This document shows, piece by piece, positions 1 to 49,096 of a stretch of 49,096 nucleotides of DNA. Below the pieces are notes generated by a model that ran no database searches, was not told the DNA's origin, and saw nothing but the letters and a program-made list of their open reading frames with translations. Each line of letters begins with the position of its first letter. Position 1 is the stretch's first letter. Both the position numbers and the translations under genes were made by a program. The stretch covers positions 1 to 49,096 of the IMG/VR virus record IMGVR_UViG_3300027967_000011. One strand, written 5' to 3'. Source of the DNA: a virus.

Positions 1-1329
1 CTTTTATTAGATGCAGCTTCTGGAACGTATACACTTACTGGTACTGCTGTAACTCTAGATCCTGTATATAATCATACATTAGATGCAGCTTCTGGATCAT
101 ATACACTTACTGGTACTGCTGTAACTTTAGATCCTGTATATAATCATACATTAGATGCAGCTTCTGGAACGTATACACTTACTGGATCTACTGTAACTTT
201 AGATCCTGTATATAATCATACATTAGATGCAGCTTCTGGAACATATACACTTACGGGTACTGCTGTAACTTTAGATCCTGTATATAATCATACATTAGAT
301 GCAGCTTCTGGAACATATACACTTACGGGTACTGCTGTAACTTTTGATACTGAAGGCGCTTATACATTAGATGCAGCTTCTGGAGCTTATACACTTACTG
401 GTACTGCTGTAACTTTAGCTCCTGTATATAATCATACATTAGATGCAGCTTCTGGAACGTATACACTTACTGGATCTACTGTAGGTCTTAATACTGGATA
501 TGTATTAGATGCAGCTTCTGGAACATATACACTTACTGGATCTACTGTAGGTCTTAATACTGGATATGTATTAGATGCAGCTTCTGGAACATATACACTT
601 ACTGGATCTATTGTAGGTCTTAATACTGGATATGTATTAAATACAGCTTCTGGAACGTATACATTAACTGGTACTGCTGTAACTTTTAATACTGAAGGTG
701 CTTATTCAATAGATGCAGCTTCTGGATCATATACACTTACTGGTACTGCTGTAACTTTAGATCCTGTATATAATCATACATTAGATGCAGCTTCTGGATC
801 ATATACACTTACTGGTACTGCAGTAGATCTTAGTGCTGGATACGTATTAGATACAGCATCTGGAACTTATATACTTACTGGTTCTACTGTAGATCTTGAT
901 CCTGTATATAATCATACATTAGATGTAGATTTCGGAATATATACACTTACTGGTTCTATTGTAGCTCTTGAACCTGTATATAATCATACATTAGATGCAG
1001 ACTCTGGATCCTATATACTTACTGGTACTGATGTAGGATTAGGTCTATCTAATACTTATTCATTAGACGCAGATTCTGGAGCGTATACACTTACAGGTTC
1101 GACGACAGTATTTGATATTATTTATAATCATACATTAGATGCAGTAGCAGGAACTTATACATTTACAGGAAGTTTTGTATTATTTGACACGGAATACACC
1201 AATAGTTTATCTTATTGGGCAGGAGTTAAAACTTTTATAACAATAATAGAAGAAGAAAAGGCTGTATCTTTAGTAAGTAATAATATTTCAATATATAATA
1301 CTTCTAAAACTAAGGATATGCCTATATAA
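1..1329 (+). CDS. Repeat-rich virion-type protein, 3' part (5' end outside window)
   Basis: Frame 1 is open from base 1 to a TAA at 1327-1329, giving 442 residues with no start in the window. Nearly all of it is tandem repeats of the form LDAASGTYTLTG, then TAVTLDPVYNHT or STVGLNTGYV. The last 60 or so residues are unique (from about DTEYTNSLSYW to the end) and form a short C-terminal domain. Threonine/glycine/alanine-rich repeats with alternating hydrophobic residues look like beta-structured fibre or shaft modules, and similar AxSGxYxLTG repeats are familiar in phage structural proteins. That is family resemblance, not proof of function. It sits directly upstream of small membrane proteins and the tail spike, within the rightward virion operon. 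The downstream gene begins 11 bases after the stop. A tail fibre or neck/tail decoration role is an inference. Confidence 0.75.
   Translation, partial: LLLDAASGTYTLTGTAVTLDPVYNHTLDAASGSYTLTGTAVTLDPVYNHTLDAASGTYTLTGSTVTLDPVYNHTLDAASGTYTLTGTAVTLDPVYNHTLDAASGTYTLTGTAVTFDTEGAYTLDAASGAYTLTGTAVTLAPVYNHTLDAASGTYTLTGSTVGLNTGYVLDAASGTYTLTGSTVGLNTGYVLDAASGTYTLTGSIVGLNTGYVLNTASGTYTLTGTAVTFNTEGAYSIDAASGSYTLTGTAVTLDPVYNHTLDAASGSYTLTGTAVDLSAGYVLDTASGTYILTGSTVDLDPVYNHTLDVDFGIYTLTGSIVALEPVYNHTLDADSGSYILTGTDVGLGLSNTYSLDADSGAYTLTGSTTVFDIIYNHTLDAVAGTYTFTGSFVLFDTEYTNSLSYWAGVKTFITIIEEEKAVSLVSNNISIYNTSKTKDMPI
7..1200 (+). repeat. In-frame tandem repeats, 72-bp and 66-bp units, about 18 copies
   Basis: Units start at 7, 79, 151, 223, 295, 367, 439, 505, 571, 637, 709, 781, 847, 919, 991, 1063 and 1135, so spacing is always 72 or 66 bp. 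The difference is exactly two codons. The first seven units are almost identical at the nucleotide level, and divergence rises toward the 3' end. Every unit keeps the reading frame of the enclosing ORF, which argues for a protein repeat subject to recombinational copy-number change rather than a non-coding satellite. Confidence 0.95.
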
Positions 1330-1340
1330 GAGGAAAATAT

Positions 1341-1745
1341 ATGAATGATTCCGAAGAATCTACTGACAAAAGTGTAAAAAAATGGTATATTTATATTTTA
1401 TTAGCTTCTTTACTTTCTGGTGGTGGATCTTTAGGCATTAATTCATTAACTTCATCCGTACGAAATGATTCATTTACAGGTGCACAAGGTAAAGAACTTA
1501 AAGAACTTATGTATAATTTATATGGTGAACAAACTAAAAGAATAGACGAAAAATATAAAGAAATTAGTAAAATAGATGATAAATTAGTTATTGCACTATC
1601 AAAAACATATACGAAAGATCAAATACGTGAACGTATAACAGATATAAAACATCGTATAGAAAAAGTAGATATAGGAGCTAAAACTAGATGTGCTCGTATG
1701 GAAAAGACAGGTATAAAAGTAAATGAAGATATACGACATATATAG
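1341..1745 (+). CDS. Small single-pass membrane protein with cytoplasmic or periplasmic coiled coil
   Basis: 134 residues. After a charged N-terminus (residues 1-15) there is one hydrophobic segment at about residues 17-37 (YIYILLASLLSGGG). A charged helical region rich in K/E follows to the end. The start has a good RBS (AGAGGAAA) 11 bases after the upstream stop. The topology, one N-terminal anchor plus coiled coil, would fit an i-spanin or a membrane-anchored accessory, but there is no diagnostic motif. The ORF ends just where a second ORF in the +1 frame continues (1723-1857), so the true product may be longer. I do not recognise the family. Confidence 0.7.
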   Translation: MNDSEESTDKSVKKWYIYILLASLLSGGGSLGINSLTSSVRNDSFTGAQGKELKELMYNLYGEQTKRIDEKYKEISKIDDKLVIALSKTYTKDQIRERITDIKHRIEKVDIGAKTRCARMEKTGIKVNEDIRHI

Positions 1746-1857
1746 TCTTATAGCAAAATTACCTCCACCACCATTACTTACAGAAGTAGCTACAACAATA
1801 ATTTCTATGCAAAAAGAACATGATTGGATGGTTAATAAATTAAGGAGAATACCTTAA
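1723..1857 (+). CDS. Overlapping 44-codon ORF or frameshifted C-terminus of the preceding gene
   Basis: An ATG at 1723 opens a 44-residue frame ending at TAA 1855-1857. The product contains the proline run LPPPPLL followed by an amphipathic stretch (TEVATTIISMQKEHDWMVNK). It overlaps the end of the 134-aa gene by 23 bases in the +1 frame, and its stop overlaps the next gene's start by one base (TAATG). Without it, 1746-1856 would be an unexplained gap. Either it is a small translationally coupled gene, or the two frames form one 170-residue protein joined by a +1 shift or a sequencing indel. There is no obvious RBS for its own ATG. Confidence 0.5.
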   Translation: MKIYDIYSLIAKLPPPPLLTEVATTIISMQKEHDWMVNKLRRIP

Positions 1858-2189
1858 TGATAACAGATCCGACATGGTGGCTAACCTTTGATTATAAACT
1901 ATCTTTAGTTGTTATAGTAGTTTCAGCTTTGATAAGTGTAGTTGTAGGAATATGGCGTTTATCAAAACGATATTCAGAAATACTTCACGGATTGGATGAA
2001 AAGGTTTCACATAGCGAACTAAAGGCATTTAAAACTGAAATCCTTGACCATGTGGAAAAGTCTTCAGATCGGATCAAGGTTGATATGGCTCAAGACAAGA
2101 AGGAAAATCGAGGTGATCACAAAGACATTTTAATATCTCTTGGTGAGTTAAATCGTTTATTTGTTACTCATATAGATAGAAAAAAATAA
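1857..2189 (+). CDS. Single-pass membrane protein with C-terminal coiled coil
   Basis: 110 residues: a short N-terminus (MITDPTWW), one strong transmembrane segment at about residues 15-33 (LSLVVIVVSALISVVVGIW), then a highly charged helical tail. The ATG overlaps the stop of the preceding small ORF and has AAGGAG upstream, so translation is probably coupled. Small phage proteins with this architecture occur among accessory holins and membrane-anchored tail-region proteins. A complete lysis cassette (M15 enzyme, 3-TM holin) lies elsewhere in the window, so a primary holin role is not needed here. Function unknown. Confidence 0.7.
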   Translation: MITDPTWWLTFDYKLSLVVIVVSALISVVVGIWRLSKRYSEILHGLDEKVSHSELKAFKTEILDHVEKSSDRIKVDMAQDKKENRGDHKDILISLGELNRLFVTHIDRKK

Positions 2190-2206
2190 AAGAGGATTAC
2201 TTTAAA

Positions 2207-5200
2207 ATGGCAAAACAAACAGTAGATTTAGGAGATGGACCTGATATAGGTATATCAGATAATTTGTATGAAGGGTTTACTAAGGTAAATGAAAATACAG
2301 ATGAGTTATATAGTAGAGTAGAAAATTTAGAATTAAAAGAAAGTAGTGTAGTATTTGAACTTACAATTGATTCAAATACTTTATTTGCTAATTTAACACC
2401 TATCAATACTACTTATGATAGTTATATAATTACTAATACTGAAGATTTAGATCCATTAAATACAGATCCTTTATGGGTACAAGGAGTACTCCCTACTCAA
2501 ATAGAATTACCTGATTGGAATTCTTATACTTATTATTTATGGTTATTAGATAATACTACAGTTACTGAGGTACTTACATCTGATGGTTCTAGCGGGGTAA
2601 CAGTAACACCAACAAGAACTACTGAAACGCCAGATGATGTTACGTTTATCGATGTTGAGAACGCCCAACTAACCTTTGTAGTTACTTCCAATGCAGTAAC
2701 AATCTCAGGATTACTCGCTCAAACAAGTATTTCTATTACTAATGGCGAATACTCTATTAATTCGGGTACTTTCACAAATGCAGATGGTGTTATTTCAAAC
2801 ACTGATACTGTTACATTACGTCAATTATCATCAGGAAGTGTGGTGACAACAACAACAGTGACAGTGATACTGGGAGATCGTACTGAAACTTGGAATGTAA
2901 CAACAATCTCAGATATATTTTTACAATCATTCACCGCCACTGTTGATATCGATACAACGACTGCTGATTTAACCTGGGGATATCAAGGAGCAACACCTCC
3001 GGTAGAATGGATCATTAAAGAAGACGATACAAGTTTCCCTGCTGTAGATGATGGTGACTGGGACGACACGGGCGAACCAGAAACATTTGCCTTGTCTGAT
3101 AACAATTCTCATACGCTGACAGCGAGGGTAAAGGATGCTGATGATAATATCAGCAATGCTATTACTGTAACTGTTACTCCAACGACAAGTGCATCACCTA
3201 CGATCACATCATTTACAACGCTGAATCCAACTGCCGGTTCCCAGGCTTATCTATTTTCATTAGCAGCAACAGGTACCATCACTCATTACATGATTACTGA
3301 CAATGACCTGGATCAACCTGCAGAGGGTGACGGTGGATGGGTAGCATGGGCAGGTGATTATACGGATGAAGCAGCTACATTAGATGCACTTGTCGATACG
3401 ACGGTTCGAGCATACGTCAAAAATGATGGAACAAGTCCAGATGATATATCAGCAGCCGCTGCATCCTTTGTCGATACATCTGTATCGGGCATAGATACAG
3501 CGCCGAATGGTGATTATCTTTGGGTTAATGATCCATCAATTTCAGCAACAAACCTTGGGCGTACCTATTCTGGTTCTGGGTCTCTTACCTTGGATGGCAC
3601 ATCTGGGGGATTAGATGCTTTAGTAGATACTACTGGGGATGATGATAATCATTCTGTAACAATTGCCGGAACTTATACAGCAGTAACAATTCAGAATTTT
3701 GATTTTCAGGGTTCAAATTATGGTCATATCTATATAAATAGAGGAGGCAGTCCCGGGTCGCCAATTGATGTAACAATACGGAATTGCAAGTTTGGCCCAA
3801 GCAATGTAAATGCTTCAGCACCAAATCTGTTTAAGTCTGCTATATCTTTATATCAAGTTAATAATTCAGATGTTGATATTTTAGGCAACTGGTTTGATGA
3901 TCCAGATTCAGTTATGACTTTCGAGAACTGTGATTCAATAGCATTAAGGGTGCGACATAATTTTGTTAGCGATACACATGCGCGGAATACTACTGTTAAT
4001 TGGTTACAACGGGGAATTAACTTCATTATTAGTCGGGCTGGCTCATGTACTGGGGACATTTCAGAGAATATTATGTATAACCCAACGGGCACTGCACAGA
4101 TGCAGGACTACTTCAATATAGCAGATCCTCGGGGCAGCATAGGAACGCCATTTGATATTACAAGAAATCGCATTTGGTATCCTTCATCTACATCTAGTAC
4201 AGAAGCAGTCTTCCAGATATCGGATGGTACCGCTAGTACCTATATAGATATGAACGAGAACACAATGATAGACGCAAATACATTTTTACAGTTTTCGTCT
4301 GGGCGCGGGCATCTATTCCGAAATAATAAGGGTTATACATCTGAGGCATTCCCAGCTGTAGGATCTGGTTATATCGTGCAGGTATATAGATATTCTATTG
4401 ACCCTGGCGGACTATATGAATGTGAGTTCAGTAATAATACATTTTTGCATAATTATGATGATGGGAGTGGTAATTTAACTCCTCTCCGCGATGGTACAGG
4501 GTATTTTTACCCATCATACGGGCGAAATGAAGATGGATCACAAGGCCCATGGAATCACGGATTGAGCAGCGAGTCTCCAATTACTGGATTTACTACCACT
4601 AATGACTGGAACCATTCAGATTGGGCAAATGGAGTTGGTAAGTCAGAATTATGGCGGGCATCCTGGACGCAGTTTAGTTATGCAGGAGCAGATGGACTTA
4701 CCCCCACAATTAATTACGATTCCCCATGGTCAGGTGATGGTGGTGATCAAGATTTTACAGCGAGAAGTGTTACCTCGGCAGCTTATGGTGATGGCGCAGC
4801 AATTAATTCTATTCAGCAGCACGATCTGATAGCCCTAGTATCAGGAGGCGTGGCGCCTTACGAGATCACTTTTGTAAATAATAAATCTGGCGGGATTACA
4901 GTTACAATCAATCCTGATGGTCAAGCCGTCATATGGACAGAAGATGATACGGCAGGAGTATTTACTTACAATTACACTGTGACAGACTCAGAAGGATCTA
5001 CAGCCACAGGTACTATTAGCGGAACGACTGTTGATTCATCTCCTGCTACATCCCTGCACTATGACCAGAATGATGAAGATTATATCTGTATCGATGTAGT
5101 AGATCCTCATGAGTATTATGCAAGAACTTGGGGAGATCCCCCGCTATTAGCTGAATGGGAAGCAAGACCAGGGAGTGGATCACCAAATAATACTTATATG

Positions 5201-5617
5201 CAGTGCACCCCCTATTCTGGGAATATTGCTTCTGATGATGTCGAGACTGATTCTTGTGAATTAGTCTACAGATTGCATTTTGATGCAGACGGGACTTATA
5301 CAGTCCATGTCTGCGGGATGGCACTTGAGTCATCTAGTTATAGTGAGGTGTGGGTTGGTTTTAATGATGAAGTTGACTTGAATTATATCAAGGTCACAGT
5401 CGGAACTGACCCGATAACATCCGCTGACTGGTATTGGGATGACGGGACAGCAGATGGATCAGCGGTACAGATCATCGATCCTGCCAGTGGGGATACTAAT
5501 TACAACCTTCATGTCTGGAAGAAGAGAGGTGGATTCGCTCTTGGTAAGATTGTCGTTACCAAAGGTGCTGAGCCAACAGGCGCTGGACCCGCAATAAGTC
5601 CACAGGCTCCATTCTAA
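2207..5617 (+). CDS. Tail spike / fibre with Ig-like modules, beta-helix and C-terminal carbohydrate-binding-like domain
   Basis: 1136 residues with an AGAGGA RBS. The N-terminus (residues 1-45) ends in an EGFTKVNENTDELY motif, typical of virion-attachment ends of phage fibres. Residues about 130-450 are two or three Ig/fibronectin-like modules (TDTVTLRQL, NNSHTLTARVKDAD and similar). Residues about 480-760 have the spaced N-D-I/V-x-G and N-x-F/I pattern of a right-handed parallel beta-helix (VTIRNCKF, SDVDILGNWF, GDISENIMYNP), as in polysaccharide-binding or -degrading spikes. A further Ig-like module at about 870-940 precedes a C-terminal domain (about 950-1130) like the C-terminal beta-sandwich of some glycoside hydrolases. 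From about base 2590 onward the composition is clearly richer in G+C than the first 130 codons and neighbours, suggesting acquisition of the receptor-binding part. No catalytic residues can be assigned. Confidence 0.85.
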   Translation: MAKQTVDLGDGPDIGISDNLYEGFTKVNENTDELYSRVENLELKESSVVFELTIDSNTLFANLTPINTTYDSYIITNTEDLDPLNTDPLWVQGVLPTQIELPDWNSYTYYLWLLDNTTVTEVLTSDGSSGVTVTPTRTTETPDDVTFIDVENAQLTFVVTSNAVTISGLLAQTSISITNGEYSINSGTFTNADGVISNTDTVTLRQLSSGSVVTTTTVTVILGDRTETWNVTTISDIFLQSFTATVDIDTTTADLTWGYQGATPPVEWIIKEDDTSFPAVDDGDWDDTGEPETFALSDNNSHTLTARVKDADDNISNAITVTVTPTTSASPTITSFTTLNPTAGSQAYLFSLAATGTITHYMITDNDLDQPAEGDGGWVAWAGDYTDEAATLDALVDTTVRAYVKNDGTSPDDISAAAASFVDTSVSGIDTAPNGDYLWVNDPSISATNLGRTYSGSGSLTLDGTSGGLDALVDTTGDDDNHSVTIAGTYTAVTIQNFDFQGSNYGHIYINRGGSPGSPIDVTIRNCKFGPSNVNASAPNLFKSAISLYQVNNSDVDILGNWFDDPDSVMTFENCDSIALRVRHNFVSDTHARNTTVNWLQRGINFIISRAGSCTGDISENIMYNPTGTAQMQDYFNIADPRGSIGTPFDITRNRIWYPSSTSSTEAVFQISDGTASTYIDMNENTMIDANTFLQFSSGRGHLFRNNKGYTSEAFPAVGSGYIVQVYRYSIDPGGLYECEFSNNTFLHNYDDGSGNLTPLRDGTGYFYPSYGRNEDGSQGPWNHGLSSESPITGFTTTNDWNHSDWANGVGKSELWRASWTQFSYAGADGLTPTINYDSPWSGDGGDQDFTARSVTSAAYGDGAAINSIQQHDLIALVSGGVAPYEITFVNNKSGGITVTINPDGQAVIWTEDDTAGVFTYNYTVTDSEGSTATGTISGTTVDSSPATSLHYDQNDEDYICIDVVDPHEYYARTWGDPPLLAEWEARPGSGSPNNTYMQCTPYSGNIASDDVETDSCELVYRLHFDADGTYTVHVCGMALESSSYSEVWVGFNDEVDLNYIKVTVGTDPITSADWYWDDGTADGSAVQIIDPASGDTNYNLHVWKKRGGFALGKIVVTKGAEPTGAGPAISPQAPF

Positions 5618-5623
5618 CTGATC

Positions 5624-5671
5624 ATGATTCCAGAAGATCCTATTTGGTGGGGAACATATGTATTTGATTAA
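5624..5671 (+). pseudogene. 15-codon fragment resembling the N-terminus of the 1857 membrane protein
   Basis: An ATG at 5624 gives MIPEDPIWWGTYVFD followed by TAA. The MI-x-DP-x-WW start echoes MITDPTWW of the gene at 1857, so this may be the stub of a second copy whose remainder was lost when downstream DNA was inserted. It is too short to be certain and could be chance or a leader peptide. Confidence 0.25.
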
Positions 5672-5688
5672 TAAGATAGAGTTAAAAA

Positions 5689-6078
5689 ATGACAAATTTA
5701 AAAAGAGATGAAATAAAATATATTAGAGACATTAGTAAGTCTGCATATGCTAAAGAAAAGGAATGCTATATATGTGGAGCCACAGAAGAATTACAATTTC
5801 ACCATTTTTATTCTATGACCTTATTGTGGGAAAAATGGAAAAAAGATAATGGATATAGCGTAAGAGATGTTGATCATATTTTAGAACTCAGGGAAGAGTT
5901 CAAAGATCATCATTTAAAAGAAATATATCAAGATACTATTACATTATGTAAGTTCCATCATGTAGAAAAATTACATAAGATATATGGAAAAGTACCATCA
6001 TTAACTACAGCAGAGAAGCAAAAACGTTGGTGCGACCGACAAAGAGTAAAGTTTCAGGAGAAGTTGAATGCCGGCTGA
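5689..6078 (+). CDS. Small HNH-type nuclease-like protein
   Basis: 129 residues. A CYICGATEELQFHHFYS segment at about residues 26-43 gives a CxxC pair followed by a double histidine. A second LCKFHH segment lies at about 85-92 (C and HH). This CxxC-HH...CxxHH pattern is that of small zinc-binding beta-beta-alpha-metal (HNH/endonuclease VII-like) proteins found in many marine and enteric phages. It differs from the two homing-type HNH genes at 9303 and 16961 and has no structured leader. The start RBS is weak (TAGAG). The 3' end overlaps the next gene by 11 bases, and that gene's AGGAGA RBS lies inside this ORF. A role in recombination/packaging or as a selfish nuclease is possible. Confidence 0.7.
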   Translation: MTNLKRDEIKYIRDISKSAYAKEKECYICGATEELQFHHFYSMTLLWEKWKKDNGYSVRDVDHILELREEFKDHHLKEIYQDTITLCKFHHVEKLHKIYGKVPSLTTAEKQKRWCDRQRVKFQEKLNAG

Positions 6079-6685
6079 AAAAACTAAAGCTAGAAGTAAA
6101 TTATGGCAAAATTTAGATTCTTTAGATTCTAGATTAGATACTATAGAAACACTAAAATGGGAGGATCTGAGATTTCCAGCCATAGGGCGAAATATTGATG
6201 TTTCGGCTGGTAGGATAGATTATGATTTTGCCGAACTTGGGGTTGGATTCGCAAATAATACTCGATATACTGAAGAGATGGTAGGTCACATTATTCAATT
6301 GCCGCATGCTTGGGCCGAAGGCTCTGAAATAAATCCGCATATTCATTGGATACAGGCACAAGCGGCTGTGCCCAATTGGATGATTGAGTATAGAGTATAT
6401 AATAATGGGGATACTCCTCCAGTTTCTTGGACACAAGCAATAACAAATACGCCAGCATTTACTTATACTAGTGGTAGTATAGCACAGATAAGCGGTTTTT
6501 CTAGCATCTCGATGACAGGTTTAACAGTGTCTTGTATGGTGGATATAAAACTATACCGGGATACAGGGAATGTTAGTACACTTTTTTCTGGGGCAGATCC
6601 TGTAAATACAACAGTGCTTTTGAAGGAGTTTGACATTCATTACCAAAGTGATGCACGTGGTTCAGTTGTGGAGTACACAAAATAA
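6068..6685 (+). CDS. Probable virion accessory (decoration or tail-associated) protein
   Basis: 205 residues, start chosen at the ATG preceded by AGGAGA. The N-terminal peptide KTKARSKLWQNLDSL is followed by a beta-rich domain with the segments WEDLRFPA (about 31-38) and LPHAWAEGSEINPHIHW (about 76-92). The RFPA...PHxWxEG..I.PHxHW pattern recurs in uncharacterised phage proteins encoded among structural genes, so a virion role is likely, but no activity is known to me. Its N-terminal peptide resembles that of the 263-aa protein at 6921, suggesting that both dock to the same partner. Confidence 0.6.
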   Translation: MPAEKTKARSKLWQNLDSLDSRLDTIETLKWEDLRFPAIGRNIDVSAGRIDYDFAELGVGFANNTRYTEEMVGHIIQLPHAWAEGSEINPHIHWIQAQAAVPNWMIEYRVYNNGDTPPVSWTQAITNTPAFTYTSGSIAQISGFSSISMTGLTVSCMVDIKLYRDTGNVSTLFSGADPVNTTVLLKEFDIHYQSDARGSVVEYTK

Positions 6686-6702
6686 AATATAATAAAATAA
6701 AT

Positions 6703-6772
6703 GGCGAAAAGGTTTAGCGACCCTGGTAGTACTCCGATTACTATCTAGCCTTATTCATCGGAGAAATAGTAT
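6703..6772 (+). promoter_or_regulatory. Structured pseudoknot leader, copy A (in front of a deleted homing endonuclease)
   Basis: The element starts with GGCGAAAAGG (6703-6712). Stem 1 pairs GGT 6711-6713 with ACC 6720-6722. Stem 2 pairs GGTAGTA 6725-6731 with TACTATC 6739-6745 around the 7-nt loop CTCCGAT (6732-6738). That loop is perfectly complementary to ATCGGAG at 6757-6763, which contains the GGAG Shine-Dalgarno sequence. GGC 6703-6705 can also pair with GCC 6748-6750. The same architecture with different bases occurs at 9231 and 16888. Confidence 0.75.
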
Positions 6773-6870
6773 ATCATGTTAAATTAGTTAGTAGATTGCA
6801 TGTATCAAGTAATCTTCAGATAATTACGGCTGAAGAGAATTTACAAAAGAGTAATAAGTTTAAAACATAG
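6773..6870 (+). pseudogene. Remnant of an HNH homing endonuclease (C-terminal ~30 codons)
   Basis: The frame ending at TAG 6868-6870 reads KLVSRLHVSSNLQ, then IITAEENLQKSNKFKT. It aligns with the C-termini of the two intact HNH genes (LISGLHVPSNLQ.., NLVSGFHIENNLQ..). A YHV just upstream matches the YHVDH of the 226-aa protein. The roughly 190 codons with the zinc ribbon and HNH catalytic residues are gone, so this is an internally deleted copy. The leader (copy A) is still intact in front of it. The rest of the gap to 6920 holds only the RBS (AGAGGA) of the next gene. Confidence 0.85.
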
Positions 6871-6920
6871 CTCTAAAAAATATAATAACGTAGAGACGAG
6901 CAAAAAGAGGAATTAAGAAA

Positions 6921-7712
6921 ATGAGTAGAGCACAACGTACTAAAAGTAGAGCAAAATTATATAATGCCCTTAGTGGTGTAAAAGAGATTACAGGAGCAGG
7001 CGGTGAATTAGCTGTAGGTTCAATTGATTTTGGGGCTGTAGCAATTCCTACAGATACCGTGACAATTGGTGATTATGTGTTTGAATTTACATTAGCTGCT
7101 TCAGAAGCAGCTGGAACTTCCGCCGGGACAGCGGCAGATCCCCATCTAGTAGCCCATGGAGCAAATGTACAAGCTTCGTCAGATAATCTTGCAGCACAAA
7201 TTTTAGCTGAAACAGCGACAACTGGAGCTTGGGGTTACCTTTACCCCGATGATTCTGTGGGTTGTGTAGCAGACGGTACAGATAAAGTAACATTAACCTT
7301 TTGGCCTGGTGCATGGGCTAATGATGTAACTATAGTAGATGGCTGCGATACAGCGGGTGTAGTTGTACAACCTGTAACTGCCTCTTTAGGGGTAGACGCG
7401 CCAATAATAGATTTTAATGTTAAGCGTAATATTTTAGATACAACAGGAAGTGCATCTAATCAGGAATACTATGTTTTAGATGATGGCGAAGTTGTAGGTG
7501 ATACAGCAACTATTACTGTTAAAACTTTTGCTTCTGGGGATACCCCAACAGTTCTAGGACATTTTGAAGAAATAGGTACGCCTATGGTGGAAATGGAAAT
7601 GGTCACTGCAGAACCTGGTGTAACTGTAGAGTTGCTATGGACTGGAGCAGCTTGGGAACTTACAAATTATAGTAGCTTTGCAACAATTCCAGATTTTACA
7701 GCTTCAGCGTAA
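6921..7712 (+). CDS. Probable virion structural protein, beta-rich
   Basis: 263 residues with RBS AGAGGA. The N-terminal peptide QRTKSRAKLYNALSGV resembles KTKARSKLWQNLDSL of the 205-aa protein upstream. The rest is rich in V, T, G and A with alternating hydrophobics (VTIGDYVFEF, VTLTFWPGAWANDVTIVDG, VTVELLWTGAAWELTNYS), typical of beta-sandwich phage decoration or fibre proteins. It is highly acidic, with almost no lysine after residue 25. A perfect hairpin follows the stop, so this gene may end a transcription unit. No named family recognised. Confidence 0.55.
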   Translation: MSRAQRTKSRAKLYNALSGVKEITGAGGELAVGSIDFGAVAIPTDTVTIGDYVFEFTLAASEAAGTSAGTAADPHLVAHGANVQASSDNLAAQILAETATTGAWGYLYPDDSVGCVADGTDKVTLTFWPGAWANDVTIVDGCDTAGVVVQPVTASLGVDAPIIDFNVKRNILDTTGSASNQEYYVLDDGEVVGDTATITVKTFASGDTPTVLGHFEEIGTPMVEMEMVTAEPGVTVELLWTGAAWELTNYSSFATIPDFTASA

Positions 7713-7721
7713 TATCTATAT

Positions 7722-7751
7722 TAAGTACCACTACTTCGGTAGTGGTACTTA
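7722..7751 (+). terminator. Perfect UUCG-capped hairpin after the 263-aa gene
   Basis: AAGTACCACTAC (7723-7734), TTCG loop, GTAGTGGTACTT (7739-7750): 12 perfect base pairs, 13 with T7722/A7751, and the very stable cUUCGg tetraloop. The stem is followed by ATAGGAATAT, not a clean U-tract. It may therefore be an attenuating or processing structure rather than a full intrinsic terminator. Confidence 0.6.
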
Positions 7752-7766
7752 TAGGAATATATAATA

Positions 7767-7973
7767 ATGGAACAAATATATAACATGTTGAAGTACTTAA
7801 AAGAGTTAATAGATAAATATTCTATTACTCAAAATTATACTATGGTAGATTATTTAAAAGAATTAATGCAAAGATTAAGACGCCTATTAGGTGAGGTGAC
7901 TTGTAATATGACTGTATTTTCTGCACATTCAACCCTTATATATTGTAATACAGTAGGGAAAATTATAAGATGA
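7767..7973 (+). CDS. Small hypothetical protein upstream of portal
   Basis: 68 residues with an AGGAA RBS. The first 40 residues form an amphipathic helix-rich segment with an internal near-repeat (MLKYLKELIDKY and MVDYLKELMQRL). The C-terminus is more hydrophobic. Its stop overlaps the portal start (ATGA), so the two are translationally coupled. Its position fits a small head-assembly factor or simply a leader ORF that couples portal translation. I do not recognise it. Confidence 0.5.
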   Translation: MEQIYNMLKYLKELIDKYSITQNYTMVDYLKELMQRLRRLLGEVTCNMTVFSAHSTLIYCNTVGKIIR

Positions 7974-9187
7974 AAAGGTTCTTAGTAGATATAATAAATA
8001 AATTAAATCCAGCGCAACCTGAGATTGTTGAAGATTTTGGGCAGCAACATGCACCTTCAGTGAACCTACGAACCAATCAGGCTGCTTATAATGTATTAGA
8101 AATTGTTAATCGTGGAGTTAACTTAATTGTTGATTCTGCGGCGGGCGTCCCTTTAGATGTCGGAGATATATTAGAGTTCAGTGATACAAGTACACGCATA
8201 CGTAAGAAAAGATTAAATCAATTATTAAATTTTAGGCCAAATAATTTTTATAATGCTGACGTATTTAAGCGCAATATATTCTTAGATTTAATACTAGAAG
8301 GGGACGCTTTTTTATATTATGATGGGGTACATTTATATAATCTTCCTGCAACCAGCGTTAATACTATAGCAGATGAGAAATTTTTCATTAAGCATTATGA
8401 ATATAAGGAAAAAGTTTTTAAGCCAAATGAAATAATACATATAAAAGAGAATGCTTCTGATAGTATATTTACAGGTACCTCTAGATTAGATTCTGCAAAA
8501 GCTAGTCTTAACTTACTAGTTAGTATGAATTCTTTCCAAACTAATTTTTTCGAGAATTCAGCTATACCAGGTATAATTTTAACTACACCTAATCCTTTAT
8601 CAGAACGTGTTAAGAATCGATTGGTTCAGCAGTGGTCGAGCAAATATAACCCTAAGCGTGGTGGAAAACGCCCGCTAATTTTGGACGGAGAATTTAAGGT
8701 AGAATCCTTATCAAAATATAATTTCAAAGAATTAGATTTTAATGAAAGTATTGCGCTACAGGAAACAAAAGTATTAAAAGCTTTAGGAGTACCGCCTGTT
8801 CTTTTAAATTCTGGCAATAATGCTAACATTAACCCTAACATGCGGATGTTTTTTATACAAACAGTTATACCTTTAGTTAATAAGCTGACACAAGCTCTTG
8901 AGATGCAATTTGGGTATGATATTAAACCTATTACACAGAATGTTCATGCGCTACGTCCAGAGTTGCAAGATCAGGCAAACTTCTTATCTAGTTTAGTAAA
9001 TTCTGGAATCTTAACTCGCAATGAAGCTCGAGAAGAATTAAGAAAGCATCCTAAAACAGGAAACGAAGACCCCGATAACATTGCAGATAATTTAATACTC
9101 CCTGCAAACGTTGCAGGTTCAGCACAAGATGCAGGGCAGGGCGGAAGACCTGAAGAAGACAAAGATGAACTAGAAGATAATAAATAG
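7970..9187 (+). CDS. Portal protein (HK97 family)
   Basis: 405 residues, matching the usual length of HK97-type portals. Recognisable elements: N-terminal NQAAYNVLEIVNRGVNLIVDSAAGVPLDV, the LILEGDAFLYYDG segment, NEIIHIKEN and GTSRLDSAKASLNLL in the wing/stem, and ETKVLKALGVPPVLLNSG toward the crown. It forms the dodecameric ring at the capsid vertex through which DNA passes. The C-terminal tail is polar and acidic, as is common. The gene overlaps the small upstream ORF by four bases and is followed by an inserted HNH cassette that separates it from the protease/capsid gene. Confidence 0.95.
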   Translation: MKRFLVDIINKLNPAQPEIVEDFGQQHAPSVNLRTNQAAYNVLEIVNRGVNLIVDSAAGVPLDVGDILEFSDTSTRIRKKRLNQLLNFRPNNFYNADVFKRNIFLDLILEGDAFLYYDGVHLYNLPATSVNTIADEKFFIKHYEYKEKVFKPNEIIHIKENASDSIFTGTSRLDSAKASLNLLVSMNSFQTNFFENSAIPGIILTTPNPLSERVKNRLVQQWSSKYNPKRGGKRPLILDGEFKVESLSKYNFKELDFNESIALQETKVLKALGVPPVLLNSGNNANINPNMRMFFIQTVIPLVNKLTQALEMQFGYDIKPITQNVHALRPELQDQANFLSSLVNSGILTRNEAREELRKHPKTGNEDPDNIADNLILPANVAGSAQDAGQGGRPEEDKDELEDNK

Positions 9188-9230
9188 AATTTGATATAAT
9201 ACATGAGTAAATAAAAATTTTTAACAAAAC

Positions 9231-9302
9231 GGCGAAAAGGGTAATTCCCCTGCCAGTATCCTAAGTACTGGCTAGTCATATAATACCCTTAGGAGGTAAA
9301 AA
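9231..9302 (+). promoter_or_regulatory. Structured pseudoknot leader, copy B (HNH gene at 9303)
   Basis: GGCGAAAAGG occupies 9231-9240. Stem 1 pairs GGG 9239-9241 with CCC 9247-9249. Stem 2 is the perfect GCCAGTA 9252-9258 / TACTGGC 9266-9272 with loop TCCTAAG (9259-9265). The loop pairs with CTTAGGA at 9288-9294, which includes the first four bases of the AGGAGG Shine-Dalgarno sequence (9291-9296) of the HNH gene. GGC 9231-9233 can pair with GTC 9275-9277. Folding would reduce ribosome access to the start at 9303. Confidence 0.85.
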
Positions 9303-10004
9303 ATGAAAACGAATAAAGAAATTGTAACTGAAATTATTAAAGACTTGGAAAAGATTGTTGGACTTAACTGGCCAATAAGAAAAGATGCTAAAGTATCAAA
9401 AGAAAAATTGATAGATTGCTGGTCTGCTTATAGAAAAGATTCAGAATATAATTTTTATAATTATACACATTCAAATAGTTTAGGTATAGCATACAAAAAA
9501 ATATTTATTAATATAATAAAAAATAATATTCAATCTTGGAAAAATTATATTTTGAATTTATATAATTATAAATATTGTTATAAATGTGGAAAATTAAAAA
9601 AATTAAATGAATTTACTTTAAGTAAACATACAATGTCCAATCATGAAAGTGAATGTAAAGATTGTAAAAAAAATTATTACCAAAATAATAAAGAAAATAT
9701 ACTTGAAAGAAGTAAAAAGCATTATCAGAACAATAAAGAAAAATATGCTGCAAAAGATGCAAAAAGGCGAGCAGCTAAATTAAATCGCACGCCTGCTTGG
9801 CTCACTGAACAAGATTTAAAAGATATAGAAAGCTTTTATACTAAAACACAAGAACTAACAGAAGAAACTGGTATACAACATCATGTCGACCATATAATTC
9901 CTTTACAAGGTGAATTAATATCTGGATTACATGTTCCTAGTAATCTTCAAATACTCCCAGCTAAAGAAAACTTACAGAAGGGAAATAAATTTGAAGTTAT
10001 ATAA
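9303..10004 (+). CDS. Free-standing HNH homing endonuclease (paralogue 1)
   Basis: 233 residues. The N-terminal domain (1-80, TNKEIVTEIIKDLE...GLNWP...KVSKEKLIDCW) is shared with the gene at 16961. A zinc-ribbon-like pair CYKCG / CKDCKK sits in the middle, and the C-terminal HNH core carries HHVDHIIPLQG (about 193-203), SNLQ and KGNKF. These match phage HNH endonucleases that cut DNA to promote spread of their own gene. It is inserted between portal and protease/capsid genes without disrupting either, with its own SD (AGGAGG) inside the structured leader. The ORF is intact and probably active. Confidence 0.92.
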   Translation: MKTNKEIVTEIIKDLEKIVGLNWPIRKDAKVSKEKLIDCWSAYRKDSEYNFYNYTHSNSLGIAYKKIFINIIKNNIQSWKNYILNLYNYKYCYKCGKLKKLNEFTLSKHTMSNHESECKDCKKNYYQNNKENILERSKKHYQNNKEKYAAKDAKRRAAKLNRTPAWLTEQDLKDIESFYTKTQELTEETGIQHHVDHIIPLQGELISGLHVPSNLQILPAKENLQKGNKFEVI

Positions 10005-10019
10005 TTTGGAGGGAATTAA

Positions 10020-11999
10020 ATGACAAACAAAGAATATAAGAAACCATTATTTATGACAATGGGGTTTAAAGCTGCTGAAATTAATGAAGATAATGAAAAG
10101 TTAAAAATTGAAGGCTTTGCTAATACAACATCTAAGGACCGGCAAGGCGATGTAATACTTGAGGACGCCTGGAAAAATGGGGCATTATCTAATTACCTTA
10201 AAAACCCTATTGTTTTAGCATTTCATAATGCCGAAAAGCCCATAGGAGAAGTTGTAGAACATAGTATTACTTCTGCAGGTCTTCATGTTGTTGCAGAAAT
10301 TAGTAAAGCTAGCGGAGAAATATATAATCTAATTCGAGAAGGAGTTTTAAAGGCTTTTTCCGTTGGCTTCAAAGTAGGGGATGCTGATTATGATACAGAG
10401 ACTGATATATTTGTTATTAAGCAATTAGAATTATTCGAAATATCAGTTGTATCTATTCCGGCTAGCCCAGACTCAATTTTCTCTATTCAAAAGTCTTTGA
10501 ATGAGGAAGAATATTTAGAATTCAAAAATTTATACAATAAAAATCAGGAAGACGCAATAAAAATTGCAGAACCTGATATAGGAGAAGAAAACGAGATGGA
10601 TAAAGACAAAATCTCTATTACTACAGAAGAATTAAAGAAATTAGAAAAAGATGCAGTAGATAAGGCTATGGCCAAGAAAGCTGCTGATGAAGCCCGTGCA
10701 GCACAGACAACTGAAGTGATTAAGAACGTTTCTACAGAAGTTGTTAGCACCGCGGAGGAAAGAATACTGCAGGAAGTTGAGAAGAGATTAACTGAGAAAG
10801 AATCAACTTTGGAAGAAACTCTTGAAGGTTTACGTGCAGATCTTAAAGAAAAGAATGATGAAATTATTGCTATGAATAAGAGCAAGATGGAGTTCGTAAC
10901 TGATTCTAGCAAGAAAGCTATTATTTCTGATACAGAAAAAGAAACTGCAGTATTAGCTGCTAAAATCATGGGTGTACCTTTAGATTCAACAAAATACTTT
11001 AAGGATGTAATTACTAAAGCTGGTGGTGCTCACGTACAAAGCTTGGGTGGATTAGATACTTCTTCACCAGAAGATTGGGAGAATTTATTCTCTACTAATC
11101 TTTATGAAGATGTTAAAGGTAAAACTATTATTGAACCAATGTTTTCTAATAGGGTTGCAATGACTTCTAGAACTTTAGTATTCCCATATAATCCAGACGC
11201 GGGGTTAGCAGAATGGGTACCAGATAGTCAGTATAAAACTGCAGGTACAGTAACAGATCCTAACTCAACCGGTGCTCTAGCTGGACAAACACATTTAGTT
11301 AAAGATAATGTTCTAAAAGCTGAAAAATTAGCTAGTAAAGAATTTATTGGCTATGAAGAAGAAGAGGATTCAATCATTGCTTTGACCCCAATTATTCGTG
11401 ATGCGGTTATGCGTAGAATGGTACGTTCTACAGATATGGAGTTACTACGTGGTAATGTTGGTGCTGATTTGGGTACAGGTAATGGTTTAATTGATGGTAT
11501 TTCTACATTAGCAGCAGATGCCGTTGATTATGATTATACTCAGCCAGGAACATTTGGTAGTGCTAATCCAGTAACTGTAGCTGATCTACAACAAACACGT
11601 AGATTAATGGGAGTATATGGATTAACTCCTGGCGATATTACATATATTGTAAGTCAGACTGTAATGTATGATCTTATGGATGATCCCGATTTTAGAACAA
11701 TGGATCTAGTTGGGGACCGCGCTACTATTATTCGTGGACAAATTGGTTCTATTAATGGATCTCCAGTTGTAGTATCTGATTCCTTTGCTGCTTATGCAAC
11801 AGGAACTGTACAGGCAGTTGCTCTTAATAGTTCTAACTACCTATTCGGTGAACTTCGTGGAATGATGGTAGAACGTGATAGAGATATTGTTAACCAAAGT
11901 AATGTTATTGTTGCTACACGTAGATTTGCCTTTAGTGAAATCGTACCTGCCGTAGATAATGGTGGCAGAAGTTCATGTGCTAACCTGGTAACTGCTTAA
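10020..11999 (+). CDS. Fused prohead protease - scaffold (delta) domain - major capsid protein
   Basis: 659 residues with strong RBS GGAGG. Residues 1-155 are an S78-type prohead protease: the conserved segments NPIVLAFHN (candidate catalytic His69), LKAFSVGFKV (candidate Ser114) and LELFEISVVSIPA. Residues about 195-300 are a charged coiled coil rich in K/E/A, like the scaffolding delta domain. Residues about 310-659 are an HK97-fold capsid protein (EPMFSNRVAMTSRTLVFPY, MMVERDRDIVNQSNVIVATRRF). In HK97 and T5 the protease is a separate gene, so this is a three-part fusion that must self-process. Met193 (ATG at 10596) is preceded by GGAG at 10581-10584 and could start a nested scaffold-capsid product without protease. 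Confidence 0.9.
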   Translation: MTNKEYKKPLFMTMGFKAAEINEDNEKLKIEGFANTTSKDRQGDVILEDAWKNGALSNYLKNPIVLAFHNAEKPIGEVVEHSITSAGLHVVAEISKASGEIYNLIREGVLKAFSVGFKVGDADYDTETDIFVIKQLELFEISVVSIPASPDSIFSIQKSLNEEEYLEFKNLYNKNQEDAIKIAEPDIGEENEMDKDKISITTEELKKLEKDAVDKAMAKKAADEARAAQTTEVIKNVSTEVVSTAEERILQEVEKRLTEKESTLEETLEGLRADLKEKNDEIIAMNKSKMEFVTDSSKKAIISDTEKETAVLAAKIMGVPLDSTKYFKDVITKAGGAHVQSLGGLDTSSPEDWENLFSTNLYEDVKGKTIIEPMFSNRVAMTSRTLVFPYNPDAGLAEWVPDSQYKTAGTVTDPNSTGALAGQTHLVKDNVLKAEKLASKEFIGYEEEEDSIIALTPIIRDAVMRRMVRSTDMELLRGNVGADLGTGNGLIDGISTLAADAVDYDYTQPGTFGSANPVTVADLQQTRRLMGVYGLTPGDITYIVSQTVMYDLMDDPDFRTMDLVGDRATIIRGQIGSINGSPVVVSDSFAAYATGTVQAVALNSSNYLFGELRGMMVERDRDIVNQSNVIVATRRFAFSEIVPAVDNGGRSSCANLVTA

Positions 12000-12003
12000 T
12001 TTT

Positions 12004-12028
12004 TAGTAAGATATAATCTTACTAATTT
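12004..12028 (+). terminator. Hairpin downstream of capsid gene, first of a tandem pair
   Basis: TAGTAAGAT (12004-12012), ATA, ATCTTACTA (12016-12024): nine perfect pairs followed by ATTTTG. It is AT-rich and weaker than the GC-rich hairpin 28 bases downstream. Together they may set how much transcription passes from the highly expressed capsid gene into the neck genes. Confidence 0.5.
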
Positions 12029-12051
12029 TGGCTGTTTAATTTTGGCTTTAT

Positions 12052-12084
12052 GTGCCGGGGCCCTCCGGTTCCGGCACTCTTTTT
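12052..12084 (+). terminator. Rho-independent terminator after the capsid gene
   Basis: GTGCCGG (12052-12058) pairs with CCGGCAC (12071-12077), followed by TCTTTTT. This is a classical GC stem plus U-tract. A GTG at 12052 opens an in-frame extension of the next gene, but it lies inside this stem, so it is not the real start. Confidence 0.9.
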
Positions 12085-12093
12085 AGGATAATA

Positions 12094-12666
12094 ATGGCAA
12101 TACTTAATTTAAGAAATTATAAAGAGTATAAAAATATAGCAAGTAATTCAAAGGATGCTAAGCATACTAAAATTATTAATGCTGTAAATTCTTATATACC
12201 TATCTATTGTAATAGAAATTTTACAGATTATTATGCAACAGATAAAGTTGAATATTTTGATGGAACAGTTGATGAAATATATCCTAAAGAAATTCCTATA
12301 ATATCTGTAACATCTCTTGAGTATTCTACGAATGCTGGTCAAAATTATTTAGCCCTAACTGAATATGCACAATTTAATATTGATTATAATTTAGATAGAA
12401 TAGTATCTGTATACAGTCAATTTATAGATACAGCTTATCCAATAAATAGTTTAAAATTAACATATAAAGGCGGCTTTGAAGAATATCCAGAAGATATAGT
12501 TCAAGCCGCTGTTAGTTTAGTAGAATATTTTGATGAAGAAAATTATACTCTAAGAAAATCTTTAGCTGGAGCTAGTCAAGATAATGTTATAATACCAGAT
12601 AAAACAGCTGTATTACCTCCTCATATTAGGAGAGTGTTAGAGATGTATCGAGTTATTGCTTTATAA
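12094..12666 (+). CDS. Head-tail connector / adaptor protein (gp6-like)
   Basis: 190 residues, starting at the ATG at 12094 (RBS TTAGGATAAT). An alternative upstream GTG is inside the terminator hairpin and is rejected. The first half is helical and ends in YCNRNF. The second half contains KEIPIISVTSLEYS and a C-terminal PEDIVQAAVSLVEYF...LPPHIRRVLEMYR helix pair. This layout (helical N-terminus, an F-G-C-x-R/I-P-V-x-S-V-x-S type strand, C-terminal helices) is that of phage head-tail connectors that bind beneath the portal. The stop overlaps the next start (TAATG), so the next gene is coupled. Confidence 0.75.
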   Translation: MAILNLRNYKEYKNIASNSKDAKHTKIINAVNSYIPIYCNRNFTDYYATDKVEYFDGTVDEIYPKEIPIISVTSLEYSTNAGQNYLALTEYAQFNIDYNLDRIVSVYSQFIDTAYPINSLKLTYKGGFEEYPEDIVQAAVSLVEYFDEENYTLRKSLAGASQDNVIIPDKTAVLPPHIRRVLEMYRVIAL

Positions 12667-14051
12667 TGGCTAAAATAACCAAAACTAAAACTACAGTTAA
12701 AAAGACTACACAAGATAAAAAGAAATATGAAATAGCTCTAGAGGAAATTATTAAAACAATTAAAAAAGGACCGCCTGCCTTAAAGGCGGCGGGTATTACT
12801 AGTAATACTTTTAGAGATGTATTAAATCAATATCCTATACATTATATGCAATTAACTACTATACAAAAAGAACATTTAGATAATATAATAGCACTTAGAG
12901 AAGAAAGCTTAAGACAAAAGGAACATGCTAAAACACGGCAAGGGCTGGAAGAATTTAAGAAAGTAAAAGCTGGTGATGAGGGTGTAAAATTTAGAACTCT
13001 GAAAACCCTTAAAGAAGACTTAAATAAAACATTACCTGAATCTGAAAGAATAGGTGAATTAGGGCACACAAACTTGAGTAATGCAGGAATTTGGTATAGA
13101 CTTCTAGAACAAAACTTGCCTGGGTTAGATGATGGTACTCGGGAATTAATACATAAATCTAAATTAGTATTGGATTCACTAGACGCAATTCAGCCTACTG
13201 ATTATAAAATATTAAATATGTTAGGCGCTCAAAGTCAAACAAAAACTTCGAAAGCTGCAAATGTATTAGAATATGTAAAATTTTTAAATCAAAAACCCAA
13301 TTATATTGAGCATAATTTAGAATACGAAAATATACAAACTGAAGGATTAGCCTCGACAAAGTTACATATAACTTCTCAAAGTACAGCCTTTAATAAATTA
13401 ACAGGGTCGGCAGCTAAACATATTGGAGATGTAATACAAGGTTATAATGCTAAATTCACTACGTCTTTAGGAAAACATATACTAGGAAAAACGAATAACT
13501 TCCCGAATATAACTAGTTCTTTTGGTATTCTAAGGTATGTGGATGAACTTATATCTAATTTAATTTCGGGTAAAAAAACAAAGAAGGTAAATACAAAGAA
13601 GCGTAAATCTAGTAGAGAAAAGATTGGGGTTTTACCTAGATTAAAGAAAATAATAGCCAGATTCAATAAGGCGAAAATTAGGGAACCGTCTCCTCCGCCT
13701 CCTGAAGAGGAACTGGATTTCTTAGGGTTAATAGCTCTAATAAACCAATCCTTAGCTCAGCGGGTAGAAGATTTGATGGGCAAGTCAAAAGACCCACCTG
13801 TTAAATTAAGGTACCAAACGGGCAGGTTCGCTGAAAGTGCTAGGCTTTTAACTTTAACGCGAGAGCAGGCAGGGATATTATATGGTACTTACACTTATAT
13901 GAGAAACCCGTACGACACGTTTTTACCAGGCGGGAGGCTCAATCCTCCTGAAGAGCGTAACCCGATGATTTACATAGAAGGGGCTGTTCGAGACTTAGCA
14001 CAAACAATACTTAAACAAAGGTTCCCAGGAATACAGTTGGAGATGCAATAA
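12666..14051 (+). CDS. Putative neck / head-closure protein with N-terminal HTH-like segment
   Basis: 461 residues. Residues 1-25 are very basic. Residues about 25-85 (IALEEIIKTIKKGPPALKAAGITSNTFRDVL, read in pieces) look like the helix-turn-helix of small-terminase-type proteins. The middle is helical and low in known motifs. Residues about 290-345 are basic with a proline run (REPSPPPPEEE). The last 75 residues (KLRYQTGRFAESARLL, TYMRNPYDTF, IYIEGAVRDLAQTIL) resemble a C-terminal module seen in uncharacterised virion proteins of marine phages. The position between connector and tail terminator suggests neck or head-closure function. The composition of the last third is richer in G+C than the first. 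Confidence 0.5.
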   Translation: MAKITKTKTTVKKTTQDKKKYEIALEEIIKTIKKGPPALKAAGITSNTFRDVLNQYPIHYMQLTTIQKEHLDNIIALREESLRQKEHAKTRQGLEEFKKVKAGDEGVKFRTLKTLKEDLNKTLPESERIGELGHTNLSNAGIWYRLLEQNLPGLDDGTRELIHKSKLVLDSLDAIQPTDYKILNMLGAQSQTKTSKAANVLEYVKFLNQKPNYIEHNLEYENIQTEGLASTKLHITSQSTAFNKLTGSAAKHIGDVIQGYNAKFTTSLGKHILGKTNNFPNITSSFGILRYVDELISNLISGKKTKKVNTKKRKSSREKIGVLPRLKKIIARFNKAKIREPSPPPPEEELDFLGLIALINQSLAQRVEDLMGKSKDPPVKLRYQTGRFAESARLLTLTREQAGILYGTYTYMRNPYDTFLPGGRLNPPEERNPMIYIEGAVRDLAQTILKQRFPGIQLEMQ

Positions 14052-14053
14052 TA

Positions 14054-14488
14054 ATGTCGAAAAGAAGTCAAATTGTGAATGCATTAGTAGAAAAGCTTAA
14101 AGGTATAGATGGCTCTACTGGATTTAATACAAATTTGTACAATAACGTGGAAAATCGTTTAAAATTCTGGGATGAGGTTAATGACTATCCTTCTGTCTAT
14201 ACTACTGTTGGGACTGAAACTAGAGAATACTTACCTGGGGGATTCAAGTGGGGCCACCTGCTTATTACTTTGCGAGTTTATGTAGATGATGAAAATCCAC
14301 AACAGAAATTAGAACAAATATTTGAAGATATAGAAAACGTTGTAGATAGCAACGGAAATTTAGAATACAATACGAATATGTTCACGGAAGATATTAAGAT
14401 ACTTCGTATAGACACAGATGAGGGTTTATTAAGTCCGATAGGTGTCGGAGAGGTAACCCTACAAATAATGTACGACTTACAAACATAG
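14054..14488 (+). CDS. Tail terminator protein (gpU-like)
   Basis: 144 residues with GGAG RBS inside the end of the previous gene. Pattern: N-terminal helix (QIVNALVEKLKGIDG), the central strand segment DYPSVYTTVGTETREYLPGG, then KWGHLLITLRVYVDDE, helix QQKLEQIFEDIENVVD, and a C-terminal strand VGEVTLQIMYDL. This alpha/beta arrangement and length fit the tail terminator/completion proteins that cap the tube and join it to the head (gpU in lambda, p142 in T5). The position just before the tail tube gene supports this. No motif is unique, so the call rests on fold-like pattern plus context. Confidence 0.7.
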   Translation: MSKRSQIVNALVEKLKGIDGSTGFNTNLYNNVENRLKFWDEVNDYPSVYTTVGTETREYLPGGFKWGHLLITLRVYVDDENPQQKLEQIFEDIENVVDSNGNLEYNTNMFTEDIKILRIDTDEGLLSPIGVGEVTLQIMYDLQT

Positions 14489-14535
14489 ATAAAGATCTAA
14501 TGTAAAGAGACGTACAAAAGAAAGGAGATTAAATA

Positions 14536-15999
14536 ATGGCACGATCACTAGCACGTAATACTAGTTTGTTTGCGACGTCCTTGGACGACACACTAACTGG
14601 TGCAACTAGTTTAAATACTTTTGAACTGAAGGTATTAGATGGATATAGTTTTAGTCAAGATGTAACAACACAAGAAGTGGGCGTAAACGAAGCAGGCACA
14701 TCGCCTGTGAGGGGTACGCTCGGCTTTAATACTGCTCTTAATCCAGTAGATGTTAGTTTCAGTACTTATGTACGTTCATATTCTAATACGGAAGACACCA
14801 ATGGAGATACTAGATCTGCAGCAGATTGTGTTGAAAGAATACTTTGGGCATCTGCAATGGGTGATCCAACATCTTGGGCTTATGTAATTGGAACAGATGT
14901 TGGCACAGGTCATGTTATAACAGCACAAACAGACAGTGCATTAACATTTGGACTGGGTGCATCTAATGTTAATGAATTACTATCATTAACTTTGTACTTT
15001 GTACTTGAACAAACAACTTATAAAATAACAGACTTTAATGTTTCAACAGCAGAAGTAGATTTTAGTATTGATGGTATTGCAACTATTAATTGGACTGGAC
15101 AGGGATCGCGAGTTTTAGAAGCCCCGGCAGAGCATACAGCTATTGCTGCTTGGGATGCAGGGACTGAATATTTAGGAGTTCCAGCAACTACTACAAGTAC
15201 TTTCTTACGTAATAAGTTAAGTACTATGGATTTAAAAGATAATGATTTAGCAACGACTCCAGCTATAGATGGAATTCAGCACTCAGTACAAACATATACA
15301 TTAGGTACTGGTACTGTTTTAGAATTTGGGGCTCAAACACTTACAGCAGCTATGGTAGGAGGTAGAATTAGAAATAATACTGTAATTGCAGGTGATGCTG
15401 ATGATATACGTGGGTGGGCAACTATTATTGCTATAGATGATGGTAATGATGAAATTACAGTGTCAGAAAATGTAGATGCTGATACTATTACAGGGTCTAC
15501 TAAATGGACAGTTAGTAATGATGATTTAGATATATTTACAGCAGTTCAAAGTGCTGGAGTTGTATATAATATACCTATTACAGGAGCTACATTAACTCTA
15601 GAAAATAACTTTACTTACCTGACACCTGAGGAATTAGCTATTGTTAACTTACCTTTAGCAGGCTTTGCAGGAAACCGTGTAACAAGTGGTAGTTTGACCG
15701 CATATTTGAATACAGGTGCTACAGGCTCTGGTGGGTTGTTATCTGATATGTTAGCAAAGATTGAAGGCTCAGTATCAAATAACTTTGAAATTATTTTCCA
15801 TATGGGAGGAGCAGCAGCAGATACTCCTAGGGTAGATTTTACTATTGCTCATGCGCAAATATCTGTTCCAACCACAAATGTGGAAGATATTATCGCTACT
15901 GAGATACAATTTAGTGGTAAGCCTTGGAGTGATTCATTAGAAGCAGGATCATTTGAGGATACTAATGAATTGGTAATTACATACGTACCACCAGCATAA
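14536..15999 (+). CDS. Major tail tube protein (T5 pb6-like)
   Basis: 487 residues, close to T5 pb6 in length. RBS AAAGGAG. The N-terminus (LARNTSLFATSL...) followed by TQEVGVNEAGTSPVRGTLGFNTALNPVDVSF and STYVRSY is the signature of this tube family. A C-terminal segment ends in VEDIIATEIQFSGKPW. The protein polymerises into the tube around the tape measure. An Ig-like insertion probably lies in the middle (about 240-350, TYTLGTGTVLEFGAQTL...). A strong terminator follows, consistent with a highly expressed gene whose transcripts mostly stop before the chaperone. Confidence 0.9.
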   Translation: MARSLARNTSLFATSLDDTLTGATSLNTFELKVLDGYSFSQDVTTQEVGVNEAGTSPVRGTLGFNTALNPVDVSFSTYVRSYSNTEDTNGDTRSAADCVERILWASAMGDPTSWAYVIGTDVGTGHVITAQTDSALTFGLGASNVNELLSLTLYFVLEQTTYKITDFNVSTAEVDFSIDGIATINWTGQGSRVLEAPAEHTAIAAWDAGTEYLGVPATTTSTFLRNKLSTMDLKDNDLATTPAIDGIQHSVQTYTLGTGTVLEFGAQTLTAAMVGGRIRNNTVIAGDADDIRGWATIIAIDDGNDEITVSENVDADTITGSTKWTVSNDDLDIFTAVQSAGVVYNIPITGATLTLENNFTYLTPEELAIVNLPLAGFAGNRVTSGSLTAYLNTGATGSGGLLSDMLAKIEGSVSNNFEIIFHMGGAAADTPRVDFTIAHAQISVPTTNVEDIIATEIQFSGKPWSDSLEAGSFEDTNELVITYVPPA

Positions 16000-16035
16000 A
16001 CTAATAAACTAATAATAATAATACTATAAACAGAA

Positions 16036-16063
16036 TGAGGGGGGTAAAACCCCCTCACTTTTA
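16036..16063 (+). terminator. Rho-independent terminator after tail tube gene
   Basis: TGAGGGGG (16036-16043) pairs with CCCCCTCA (16050-16057) around GTAAAA, followed by CTTTT. The 90-base interval 16000-16089 contains only this and the RBS (AAGGAG) of the next gene. Confidence 0.92.
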
Positions 16064-16089
16064 AAAGCAAAATTAAGGAGAACAAAATT

Positions 16090-16500
16090 ATGGAATTAGC
16101 TAAACTTATAGTACCCAGCAAGACTGTCTGGGTAGAATATCCTGGATTGTCAGGCTTTGAAATTGAGCTTGCGTACTTGACCAGGGACGAATTGATGAAA
16201 ATTCGTGATAGGTCTACGACCAAAAATTTCACCAGAAAAAGCAGGAAGGTTGAAGATGAAGTCGATAACGATATATTTCAATCTGAATACTTCAGGGCAG
16301 TAATAAAAAATTGGAAGGGATTAAGATACGAATATTTGCCCAAATTAATTCCAGTTGATTTATCTGAGGTAGAAGATTTAGAGGATGAGCTTGAGTATTC
16401 TGAAAAGAACGCTGAGGCGTTAATGCGAAATTGCTCAGAATTCGATGGCTTTGTAGGTTCTATATTGGAGGAGGTTAGTAATTTTACGAAGAGCAGTTAA
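16090..16500 (+). CDS. Tail assembly chaperone, short form (gpG-like)
   Basis: 136 residues between the tail tube and tape measure genes, the conserved position of tail assembly chaperones. N-terminal beta segment with KTVWVEYPGLSGFEIELAYLTRDELMKI, then a charged helical region and an acidic C-terminus (EVEDLEDELEYSEKN, EFDGFVGSILEEVSNFTKSS). In siphophages the short form coats the tape measure and a minor -1 frameshift product adds a second domain. That shift is supported here: the -1 frame opens immediately after a stop at 16479-16481 and runs through to 16895. Confidence 0.85.
   Translation: MELAKLIVPSKTVWVEYPGLSGFEIELAYLTRDELMKIRDRSTTKNFTRKSRKVEDEVDNDIFQSEYFRAVIKNWKGLRYEYLPKLIPVDLSEVEDLEDELEYSEKNAEALMRNCSEFDGFVGSILEEVSNFTKSS
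16467..16497 (+). other. Probable programmed -1 ribosomal frameshift site with SD-like stimulator
   Basis: The -1 frame has a stop at 16479-16481, and the zero frame stops at 16498-16500, so the shift must lie in between. The only slippery run is TTTT at 16482-16485 (codons AAT TTT ACG), allowing Phe-tRNA to re-pair on TTT in the -1 frame. An SD-like GGAGGAGG at 16467-16474 lies about 8 bases upstream, as in internal-SD-stimulated -1 sites such as dnaX. There is no canonical X-XXY-YYZ heptamer. The joined product reads ...SNF-YEEQLNLLNKK..., a smooth helical continuation. Confidence 0.7.
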
Positions 16501-16895
16501 ATCTGCTCAACAAAAAATTACAAAACTTTTTTGATAATTCTGAGCTTAAAATGACTAAAGAACGGTATTTATTATTATGCGAACAGCTCGGCAATGAGCC
16601 AAAAGATAATGAGATCCCCGCCGAGTTTGAAGATTTTCCTTATACCGTGCAAACTGCTATAACTATATACCATATATTGAGTGATAGGTGGGATGGCTTT
16701 TCAGGAACTTACTTCGGAAAGGACTATTCGCTTCTACCATACTTAGTAAAGTTATATAGGATAGAAGATGAGTCTCAACTGCTTCAATTTTTATTATTAA
16801 TAGATAGAATAATTATTGCAAAACGTTCAGAAGATCAGAAACGAAGAAATAAGAAAACCACCGGTAAAAAAAGTGGTATAAATATACAAGGGTGA
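16485..16895 (+). CDS. Tail assembly chaperone, frameshift extension (gpGT second domain)
   Basis: The frame is open from 16482 and reads YEEQLNLLNKKLQNFF, then DNSELKMTKERYLLLCEQLG and so on, ending at TGA 16893-16895. The first ATG is at 16551, but it lacks a clear RBS, and helical sequence upstream of it continues the short form. The motif E-x-x-MTxExYxxxCExLG...IPxExEDFPYxVQ is typical of the T-domain of gpGT proteins. The fusion would be about 268 residues. The very basic C-terminus (KRSEDQKRRNKKTTGKKSG) would suit interaction with the acidic tape measure/chaperone complex. The stop codon is embedded in leader copy C. Confidence 0.8.
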   Translation, partial: YEEQLNLLNKKLQNFFDNSELKMTKERYLLLCEQLGNEPKDNEIPAEFEDFPYTVQTAITIYHILSDRWDGFSGTYFGKDYSLLPYLVKLYRIEDESQLLQFLLLIDRIIIAKRSEDQKRRNKKTTGKKSGINIQG

Positions 16896-16960
16896 AAAGG
16901 ATAGCTTCCCTGCTAGTACCACTATTACTAGCTAGCCCTTATCTATAGTGGAGATATAAA
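16888..16960 (+). promoter_or_regulatory. Structured pseudoknot leader, copy C (HNH gene at 16961)
   Basis: GGTGAAAAGG occupies 16891-16900, and its TGA is the stop codon of the chaperone extension. Stem 1 pairs GGA 16899-16901 with TCC 16907-16909. Stem 2 is the perfect GCTAGTA 16912-16918 / TACTAGC 16926-16932 with loop CCACTAT (16919-16925). The loop pairs with ATAGTGG at 16945-16951, abutting the GGAG Shine-Dalgarno sequence (16950-16953). An outer helix AAGGGT 16888-16893 / GCCCTT 16935-16940 closes the structure. A ribosome finishing the upstream gene would melt the 5' part. Confidence 0.85.
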
Positions 16961-17641
16961 ATGGAAAAAACAAATAAAGAAATTATAACTGAAATTATTG
17001 AAGATTTAGAGCAAACAGAAGGGTTAAATTGGCCTAAAGCGCATAATGCAAAAGTATCAAGAGAAAAATTAATAGAATGCTGGTCTGAATATAGAGAAGG
17101 ATCTGATTATAAATATTTTAATTATTATGGTAAGGGTGGTTTATGTAAAGTGTATAAAAATATATTTAGTAATATAAATAAAGAATCACGTAGTGAATTG
17201 TGGAAAACATATATTTTAAGACTTTATAATTATAAATATTGTAATATATGTGGAGAATTAAAAAAATTAGATGAATTTTACTTAGATGCAGCTAAAATAT
17301 CTAAGAAACGTTGTCAATGTAAAGATTGTATGAAAAAATACAGAGAGAATAATAGAGATAAGAGTGCTACAGCAACTGCAAAGTACAGGGCAGCAAAATT
17401 ACAACGTATGCCAGCATGGGCCAATTTAGAAGCTATAAAAGAAATATATATTAATTGTCCAGAGGGCTATCACGTAGACCATATAGTGCCTTTACAGGGA
17501 AACTTAGTATCAGGGTTTCATATAGAAAATAATTTACAGTATTTAAAAGCGGAAGATAATCTTTCTAAGAGTAATAAATTCAGTTTGGAAGATAATTTGG
17601 AATATTTACCTTATTTTCCTGCTAATAAGTTTGAAGTGTAA
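16961..17641 (+). CDS. Free-standing HNH homing endonuclease (paralogue 2)
   Basis: 226 residues, clearly paralogous to the gene at 9303: TNKEIITEIIEDLE...GLNWP...AKVSREKLIECWSEYR at the N-terminus, zinc-ribbon pair CNICG / CKDCMKK in the middle, and the HNH core YHVDHIVPLQGNLVSGFH with NNLQ and KSNKF at the C-terminus. The C-terminal extension after KSNKF is about 20 residues longer than in its paralogue. Inserted between the tail chaperone and tape measure genes, splitting an otherwise conserved gene pair without breaking either. Expression is probably tied to the structured leader. The ORF is intact. Confidence 0.92.
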   Translation: MEKTNKEIITEIIEDLEQTEGLNWPKAHNAKVSREKLIECWSEYREGSDYKYFNYYGKGGLCKVYKNIFSNINKESRSELWKTYILRLYNYKYCNICGELKKLDEFYLDAAKISKKRCQCKDCMKKYRENNRDKSATATAKYRAAKLQRMPAWANLEAIKEIYINCPEGYHVDHIVPLQGNLVSGFHIENNLQYLKAEDNLSKSNKFSLEDNLEYLPYFPANKFEV

Positions 17642-17661
17642 AAGTATAAAAAAGGAACAAT

Positions 17662-20600
17662 ATGACAACAGTTTCAGAACAAGAGTATCTGCTAAAAGTT
17701 GTGACTAAGGGATTAGGAGAAGCTGTAGCTGAAATAAAAACTTTAAATAAAAATATGGAAAAATCCGCCAAAGCTACAGGGAAGGCGAGTGAATCATATG
17801 AAACTCTTGGTGGCACAACGGATAAATATGGTAGAGCAATAAAGGGGGTAGGCCATTTAACCAACAATGCGACCAAAAGTTTTTCAAAAATGTCGCAAGG
17901 CATGCAATCGGGTCTAGTACCTGCATACGCGACCGTCGCCGCAAATGTATTTGCCCTTACGGCTGCATTCGGTGCACTAAGCAGAGCTGCTGATTTACAA
18001 ATATTAATAGAATCTGCTGAAATATTGGCTACACAAACAGGTAGGTCGCTTGTTGGCTTAGCTAATAATATGAAGGCCATTACTGATGGTGCTTTATCTA
18101 TGAAAGATGCACTTACAAGTGCATCTATTGCTGCATCTGCCGGATTTGACAATACTACTATTAAAGAACTTACACAGGTAGCTAGAAATGCTTCAGTAGC
18201 ACTCGGCAGAGATTTAACAGACTCTATGAATCGAGTATTCAAAGGTGCTATAAAGGCTGAGCCCGAATTATTAGATGAATTAGGCATTATACTTAGATTA
18301 GAACCTGCAACTAATAAATATGCTGCAAGTCTAGGAAAGGCTGCTTCAGAATTAACAACATTCGAAAAGCAGCAAGCAGTTGTAAATGCAGTTTTAGAGC
18401 AAGGTCAAGATAAATTCGCTACCTTTGGTGATGTAGATACTAATCCATATACTAAATTAGCTGCAGCTTTTCAAGACATAGCTAATAGTTTAATAACACT
18501 TATAGCTACACCAATAGCTGGATTTTTAGAATTTTTTACTGAGAATACTACGGCATTAACTGCTGCAATTATTATATTTGCTAATAGTGTATTAAAAACA
18601 GCTATTCCTGCTTTAACTTCTTTAGAACGTAATATAACTGATGTTATAGATAAAGGTTTTGCTAAATTAAGTATTAGTACTGCTGTTAAGAAAATGAAAG
18701 AGGAGTTGGATGGTACTTTAAGACGCCCAGAGTTTGATAAAGGTATTCTAACTTCAATTGTAGAGGATGAAGTAAAGAATTTAGGAGAGATAGGAAGTGA
18801 AGCTGGTAAAGCTTTAGGAGCCGGTTTAACATCTATCTTAGATGATCCTTCTATTTCAGATAAAGAAAAATTTTCAAAAATTTACTTAAATGCAGATTCT
18901 GCTATTACAAGTTTAAAAAATAACACAGAGGCACTAGGGCAAGTATCTAAAGAAGAATTAGGAGCTATAGTTACTACAGCGGAAGCCGCTAAAGAAGCAT
19001 TACGTAAAATGGGTGTACCTGTAAGTGTATTTAGAGAGCGTATTGCAGATTTGGGAACAATTATTAAAAAAAATATACCTTTTGCTGCAACTTTAGCAAA
19101 CTCATTTAGTAATTTTGTTAAATTAACTAAAGCTGGTATATCTTCTGGATTTGCTGCAGGACTATCAGAAGGATTTAGCGGAATAACTAAAGCTGTTATA
19201 CTAGCTAATTTAAAATTTGAAGAATATGCTAGACTTGGAAATGAAGTAGGTAAAACAAATCAATTTATAAATATTACTTTAATACGATTATCTGGTGTTT
19301 TTGGTACAGTATTAAAAGGTATAAATACTTTAATACCTATTATAGGTCAATTAACTATAGCTTGGTCACTTCTTAGCAGTGGATATTTATTTTTCTTAAA
19401 TTTATTTAGAGATGAAGAAAAATTTGATAATATTACTAAAGCTTTTGAAGATCAAGAAAAAGCATTAAAAACAGCAGAAAAAGCAATTAAAAAATATAAT
19501 ATAGAATTAAAGCCTTTATTAGATACAACAGATAATGTAACTAAAAAACTAGAACTACAAAAAAATGTATTATTAGAATTAACTAATACTATGGAAGATT
19601 CTATAGATAATGTAAATGTTGAAGATTTTGGCTTCTTTGGTGCTGATTTAGATGATTTTACAGATAATATAGTAAAAATGTCAGATGCATTAAGTGATTT
19701 AGGTGCAACTGATGAAGTAAATGTTATATTAAGAGAGTTTAATAACTTAACAAACTTAAGTGCAAAAGAAGCAATAAAAGCAGGCAGAGATTTTGCTAAT
19801 TTATCTAAAGAAATGTATAATTTAGCAGATGCAACTAATGAAGCTAATGAAGGACTAAAAAAAGCATTTGATGAATTACATAAAGGTTTTGAAAATATAC
19901 AAGGAAGTTTGCCTACTCTAACAGGAATAGAACAAACATTTGTATCTTTATCAGAAATTTTATCTCGACAAGTATTTACTGATGCTATAACATTTGGATC
20001 AAATTTAGAAACTCTTAGGGCTTATGAAATAGAATTATTAGGAATTGGTGAGGCACAAAAGTCTTTATTAGCAATATCAGGAGCTTTAGAACATGTTGAA
20101 GGAGTAAGACAATCTCAAATAGAAGAAAATACCAAAAAAATAGCTAAGGAAGCAAAAGAAATATCTTCTATAACAAATATGTGGAAGCAAGGCGCAGAAG
20201 CGCTTAAAGCTTTAATGGATCCAGATATAACATATGAACATAGATCTATAAAGGTTATAGAGAATGAAACTACTGAAGCTACTAAAGCTATTGATGATCT
20301 TGGTAATTCTATAGAAAGACTTCGTAGAGAAGCTAAAAAAGATATTGAAATTATAACAAATGCAATAAGAGAATTAGTTGAAGAATTAAATTTATTAATA
20401 AATGCACAATTAGAATATTCTAGACAAGTTCAACAATTAGATTTTGAAAAATCTTTACCTGGCGTTAGTTTTGCAGAGAGTTTAAAATTATCTAGTAAAA
20501 TAATGGATATAAATATAGCTAAATTAAAAATATTAAAAACACAAGCAGACTTAGTAAATACAGCAAATAAAAAGACTATAGAAAGTACAGAAGAAGCTAT

Positions 20601-23600
20601 AAATAAGGTACAAAATCCTATAACAGATCATTTGGATTATGCAGAGTTTGCTAAACTTGAAAAAGATGCAGAAACAGCACAACAGACTAAGAATAAAGCA
20701 TTAATAAAAGAGTTACAACTTAAATCTCAATTAGGAGATTTAGAACTTGAAATAAATAAAGTAAGAATTAATGAATTTAAAATGTTGAAAGGTTATATTA
20801 TAGAGTTAGCCGCTTTAGTATCTAAAGGAATTTGGATCCCACCTGGAGCTCAAGAAGCTACAGCTAAATTAAAAGAACTTTATTCTCAAATTACAGGGTA
20901 TAGTGCTGAGATATTGGAAAATAATTTTAAATCATTTTTATACTATAATGAGGCTTTAAGTAGAGTTAATGCTACAGCTTTAGGATTGTATAATCAAACA
21001 GAAGAAATAAAGCGGAGAACTGAAGCCCTTAAAGAGGAAAGTAAGGTTTTAAAAACTAATCTTACTATTTCAGATGATTTAATTGAAAGTGCGGTTAATT
21101 TAGAAATAGCAAGAACAGAAGCACAGTCAGATGCTCTTAAAGGAGCATTATATGCTAATAGGATACCTGGAGATGTAAGTAGCGGTCTTGCAATAGGTGC
21201 AGATAGTGATGAGCGCAAAAAATTAGGAGCAATTTTAAAGGAATTAGCTGTAAAAGAAGTTGAATTAGAAAAACAAAAAACAGCACTGGTAAATAAACAA
21301 TTAGAACAAGAAAATATAAAAATTAAACTACAACAGGATTCTATAAGGTCTACACTTAGGGAAGGATTATTTATATCTAAAGCTAAAGAAATACAAATTA
21401 AACAAGAAGAAGAATTATTAGCTTTATCAAAACGTACAAAGGAATATAATACAGCAGGATATAAAGAACAAGAAAAACTTATAAAAGAAAGAGCTAAATT
21501 AGCATATAAAACAGATTTAAATGCAGATCTAGGAGCAGCTACTGAGTCAGCTAGAGAATTTTCAGATGTAATGGAAACATTAGCTGATAGGTTAGAAAAT
21601 TTAGGAAGTTCAACAGATAAATTTAGGGCTGGATTAGTAGCTATTGCTGAAATATCTGTATTATCAGATTCAGAAACTGCAATTGGTTTATCTCAGTTAG
21701 CTATATTAACTGAAGAATTTGGATCTCAAACTGAAGAAGTTAGAAAAAGTTTTGAAGCTATGGCATTATTTGCTGCTGGTGCAGCAGGTGCATTAGCTAA
21801 TGCCTTTGAAGAGGGATCTACCGCTGCAGAAACATTTCAAGTTATACAAACAGGTTTAGCATTAGTATCGGCTGTTAGAGCAGTTATGGAACAAGGTACT
21901 GGTGGTGATCCATATACAGCATTTGCTAGAATGGCTGCTATGGCTGCCGCTGCCGCTGCATTACTCAGCCAAATTAATGTCTCCTTTAGTGGGGGAGGTG
22001 GTGGATTTACTGCAGCAGAACCGGCAACTTTCCAAGATCAATTTGGAGCACAAGGTGCTCAAGGAATAGATTTACAAACTAATTCTCTAAGAGATTCTAT
22101 TGATGCATTAGTAGATATAGATACAGATTTATTCGGTGTTAATAGAGACTTAAAGATTAGTATAGTTAATTTAAATAGAACTTTTGATGCTCTTGGTGCT
22201 GCTGTATTTAATCAATCTGGTGATTTCTCAGCTGGCAATATATTAGACCAATTTGGAATTCAGTTTGGTACTGAACTTAAAGGTGGATCTTTTGGCGGAC
22301 TTTTTGGTAGTTCAACTAAGACAAATGAATTATTAGCTGCGGGTATTCAATTCGGAGCTACTATAGGATTAGTAGGTGATACATTAGGTGGTTCAATAAT
22401 AGATGCCGATGCTTATATAACACAACAAATAACAAAAACTAAAAGTAGTTTCTTTGGTGGTAGTAAAACAAAAGTAAGAATAGAAACTAGTGTTTCAGAA
22501 TTAGAACCAAGAGTTGGAAAAGCATTACAAGATGCTTTAGATATTACATTAGATACTTTATTAGGATTATTTGAATCTTTAGGTTCAGATATACCTAAAT
22601 TATTGAGTGGGTTTGCCGGATTAGATATAGATGTAACAAAGTTAGATTTATCTGGTAAATCTGCTAAAGATCAGTCAGATACTATAGCAGCATTCTTTTC
22701 TAATTTAACAAATGAACTTATTGATGATTTAGTTCCAGGATTAGAGGCCTTTACTAAAGCCGGGGAAGAGCTTACAGATACATTAATTAGAATAAGTACA
22801 GAAACTCAAGAATTAAATACATCTTTTTCTACTATAGGATTAAAAATATCAGACTTTGGATTATTTGATAATATAGAAGAAGATTATAATACTTTTATTA
22901 CTAATATACCAGCAGGTGTAGCTACAATTAATCAAGATATACAAGATCAAATAGATGCTATAGAAGCTACTAAATTTGTTCCGCCTGTTTTAGATACTAC
23001 AGATAGTGGTTATCTTATAGATAATAAACGAATATTTGAAGCAACACTCAAAACTAAATCAGAGTTTGAAAAAAATAAACGAGAAGCAATTGCTGCATTA
23101 GAAGAAGATTTATATTCTATTACTAGTGCCGTTGTTCCTACTATAGAAGCTTTTAAAGTATTAACTTTAGCTGCATGGAATGAAGCATTTTTATCTGGTT
23201 TTGAAAATGTAGATGAAATGTCAGATATTAGTGAAAGATTTTATACTGCATTATTTTCAGAACAAGAATTAGCAGATATAGCTGTAACAAATGCCGAAGA
23301 TGTTGTTGGTAAAGGAATAGCAGAATTAGCTGGTGTATTATATAAACAAGGATTTGGTGAGTTTGCAAACTTATTATCTGAAGATATGTCTACTGAAGAT
23401 TTAAGAGATATCTTTGATGTTTTAACAGAAATAGGGGCTTTTGCTTCTGTAGAAGGTGCAGCACTACTTGGAATATTTGTTAGAGCTGGAGTAGCCGTTG
23501 GTGACTTAGAAATTGCTATAGAAGAAGCAGTTGAAGAAGTAAATAATTTAAATCAACAATATGAAAGACAAATTGCATTATTTGGTCTATTAGGGAAAGA

Positions 23601-24945
23601 ATTAGATTTATTACAATTAGATTTTGATTTTGCAGATGCATTAACAGAAGCCGAAGAAACAGGTACTGATATAGCATTAGTAGAAACCTATTATGGATTA
23701 GAAAGACTACAGATTATAAAAGATTATAATGATCAAATATTAGCAGAATTTGAATCAGTATTTAGTGCAATTTCTGATAGTGTTTTATCTGTATCTAGAG
23801 ATATATCTACTTGGGATGAGTTAGCATATCAAAGTGCAAAAATAGAAAAGATATTAAGTAAATTAATACCAACACTTAAAACTCCTATAAATGTACAAAG
23901 TTTATTACAAGCATATGATTTTGATGCAATATTTGAAGAGATATTTGCTTTTGAAGATATAATTACTCCAGAAAATATAAGTGAACAAATAACTTTAGTT
24001 GAAGATTTAAGAACTGCTGTAATTGCTAGATATGAAGCAGAAAAAGAAGCTATTAATGAAATTGAAGAATTAATAGAAAATTTAGAAGATTTTATTGGGG
24101 ATATAAGTGATTTTATTGATAGTCTATTTGTACAAGAAATATCTCCAACAACAAGTTATGAAAAATTAATAGAGTCTGAAAGACAATTTAAAGAAGATCT
24201 TAAAAATATATATAGCAAAGATAAAGATATAGCTGCGCAAGCACGTGAAAATATACTATCTAGTGCTGAAACTTATTTAGGATTAGCTAATGAATTCTTT
24301 TCTATAGGAGATGGATTTAAAGAAATATTTGATTTTGTTGTAAAGTCTTTAAGAAGCGTAGAACATCTTACTGAAGGTAAATTAGGCAGAGTACAAAATA
24401 AAGAAGAAGACCTAGATGATATAGCAAAAGATACATTAGAACAATTAGGCGTATTAGATAATATTTTAGATGAATTAGTATCTATGAATGATATTGCTTT
24501 TGCTAATGAAGTTGAAGAAGCTGCTTTATATATAGGAGATGCTATTGGAGCAGTAGAAACTAAGTTACAAACATTAAATGATAGTACATGGGAACCTATA
24601 TTACATATATTAGAAAGTATGGGTAGTTTTGAAGCAGGTGCAGAAAATGTAGAACAAAGTCAATTAGCATTTGTTCATAAAGGAGAAGCTATATTATCAC
24701 AAAATAGTGCTAATTTATTACGTAGTGGTGAACTATCATTAATTAGTAAAGCCCCAGAACAGAGAGCAATTCAAGCAAACGTAGATAATAGTAATATTGT
24801 AGAAGCTATAAATATACTTACTCAAGTAGTAGCTGCGGGTAATGAAGAAAACTTAGAACAAACAGAAAAAATAGCAGAAGCTACATCTCTTATAAGTGAA
24901 TATAAACCAATGAAAAGAGCTGTTTCTGTAGAGAGACTTATATAA
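17662..24945 (+). CDS. Tail tape measure protein
   Basis: 2427 residues, the largest gene in the window, directly after the chaperone genes. Long alpha-helical, coiled-coil-rich sequence with several hydrophobic stretches (about 272-311, 557-581 and 1373-1445, including AAMAAAAAALLSQ). The C-terminus has a short glycine-rich/HKGEAILSQNSANLL segment typical of tape measures. The N-terminal domain (LVPAYATVAANVFALTAAFG, ...SASIAASAGFDNTTIKEL) matches tape measures of other siphophages. The rule of about 0.15 nm per residue predicts a tail near 360 nm, much longer than lambda. The first ~120 codons are richer in G+C than the rest. Its stop overlaps the next start (TAATG). Confidence 0.95.
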   Translation: MTTVSEQEYLLKVVTKGLGEAVAEIKTLNKNMEKSAKATGKASESYETLGGTTDKYGRAIKGVGHLTNNATKSFSKMSQGMQSGLVPAYATVAANVFALTAAFGALSRAADLQILIESAEILATQTGRSLVGLANNMKAITDGALSMKDALTSASIAASAGFDNTTIKELTQVARNASVALGRDLTDSMNRVFKGAIKAEPELLDELGIILRLEPATNKYAASLGKAASELTTFEKQQAVVNAVLEQGQDKFATFGDVDTNPYTKLAAAFQDIANSLITLIATPIAGFLEFFTENTTALTAAIIIFANSVLKTAIPALTSLERNITDVIDKGFAKLSISTAVKKMKEELDGTLRRPEFDKGILTSIVEDEVKNLGEIGSEAGKALGAGLTSILDDPSISDKEKFSKIYLNADSAITSLKNNTEALGQVSKEELGAIVTTAEAAKEALRKMGVPVSVFRERIADLGTIIKKNIPFAATLANSFSNFVKLTKAGISSGFAAGLSEGFSGITKAVILANLKFEEYARLGNEVGKTNQFINITLIRLSGVFGTVLKGINTLIPIIGQLTIAWSLLSSGYLFFLNLFRDEEKFDNITKAFEDQEKALKTAEKAIKKYNIELKPLLDTTDNVTKKLELQKNVLLELTNTMEDSIDNVNVEDFGFFGADLDDFTDNIVKMSDALSDLGATDEVNVILREFNNLTNLSAKEAIKAGRDFANLSKEMYNLADATNEANEGLKKAFDELHKGFENIQGSLPTLTGIEQTFVSLSEILSRQVFTDAITFGSNLETLRAYEIELLGIGEAQKSLLAISGALEHVEGVRQSQIEENTKKIAKEAKEISSITNMWKQGAEALKALMDPDITYEHRSIKVIENETTEATKAIDDLGNSIERLRREAKKDIEIITNAIRELVEELNLLINAQLEYSRQVQQLDFEKSLPGVSFAESLKLSSKIMDINIAKLKILKTQADLVNTANKKTIESTEEAINKVQNPITDHLDYAEFAKLEKDAETAQQTKNKALIKELQLKSQLGDLELEINKVRINEFKMLKGYIIELAALVSKGIWIPPGAQEATAKLKELYSQITGYSAEILENNFKSFLYYNEALSRVNATALGLYNQTEEIKRRTEALKEESKVLKTNLTISDDLIESAVNLEIARTEAQSDALKGALYANRIPGDVSSGLAIGADSDERKKLGAILKELAVKEVELEKQKTALVNKQLEQENIKIKLQQDSIRSTLREGLFISKAKEIQIKQEEELLALSKRTKEYNTAGYKEQEKLIKERAKLAYKTDLNADLGAATESAREFSDVMETLADRLENLGSSTDKFRAGLVAIAEISVLSDSETAIGLSQLAILTEEFGSQTEEVRKSFEAMALFAAGAAGALANAFEEGSTAAETFQVIQTGLALVSAVRAVMEQGTGGDPYTAFARMAAMAAAAAALLSQINVSFSGGGGGFTAAEPATFQDQFGAQGAQGIDLQTNSLRDSIDALVDIDTDLFGVNRDLKISIVNLNRTFDALGAAVFNQSGDFSAGNILDQFGIQFGTELKGGSFGGLFGSSTKTNELLAAGIQFGATIGLVGDTLGGSIIDADAYITQQITKTKSSFFGGSKTKVRIETSVSELEPRVGKALQDALDITLDTLLGLFESLGSDIPKLLSGFAGLDIDVTKLDLSGKSAKDQSDTIAAFFSNLTNELIDDLVPGLEAFTKAGEELTDTLIRISTETQELNTSFSTIGLKISDFGLFDNIEEDYNTFITNIPAGVATINQDIQDQIDAIEATKFVPPVLDTTDSGYLIDNKRIFEATLKTKSEFEKNKREAIAALEEDLYSITSAVVPTIEAFKVLTLAAWNEAFLSGFENVDEMSDISERFYTALFSEQELADIAVTNAEDVVGKGIAELAGVLYKQGFGEFANLLSEDMSTEDLRDIFDVLTEIGAFASVEGAALLGIFVRAGVAVGDLEIAIEEAVEEVNNLNQQYERQIALFGLLGKELDLLQLDFDFADALTEAEETGTDIALVETYYGLERLQIIKDYNDQILAEFESVFSAISDSVLSVSRDISTWDELAYQSAKIEKILSKLIPTLKTPINVQSLLQAYDFDAIFEEIFAFEDIITPENISEQITLVEDLRTAVIARYEAEKEAINEIEELIENLEDFIGDISDFIDSLFVQEISPTTSYEKLIESERQFKEDLKNIYSKDKDIAAQARENILSSAETYLGLANEFFSIGDGFKEIFDFVVKSLRSVEHLTEGKLGRVQNKEEDLDDIAKDTLEQLGVLDNILDELVSMNDIAFANEVEEAALYIGDAIGAVETKLQTLNDSTWEPILHILESMGSFEAGAENVEQSQLAFVHKGEAILSQNSANLLRSGELSLISKAPEQRAIQANVDNSNIVEAINILTQVVAAGNEENLEQTEKIAEATSLISEYKPMKRAVSVERLI

Positions 24946-26921
24946 TGGGAGCAGTTGTAGCTGTTACAGATGTATTACCAGATATTACTAAAAATAGCGG
25001 TCCAGTTTGGTATCCTATAACCTATTTTACTGATAATGATGAAGATCCAGTAGGCGAAGGATTAGTATTAACTATAGTATCTCCCGCTCCTGTTGGTTGT
25101 ACTGCTGTAATAGATGCATTAGGTACTAGTGTAGTAGTAACTCCTAATTATAATCATACAGGAGCAATAAGTTTTAATTATAGAGTTACAGATACGGAAG
25201 ATGATAATGATGAAGTATCTGTAACTGGAACAGTAACTACAGAAGTAGTATTGCCTAATGTAGTATTACCAAATGAAGCTAATACAGAATGGTTAAGTAA
25301 AGATAATCATAAAATTGTTTTAATAGATGTTGCTTATCATGATGGTGAAACTGAAAAAGTAAAATATTTTAGTTCTTATCCTTATATAATGACCTTTAAT
25401 GAAGTTCCTTATGTAAATATAATTGGTGAAACTATAAGTAATGTTGGTTATAATGATGTTATTATTAGGACTCCTATATTATCATCTCAAATGGATTCCT
25501 CAACTAATGCAGGATTAATTGAATTATTAAATGTTAATGCAGAGTTTGATGATTTATTAAATTATGCTTGGGAGGGTCATTCTATAGGTATTTACCTAGG
25601 AGAACCTTCATGGGCACGAGGTAGATTTTTACAAATATTTGAGGGTGTTGTAGAAACATTTACAGCTCCAAGTAGTGATTCATTAGCTATTAATATTATA
25701 GATAAAGCCGAAACATTAAATGTATCTATGCAAGATAAATTTATAAATACAGATGATGATTATCTTGGTACTTTATATGATAGTTCACCTACTCAACCAG
25801 TTTTTACAGGATTTACACAAGGAGAATATGATGGAAGAACTATACCAGAAGGTATAGAAAATTCTCCTGTACCTATATGCTTAGGTAAATGTTTTAATGT
25901 AACACCAGTTAATATAGACTCTAGTAATCATATATATCAAATACATGATGGTCCAATTGAAGAAATAACAGAAGTAAGAGCTAATGGAAATGAAGTGACT
26001 GATTATGAAGCTAATTTAGATATTGGATGTTTTAAGTTAGCAACATATGAATTTGATAATCCTACTATTACTTGCGATGTTATAGGGCAAGCTTCTAGAT
26101 CTGCGCTAGCTCAAGTATTAGGATTATATCCATATGCTGTAACATTACATAGTGTAGCATATATAGTAGAATGGATATTATTAGAAAAAACTGCTGTTGT
26201 AATAGGTGATTTATGTACTACAACATTTCCTAAAACTGGTATAAATGGTTTTGAGACAACATGTGGGATATATATAACAGAGGAAACTTCTGTAGCTGAT
26301 GCAATACGTGAAATAATGGATTCTATAAGTGGTTATTTAAGATTTTCTAAGCCACCAAGTATTGTACAATTACTAAGAATAGTAGATCCTAGTGATGGAG
26401 AAATAGCAAGTGCTGAACTTAAACAGGATCAAATATTAGAAAGAGGACTTTCTTTAGTTAATATAGAAATACCTAAAAAATCTATAAATTTAGGGTATGC
26501 AAAAAATTGGACAGTTCAAGATCCTGATGGATTAGCTGGAGTAGTAGTAGAGGATTTATTAGAGTTATATTCTAAAATAACAAAAGAATATCTTAATGCT
26601 ATATCGGAAACAAGTATATCAAATATAGATGATTTATATCCATTGCTTAAAGAAAGCGAAGTTATAGGCACACTTATTTCAGATAATATATCTACAGATT
26701 TTTGGGCTCAAACAGAAGCAGATAGAAGAATGGGGCTTAGAGAAGTGAAAAGGTTTATTTATAGAATAGAAGCAACAGCTACTCCCTTTACTATAGCTGT
26801 TGGAGATATAATATATATAACTCATCCTAGATATAATTTTACTGATGGGAAACATGCTCTAGTAATTGGACTTGAAGAAGATCCTATAAATAAAAGAGTA
26901 ACTTTAGAGGTATGGTTATAA
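24945..26921 (+). CDS. Tail hub / baseplate protein with N-terminal cadherin-like module
   Basis: 658 residues, following the tape measure with a 1-base overlap. Residues about 5-100 form a cadherin-like Ig module (VVVTPNYNHTGAISFNYRVTDTED). The following ~550 residues contain the segments VPYVNIIGETISNVGY, GIYLGEPSWARGRFLQIFEGVVE, CLGKCFNVTPVNID and a C-terminal RFIYRIEATATPFTIAVGDIIYITHPRYNF, typical of phage tail-tip hub proteins (the slot of Dit/Tal-type genes). The last segment is the pattern often seen in hub proteins that bind the tube end. It probably closes the tube and anchors the tip. The specific T5 homologue cannot be named with certainty. Confidence 0.7.
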   Translation: MGAVVAVTDVLPDITKNSGPVWYPITYFTDNDEDPVGEGLVLTIVSPAPVGCTAVIDALGTSVVVTPNYNHTGAISFNYRVTDTEDDNDEVSVTGTVTTEVVLPNVVLPNEANTEWLSKDNHKIVLIDVAYHDGETEKVKYFSSYPYIMTFNEVPYVNIIGETISNVGYNDVIIRTPILSSQMDSSTNAGLIELLNVNAEFDDLLNYAWEGHSIGIYLGEPSWARGRFLQIFEGVVETFTAPSSDSLAINIIDKAETLNVSMQDKFINTDDDYLGTLYDSSPTQPVFTGFTQGEYDGRTIPEGIENSPVPICLGKCFNVTPVNIDSSNHIYQIHDGPIEEITEVRANGNEVTDYEANLDIGCFKLATYEFDNPTITCDVIGQASRSALAQVLGLYPYAVTLHSVAYIVEWILLEKTAVVIGDLCTTTFPKTGINGFETTCGIYITEETSVADAIREIMDSISGYLRFSKPPSIVQLLRIVDPSDGEIASAELKQDQILERGLSLVNIEIPKKSINLGYAKNWTVQDPDGLAGVVVEDLLELYSKITKEYLNAISETSISNIDDLYPLLKESEVIGTLISDNISTDFWAQTEADRRMGLREVKRFIYRIEATATPFTIAVGDIIYITHPRYNFTDGKHALVIGLEEDPINKRVTLEVWL

Positions 26922-28363
26922 TGAGTAATGCTAGATTTTTGTTACAAAATTATTCTGATAAATCAACATTATATTCATATCTTCATGATTATAATGAAAT
27001 AGCAATATCTAATGTAAGCGTAGGATCAGTATCTGATGTAGGTATGCTAGACTATACAAATTTTACTTTTATAACAGATACACAAGGTGATGCAACAACT
27101 AAAGAAGAATCTAGAATTATAACTAGAGCAGACGTTGCAGGGAATTTAGCAGGAAATTGGTTTTCTATACATACTCCTACAACAGATCCATATTTTTATT
27201 ATTATGTTTGGTATAATAGTGGGGCTACACAAGAGCCAAATCATGGAAGCTCTCCAATTGGTATAGAAGTTTTATATGAAGCAAATGATAATGCTAATAT
27301 AATTGCATATAAAACAATGATAGCAATGTCTGCAATACCAGATATATTAATAAATACAGGTGCTTGGAATACACTCTTAGTAGAAAATACACAAAATATT
27401 GTAAAATCTAAGGTATTTCGTACTATTAATGAATCTGATATAGAAATATTTGGTCAATTATCATATGCATATGATGTTTCTGCAATGATTTTAGCTAGAC
27501 ATAATTTTACACTATTTACTAGATATAGATTAAGATTGTTCAGTGATTATGCTGGTACAGCATCTAATCTATTATTTGAATCAAATAATAGATTAATTGA
27601 AACTGGAGAAATAGGATCAGATTTATTTGGTTGGGGTGAATTTGTTTGGGGTAATGCTGCATGGGGTGGTGATAAAGCTAAAGATCCTGCAGATGTTGAA
27701 TTTACTCCTGCACCTAATTTAGTGTATTGGTTAGATCAAGTAATTTCGGATGTTAAATCTTTTAAAATTAATTTATCTATAACTGGTAGTATTAGTGGAA
27801 CTAGTCCTTTATATGTAAATAGAACTGATATTGATTGTCATACAGCAGCAGTAGATGCGCATAGTACAGGATTATCTGATGATATAAAATTTGTAAATAG
27901 AACTGATATCCCTAGTAATGATGTTATAATAGAAGCTAATGATACAGGAAATTATGATATTATTCCAGATGCAATAGCACAAAATTTTGAAATAGGTAGA
28001 ATATTTTTAGGGAAATATATAGAAGTACCTTATAATATAGAATTAGGTCATAATTTATCTTGGGAAGAGGATACTAAACAATATAGATCTGATGGTGGAA
28101 CATTAAGATCAAATATAGAGGTTCCATATAGAAAAGTAAACTTTATATTAAGTGCTGTTCCAGAATATAGACGTGCAGAATTACAACACGGATTTAGAAA
28201 TGTTGGTATGAGAAGAGATTTCTTTATGTCTTTATTTCCTGAAAATGCTAATGAAAATAAAAATATAGATTATAGTGGAGTAGTAAAATTAATAAAGGCA
28301 CCAAAATATGCAGAATTTGCAAATAATTATTTTACCTCTAAATATGTAATGGAGGAAATATAG
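26921..28363 (+). CDS. Tail-tip protein, tandem paralogue 1
   Basis: 480 residues from the ATG at 26921 (TAATG overlap with the previous stop). An ATG nine bases upstream is less likely, because the MSNARFLLxN start aligns exactly with MTKARFLLDN of the following gene. N-terminal domain (RFLLQNYSDKSTLYSY), middle beta-rich, and conserved C-terminal domain (FEIGRIFLGKYIEVPYNI, LSWEEDTKQYRSDGGTLRS, RDFFMSLFPE). An insertion of about 60 residues around 230-320, containing WGEFVWGNAAWGG, is missing in the paralogue. The position among hub genes suggests a tail-tip or fibre-socket component. Confidence 0.7.
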   Translation: MSNARFLLQNYSDKSTLYSYLHDYNEIAISNVSVGSVSDVGMLDYTNFTFITDTQGDATTKEESRIITRADVAGNLAGNWFSIHTPTTDPYFYYYVWYNSGATQEPNHGSSPIGIEVLYEANDNANIIAYKTMIAMSAIPDILINTGAWNTLLVENTQNIVKSKVFRTINESDIEIFGQLSYAYDVSAMILARHNFTLFTRYRLRLFSDYAGTASNLLFESNNRLIETGEIGSDLFGWGEFVWGNAAWGGDKAKDPADVEFTPAPNLVYWLDQVISDVKSFKINLSITGSISGTSPLYVNRTDIDCHTAAVDAHSTGLSDDIKFVNRTDIPSNDVIIEANDTGNYDIIPDAIAQNFEIGRIFLGKYIEVPYNIELGHNLSWEEDTKQYRSDGGTLRSNIEVPYRKVNFILSAVPEYRRAELQHGFRNVGMRRDFFMSLFPENANENKNIDYSGVVKLIKAPKYAEFANNYFTSKYVMEEI

Positions 28364-29634
28364 TGACTAAGGCAAGATTTCTATTAGATAATTTTGGTGA
28401 TAAAGCTACTATATATTCTTATCAATTAAATAGCATAGTAGATATTAGTAATATAGATATTGGAGCAGTAACAGAAGTTGGTGATGAAGATACAACATCA
28501 TTTGAATTTTATAATATTGTTGTAGGATCCGAATACTTATCAAATAGAACACAAATAATAACTACTGCAGATGTATCAGATAGCTTAGATGGTACATATT
28601 TTACTATAGATACACCTACTGATACTTATTATCTTTGGTATAGTACTAATGATTCTACAACTGTACCTACAGTATCTGGAGCAATTGGTATTAAAGTAAA
28701 TATTAATACTAATGATTCAGCAACTATAATAGCAACTAAAACTAAATTAAGTTTATATACTATTAGTGATTTTTCTGTTGTAGATGGATTTACTAGTGAT
28801 GAACCGATTAATAATGTACAAAATTCTTTTAGAAATTCATATGCTAAATCAGTAAATAATACTAATATAGAGATCGTAGGAGAATTTGATAAGTTTAGAC
28901 CAATTTCTTGTTTAGCAATAGGAAGGCATAAATTACCAATTAATACTAGATATAGATTAAGATTATATAATGATGCAACTGGAGAAGATAGATATTTAAA
29001 ATATGATACAGGATTTTTATTAGTAGAAACTGACTTAACTAACTTGGCAGAAGAATTTGATCCTGATGTTACATTAGTTACTTGGCTTCCTGATATAATA
29101 GATAGTATTATTTATTTTAAATTAAATTTTTATATTGAAAATGAAACACTTTATTATACAAATACTAATGCTTCTATTCCTGCAACTAATTCCTCATTCA
29201 TAGATACTAATGATGCTAATACTAATGCAGCGGAAGATATTTCATTAGCAGAATATTTTGAATTTGGTAGGCTATTTATTGGTAAGTATACAGAAGTATT
29301 ATATAATTTATCTTATGGACATAAATTAACTTGGGAAGAAAATACTAAGCAATATAGGCCTGGATCTGGAACTTTAAGATCAGATAATAGAGATCCATTT
29401 AGAAAAATAGAATTTAATTTATCTACTATACCAGAAGTAGATAGACCAGAGTTACAACAGGGATTTAGGACAGTGGGATTAAGAAGAGATTTTTTTCTAT
29501 CATTATTTCCAACAGATGATAGTTTAGATAAACAAGAAGACTATAGCGGTATAGTAAAATTAACGAAGGTACCAATATTTACAGAATTTGCTAATAATTA
29601 TTATACTTCTAAATATATAATAGAGGAGGTATAA
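28363..29634 (+). CDS. Tail-tip protein, tandem paralogue 2
   Basis: 423 residues starting at GTG 28363, overlapping the previous stop (TAGTG). It shares the full domain plan with its upstream neighbour: RFLLDNFGDKATIYSY at the start, and at the C-terminus FEFGRLFIGKYTEVLYNL, LTWEENTKQYRPGSGTLRS and RRDFFLSLFPTDD. The two are diverged tandem duplicates, so they may form a hetero-oligomeric tip ring or carry different fibres. RBS GGAGG is placed in the end of the upstream gene. No enzyme motif. Confidence 0.7.
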   Translation: MTKARFLLDNFGDKATIYSYQLNSIVDISNIDIGAVTEVGDEDTTSFEFYNIVVGSEYLSNRTQIITTADVSDSLDGTYFTIDTPTDTYYLWYSTNDSTTVPTVSGAIGIKVNINTNDSATIIATKTKLSLYTISDFSVVDGFTSDEPINNVQNSFRNSYAKSVNNTNIEIVGEFDKFRPISCLAIGRHKLPINTRYRLRLYNDATGEDRYLKYDTGFLLVETDLTNLAEEFDPDVTLVTWLPDIIDSIIYFKLNFYIENETLYYTNTNASIPATNSSFIDTNDANTNAAEDISLAEYFEFGRLFIGKYTEVLYNLSYGHKLTWEENTKQYRPGSGTLRSDNRDPFRKIEFNLSTIPEVDRPELQQGFRTVGLRRDFFLSLFPTDDSLDKQEDYSGIVKLTKVPIFTEFANNYYTSKYIIEEV

Positions 29635-30345
29635 ATGGCAGCATATACACAATGGATACCCTCAACAGGAGAATTAGGATATCCTGCACTAATTAGTGCA
29701 TTTATGGTTCAACTTGAAGAAGATGTTACAAATTTACAGACTGTACAACTACAGAAAATGCCTAAATTATCATCAGGTACTGCAGGTGATCTAGTAAAAA
29801 TAAATAGTGTATTAGGAGTTGAAACAGCAAATATAGTTGCACATGATGTAGTAACTAAAGATGCTTCTTTTTTAATAACTGATTATATACCTAAAATTTC
29901 AGGAGCATCAAGTATAAACTCTTCTCTTATAAATGTAAATGATGTTGTTGAAAAATCAGGTAGTTTAGTAGAAGGAAATTCAGTTGAAGTAAATGGTAGT
30001 GGTCAAGTAATTAATAGTAGTATTCCTGCAAGTGCTTCTATAATTGAAGATACTCATGTATCTATAGCAGGTCAATGGGGGTCGGATTTTGATACTGGTA
30101 TTGGAACAAATTGGTTTGCTTGGGGAATATTAGGAATTAAAAAAAGTGATGAAACTGCCCCTTCTCTTATAGAAGCAAGAGCTGTAGATTCTTCAGGGTA
30201 TATACAAATATTACTTGGTAACTATACAATTACTACTAAACCTTCGATAGGTAAGATAAGAGTTAATTTGGTACATTCGGATGGAAATGATTCATACTCT
30301 GTAAGATTATGGTATCAAAAAATTACTGATCTTACTACAATATAA
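29635..30345 (+). CDS. Minor tail / fibre protein
   Basis: 236 residues with GGAGG directly upstream. N-terminal segment YTQWIPSTGELGYPALISAFMVQLEEDVTNLQ is an amphipathic helix. The middle is rich in S, N and V, with the phrase SGAGDLVK-like repeats (SSGTAGDLVKINSVLG, SGSLVEGNSVEVNGSGQVINS) typical of fibre shafts. The C-terminal ~90 residues are a beta domain ending in YSVRLWYQKITDL. Its stop overlaps the endolysin start. It is likely a tip-attached fibre or tail protein, and the product is uncertain. Confidence 0.55.
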   Translation: MAAYTQWIPSTGELGYPALISAFMVQLEEDVTNLQTVQLQKMPKLSSGTAGDLVKINSVLGVETANIVAHDVVTKDASFLITDYIPKISGASSINSSLINVNDVVEKSGSLVEGNSVEVNGSGQVINSSIPASASIIEDTHVSIAGQWGSDFDTGIGTNWFAWGILGIKKSDETAPSLIEARAVDSSGYIQILLGNYTITTKPSIGKIRVNLVHSDGNDSYSVRLWYQKITDLTTI

Positions 30346-30758
30346 TGCCTACTTTTAGTAATACTTCGACCAAAAGATTATCTCAATGTGATGAGAGATT
30401 ACAGTTATTATTATATGAAGTAATAAAGTATTATGATTGTAAAATAATAACAGGTCATAGAACAGAAGAAGTACAAAATGAAAAGTTTGAATTAGGACAA
30501 TCTAAAGTTAAATGGCCTAATAGTAAACATAATTCACTACCTTCTAAAGCTGTAGATGTAGCTCCTTATCCTATACCTAAAGATTGGGGAAAGGAATGGA
30601 AAGATAGAGTTAAGTTTTATGAGTTAAAAGCTATTCTCTTTTATGAAGCTGCTAGAGCAAATATTAAGCTGCGCTTCGGCGGTGATTGGGATATGGATAC
30701 TGATTATCATGACAACATATTTGAGGATCTTGTGCATTTTGAAATAGTAGAGGAATGA
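30345..30758 (+). CDS. Endolysin, M15-family L-alanyl-D-glutamate / D-Ala peptidase (T5 Lys-like)
   Basis: 137 residues, same length as T5 endolysin. Zinc ligands by family pattern: His62 (NSKHNS), Asp71 (AVDVAPY) and His131 (LVHFE). Asp128, three residues before the last His, matches the catalytic acid spacing. IITGHRT (35-41) and IKLRFGGDWDMDTDYHD (107-122) are the other conserved parts. It cleaves the peptide stem of peptidoglycan. There is no signal peptide, so it depends on the holin for access. It heads a lysis cassette with the two membrane genes that follow. Start overlaps the upstream stop (TAATG). Confidence 0.95.
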   Translation: MPTFSNTSTKRLSQCDERLQLLLYEVIKYYDCKIITGHRTEEVQNEKFELGQSKVKWPNSKHNSLPSKAVDVAPYPIPKDWGKEWKDRVKFYELKAILFYEAARANIKLRFGGDWDMDTDYHDNIFEDLVHFEIVEE

Positions 30759-30768
30759 AGGATTAAAT

Positions 30769-31032
30769 ATGAAACCCTGGGATGAAATAGAAGACGATAT
30801 TAAAGCTCATAATACTGAGCATTGGGATAGGTTTAAATTTACTGCTGCCCAGCTAGGACATGCATGGGAAAATTTGTTCGTGGAGAAATGGCGAAGTAAG
30901 GCTTGGCCAGATCCACAACGCTGGGGCGAATTAATTATGATTTTAGTTACTTTAATACTAGCCTTAGCAATGCCGATACTAGGACCGATAGCGTTATTTA
31001 TTGGTTTTGCTATTGGAGGATTTAATGAGTAA
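30769..31032 (+). CDS. Small membrane protein of the lysis cassette
   Basis: 87 residues with RBS AAGGA. An acidic N-terminal half (MKPWDEIEDDIKAHNTEHWDRF) is followed by one long or two short transmembrane helices (about 54-84, ELIMILVTLILALAMPILGPIALFIGF). It lies between the endolysin and the 3-TM holin and overlaps the holin start by eight bases. It could be a pinholin-like partner, an antiholin or a spanin-type protein. The sequence does not decide. Confidence 0.6.
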   Translation: MKPWDEIEDDIKAHNTEHWDRFKFTAAQLGHAWENLFVEKWRSKAWPDPQRWGELIMILVTLILALAMPILGPIALFIGFAIGGFNE

Positions 31033-31603
31033 ACTCAAAGATTTAGCTAAAACCGTTGCTAAGTATGCGCCTCTGCTGGGAAGCCTTCTTCCTGTCCCTG
31101 GTGGAGCAGCGATCGGTGCTGTAGTTGCTTCTGCGTTTAATGGGGATGCGGATAAACCTGATGAATTAATAAATTTAGTTAATGCTGACCCGAACGCCGC
31201 GATTAAGCTAAGAGAAATAGAGTCTAATAATAAGGTAGCCCTGGAAGCTCTAGCTGTAAAGCAGGCTGAGAATGCGCTTGTAGCAGATACTGCTAGGATC
31301 GAGTCTGTGAATCTTACTATGCGTGCGGAAACTACCGCCGGTGATTTATGGACTCGTAGGTGGAGACCAGCGTGGGGGTTCACAGCTGCAGCAGTTTTTG
31401 CTTTACAAATGGTAGTTATATTTTATGCCGTAGTCTTTAAGACTTCTCAGGCTTCAGCTATAATATTAGCAATCGCTGGTCTTGATATATTTTGGTCTGT
31501 TCCCTTGGCGATCTTAGGAATCAGTGCTTTTCATCGTGGTAAACTAAAAAGAACACTCGCTGGAGAAAAAATACAACCTCTTATAAACTTAGCTAAGAAA
31601 TAA
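31025..31603 (+). CDS. Holin, three-TM family (GTA_holin_3TM type)
   Basis: 192 residues from the ATG at 31025, preceded by GGAGG. An upstream in-frame ATG (31001) lacks an RBS. Segments: hydrophobic LLGSLLPVPGGAAIGAVVASAF (about 16-38), a charged helix with NADPNAAIKLREIE and ARIESVNLTMRAE, the conserved RRWRPAWGF (about 112-120), then two transmembrane helices (AAAVFALQMVVIFYAVVF and IILAIAGLDIFWSVPLAIL). This is the pattern of the 3TM holin family. It would form lesions letting the endolysin reach the wall. A strong terminator follows at once. Confidence 0.85.
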   Translation: MSKLKDLAKTVAKYAPLLGSLLPVPGGAAIGAVVASAFNGDADKPDELINLVNADPNAAIKLREIESNNKVALEALAVKQAENALVADTARIESVNLTMRAETTAGDLWTRRWRPAWGFTAAAVFALQMVVIFYAVVFKTSQASAIILAIAGLDIFWSVPLAILGISAFHRGKLKRTLAGEKIQPLINLAKK

Positions 31604-31630
31604 AAAAGGGCCGCGAGGCCCTTTTTATTT
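31602..31630. terminator. Bidirectional terminator between convergent blocks
   Basis: AAAAAAGGGCC, loop GCGA, GGCCCTTTTT (31602-31626): GC stem flanked by A-run and T-run, so it works on both strands. It ends the rightward virion/lysis operon. Read leftward it lies directly beyond the stop of the 74-aa minus-strand gene. Confidence 0.95.
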
Positions 31631-31853
31631 AATCGCTAGTAGTACTAGCTGTATATTTGTATATATCTGCAGTATTTGCAGTAGACTCTACACTATGTTT
31701 TAGTAATTCTTCACTCCACCAGTCATTCCCAGCTTGATGTCTTGTATAATATGTGGTACCGCCGCTATCATATCCAAGCATAGTTATTATACAGTTAGTA
31801 TAAAGTGGTGTATCTACTCGATCGTAGAGCTTATATCTATAGGTTATATTCAT
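31629..31853 (-). CDS. Small conserved phage protein
   Basis: 74 residues, last gene of the leftward block, RBS AAAGG upstream of the ATG. Central beta-rich segment (YTNCIITMLGYDSGGTTYYTRH) followed by NDWWSEELLK. Small phage proteins with a comparable beta-core and a DW(W/F)SE(E)L ending are common and uncharacterised, so I expect a compact SH3-like fold. A palindrome GCTAGTAGTACTAGC within its 3' end is simple serine-codon repetition and not a leader copy. Confidence 0.55.
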   Translation of the reverse strand: MNITYRYKLYDRVDTPLYTNCIITMLGYDSGGTTYYTRHQAGNDWWSEELLKHSVESTANTADIYKYTASTTSD

Positions 31854-31886
31854 TCAATTTTTCCTTTATTAAAATAATATTTCTCC

Positions 31887-34800
31887 TTATCTAATTGGAC
31901 AAGTTCCCGAAGAACATTCCATACTTTCTAGCTCCTCAAGAGATTCAGTCCCATCAAAGTTAATTTCTATTATTTCATTAATATACGTTTCATACTTTTC
32001 TTTGGTTACAACTTCCTGAGGCAAATAATTGAATCCCAGGTCTTGGGCTGACATAGTAGGGTCTGTTCTAAAAAGGAAAGATACTCCTATATAGTCATTC
32101 CAATTGGTTAACAACCATTCTATTATTAAATCCTTTTCTTCAATATCATAACTAATAGTATTAGAAACATTTTGATCACACCAGTTCCGCATGTAAAATT
32201 TATAGCGTTCTAATTGTTCAATAGCAGATTCTTTATTTACTTCTAATATTTCTTTAATACCATTATTTCTTTCTACAGTTACTTTAGTAAATTCTATATT
32301 ATCCCATTTTATAGGAAAGCATATTAATTTACTAGTAGTATCATTTGGATTATCTAATGTTCTATAATTTGCTTGCTTTAATTTACTAACTAAAGGATCA
32401 TGCTTTGAGAAATTGATCCAGTTAAAAATATATTTTCCAAGTGGAACATGTATTCCTTCAGTTGTAGACATTAGTTTTGATACTGTATTATGAGATTTAA
32501 TAGCTCCAGCATAGTACCACGGCTCATTTTCTACTTCTATATCATAAGTTTCTACTTTATTTTCTATGTAATCTAAGGAAATTACTTTACCCTTATGTTT
32601 AGTAATAGATTTATAATTTTCAAAATGCCAATCATTTTTACATTTTAATATTTTATTACTATTTTCTTGTAATATATTAAAAGAATCTTTATTTATATTT
32701 ATATTAGAAGTTAACAACCACATATGTTTTTTATATTGAAAACTATTACCTTTTGTATTTAACGATCTTCCTATGCCTAATCCAACTGCCCAGCATACTT
32801 CTTGAATATGTTTAGCAAATCTATCTTGTGATGTTGATATCATAAATCTAGCTAAATTATTTTGTATACTTATACATCCATCACTATCTATTAATCCGGC
32901 CAGAAAAGAAATAATTAATTCACTAGACTGCCTGACTTTTTTTGGTATATAATTTAAATCATTATTAATATCATATTTATAAAAATTATTTTCTATAATC
33001 CAATTATATAAATTTTTACATCCTATTTCTAATACACTAGCATTTCTATCTCCTGAGGCTTTATGTATTTTTGATATTATATTAAATTCTGCATATAATA
33101 TTTTTTTAACTTTTTCTAAATTATATATATGTTCATCTATAAATCTTATTTTGTATTTTTCTGGAGATAAAGAGCCGTCCCCCCATAGGTAACCTAGTAG
33201 CCAAGATATATTTTTGTTAAGAAATTTTGGTTGTTTTATTTGTGTTTGACTATTATTAATATTGGTTTGTTGAATTAAATTTAGTTTAACAGGATTTATA
33301 CTATCAAAAGCTTTATTATGTATTTCTATAAAATCCTTACCTATTTGTAAATCTTTAGTTTTTACCCACTGTGGTTTAAATTTTTTAGATGGAAGACTAC
33401 TTCCTGGTCTATTTCTTCTATGTATCCACCATTTATGTTCCGGTGTACATTGTATTTCCATTCCTAAGCTTAACTTAATTTTTATAGTATTACTTAATCC
33501 ATTTTTAAATTTATGTATAGTTTTATTTGTTTTATTATTTTGTGGTATAGTTAAACATAATGGTTCCCATGTTTTATCATTTTCATTAAATAATTCATCT
33601 AAAATAAATAGACCCTCTTTAGTAGTTAATAATTCTGAACCAATTCTACAGCCACTAGGTTTAAGTGTAGTAACATTTTTAGGAAAAGGTGTATCTAATT
33701 CCTTAGCCATACTTCTTGCAGCAGCTACTGCACAATAGCGCATATTCTTTAAATCATACTCATTTAAATCACTTCTTTCAGCAATGCCTGTTAAAGATAC
33801 TCCACATAATCTAGTAAAAGATTGATTTAAGTTCCAAGTTTCCTGTAGGATTCCATCTTTTAAATCTACACATGTTTGTCTGTAATTCGATCTTGATAAT
33901 AATTCAATAGTTTTATATAACCCTGGCATATCATTTTTATATTTTGAAACAGGAATTTCAACCAAATTGCAAAAAGAGTGGGATGAAAGTAGAATTTCCA
34001 TACAGGGATTTCCTCCACTAGCAAAAGGAGCCCTTCTCTTCATATTCTCTGCATTAAGAAATCCCGGTTCACTACCTCCAGATTCTATCATTATGTCAAA
34101 TATATCTGATAATTCTTCTTTAGTAGGTTTATTCCAAAACATTAATGAATTATTAGACTGTTGCCTATGTAAATATTCTTTTTCGAAGCATTTTTCTTTA
34201 AATTTAGAAAACTCTCTCCATTGACTACTTCCATAATCTACAAATGTTATTATAGCAGATCTTCTAGAACTTAATACACTACCCAGTAAATCAATTATAT
34301 CAATAATATCTAATTTTGTTAATATACTTCCAGCCCTGTTATTTAATATATTAAATATTTTAGGGAATGCTATAGCTAATTGAGCATCCCCACTAGAAAT
34401 CCAACCATATCCTTTTAATCTATACCCAGCTCCTCGTATTTCACTAAGATCAATAACTAGTTTATTTACTTTATATTTTCCAGCTAATAACTTACCTATA
34501 GATTTAGACCAGCTTTGTGCGGAATCGCCAATACGTATAACCCAAGTGCCCTCACTAACATATTCTTCATTAATTTCAATACCTTTATCATCTGGTGCTC
34601 TAGTTGAACGAATAATTTCTAATTCTTTTATAGTAGTTCTAAACCCTGTTAGAGTACCTTCAATTGGTTTTATTCCTACGCCACAACCATTTAATAATAA
34701 CCAAAATAAATCAACTATATCATATATCGTTCTAGCTTCTGCAAAACTACAATTAAATAAACTAGATTCATGTTTCTTTCCAACATCTGTTCCTCCCAGC

Positions 34801-35099
34801 CATAACTGCCTCCCCGAAACTATTCCACGTCTTTCTAATATAATATTTCTTAATTCTTCTAATTCTAATTCTTGTTCTTCATTAAGTTGAATCCATTCTA
34901 GCATATCTTCAGTTATATCACCTAGAGGCATTCCTCGAAGTATTTTATGGGTTAGTGCTCTTTCCCATAACCATTTTTGATGTTGTATAACTCTATCTAT
35001 AGTTTCTTCCCAAGTTTCAAAAACTGTATCATCTTCAATTAATGGCCTACTATAGGTTCTTCTATATACTATTTCACCTCTAGCTTCATTTGGATTCAT
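31887..35099 (-). CDS. Class II (B12-dependent) ribonucleoside-triphosphate reductase, interrupted by an intein
   Basis: 1070 codons. N-extein 1-483, intein 484-871, C-extein 872-1070, giving a 682-residue mature enzyme similar in size to the Lactobacillus monomeric enzyme. Catalytic signatures: Cys117 (LFNCSF), GGNPCMEI with Cys366 and Glu368, Cys377 (SFCNL; 11 apart, as in the family) and the C-terminal redox pair CSSGTC (1062 and 1067). It makes dNTPs from rNTPs for phage replication, using adenosylcobalamin. Block order with dUTPase upstream fits a nucleotide-metabolism cluster. The start overlaps a small Cys-rich gene by 14 bases. Confidence 0.93.
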   Translation of the reverse strand: MNPNEARGEIVYRRTYSRPLIEDDTVFETWEETIDRVIQHQKWLWERALTHKILRGMPLGDITEDMLEWIQLNEEQELELEELRNIILERRGIVSGRQLWLGGTDVGKKHESSLFNCSFAEARTIYDIVDLFWLLLNGCGVGIKPIEGTLTGFRTTIKELEIIRSTRAPDDKGIEINEEYVSEGTWVIRIGDSAQSWSKSIGKLLAGKYKVNKLVIDLSEIRGAGYRLKGYGWISSGDAQLAIAFPKIFNILNNRAGSILTKLDIIDIIDLLGSVLSSRRSAIITFVDYGSSQWREFSKFKEKCFEKEYLHRQQSNNSLMFWNKPTKEELSDIFDIMIESGGSEPGFLNAENMKRRAPFASGGNPCMEILLSSHSFCNLVEIPVSKYKNDMPGLYKTIELLSRSNYRQTCVDLKDGILQETWNLNQSFTRLCGVSLTGIAERSDLNEYDLKNMRYCAVAAARSMAKELDTPFPKNVTTLKPSGCRIGSELLTTKEGLFILDELFNENDKTWEPLCLTIPQNNKTNKTIHKFKNGLSNTIKIKLSLGMEIQCTPEHKWWIHRRNRPGSSLPSKKFKPQWVKTKDLQIGKDFIEIHNKAFDSINPVKLNLIQQTNINNSQTQIKQPKFLNKNISWLLGYLWGDGSLSPEKYKIRFIDEHIYNLEKVKKILYAEFNIISKIHKASGDRNASVLEIGCKNLYNWIIENNFYKYDINNDLNYIPKKVRQSSELIISFLAGLIDSDGCISIQNNLARFMISTSQDRFAKHIQEVCWAVGLGIGRSLNTKGNSFQYKKHMWLLTSNININKDSFNILQENSNKILKCKNDWHFENYKSITKHKGKVISLDYIENKVETYDIEVENEPWYYAGAIKSHNTVSKLMSTTEGIHVPLGKYIFNWINFSKHDPLVSKLKQANYRTLDNPNDTTSKLICFPIKWDNIEFTKVTVERNNGIKEILEVNKESAIEQLERYKFYMRNWCDQNVSNTISYDIEEKDLIIEWLLTNWNDYIGVSFLFRTDPTMSAQDLGFNYLPQEVVTKEKYETYINEIIEINFDGTESLEELESMECSSGTCPIR
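32487..33650 (-). mobile_element. Intein with LAGLIDADG homing endonuclease in the reductase
   Basis: Residues 484-871 (388 aa) begin with Cys after KPSG and end in ...KSHN before Thr872, so Cys1, penultimate His, terminal Asn and a Thr +1 nucleophile are all present. Block B is CTPEHKWW. The two LAGLIDADG motifs are LLGYLWGDGSLS and FLAGLIDSDGCIS, so the endonuclease may be intact. The insertion point is the highly conserved LKPSGT segment of the reductase, a recurrent intein site. Splicing would be needed to form the active enzyme. Confidence 0.93.
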
Positions 35100-35232
35100 T
35101 TTTATCCTTGGATTTTTTATCTTCTTGTATGTGTATAGCAGCTGCTGCTTTTTTGCATGCTGCTAATGTTTTATAAATACACTTCCCCTTTTCTCCATAT
35201 TTCCATTTATTACCACATTTAATACACGGCAT
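35086..35232 (-). CDS. 48-residue Cys-rich (zinc-ribbon-like) small protein overlapping the reductase start
   Basis: ATG at 35232 with GGAG eight bases upstream. The frame reads MPCIKCGNKWKYGEKGKCIY, then KTLAACKKAAAAIH and a lysine-rich tail, and stops at 35086-35088. Cysteines at 3, 6, 18 and 26 could bind zinc. It follows the 65-aa gene by two bases and overlaps the reductase ORF by 14 bases, so it lies in a tightly packed operon. Unknown function; DNA- or RNA-binding is a guess based on the basic tail. Confidence 0.6.
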   Translation of the reverse strand: MPCIKCGNKWKYGEKGKCIYKTLAACKKAAAAIHIQEDKKSKDKNESK

Positions 35233-35234
35233 CT

Positions 35235-35432
35235 TTATTCTCCATATATAACAAGTCTTGCTCGTTCTTTTAGTAAGTGATTAAGTTTTTCAACTTCTTT
35301 TTTAAGAGTTTCTATCTGCTTTTCAAGTAACGCTATCTTTCGCCCTTTCTCATCGTTCATGTGTTGCAGAACTCGATTCTGTTCCATTACACCATGGACA
35401 TAGATATCATTGGTTGTTAATGGGATAGTCAT
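35235..35432 (-). CDS. Small coiled-coil protein
   Basis: 65 residues, overlapping the dUTPase end by four bases (ATGA). A predicted coiled coil covers about residues 25-58 (GRKIALLEKQIETLKKEVEK, then LNHLLKERA). No known family. Tight spacing on both sides indicates a real coupled gene. Confidence 0.55.
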   Translation of the reverse strand: MTIPLTTNDIYVHGVMEQNRVLQHMNDEKGRKIALLEKQIETLKKEVEKLNHLLKERARLVIYGE

Positions 35433-35857
35433 TTGCCTCCAGAACTTCCAAAGCCATCTTCACCTCTACTAGAGTGAGGCAAGGCTTTAACTATTTCAAA
35501 AGGAGAAATATTTATTGATGCAATAATTAATTGACAAAATCTATCATATTTTTCAATAATTAAATCTTCTATACCATCGTTAACTAACCAAACTATTATT
35601 TCGCCTCTATAATCTGCATCTATAACGCCGACTACATTAGCTAATCCTACTCTATATTTAGTGCCTAATCCACTTCTTGGAACTATTAAGCCAGCGCACT
35701 TAGGTGGTATAGCTATTCTTACTCCAGTATGCACTTCTTTCTTTTCGCCAGGGACTAATGTAAATGTTTCTTCATTAGCTCGTAGGTCCCAGCCAGCATC
35801 AAATCTATGCTCTTTAAATGGTTTACATTCTTTATTTTCTAATACTATTCTAGTCAT
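35429..35857 (-). CDS. dut: dUTPase
   Basis: 142 residues, normal length for the trimeric dUTPase. All five motifs are present: I DAGWDLRA, II PRSGLG, III GVIDADYRGEI, IV YDRFCQLII and V RGEDGFGSSG. It hydrolyses dUTP to dUMP, protecting phage DNA from uracil and feeding dTMP synthesis. It overlaps the flap exonuclease gene by eight bases, as in the T5 order. Confidence 0.97.
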   Translation of the reverse strand: MTRIVLENKECKPFKEHRFDAGWDLRANEETFTLVPGEKKEVHTGVRIAIPPKCAGLIVPRSGLGTKYRVGLANVVGVIDADYRGEIIVWLVNDGIEDLIIEKYDRFCQLIIASINISPFEIVKALPHSSRGEDGFGSSGGK

Positions 35858-36683
35858 TATTAAAATTTTCCTTTATATTAGTTATATTATCATCGCCTAT
35901 AGCATCTTCACAGTATGTTACTAAATCCATTAATTCATAATTTAATAAAATTTTATCATTAAAAGCATTTAGATTTTGTATATGTTTATATTTACTATCT
36001 ATTGGTAAAGCACTATAAATATCATAAGCTGAACCATACATATTTATTAGCCCAAGAGCTCGTTTCGGCCCTATACCTTCTACTCCTGGTATATCATCAC
36101 CTTTGTCTCCCGTAAGTACTTTCATACTTATATGTTCGTCTACTTTATAATCGTAGTGCTCGCTCCAATTTTCTTGTGTAATTTCCTTTCTAGTTACATA
36201 AGAAAATCTAGATACATTTTTATTTACTAGCAGATCCCAATCACGATCTGAACTCACTAGCCATATATGATTATAATCCCTTTTATGCCTATTTACTAAA
36301 TAAGCAGCTATATCATCAGCCTCAACTCCTTTATATCTAAAAGTTGCATAACTATCTCCTAATTCTTTAAAAGTATTATTAAATTCTTCTAAAAATTCTT
36401 TAAAAGCCGTTTCTTCTTCTTGAGTTTGTTTTTCTTGTTTTATTTTTCTACTTTCTTTATATTTAGGATATATAGCTTTTCTATAAGAAGACCCACCATC
36501 TCCTAATACTATTATATCTCTAGCTTGATAAGAATTACCTAATGATTGTACTGTATTTATATAGTCTTTTCTATAATTCTTTTTATTAGCCCAAGCAAAT
36601 CTAAAAGCTAAATTAAGCCCATCTACAATCATTAGATTATTAAAGCTACTTCTATTATACCCTTTTGCATTTACAAAATCCAT
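35850..36683 (-). CDS. 5'-3' flap exonuclease (T5 D15-like)
   Basis: 277 residues. PIN-like/FEN core: IVDGLNLAF with Asp21, VLGDGGSSYRK, the acidic VEADDIAAYLV and SSDRDWDLL, and the helix-hairpin-helix segment DKGDDIPGVEGIGPKRA. This is the phage 5'-nuclease that removes primers and flaps. It sits between dUTPase and the resolvase in the same operon, in the D15 position of T5. The start follows closely after the resolvase stop. Confidence 0.93.
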   Translation of the reverse strand: MDFVNAKGYNRSSFNNLMIVDGLNLAFRFAWANKKNYRKDYINTVQSLGNSYQARDIIVLGDGGSSYRKAIYPKYKESRKIKQEKQTQEEETAFKEFLEEFNNTFKELGDSYATFRYKGVEADDIAAYLVNRHKRDYNHIWLVSSDRDWDLLVNKNVSRFSYVTRKEITQENWSEHYDYKVDEHISMKVLTGDKGDDIPGVEGIGPKRALGLINMYGSAYDIYSALPIDSKYKHIQNLNAFNDKILLNYELMDLVTYCEDAIGDDNITNIKENFNND

Positions 36684-36684
36684 A

Positions 36685-37182
36685 TTATATTATCCATTGT
36701 ATATCCTCATGTTTTATCCAATCTTCTAATTTAGCAATAAAAACTGGTTTATTACCCCAAAGTGGATTATAATTTTCTGTAATAAATGAAAATGATACTT
36801 GTCTATATTTATTATAAGATACAGCTGACCCCAGAGCATCTTGGGTAAAGACTACAAAATATTGTGACCTGTCGAATTTAAATAATAAAAGAGGTAGCCT
36901 ATCCACCTCTTTAGCTTGACGAAGTGTTTGTGCCCACCATTTTAATAACTGCGGCTCCATATCTGTTAGTATCTTAGTATTAAACTGAGATTCTTTATAA
37001 TGTTTTACTTCTACACAAAACTTATTTTTACAATCCGGTAAATATAGATCTCCTTTCATTTTGTGTGCTTTATTTAAAGCACCAGAGCTTGGAGTTCTTT
37101 GCCAGTCTAGCCCTGTTAATTCTATCAGTTGCTTTTTAGCAGCTGCCTCTGCACGATACCCTTTTGCTTTACTATCAATCAT
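36685..37182 (-). CDS. PD-(D/E)xK nuclease, probable Holliday-junction resolvase
   Basis: 165 residues. Candidate active site: Glu12 (RAEAAA), Asp45 (KGDLYLPD), Glu58 and Lys60 (VEVKHYK), with TPSSGALNKAHKMKGD before it; this is the ExK/D-x12-ExK layout of Hjc/endonuclease-like folds. The position matches T5 D14. It would resolve junctions left by recombination or packaging. The start overlaps the Rad50-like gene by four bases. Confidence 0.75.
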   Translation of the reverse strand: MIDSKAKGYRAEAAAKKQLIELTGLDWQRTPSSGALNKAHKMKGDLYLPDCKNKFCVEVKHYKESQFNTKILTDMEPQLLKWWAQTLRQAKEVDRLPLLLFKFDRSQYFVVFTQDALGSAVSYNKYRQVSFSFITENYNPLWGNKPVFIAKLEDWIKHEDIQWII

Positions 37183-39014
37183 TTTTCTATCCTTGATATT
37201 TTATTTTCTTTTATTACATTAATCTTAGGTATTAGAGGATGAGAAAATTCATGCGAAACTAAGAAAGTATTTAAATCTGATTCTTTATTTAATATTTCTA
37301 TTAATTTATCTTTACCTTCTTCATCTAAGATTCCCATTATCTCGTCCAGAAAGAGTATATTTAGTTTTGTAGAAGATATAGCAGCCATTAATTTTCTAAT
37401 AGCTAGTAGTGTACTAGCATTTATACGAGCTAATTCTCCAGCAGATAATTCTTCTATTTCTATAGTTATTCCATCGTCTAATATATTTATGTTTAATTTA
37501 TCTTCTTTTAGTACAAATACTAATTGAAATCTACCATTAGAAAATTCAGTTAAATATATATTTATTTGTTTTTCTAAATCTTTTATTAAATACTCGACTT
37601 TATAATTAAGTAGTCCACTAGGACTAAAGGCTTTCTTTAAAAGATCGATTCTATTACATAAATCTGTGTATTTAGTTACATTTTTATATAATTCTGTTAG
37701 TTGTATATCATAATCAGCTAATTGTTCTTTTATTACTTTAACTTTTGAGTTATGTGCACTTATTTTGTTATTTTGTTCTGATAATTGTTTAATATTTATT
37801 TGTGTAAAATGTACTTCATCTTCTAATAATCTAATATCTTCCAATAATTGTTGTTCATCAATTATTTCATTTGGTATATCATCATGAATTAAAATAGATA
37901 ATTTAGATAATTCATTTGATATTTTATTTCTATTATCTACTATTTTCTTAGCTTCTGCAGCATTTTCTATTTGTATTGCTAAAGCGGACATTTCATTATT
38001 TAATAGTATTAAATCATCATTTATACTATCTATTTCTTTTGTGTATCTTTCTAGAATGTTATTTCTATTATCTTCACTTATTGGTTGAAGACAAGTATGG
38101 CATACATCTCCTAAAGAACTAATTTTATTCTTATTTGTTTGTATCGCTCTTATTTCAGACTTTTTCTCTATTGTTTCTTTTTGAATCTCTTTACTTCTTG
38201 CTAGTTCTTCTGATATATTTGGTACAACAGTTGTATCTGACAAAATATTAAGATCGAGATTATTTCTTAGTTCTTTAAATGAATTATTATCGTTTATTTT
38301 TTTATTAGTTTCTTGTATTGTTAGTTTTTGAACTTTTAAATCCGCTAATTTATTAATATCTTGCTTATTTATAATAGGAATAATTTTCGGTGTTTTTAAT
38401 TCTAAGTCTTCCTTAGAATATTTATCTATCCATTCTTGGATAGTATTTACTTGCCCTGTAATAACTTTTAAATCTGAATTAACTTCTGTGAATATTTTTT
38501 TGAATTTTTCATGTATATCTAAGTATCTATTTAAATTAAATAAACCTATAAGAAATCTTTTTCGCGTTACATCTGTAGCAGTTAGAAATTCTAAATTAGA
38601 AGTACTGCTTTGATACATTAGCTGAGATAAAGTTTTATGGTCTTTTCCTAATATACTTGATATTGTTTTATATGTATTAGTAGAACTATGAGAAGAAATA
38701 TCTTTTCCATTTTCAAATAATTTTAATGATAAAGTTGACTTTCTATTATAGTTAATTTCATACTCATTATTATGTTGAGAAAAAGTTAATACAGCGGATA
38801 TGGGTTTGTTAATATATCTATTAGCTAGTTGTGTCTTCTTTTTACCCTGAGAATTCTTACCATATAAAATTTCTTCAATTATTAAGGGTATCGAGCTTTT
38901 TCCTGAACCATTTACCCCTGTAATTTGTGTTAGCGGATATTCTGCCAGATTTATATAATTATCTTCCCCGTAGGAAAACCAGTTACTCCAGCTCAAAGTT
39001 TTTAGAATAATCAT
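37179..39014 (-). CDS. Rad50/SbcC-type ATPase subunit (T5 D13, T4 gp46-like)
   Basis: 611 residues. Walker A TGVNGSGKSS at 32-41, a long coiled coil with a zinc hook CHTC at 305-308, signature SAGELARINAS at about 524, Walker B LNILFLDE at about 551-558, and the H-loop LVSHE near 585-590. This is the SMC-like plan of an exonuclease complex with the neighbouring Mre11 protein. The ATP-driven clamp processes DNA ends in recombination and host DNA breakdown. It overlaps the Mre11-like gene by 32 bases, which strongly implies coupled translation. Confidence 0.95.
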   Translation of the reverse strand: MIILKTLSWSNWFSYGEDNYINLAEYPLTQITGVNGSGKSSIPLIIEEILYGKNSQGKKKTQLANRYINKPISAVLTFSQHNNEYEINYNRKSTLSLKLFENGKDISSHSSTNTYKTISSILGKDHKTLSQLMYQSSTSNLEFLTATDVTRKRFLIGLFNLNRYLDIHEKFKKIFTEVNSDLKVITGQVNTIQEWIDKYSKEDLELKTPKIIPIINKQDINKLADLKVQKLTIQETNKKINDNNSFKELRNNLDLNILSDTTVVPNISEELARSKEIQKETIEKKSEIRAIQTNKNKISSLGDVCHTCLQPISEDNRNNILERYTKEIDSINDDLILLNNEMSALAIQIENAAEAKKIVDNRNKISNELSKLSILIHDDIPNEIIDEQQLLEDIRLLEDEVHFTQINIKQLSEQNNKISAHNSKVKVIKEQLADYDIQLTELYKNVTKYTDLCNRIDLLKKAFSPSGLLNYKVEYLIKDLEKQINIYLTEFSNGRFQLVFVLKEDKLNINILDDGITIEIEELSAGELARINASTLLAIRKLMAAISSTKLNILFLDEIMGILDEEGKDKLIEILNKESDLNTFLVSHEFSHPLIPKINVIKENKISRIEK

Positions 39015-39933
39015 TGAATACCTTTAATGTTTCTTTTAAATCATTTTTTGATAGATTTAATATTTTTGTGAGATAAAGTTCTAGTTCTCCAACTAGACTT
39101 AATTCTTTAAAATTAAGTGTTGCTTCTGAAGTTTTATTAATTATTTTCTTATCTATTATTGATAAAGATGTATCTATATTTTCTAATTCTAATAGATTAC
39201 CTGTAATCTCGTAGATTGTGTGATCATACTTGGTCTTAATTATTTCACTTTCTTTATCGACGGTCTTCCGTAGTAACTGAGGTAAGCCTAGATCTATCCA
39301 TTCATGCTGCATAGTTTTAGTATCAAATATGATTACACCATTTTTTATTTTCTCTCTGTGGAAGGTAATAGATAAAGGACTTCCTGGATATAAAATATTT
39401 CTTTGAGAGTTAGAATAAGAATGTAAATCTCCAGCTAGTACAACATTCCATCTTTTAAACAAGTCTAAATCTACTTCAGCAGTTACATGTGGCGGAATGT
39501 TACCTCTTACGTGTGTACATAATATATTATTATGAAATTCTTTGGGATTGAAGGTTTTTAAATGCGTATAAGGTATTATATCTATGTGTTCTACCTCAGC
39601 TATACCATGTACTATATGTGCATTTTTATTTGTTTTATTTGTTACTAATTCTAAGTGCTCTAAGAAAGTATGCCCTTTTCTGGTTGCACAATGATTCCCA
39701 TCATATATAAAAGTAGGAATACTAACTTCGCTAATAAACTTAAAATATAAGTTTAATTCTTCTGGTTTTGGCACATTATCAAATATATCTCCACCTAGAA
39801 TTTGTAAGTCGCATTCCTTTTCTAATTCGTGTAGCTTTTCAAATAATAAATTGTATCTATTAATCTGCCAATTTTTTGGTATGTTCTTTTGCCCTAGCTT
39901 TACGTGCCAATCCGCGCTAAAGAGTATCTTCAT
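38983..39933 (-). CDS. Mre11/SbcD-type nuclease subunit (T5 D12, T4 gp47-like)
   Basis: 316 residues. Calcineurin-like phosphoesterase motifs: SADWH (8-10), LGGDIFD (Asp49), YDGNH (79-81), CTHVRGN and LAGDLHSYS. With the Rad50-like protein it forms the recombination exonuclease. The start is 20 bases after a terminator hairpin, so it may also be transcribed by readthrough from SSB. RBS GGAG upstream. Confidence 0.95.
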   Translation of the reverse strand: MKILFSADWHVKLGQKNIPKNWQINRYNLLFEKLHELEKECDLQILGGDIFDNVPKPEELNLYFKFISEVSIPTFIYDGNHCATRKGHTFLEHLELVTNKTNKNAHIVHGIAEVEHIDIIPYTHLKTFNPKEFHNNILCTHVRGNIPPHVTAEVDLDLFKRWNVVLAGDLHSYSNSQRNILYPGSPLSITFHREKIKNGVIIFDTKTMQHEWIDLGLPQLLRKTVDKESEIIKTKYDHTIYEITGNLLELENIDTSLSIIDKKIINKTSEATLNFKELSLVGELELYLTKILNLSKNDLKETLKVFNDYSKNFELE

Positions 39934-39944
39934 AAATTCTCCAT

Positions 39945-39980
39945 AATAAATAGAGACCGGCCGCTAAGCCGGTCTCCCTA
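39945..39980 (-). terminator. Terminator after the SSB candidate (leftward)
   Basis: GAGACCGGC (39953-39961) and GCCGGTCTC (39968-39976) form nine perfect pairs around a 6-nt loop. Read leftward the stem is followed by TATTTATT. It separates the SSB gene from the Mre11/Rad50 operon, perhaps as a partial terminator that gives SSB higher expression. Confidence 0.75.
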
Positions 39981-39991
39981 TTAAGTACTAT

Positions 39992-40621
39992 TTAATTTAA
40001 ATCAGAAATTGCTTCTGCATCAACATTAGATTCTTCTTCATCATGAATCCAGGCTTGTTCAATAAAAGCCCTTTGCTCTTCAGGAGTAGGTCTACGAATA
40101 TACTCATCAATGGATTTCAGTTCTGCAATAGTAGCCCGCTCTTCTTCATTAAGAGGACGCTTTTCTAAGCGAAGCTGTAAAAGCTCGTACTCTACGTTAA
40201 AAACTGCACTTCCAGTCTTTTTCTTGTTTACAATAACGTCCCAACCTTCTTCAATATCTGTCGGATCTCCCAAGGTAGCAGCAGCACTTTGTATTTGATC
40301 AAATAACTTTTTCTTAAGCCCGCAAAGCTTTAATTGTCCATCTTTAGGATCGATAACTGCAATTACATAGGACCAGACACACTTATCATCTGGAAAGTAG
40401 TGTCGAAACCAATCTTTCTCTAAGTTATCAAACTCCTCTTTTTCTCTATTAAAAGACAGACATTCTACCGGAATACTATTTGTCTTTAGTTTCTTCCAAT
40501 AAGCGTATCTAGGTAATAACTTACCCACCATTCTAAATTGGTTCTCTCCGAATTCAAGCTTAATGTATTTTAATCCACTCTTCTTTGCAGAACCGTGCGC
40601 TTCACCAAATTGTACACCCAT
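39992..40621 (-). CDS. Probable ssDNA-binding protein
   Basis: 209 residues. A beta-rich middle (FRMVGKLLPRYAYWKKL, VECLSFNREKEEFDN, DKCVWSYVIAVIDPKDGQLKLCG) resembles the OB-fold core of phage single-stranded DNA-binding proteins. Strongly acidic C-terminal tail (HDEEESNVDAEAISDLN), a hallmark of SSBs used for partner binding. Located between the D11-like protein and the recombination nuclease. RBS AAGGAG is good, and a terminator follows directly, consistent with high expression. Homology cannot be checked here, so the call is probable, not certain. Confidence 0.7.
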   Translation of the reverse strand: MGVQFGEAHGSAKKSGLKYIKLEFGENQFRMVGKLLPRYAYWKKLKTNSIPVECLSFNREKEEFDNLEKDWFRHYFPDDKCVWSYVIAVIDPKDGQLKLCGLKKKLFDQIQSAAATLGDPTDIEEGWDVIVNKKKTGSAVFNVEYELLQLRLEKRPLNEEERATIAELKSIDEYIRRPTPEEQRAFIEQAWIHDEEESNVDAEAISDLN

Positions 40622-40623
40622 AA

Positions 40624-41043
40624 TTAATCTCCTTCCTCTTCATAATAAAAATGAATATTATTGTCATCTATATTTAGAATTCTATTTTGTTCTAGCTGTT
40701 TCAAATTATAAGTATTATCTAATTTCCATTTCTGGAGATAATTGACTCTACCTTTTGTATTAAAGTATGTGAAAATATCTCTTTTGCTAGCTAAGTCTAA
40801 ATAAACATACTGTTCTGTAGGCGTAGCATTTTCAACATTCTTTATAAAGTTATCTATATTTATTAAATAACTATTTTTTTCTAGTTTACTAGTAAATATC
40901 TCTCTAGCCCAGTTTTTACTTTTACTATTTAAATAATCATACATCGCACCTTTTAATACATAACAATTAGATAAGTACTCTAATATTTTATTTATATCAT
41001 TATTTGTATACTTCTTTATATTTTCCCAATTATATCTAATCAT
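40624..41043 (-). CDS. Hypothetical protein in T5 D11 position
   Basis: 139 residues, helical, with Y/N/K-rich composition and an acidic C-terminus (FYYEEEGD). No motif recognised. It lies between the D10-type helicase and the SSB candidate, overlapping the helicase stop by four bases, so it is part of the replication operon and may be an accessory factor. Confidence 0.55.
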   Translation of the reverse strand: MIRYNWENIKKYTNNDINKILEYLSNCYVLKGAMYDYLNSKSKNWAREIFTSKLEKNSYLINIDNFIKNVENATPTEQYVYLDLASKRDIFTYFNTKGRVNYLQKWKLDNTYNLKQLEQNRILNIDDNNIHFYYEEEGD

Positions 41044-42302
41044 ATCCTTTTAACCTTCAAGCCTTGCTCGGCATAGAAATTTAATCTTTGTACCATTTGA
41101 TTTTTACCCGTATTACCACTAAAGGCTATATCAATTACTTCTGGTGTAGGTTTATTAGGTACTTTTCTACTTATCCTACCTAAAAGCTGTTCTAATAGAG
41201 ACCTGTTGTTTATAGGTGTAGCCATTATTAGAGAGCCTAATATAGGAATATTCACGCCTTCTGCGAATATCTTTTGTGTGCCTAATATACCGTCTTTATT
41301 ACTATTAATAAAATTCCTATTTGTAGTTTTTCCAATTATTAGCATAAAATTTTCTAATATATGAGAGCAATCTTCTAAAAATTCAATCCTATCTGCTACT
41401 GTTAATACTTTAAATCCTCTCTTAGCTTGTATATGTGATAGATTTGTTATTAACTCAATATAATCTGGGCTAGTATATATTTCATTTAATTTAGTAGCCC
41501 AAGGTGTCTTATAGCCAATATTAAGTTTAATATCTGTTTCTACTAAAAAGATTTTAGGGTCCATTCTATTAGTATCAATAGGTTTTAATTCTTTAAGGCC
41601 TAAGTAATCTTTTAGTAGTACATGTCTACCATCTTTCCTCCAAGGAGTAGCTGTCAAACCTATTTTATATCTACATTTAAATTTATCAATTACTTCTTTA
41701 AATACTTTAGCAGGAATATGATGACACTCGTCTACGATTACTAAGCCAAAATTATCTTTAACTAAGTTAATTTTATTTTCTATAGTTTGCTTCATACCTA
41801 TAACTATAGGAGCATCTAAATTAGATAATTCTCCGGCACCAATCTTACCTGGTTCAAATCTTAATGTCTTTTTTACTTCATTAATCCATTGATTAAGCAA
41901 CATTTTAGTGTGTACTATAATTAATGTTTTCTGCTTAAGTTTTGTAGCTATAGCTAAAGCAGTAAATGTCTTCCCCCAACCTGGATTAGCTATTATTAAA
42001 CAACTATCCTCTACCTTATCATAAACTTCTTGTTGGTCTTCACGTAAAGTAAAGGTAAAATCTGGAAAGGTAATTGGCGCAAGAGTGCGTTTATCCACAA
42101 TTTCATATCTATCAGGTATTAAATCTACTCTACCAACAGGTATTGTTAATATATCTTTATTAACCCTTGTTACTTCGCATTCTTCAATACGAGGTCCTCC
42201 AGGTATACCTGGAGGCAATGAGTAAGTTAATTTTTGCAATAATTTATCATGTAGCTCTTTTGTTCTATTTAAATAGATTCTATTAGAAATTACTGCTTTC
42301 AT
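41040..42302 (-). CDS. Superfamily 2 DNA helicase (T5 D10 / UvsW-like)
   Basis: 420 residues. Q-like FTLREDQQ (84-91), Walker A ANPGWGKT (105-112), TLIIVHTKMLLNQW, DECHH at 191-195, GLTATPWR (about 215-222), a C-terminal domain with FAEGVNIPILGSLI, and motif VI LLEQLLGRISRK. This is the UvsW/D10 plan, used in branch migration and fork remodelling. It overlaps the hypothetical 176-aa gene by four bases. Confidence 0.93.
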   Translation of the reverse strand: MKAVISNRIYLNRTKELHDKLLQKLTYSLPPGIPGGPRIEECEVTRVNKDILTIPVGRVDLIPDRYEIVDKRTLAPITFPDFTFTLREDQQEVYDKVEDSCLIIANPGWGKTFTALAIATKLKQKTLIIVHTKMLLNQWINEVKKTLRFEPGKIGAGELSNLDAPIVIGMKQTIENKINLVKDNFGLVIVDECHHIPAKVFKEVIDKFKCRYKIGLTATPWRKDGRHVLLKDYLGLKELKPIDTNRMDPKIFLVETDIKLNIGYKTPWATKLNEIYTSPDYIELITNLSHIQAKRGFKVLTVADRIEFLEDCSHILENFMLIIGKTTNRNFINSNKDGILGTQKIFAEGVNIPILGSLIMATPINNRSLLEQLLGRISRKVPNKPTPEVIDIAFSGNTGKNQMVQRLNFYAEQGLKVKRI

Positions 42303-42829
42303 ATTTTCCTTCTAGTATTAGTTTTCTTTTCTGCACTATACTCGTATAGTACAATACCAAAATCAGTATGTAATAAACCTACATATTTTGCTTCAAAAGC
42401 TTCATTACAATTTATTTTAATTGGGTATTCTATCCCTTGTAAAGTTATAACACATTCAGATATAAGTTTATCTTTATTAATTATTTCTTTTATTTTTTTA
42501 ATTTTATAATATTTTAAGTCTACAAATTTTTCTTTTTTATACCTAAAAATATTTCCTTTATTATCTAGAAATAATGTTTTGTTACTTCTAATAAGTTGTG
42601 TTACACTATAATAAGTTTTTCTAGGAATATATAAATCATTATTTATGTGTAGTCTTCTTTCACCTAATGTTTCTCCCCCTAAATTTTTATTGTCTAATAT
42701 ATAAGTACCACTATTTGTTAGAATATATACTACATTGAGTTCTTCCCATATTTTAATATAATTTTCTGTTATATTATATATGGGAAACTCTATATTATGT
42801 AAACCTAAAATTTTATGTTCATTCTTCAA
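42299..42829 (-). CDS. Hypothetical protein between polymerase and helicase
   Basis: 176 residues, beta-rich, with N/K/Y-rich composition (HKILGLHNIEFPIYNITENY, ILTNSGTYILDNKNLGGE). The repeated short strands suggest a compact beta domain. No catalytic motif visible. It overlaps both neighbours (11 and 4 bases) in a densely packed operon. Role unknown. Confidence 0.55.
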   Translation of the reverse strand: MKNEHKILGLHNIEFPIYNITENYIKIWEELNVVYILTNSGTYILDNKNLGGETLGERRLHINNDLYIPRKTYYSVTQLIRSNKTLFLDNKGNIFRYKKEKFVDLKYYKIKKIKEIINKDKLISECVITLQGIEYPIKINCNEAFEAKYVGLLHTDFGIVLYEYSAEKKTNTRRKI

Positions 42830-45005
42830 AAGCGTAGTTATTTCCTATTTGTACGTCTAATCCTATAGGACTATTTTTAATGCTAATACCTCTATCTCTC
42901 TGAGTAAATTCTGCTAATTTTTTAGTATATGTATCTAATACATCATCCCTTACTTCTGCTAGAATTGAGTCATGTACTAGACCAAATATTTTCATTACAT
43001 TTTGTAACTTATTTTCTTTAATCCATTTTTGCATTTCTATAGCTGCAAACAAATTAACATCACTAGCTATACTTTGTACTAAGAAATTAATTCCACTTCT
43101 TACTTCATGTTGTGCGTCTTTTCTAGACGGAGAAAATGCATCGGTTAATCTACGCTTTCTACCAAAAGCAGAATATATATACCCATGAGATTTAATATAC
43201 TCTTCTTGGCTTTGTAACCAATTTTTTAGTGTTTCAAAGTTTTCTAATGCTGGTTCATTATAATTCAGTTTATATAATATTTCAAAGGATACTGTTTTAG
43301 CAAGTTGTCTTTCTTCTGGATAAAGACTAGCTACATCATTGGGCTTACATGGTAAATTAAACTTTAGAATTGCCATTCTACCATGGTAGTCTTCACCCTC
43401 AATAAAAATTCTTTGTAAATTTTTATCTCCAGATAAAACTGCTACTACGTACATTTCCACTGTACCTAGGTCCTGACTTACTATACTAAAGCTTTCTTTA
43501 GCTTTTATACATTTTTTAGGTCGCTTATCTTTCCTAGGTAATTGCTGTGCATTAAATTTACCTGATGAACTAAGTCTACCAGAGGTTACTGTATGTAAAT
43601 TAAAATTAGTTCTAATTCTTCCATCCATATCTGTACCATGTATAAACTTTTCCAAATATGTAGATTTTGTTTTCTTTAGCTTTTGTATATCATTAATTAT
43701 ATTAGGTAATGCATGATATTTCTTTAACTCTTCTAAAGTTTCAGCATCAGTACTAGGAGCACCAGTAGCAGTTCTTTTTATTGGATTTAATTTTAATATA
43801 TTAAAGAATAATTCTGCTTTATGTTTAACACTATTAGGATTAAAAACAGCTCCTTTAATTGCTTCTACTTCTTTAATTTCTTTATAAGCATATAAACTTT
43901 CTGTTAAATCAATAATTTCTTGATTAATTTCTTCAATATATTTTTTAGTTAACTCTACATCAATAGGTATGCCAGTTTCTTCAATATCTATTAAAAATTC
44001 GGTTCCTTCTTTTAGTAAGTTTTCATAAATATTAAATAACTTAGAATTTTTCTTAATTACAGGATAAAATTTTTCGTGTAACTCAATAGTAGCTGCAGTA
44101 TCTAAACATGCATATGGCACCATTATTTCAAAAGGTATTAAATCATAAGTAAATTCTGATACTTTTACTTTATGTTTTCTACAATAGTGTCTTTTATAGT
44201 CATCTAGATCTTTATCATAGTCACCTAAATTTGTAAACTTAATTGCTAATTCTTTTAATCCATGTAAATTATTTTCATCAAGAATATAATGTTCTAGTAA
44301 AGTATCTTCCCAAGAAGGAAAATTAAATCTTAAATGATATTGTAGCCATTTTATATCATATTTAGCATTATGAAATATAACTGTTACTTTATTAAATATT
44401 TCTTGTAATAATACTTCTATATTATCAGAAATATACTGTGCATCTATATAAATTCCTTGTTTAGCCTTATATGATATAGATATACCTAGTAAATAACCAT
44501 TTCTAGGGTATAAAGAAGAAGTTTCTGTATCAACTGCAATATATTCTATTGCATTATTATTTATATTTTCTAATAAAAATTCTAAGTGGTTTTCTATATC
44601 TTTTTCATTTTGAAAACCTTTAATATCATAATCAATTTCTGATATTACTTCTCCAGATATAACTTTATTTATATCTGATATAGCTTTATCAAATGATGCT
44701 TTCATAGATGGCCGTATAGTTACTGCCATAGGATTTAATAATCCTAAATATTTATCTTCTACTAAATAACCTTGATATTCTGTTACAGAAGAAATATTGC
44801 CAATAAACTTACAAGGTTCTTTACCAACTAAAATAATATAATCATAATCTTCTTTAATTTTAGGAATATCTATAGTAATATCATTTTTTAATATTTTATC
44901 TTGCTTAGTAGGTATTAAACTAAATTTAGTATGTTTAAAAGGAAATATATTATCATAATTATAATTAGTTGGATATTTTTCTATAATAGCGACACTATTC
45001 ACCAT
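42819..45005 (-). CDS. Family A DNA polymerase with 3'-5' exonuclease (T5-type)
   Basis: 728 residues. Exonuclease motifs: DTET (Asp159, Glu161), FHNAKYD (Asp216) and YACLD (Tyr297, Asp301). Polymerase motif A is SQDLGTVEMY (Asp511, Glu516; the T5-type DxTxAE variant). Motif C is LVHDS (His677, Asp678). Motif B keeps Arg565, Lys569, Phe573 and Tyr577, but Glu574 and Lys578 replace the two usual glycines. The stretch from there to HGYIYSAFGRKRRL is some 19 residues shorter than in E. coli Pol I. T5 polymerase is also much longer (~855). It overlaps the primase gene by seven bases and is the main replicase. Confidence 0.94.
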   Translation of the reverse strand: MVNSVAIIEKYPTNYNYDNIFPFKHTKFSLIPTKQDKILKNDITIDIPKIKEDYDYIILVGKEPCKFIGNISSVTEYQGYLVEDKYLGLLNPMAVTIRPSMKASFDKAISDINKVISGEVISEIDYDIKGFQNEKDIENHLEFLLENINNNAIEYIAVDTETSSLYPRNGYLLGISISYKAKQGIYIDAQYISDNIEVLLQEIFNKVTVIFHNAKYDIKWLQYHLRFNFPSWEDTLLEHYILDENNLHGLKELAIKFTNLGDYDKDLDDYKRHYCRKHKVKVSEFTYDLIPFEIMVPYACLDTAATIELHEKFYPVIKKNSKLFNIYENLLKEGTEFLIDIEETGIPIDVELTKKYIEEINQEIIDLTESLYAYKEIKEVEAIKGAVFNPNSVKHKAELFFNILKLNPIKRTATGAPSTDAETLEELKKYHALPNIINDIQKLKKTKSTYLEKFIHGTDMDGRIRTNFNLHTVTSGRLSSSGKFNAQQLPRKDKRPKKCIKAKESFSIVSQDLGTVEMYVVAVLSGDKNLQRIFIEGEDYHGRMAILKFNLPCKPNDVASLYPEERQLAKTVSFEILYKLNYNEPALENFETLKNWLQSQEEYIKSHGYIYSAFGRKRRLTDAFSPSRKDAQHEVRSGINFLVQSIASDVNLFAAIEMQKWIKENKLQNVMKIFGLVHDSILAEVRDDVLDTYTKKLAEFTQRDRGISIKNSPIGLDVQIGNNYAFEE

Positions 45006-45859
45006 TGTCTCCTTATCTTATCAATTTCTACTTGAGTTAGTTTTCCAGGATCTTGTCCATTTTCTAACTTTATTATATGTGTCATAAATTTTTCATTAAT
45101 ATAACTTTTTAATTTTTTAGCAGCATAGTTACCACTATCATCATCATCAAACATTATATAAATTGTGTCAACTCCTTGATATTTATATTGTATCAATCTT
45201 TCTAAATTTTTTATTTGTTTATGCTTACTTTTAACTGCTCCAAAGTTAGTACCAAATGTACAAACGGTATTACATAATCCTTTATCATATAAGTTTAGCA
45301 TATCAAACATTCCTTCTACTAAAACAATACTATTTTTTATTGGTTCTATAATAGAAGGATATAAAGGAAGACTAGAATGTTCAGGTACAGTTTTATATTT
45401 AGGTTCTAAGTTAGAATGTATATATCTCCCATGAAATGCTGTAATTCTATTACATATATCATATATAGGAAATATAACTCTATCTTGCATATCTTGCATA
45501 GTTTCAGAAGTAAAAGCACCAAATGCTTGAAAAGTTTTACTATTTATTCCTCTAAAATCTTGCTTAAATAATGTAGCATCTAATGGTAAAGTTAAGGATT
45601 TTTGATTAATTAAATTCATTATTTTTTCTTTTAATAAATTAACTTTTCTGTCTATAAATTTATTCTTTTTTTCACCAAATAATTCAAATAAATCTCCACC
45701 AAATCCACAACTATAACAATTAAATAACCCAGTTATTTTGTCTATTCTCATAGATGGGTGTGTATCTTCATGTTCAGGATTTAAACATCTTACTACATAA
45801 TCTCTACCTTGTGATTTATATGTAATATTCTTAGTTATTATTAATTCTTTTACGTCCAT
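44999..45859 (-). CDS. DNA primase, DnaG-type (T5 D7-like)
   Basis: 286 residues. Zinc-binding domain with Cys25, His30, Cys48 and Cys51 (CxxxxH...CxxC; RCLNPEHEDTHPS, FNCYSCGFGGD). TOPRIM domain motifs: VLVEGMFDML and IMFDDDDSGNYAAKK. It synthesises RNA primers. It is short compared with bacterial DnaG because the helicase-binding domain is a separate protein. It overlaps the polymerase and helicase genes and belongs to the replisome block. Confidence 0.93.
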   Translation of the reverse strand: MDVKELIITKNITYKSQGRDYVVRCLNPEHEDTHPSMRIDKITGLFNCYSCGFGGDLFELFGEKKNKFIDRKVNLLKEKIMNLINQKSLTLPLDATLFKQDFRGINSKTFQAFGAFTSETMQDMQDRVIFPIYDICNRITAFHGRYIHSNLEPKYKTVPEHSSLPLYPSIIEPIKNSIVLVEGMFDMLNLYDKGLCNTVCTFGTNFGAVKSKHKQIKNLERLIQYKYQGVDTIYIMFDDDDSGNYAAKKLKSYINEKFMTHIIKLENGQDPGKLTQVEIDKIRRQW

Positions 45860-47178
45860 GGAAGATCCTGAGATGGTTCACTATCTTTTAAGTCTGCATT
45901 TATTATTGCATCTGTTGGTAATATTTTTAGGGAACTCCAATTTACCGGAGCATTAAATTCAAATGGGGGAATATTTCTAGTTTTAGTACTATTAAAATTT
46001 ATATAATCTTCTTTAGGTGATATTATTGTAGCTATATCAGCTTTATCTAGTATACCTTTAGATAGCCTAGCTTCTCCTGAAGCATCTGTTTGATATGGAG
46101 TAACAATTACTATATCATATTTTCTAGCAAATTCTTTTAATTTATTAGATAACATTATTTGAGTTTTCCAATGATATATATCTGGAATATTTATTTGATT
46201 GACATAATCTACAACTACTGTTTTTAATTTATCACCAAATCTAGTTTTAAATTTTTGTATATTTAAATCTATATCTGCTAATGTTAATCTTTGATTATCT
46301 ACTATTATTAATTGATTATCTGGTTTTAAGGATTTAGATTTTATTAAATCTATTTCAAATTTTTCATAATTTCTATGCTTTAAATAGTCTTGATATACTT
46401 CTTGACTATCTATAAACATATTACTTCTTGTTACGGCTATTTTTTCGTAATCTTCTGGAGTACAGTCCGTACGTCTTAGCTTTTCGTTAGATATATTAGA
46501 TAATATTGATATAAATCTATTAAATATTTCTCTATATCTCATTTCGATAGAAAAGAATAAGCCTACATTGCCTTGATTATATTGATTTATTGCTATATTA
46601 CAAGCAGCTATAGTCTTGCCAGAGCCTCTTCCTCCACCAATCATAACTAATTCTGTTAAAGCAGTTCCTAAATTAGCATCAAATATATTATTTAATCCTA
46701 ATGATATACGTCTTCTTGCTTCTTCCTTATCTAATATATAAATACTATCCATTAAATATATTTCTTCAGAAGTGTCAGTTCGTTCTTCTACTTTTAAAGA
46801 TATATTACCTAATTGTTTTTTAACTTCCGTGGTATCATATGTAGATATTTTATCAACAAAATCTGATAAGTAATCTAAAACTACTTCTTGTGTATCTTGA
46901 TCTATTAAAGCTTCTAAAGCAACTAATTGATCTATATCTTCTGGTATCTTTAATATTTCTAAAGCCGTTACTTTTTGTACTGTAGATTGGTCTCTAACTG
47001 TTATTTTTAATTCAGCAAAGCTGGGTAAACTTTGATATTTATCATAGTATTTTGATATAGTTATATATATTGGTAAATAATCTTCATTAAAATATTGAAC
47101 TTTAAGCTTAGACCATGTTTCCAGGGATTTTTTTGGATCATTTAGCACGCTATTTAAAATTATGCCTGCTATATCCAC
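45850..47178 (-). CDS. Replicative DNA helicase, DnaB-like (T5 D6-like)
   Basis: 442 residues from a GTG start at 47178 with AGGGGG upstream. N-terminal helical domain (about 1-130), then the RecA-like core: Walker A GGGRGSGKT (181-189), FFSIEMRYREIFNRF after it, Walker B LKTVVVDYVNQ, and a downstream QTDASGEARLSKGILDKADI segment. It unwinds the fork and works with the primase encoded next. A terminator separates it from the D5 gene. Confidence 0.93.
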   Translation of the reverse strand: MDIAGIILNSVLNDPKKSLETWSKLKVQYFNEDYLPIYITISKYYDKYQSLPSFAELKITVRDQSTVQKVTALEILKIPEDIDQLVALEALIDQDTQEVVLDYLSDFVDKISTYDTTEVKKQLGNISLKVEERTDTSEEIYLMDSIYILDKEEARRRISLGLNNIFDANLGTALTELVMIGGGRGSGKTIAACNIAINQYNQGNVGLFFSIEMRYREIFNRFISILSNISNEKLRRTDCTPEDYEKIAVTRSNMFIDSQEVYQDYLKHRNYEKFEIDLIKSKSLKPDNQLIIVDNQRLTLADIDLNIQKFKTRFGDKLKTVVVDYVNQINIPDIYHWKTQIMLSNKLKEFARKYDIVIVTPYQTDASGEARLSKGILDKADIATIISPKEDYINFNSTKTRNIPPFEFNAPVNWSSLKILPTDAIINADLKDSEPSQDLPWT

Positions 47179-47194
47179 TACTTTCCCCCTAAAT

Positions 47195-47240
47195 TATATT
47201 ATATATGAAAAATACGGGATGTATAAATACATCCCGTATA
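47195..47240 (-). terminator. Terminator after the D5-like gene (leftward)
   Basis: TACGGGATGTA (47213-47223), TAAA, TACATCCCGTA (47228-47238): eleven perfect pairs, followed leftward by TTTTTC. Strong intrinsic terminator. Helicase transcription would need readthrough or another promoter; AT-rich TATAATATAAT just left of it is a possible -10 but no -35 is clear. Confidence 0.9.
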
Positions 47241-47255
47241 ATTAATAACTAAAAG

Positions 47256-48020
47256 TTAAGCTGCTACAGCTGCTGCTGCTTTCTTAGCTTCTAATTTTTC
47301 TGCTTTCTTAAATCCATCATAATCCTTGCAGGATAGCTTACGATGTGTAAGCATAATTTTAATTCCACGAGCAGATTTATCAAGAATTTCTGCAATTTCA
47401 TTTACTGTCATATTTTCTAAGCCTTCTAAGCTAGAAAGTGGGTCTGTTGCAGCAACCTTAGTTTTATATACTCGTTGCTTAGGAATTGTAATATCTTCAT
47501 ACTTTGTACTTAATGAAAGAATCTTTCCACGAATAGAATTTAAAGGCCTATTCATTGATTCAGCAATATCTTCCAAGAAATTGCCTTCACGCACTAATGA
47601 AAGAATTTGCTCTTCCTCCTCATCTGTATACTTTTTAATTACTTCAACTTTAGGTGATTCCTTAACTAGACCGGTTAAGTCCATAGATAGAATCTTACCT
47701 TGAATCTGCTTATGTGAAAAAGCACCATCAAAAAGTTGTTCTGCAATTTCTGCATAAGTAAAGTTATTACTATTATTTCCTAAGAAAGAATTTAGTTCAG
47801 CTTCTTGCTCTTTTGTAAATTTCTTCCCTGTACTCTTAGCTAAAGATTCTACTTCATATTTCATTCTACGCAATTTAGCTGCTATAGAATTAACATTAGT
47901 TTCCATCTTTTCAGCGGCTGTTCTAACTGTAGAAGCACTTACTGGTTTTTCTCTTCCAACAATTTGCTTTAGTTGTTCTTCTCTTTCTGGTGTCCATTTT
48001 GGTAACTGGTTTTTACTCAT
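47256..48020 (-). CDS. D5-like DNA-binding protein (T5 replication/transcription factor)
   Basis: 254 residues. The first 60 residues contain the helix-rich PKWTPEREEQLKQIVGRE and SAAKLRRMKYEVE pattern, with repeated HTH-like segments: FTYAEIAEQLFDGAFSHKQIQGKILSM, EEEEQILSLVREGNFLEDIAE...SIRGKILSL and MTVNEIAEILDKSARGIKIML. This layout matches T5 D5, an abundant DNA-binding protein required for replication and for switching to late transcription. It has an Ala/Lys-rich C-terminal tail. It is flanked by a terminator, so it is probably highly expressed from the consensus promoter upstream of ligase B. Confidence 0.85.
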   Translation of the reverse strand: MSKNQLPKWTPEREEQLKQIVGREKPVSASTVRTAAEKMETNVNSIAAKLRRMKYEVESLAKSTGKKFTKEQEAELNSFLGNNSNNFTYAEIAEQLFDGAFSHKQIQGKILSMDLTGLVKESPKVEVIKKYTDEEEEQILSLVREGNFLEDIAESMNRPLNSIRGKILSLSTKYEDITIPKQRVYKTKVAATDPLSSLEGLENMTVNEIAEILDKSARGIKIMLTHRKLSCKDYDGFKKAEKLEAKKAAAAVAA

Positions 48021-48757
48021 TTTTTTAAAATCTCCATAAATTTATTAAAATTAATAATTTTTATATTATATGCTTCAGCTTTTTGGGCTTTTGCTGTTTT
48101 TGGCTCTTCTGTTATAAGATAATCTAAATCTTTAGTAACATTATCTTTTACTAAAATATTATAATCTATTAAAGATTCTTTTATCTTTGCTTTTGTGTAT
48201 CCAGTTGTTTTTCCTGAGATACATATTTTTAGTGTATTATTATTTATTTTTGCAGGTTTAGGTACTTCAAATAAAATTGGTAAATGTTTATAATTATTAT
48301 ATTCTTTATTTATCCAATTTACTAAACTATAAGTTGCTTTATCTCCTAAACCTGCTTTCTTACATAAATCAACATTTATATCTTCTATATTAGAGGTTAC
48401 TTCAGCGATTTTTTCAGATGCTGTTTTACCTATTAGAGGTATAGACATTGCTGATAGAAAAATACTAAAACTTATATTTTTACTTTTATTTATTTCATTT
48501 AATACTTTAGTACCTACTTTTTCACCTAATACTTCATTTAAGAAATCTGCTTGTAAATTATATATATTTGTTATATTATCTATATTTAATTTCTCTAGTG
48601 TTCTTTCGCCTAATCCCATAATTTTCATTGTTTTAGCAAATTTTAAAACTTTCTGCAATGCTGTAGCACTACAATTAGTACTAGTACAGTATAGTTGAGA
48701 GTTTACTAATTTTAATTTAGACTTACAAGACGGGCAATGAGTCGGAATTTTTATCAT
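48017..48757 (-). CDS. ligB: NAD-dependent DNA ligase, B half (zinc finger, HhH, BRCT)
   Basis: 246 residues. Zn finger with Cys8, Cys11, Cys24 and Cys29 (CPSC...CTSTNC), HhH repeats (MKIMGLGERTLEKLN, MSIPLIGKTASEKI), and a C-terminal BRCT domain (KICISGKTTGYTKAKIKESL). There is no adenylation domain, so this is the C-terminal half of a ligase split into two genes, as in T5. The other half should lie to the right of the window. It overlaps the D5 gene by four bases. Confidence 0.9.
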   Translation of the reverse strand: MIKIPTHCPSCKSKLKLVNSQLYCTSTNCSATALQKVLKFAKTMKIMGLGERTLEKLNIDNITNIYNLQADFLNEVLGEKVGTKVLNEINKSKNISFSIFLSAMSIPLIGKTASEKIAEVTSNIEDINVDLCKKAGLGDKATYSLVNWINKEYNNYKHLPILFEVPKPAKINNNTLKICISGKTTGYTKAKIKESLIDYNILVKDNVTKDLDYLITEEPKTAKAQKAEAYNIKIINFNKFMEILKK

Positions 48758-48783
48758 TTACTATTTCTCATTTATTTATATAT

Positions 48784-48812
48784 ATTATACTTTAATTTAG
48801 GTATACTGTCAA
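48784..48812 (-). promoter_or_regulatory. Perfect sigma70-type promoter for the leftward replication operon
   Basis: On the minus strand, -35 TTGACA (48807-48812) and -10 TATAAT (48784-48789) are separated by exactly 17 bp. An A-rich AAAAAATAAAG lies upstream of -35, like an UP element. Predicted start is near 48777, about 20 bases from the ligB ATG. It would be used by unmodified host RNA polymerase, as expected for early genes. Confidence 0.93.
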
Positions 48813-48826
48813 GCTTTATTTTTTAC

Positions 48827-48850
48827 AAGTTTATATATGCGCGTAAACTT
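48827..48850. repeat. Inverted repeat upstream of the leftward promoter
   Basis: AAGTTTA (48827-48833) and TAAACTT (48844-48850) flank TATATGCGCG. It lies about 15 bases upstream of the -35. It has no U-tract on either side, so it is more likely an operator or chance than a terminator. Confidence 0.35.
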
Positions 48851-48894
48851 ATTGTAGATAATATTTTTCTTTAGGTTGGCGCAAGGTAAATTTT

Positions 48895-49095
48895 TCAATC
48901 TACCTTTTTAGACATTGTACTTTCATAGTTTAATGTATCTAATATATCTATTATCTGTTGAAAATCATTTAAACGTTTATTCCAGTTATCATCACTATAA
49001 TGATATTTGAATGAAAATCTAGAGGGCTTGCAACCTCTTAGGCCACTTATTGCTATTCTTTTTATATTCTCTAGTTGTTCTTTTGAACAAGTATC
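48895..49095 (-). CDS. C-terminal part of an unidentified leftward gene (start beyond window)
   Basis: Frame open from the window edge to TGA at 48895-48897; 66 residues (DTCSKEQLENIKRIAISGLR, GCKPSRFSFKYHYSDDNW, then helical DFQQIIDILDTLNYESTMSK). In T5-like phages the ligase A half is a candidate for this place, but I see no ligase motif here. The frame, codon use and position are convincing as coding. Function unknown. Confidence 0.55.
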   Translation of the reverse strand, partial: DTCSKEQLENIKRIAISGLRGCKPSRFSFKYHYSDDNWNKRLNDFQQIIDILDTLNYESTMSKKVD

Positions 49096-49096
49096 A

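Follow-up and report, generated by a model that had tools for sequence, protein, structure and literature searches.

Selfish nucleases have to spare their carrier phage, and the known examples of restrained homing-endonuclease translation are the ribosome-binding-site (RBS) hairpins of a few T4-like phages. RNA structures that hide the RBS restrain I-TevI of T4 and mobE of Aeh1 (PMC2988022). In the cobalamin riboswitch, the RBS lies in the terminal loop of the expression-platform hairpin and is occluded by the L5-L13 kissing contact, and ligand dependence requires the interloop helix to be bulged (PMC10907184). Here, we analysed a 49,096-nucleotide stretch of viral DNA (IMG/VR record IMGVR_UViG_3300027967_000011, positions 1 to 49,096; hereafter the window), for which an earlier note, made from the sequence alone, had described three leaders sharing GGYGAAAAGG as a pseudoknot family in front of HNH homing endonuclease genes. 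A motif scan of the whole window recovered exact copies of GGYGAAAAGG solely at 6703, 9231, and 16891. We propose, with a probability of roughly 0.8 and chiefly on comparative sequence grounds, that the leader represses translation in cis and travels with a free-standing homing endonuclease gene. The leaders, their parts, and the genes behind them are as follows:

9231..9298, plus strand: leader 2, the whole P1-P2-P3-P4 element, directly 5' of the intact HNH gene 9303-10004 (sequence; covariance-model match 54.9 bits, E 1.4e-15)
9231..9277, plus strand: predicted three-way junction of leader 2, with helices P1 9231-9233/9275-9277, P2 9239-9241/9247-9249, and P3 9252-9258/9266-9272, and junction strands J12 GAAAA 9234-9238, J23 CU 9250-9251, and J31 UA 9273-9274 (sequence; helix covariation in 87 distinct members)
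9259..9265, plus strand: P3 loop UCCUAAG of leader 2, the predicted kissing partner (exact complement of 9288-9294, CTTAGGA; family statistics)
9284..9298, plus strand: predicted P4 hairpin of leader 2, UACC-[CUUAGGA]-GGUA, with stem 9284-9287/9295-9298 (sequence, covariation, permutation test)
16891..16956, plus strand: leader 3 (sequence; covariance model 68.5 bits, E 6.2e-20), with P1 16891-16893/16935-16937, extendable to 16888/16940, P2 16899-16901/16907-16909, P3 16912-16918/16926-16932, and P3 loop CCACUAU 16919-16925, the exact 7-nt complement of AUAGUGG 16945-16951
16940..16956, plus strand: predicted P4 of leader 3, UAUCU-[AUAGUGG 16945-16951]-AGAUA, with stem 16940-16944/16952-16956 (sequence, covariation/permutation test)
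6703..6769, plus strand: leader 1 (sequence; covariance model 58.8 bits), with P1 6703-6705/6748-6750, P2 6711-6713/6720-6722, P3 6725-6731/6739-6745, P4 6751-6755/6765-6769 topped by a C-A mismatch, and loop CUCCGAU 6732-6738, the exact 7-nt complement of the predicted kissing strand AUCGGAG 6757-6763
9303..10004, plus strand: 233-aa HNH endonuclease-type gene, intact; it and leader 2 sit together between the genes for portal and prohead protease
16961..17641, plus strand: intact HNH-type gene, 226 aa, behind leader 3, its product 55% identical to that of the 9303 gene
6778..6864, plus strand: HNH gene remnant behind leader 1 (tblastn 66% identity, query residues 203-231)

The 233-aa product of 9303-10004 gave no Pfam match below 1e-3; it carries an HVDHI/LQ..NL..N motif, and its set is dominated by PHROG endonuclease VII and HNH matches. 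The placement of leaders before HNH genes stands at 9231 and 16891, whereas the leader at 6703 heads a remnant in which only the last ~29 codons are still recognisable. The segment 6703-6864 has the appearance of a decaying cassette, with an intact-looking leader before a nuclease remnant. Leader 1 has kept a perfect 7-bp loop complement despite its dead gene, which may reflect recent gene loss.

To place these elements in a family, viral contigs were scanned for the pattern, yielding 47 stretches, most of them with the full folding plan. A covariance model (R1) built from 32 leaders was then used with further pattern scans to enlarge the family, which now comprises 87 distinct sequences; at a limit of 85% identity 59 remain. 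Nearly all members come from phage contigs, with up to six copies per source record. When the same pattern was applied to 84,980 bacterial and archaeal species genomes, only one of 31 matches proved a genuine member, on a 4-kb contig of a Candidatus Fermentibacteria MAG (L090); the family is therefore essentially one of phages. Named phages with the leader are Escherichia phage EP_H11 (OP688485.1, leader at 22497-22573) and Vibrio phages D181, D148, and D69, and in the three Vibrio phages the gene after it is annotated as a homing endonuclease. EP_H11 was the sole named phage recovered by blastn with a consensus-type query, while D181 was found through a model search of its record. In T4, the covariance model gave chance-level matches alone (best E 0.07).

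Searches against Rfam 15 returned no match at the curated gathering score for the whole window, sub-threshold chance matches alone for leader 2 at E<=5, none for the EP_H11 leader at E<=1, and only matches far below the cut-offs for the divergent leader L254. The leaders are an RNA family absent from Rfam 15, in agreement with the first impression that they belong to no nameable ribozyme or riboswitch class. Our searches of the open literature turned up no description of the family, although one may have been published without being curated.

Comparison across the family points to a covarying three-way junction of P1, P2, and P3 as the leader fold. Pairing was retained in 97.8% of cells, compared with 76.6% in shuffles and 23-50% in controls with slid partners, and 12 of the 13 pairs showed changes on both sides, bearing out the covariation first noticed among the window's three copies. 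The short outer GGY/GYC helix, earlier held to be merely possible, corresponds to P1 and recurs in relatives as GGC/GCC, GAC/GUC, AGC/GCU, GAGC/GCUC, UAGC/GCUA, GGAAC/GUUCC, and other variants. Among the members found, the junction strands GAAAA, CU, and UA are nearly invariant, but this conservation is overstated because most members were found by patterns demanding GAAAAGG and CAGRG/CTAG, and hence part of the junction itself. Members found through their proteins carry GAAA, GAAC, GACAC, or GAAGA at J12 and UU at J23. The linkers CT and TA, described as fixed, fared unequally: UA at J31 is constant in all aligned members, whereas CU at J23 holds in most and is replaced by UU in divergent ones.

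The second layer of structure links the P3 loop to the Shine-Dalgarno (SD) sequence. In the window, the loops CTCCGAT, TCCTAAG, and CCACTAT exactly complement ATCGGAG, CTTAGGA, and ATAGTGG, as reported earlier, and each of these loops matches its own partner over 7 nt, whereas they match each other over at most 3. The P3 loop is mostly 6-7 nt long across the family. Most relatives keep the complementarity: 37 of 54 nonredundant leaders have at least 6 bp between loop and SD segment, whereas permuting partners among the leaders gave 2.0 such cases on average and never more than 7 in 1000 trials, and in 38 of the 54 no loop position is left unpaired. Of the 46 leaders with a start codon nearby, 43 show overlap between the paired strand and an SD-like sequence, and 45 have the start codon 6-12 nt downstream of that strand.

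The SD-side strand is itself enclosed by a hairpin, P4, that had previously been missed. At least 4 bp of P4 are present in 39 of 47 leaders (permuted 3' side: mean 11.9, maximum 20 in 2000 permutations), and its pairs vary among UA, CG, AU, GC, and UG, as in UAUUCU-[AAGCGG]-AGAAUA of EP_H11; in these loop and P4 tests, kinship among leaders is only partly removed by clustering and permuting. Part of the SD closes the P4 loop on its 3' side, and the remainder opens the 3' strand of the P4 stem: in leader 2, AGGA of AGGAGG lies in the P4 loop (on the kissing strand) and GG in the P4 3' strand, and in leader 3, GGAG straddles loop and stem. Since the SD-side strand is the loop of P4, the predicted contact is a loop-loop (kissing) one and no simple pseudoknot; the pairing recognised earlier is real, but the element is better read, from its covariation, as a kissing lock built on a three-way junction. 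Complementarity is lost more often where the gene is dead: three of seven such leaders fall below 5 bp, as against two of 69 whose gene is intact (Fisher p = 0.005).

The leader is associated with nucleases rather than with HNH proteins specifically, and here the earlier description was too narrow. Among 68 downstream proteins scanned, 39 matched PHROG endonuclease VII and 30 a PHROG HNH endonuclease family (the two sets overlap), and Pfam matches comprised GIY-YIG, PDDEXK_5, DUF559, T5orf172, Endonuclease_7, and HNH_repeat; the leader precedes GIY-YIG, PD-(D/E)XK, DUF559, and endonuclease-VII-like genes besides HNH genes. To avoid pattern bias, we also collected loci through the protein without using the RNA pattern. 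These protein-anchored tests placed a leader directly upstream at 28 of 33 loci of one HNH family (L256 and L257 additionally have a divergent one), at 15 of 15 loci of a second HNH family, and at both of two GIY-YIG loci. Distant HNH relatives of the window gene, 33 in all, had no leader, which is therefore no general property of HNH genes.

Several individual loci deserve mention. One 78-kb phage contig (L163, also G033), which shares the window's copies, carries two minus-strand leaders with an identical 3' half, one at 923-988 before an HNH gene and the other at 4878-4941 before a T5orf172/GIY-YIG-like gene; this pair suggests that a leader has been exchanged between nucleases. On L167 (1636-2107, minus strand), a leader-like element with a 5-bp loop complement precedes a 133-aa gene (MAKKAAVVEQ...) whose product has no PHROG match, possibly a leader adopted by a non-nuclease gene. 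The 114-kb record IMGVR_UViG_3300043464_001836 holds approximately nine related HNH-type genes and six model-detected leaders, an unusually dense load of putative homing endonucleases.

Comparison of related phages indicates that the leader is carried with the endonuclease, as had been inferred from the window. In 18 of 18 related phages, whose portal proteins are 55-68% identical to that of the window, the portal and prohead protease genes touch or almost touch, with the leader and HNH gene missing from between them; two of these relatives have leader and HNH gene at a different site, upstream of the portal gene. This is presence/absence polymorphism at one site among related phages, as expected of a free-standing homing endonuclease cassette. 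Between EP_H11 and phage IME392, homology stops ~6-8 nt before P1 and resumes past the endonuclease gene, which places the leader at the left edge of the inserted segment. Taken together, the leader appears to move together with its endonuclease gene. A group I/II intron or HEARO was rejected: the window has no Rfam match to one, and the insert lies between the portal and protease genes, not within one.

Upstream stop codons are scattered from -136 to +2 relative to the leader, with one alone inside it. Because these distances differ so widely, the leader is no overlap device of a host gene, and translational coupling to the upstream gene through the leader is not general. The single exception is in the window, where the TGA stop of the upstream ORF 16551-16895 falls inside the 5' part of leader 3 (16891-16895), the one such overlap, in the set of leaders examined, that involves a long upstream frame.

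Under the proposed repressor, the P3 and P4 loops would kiss through mostly 6-7 Watson-Crick pairs, with the junction setting the geometry that lets P3 reach P4. The contact would hide the SD and reduce ribosome loading, and nuclease synthesis would stay low or depend on opening of the contact, for which the ribosome, later or shorter transcripts, or some other factor are candidates. The leader thus probably keeps translation of the nuclease genes weak or confines it to some condition. Counting against the proposal are the perfect complement that leader 1 retains before its dead gene, the leader-like element on L167 before an apparent non-nuclease gene, the 33 leaderless HNH relatives, and the unremarkable folding of single leaders. 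The family suggests that many phages, those of E. coli and Vibrio included, reuse one portable, self-contained RNA lock for nucleases whose folds are unrelated. Its natural loop pairs number in the dozens; they mostly differ between the copies of one genome and are candidates for insulated translation controls. Two questions thereby come within reach of experiment: is the lock constitutive or switched, and does its acquisition determine which nuclease lineages survive?

Among the alternatives, one holds that the leaders form a riboswitch-like class, in which the compact three-way junction senses a phage-infection-specific factor and controls endonuclease translation via the SD kissing loop, unrelated homing endonucleases having each captured the same mobile switch; we regard this as unlikely, though the strongest of the competing views. 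Somewhat less probable is a riboswitch whose junction takes up a small ligand or ion, by which the P3-P4 kiss is formed or broken and endonuclease translation turned off or on. Its architecture would be that of the env8 cobalamin expression platform, where RBS hairpin loop L13 kisses aptamer loop L5, but ligand dependence there needs the interloop bulge (PMC10907184), whereas leader interloop pairing is Watson-Crick at 319 positions and other at 27, with almost all helices uninterrupted. The near-invariance of the junction among the members found would suit a binding site, but only ~9 junction nucleotides are conserved and J12 varies in the protein-found members; the downstream genes have no common metabolic theme, and there is no Rfam match. 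With so few exceptions to Watson-Crick pairing between the loops, we favour a lock that is constitutive or opened by the ribosome over a ligand switch; uninterrupted interloop helices would fit a constitutive lock at least as well.

A protein operator, in which a host ribosomal protein or a phage RNA-binding protein recognises the junction and stabilises the lock, we consider a little more doubtful again. Pseudoknot operators have precedents in T4 gene 32 and rpsO (PMC3014915), and the same junction, with P2 and P3 UUCG-capped, occurs without SD pairing in L213, L176, L230, and L193, as a protein-binding module might; against this stands the lack of any known candidate protein. As the leader is common to unrelated nuclease folds, the encoded nuclease is unlikely to regulate itself through it.

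An exoribonuclease-resistant or mRNA-stabilising element is improbable. The flaviviral class-1 xrRNA likewise has a P1/P2/P3 junction with its P3 loop pairing downstream, and the leader topology derived from covariation repeats that helix order and long-range loop pairing. However, the partner strand of the leaders lies nearly always on the SD, with constant spacing to the start codon, and within a hairpin, and stability alone needs neither; we also know of no RNase J-type 5'-3' exoribonuclease in E. coli, the host of EP_H11.

Slightly more improbable still is a DNA-level element, namely an end structure of the mobile cassette recognised in homing or transposition. The left edge of the mobile segment does coincide, exactly or very nearly, with the leader, but departures from pairing in the nonredundant set are G-U in 31 cases and A-C in 6, an excess that points to coding-strand RNA rather than DNA; moreover, the SD/start spacing is fixed and the leader is common to nucleases of unrelated folds. 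Chance complementarity, or a non-functional conserved repeat, has a negligible probability: single leaders are not unusually stable (z = 0.9, -1.9, and 0.1 in thermodynamic folding, which cannot model the loop-loop contact), but the permutation and shuffle tests contradict this reading, and loops differ among the copies in one genome while each matches its own partner.

Among described RNAs, preQ1-II, SAM-II, and preQ1-I resemble the leaders in that a leader loop pairs with the SD in cis, but their topology differs, the leaders having a three-way junction and a separate P4. An identity with preQ1-II was rejected: canonical leaders have no Rfam match to it, and the best match on a divergent leader reached 18.7 bits against a cut-off of 47. 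Freshwater-2 RNA (RF02980) is likewise a cis-regulatory candidate ending in SD and AUG, but it consists of two hairpins in series without a three-way junction, and no match to it in these phages comes near the cut-off or shows a preference for leaders; it too was rejected. The hammerhead consensus includes a CUGANGA strand; CGAAA in the leaders resembles one hammerhead strand, but the CUGANGA strand is absent. The Pistol ribozyme (RF02679) model has no match at the window leaders.

A related junction, C-GAAAA-P2-CU-P3-UA-G, with P2 and P3 UUCG-capped and no SD, was observed at L213 4111-4222, L176 6169-6280, and L230 3172-3288 (all minus strand), each followed directly by a Pistol ribozyme (RF02679, 43.8-48 bits) and preceded by a sigma70-like promoter sequence; these may be a phage junction-plus-ribozyme noncoding RNA. 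At L193 4611-4672 (minus strand), a further UUCG-capped copy of this three-way junction, without SD pairing, precedes a non-nuclease-looking ORF.

From the flaviviral class-1 xrRNA the leaders differ in the SD position, in P4, and in being phage mRNA leaders, and there is no sequence relation. With the cobalamin riboswitch they share, on comparative evidence, an RBS hairpin whose loop kisses an upstream loop. The cobalamin aptamer is larger and has a four-way junction, whereas the leaders have a three-way junction, an uninterrupted interloop helix, and no B12-type core; no Rfam model match to that core was found in the whole window, leader 2, or the EP_H11 leader. The RBS-sequestering hairpins of T4 I-TevI, I-TevII, I-TevIII, and segB and of Aeh1 mobE likewise stand before a homing endonuclease with the SD hidden and translation limited (PMC2988022), as the leaders lie directly 5' of the endonuclease gene with the SD within the structure (43/46). 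The T4 and Aeh1 elements are simple local hairpins, that of I-TevI being relieved by a late promoter inside the structure, whose transcripts are devoid of the 5' half; the leaders also contain a local hairpin, P4, but its loop is predicted to pair with a distant junction arm, and their conserved three-way junction with its loop-loop contact is homologous across many phages and nuclease folds. On the best explanation, the leaders would work like the cobalamin-riboswitch kissing loop or the T4 I-TevI and Aeh1 mobE RBS hairpins while being unrelated to them.
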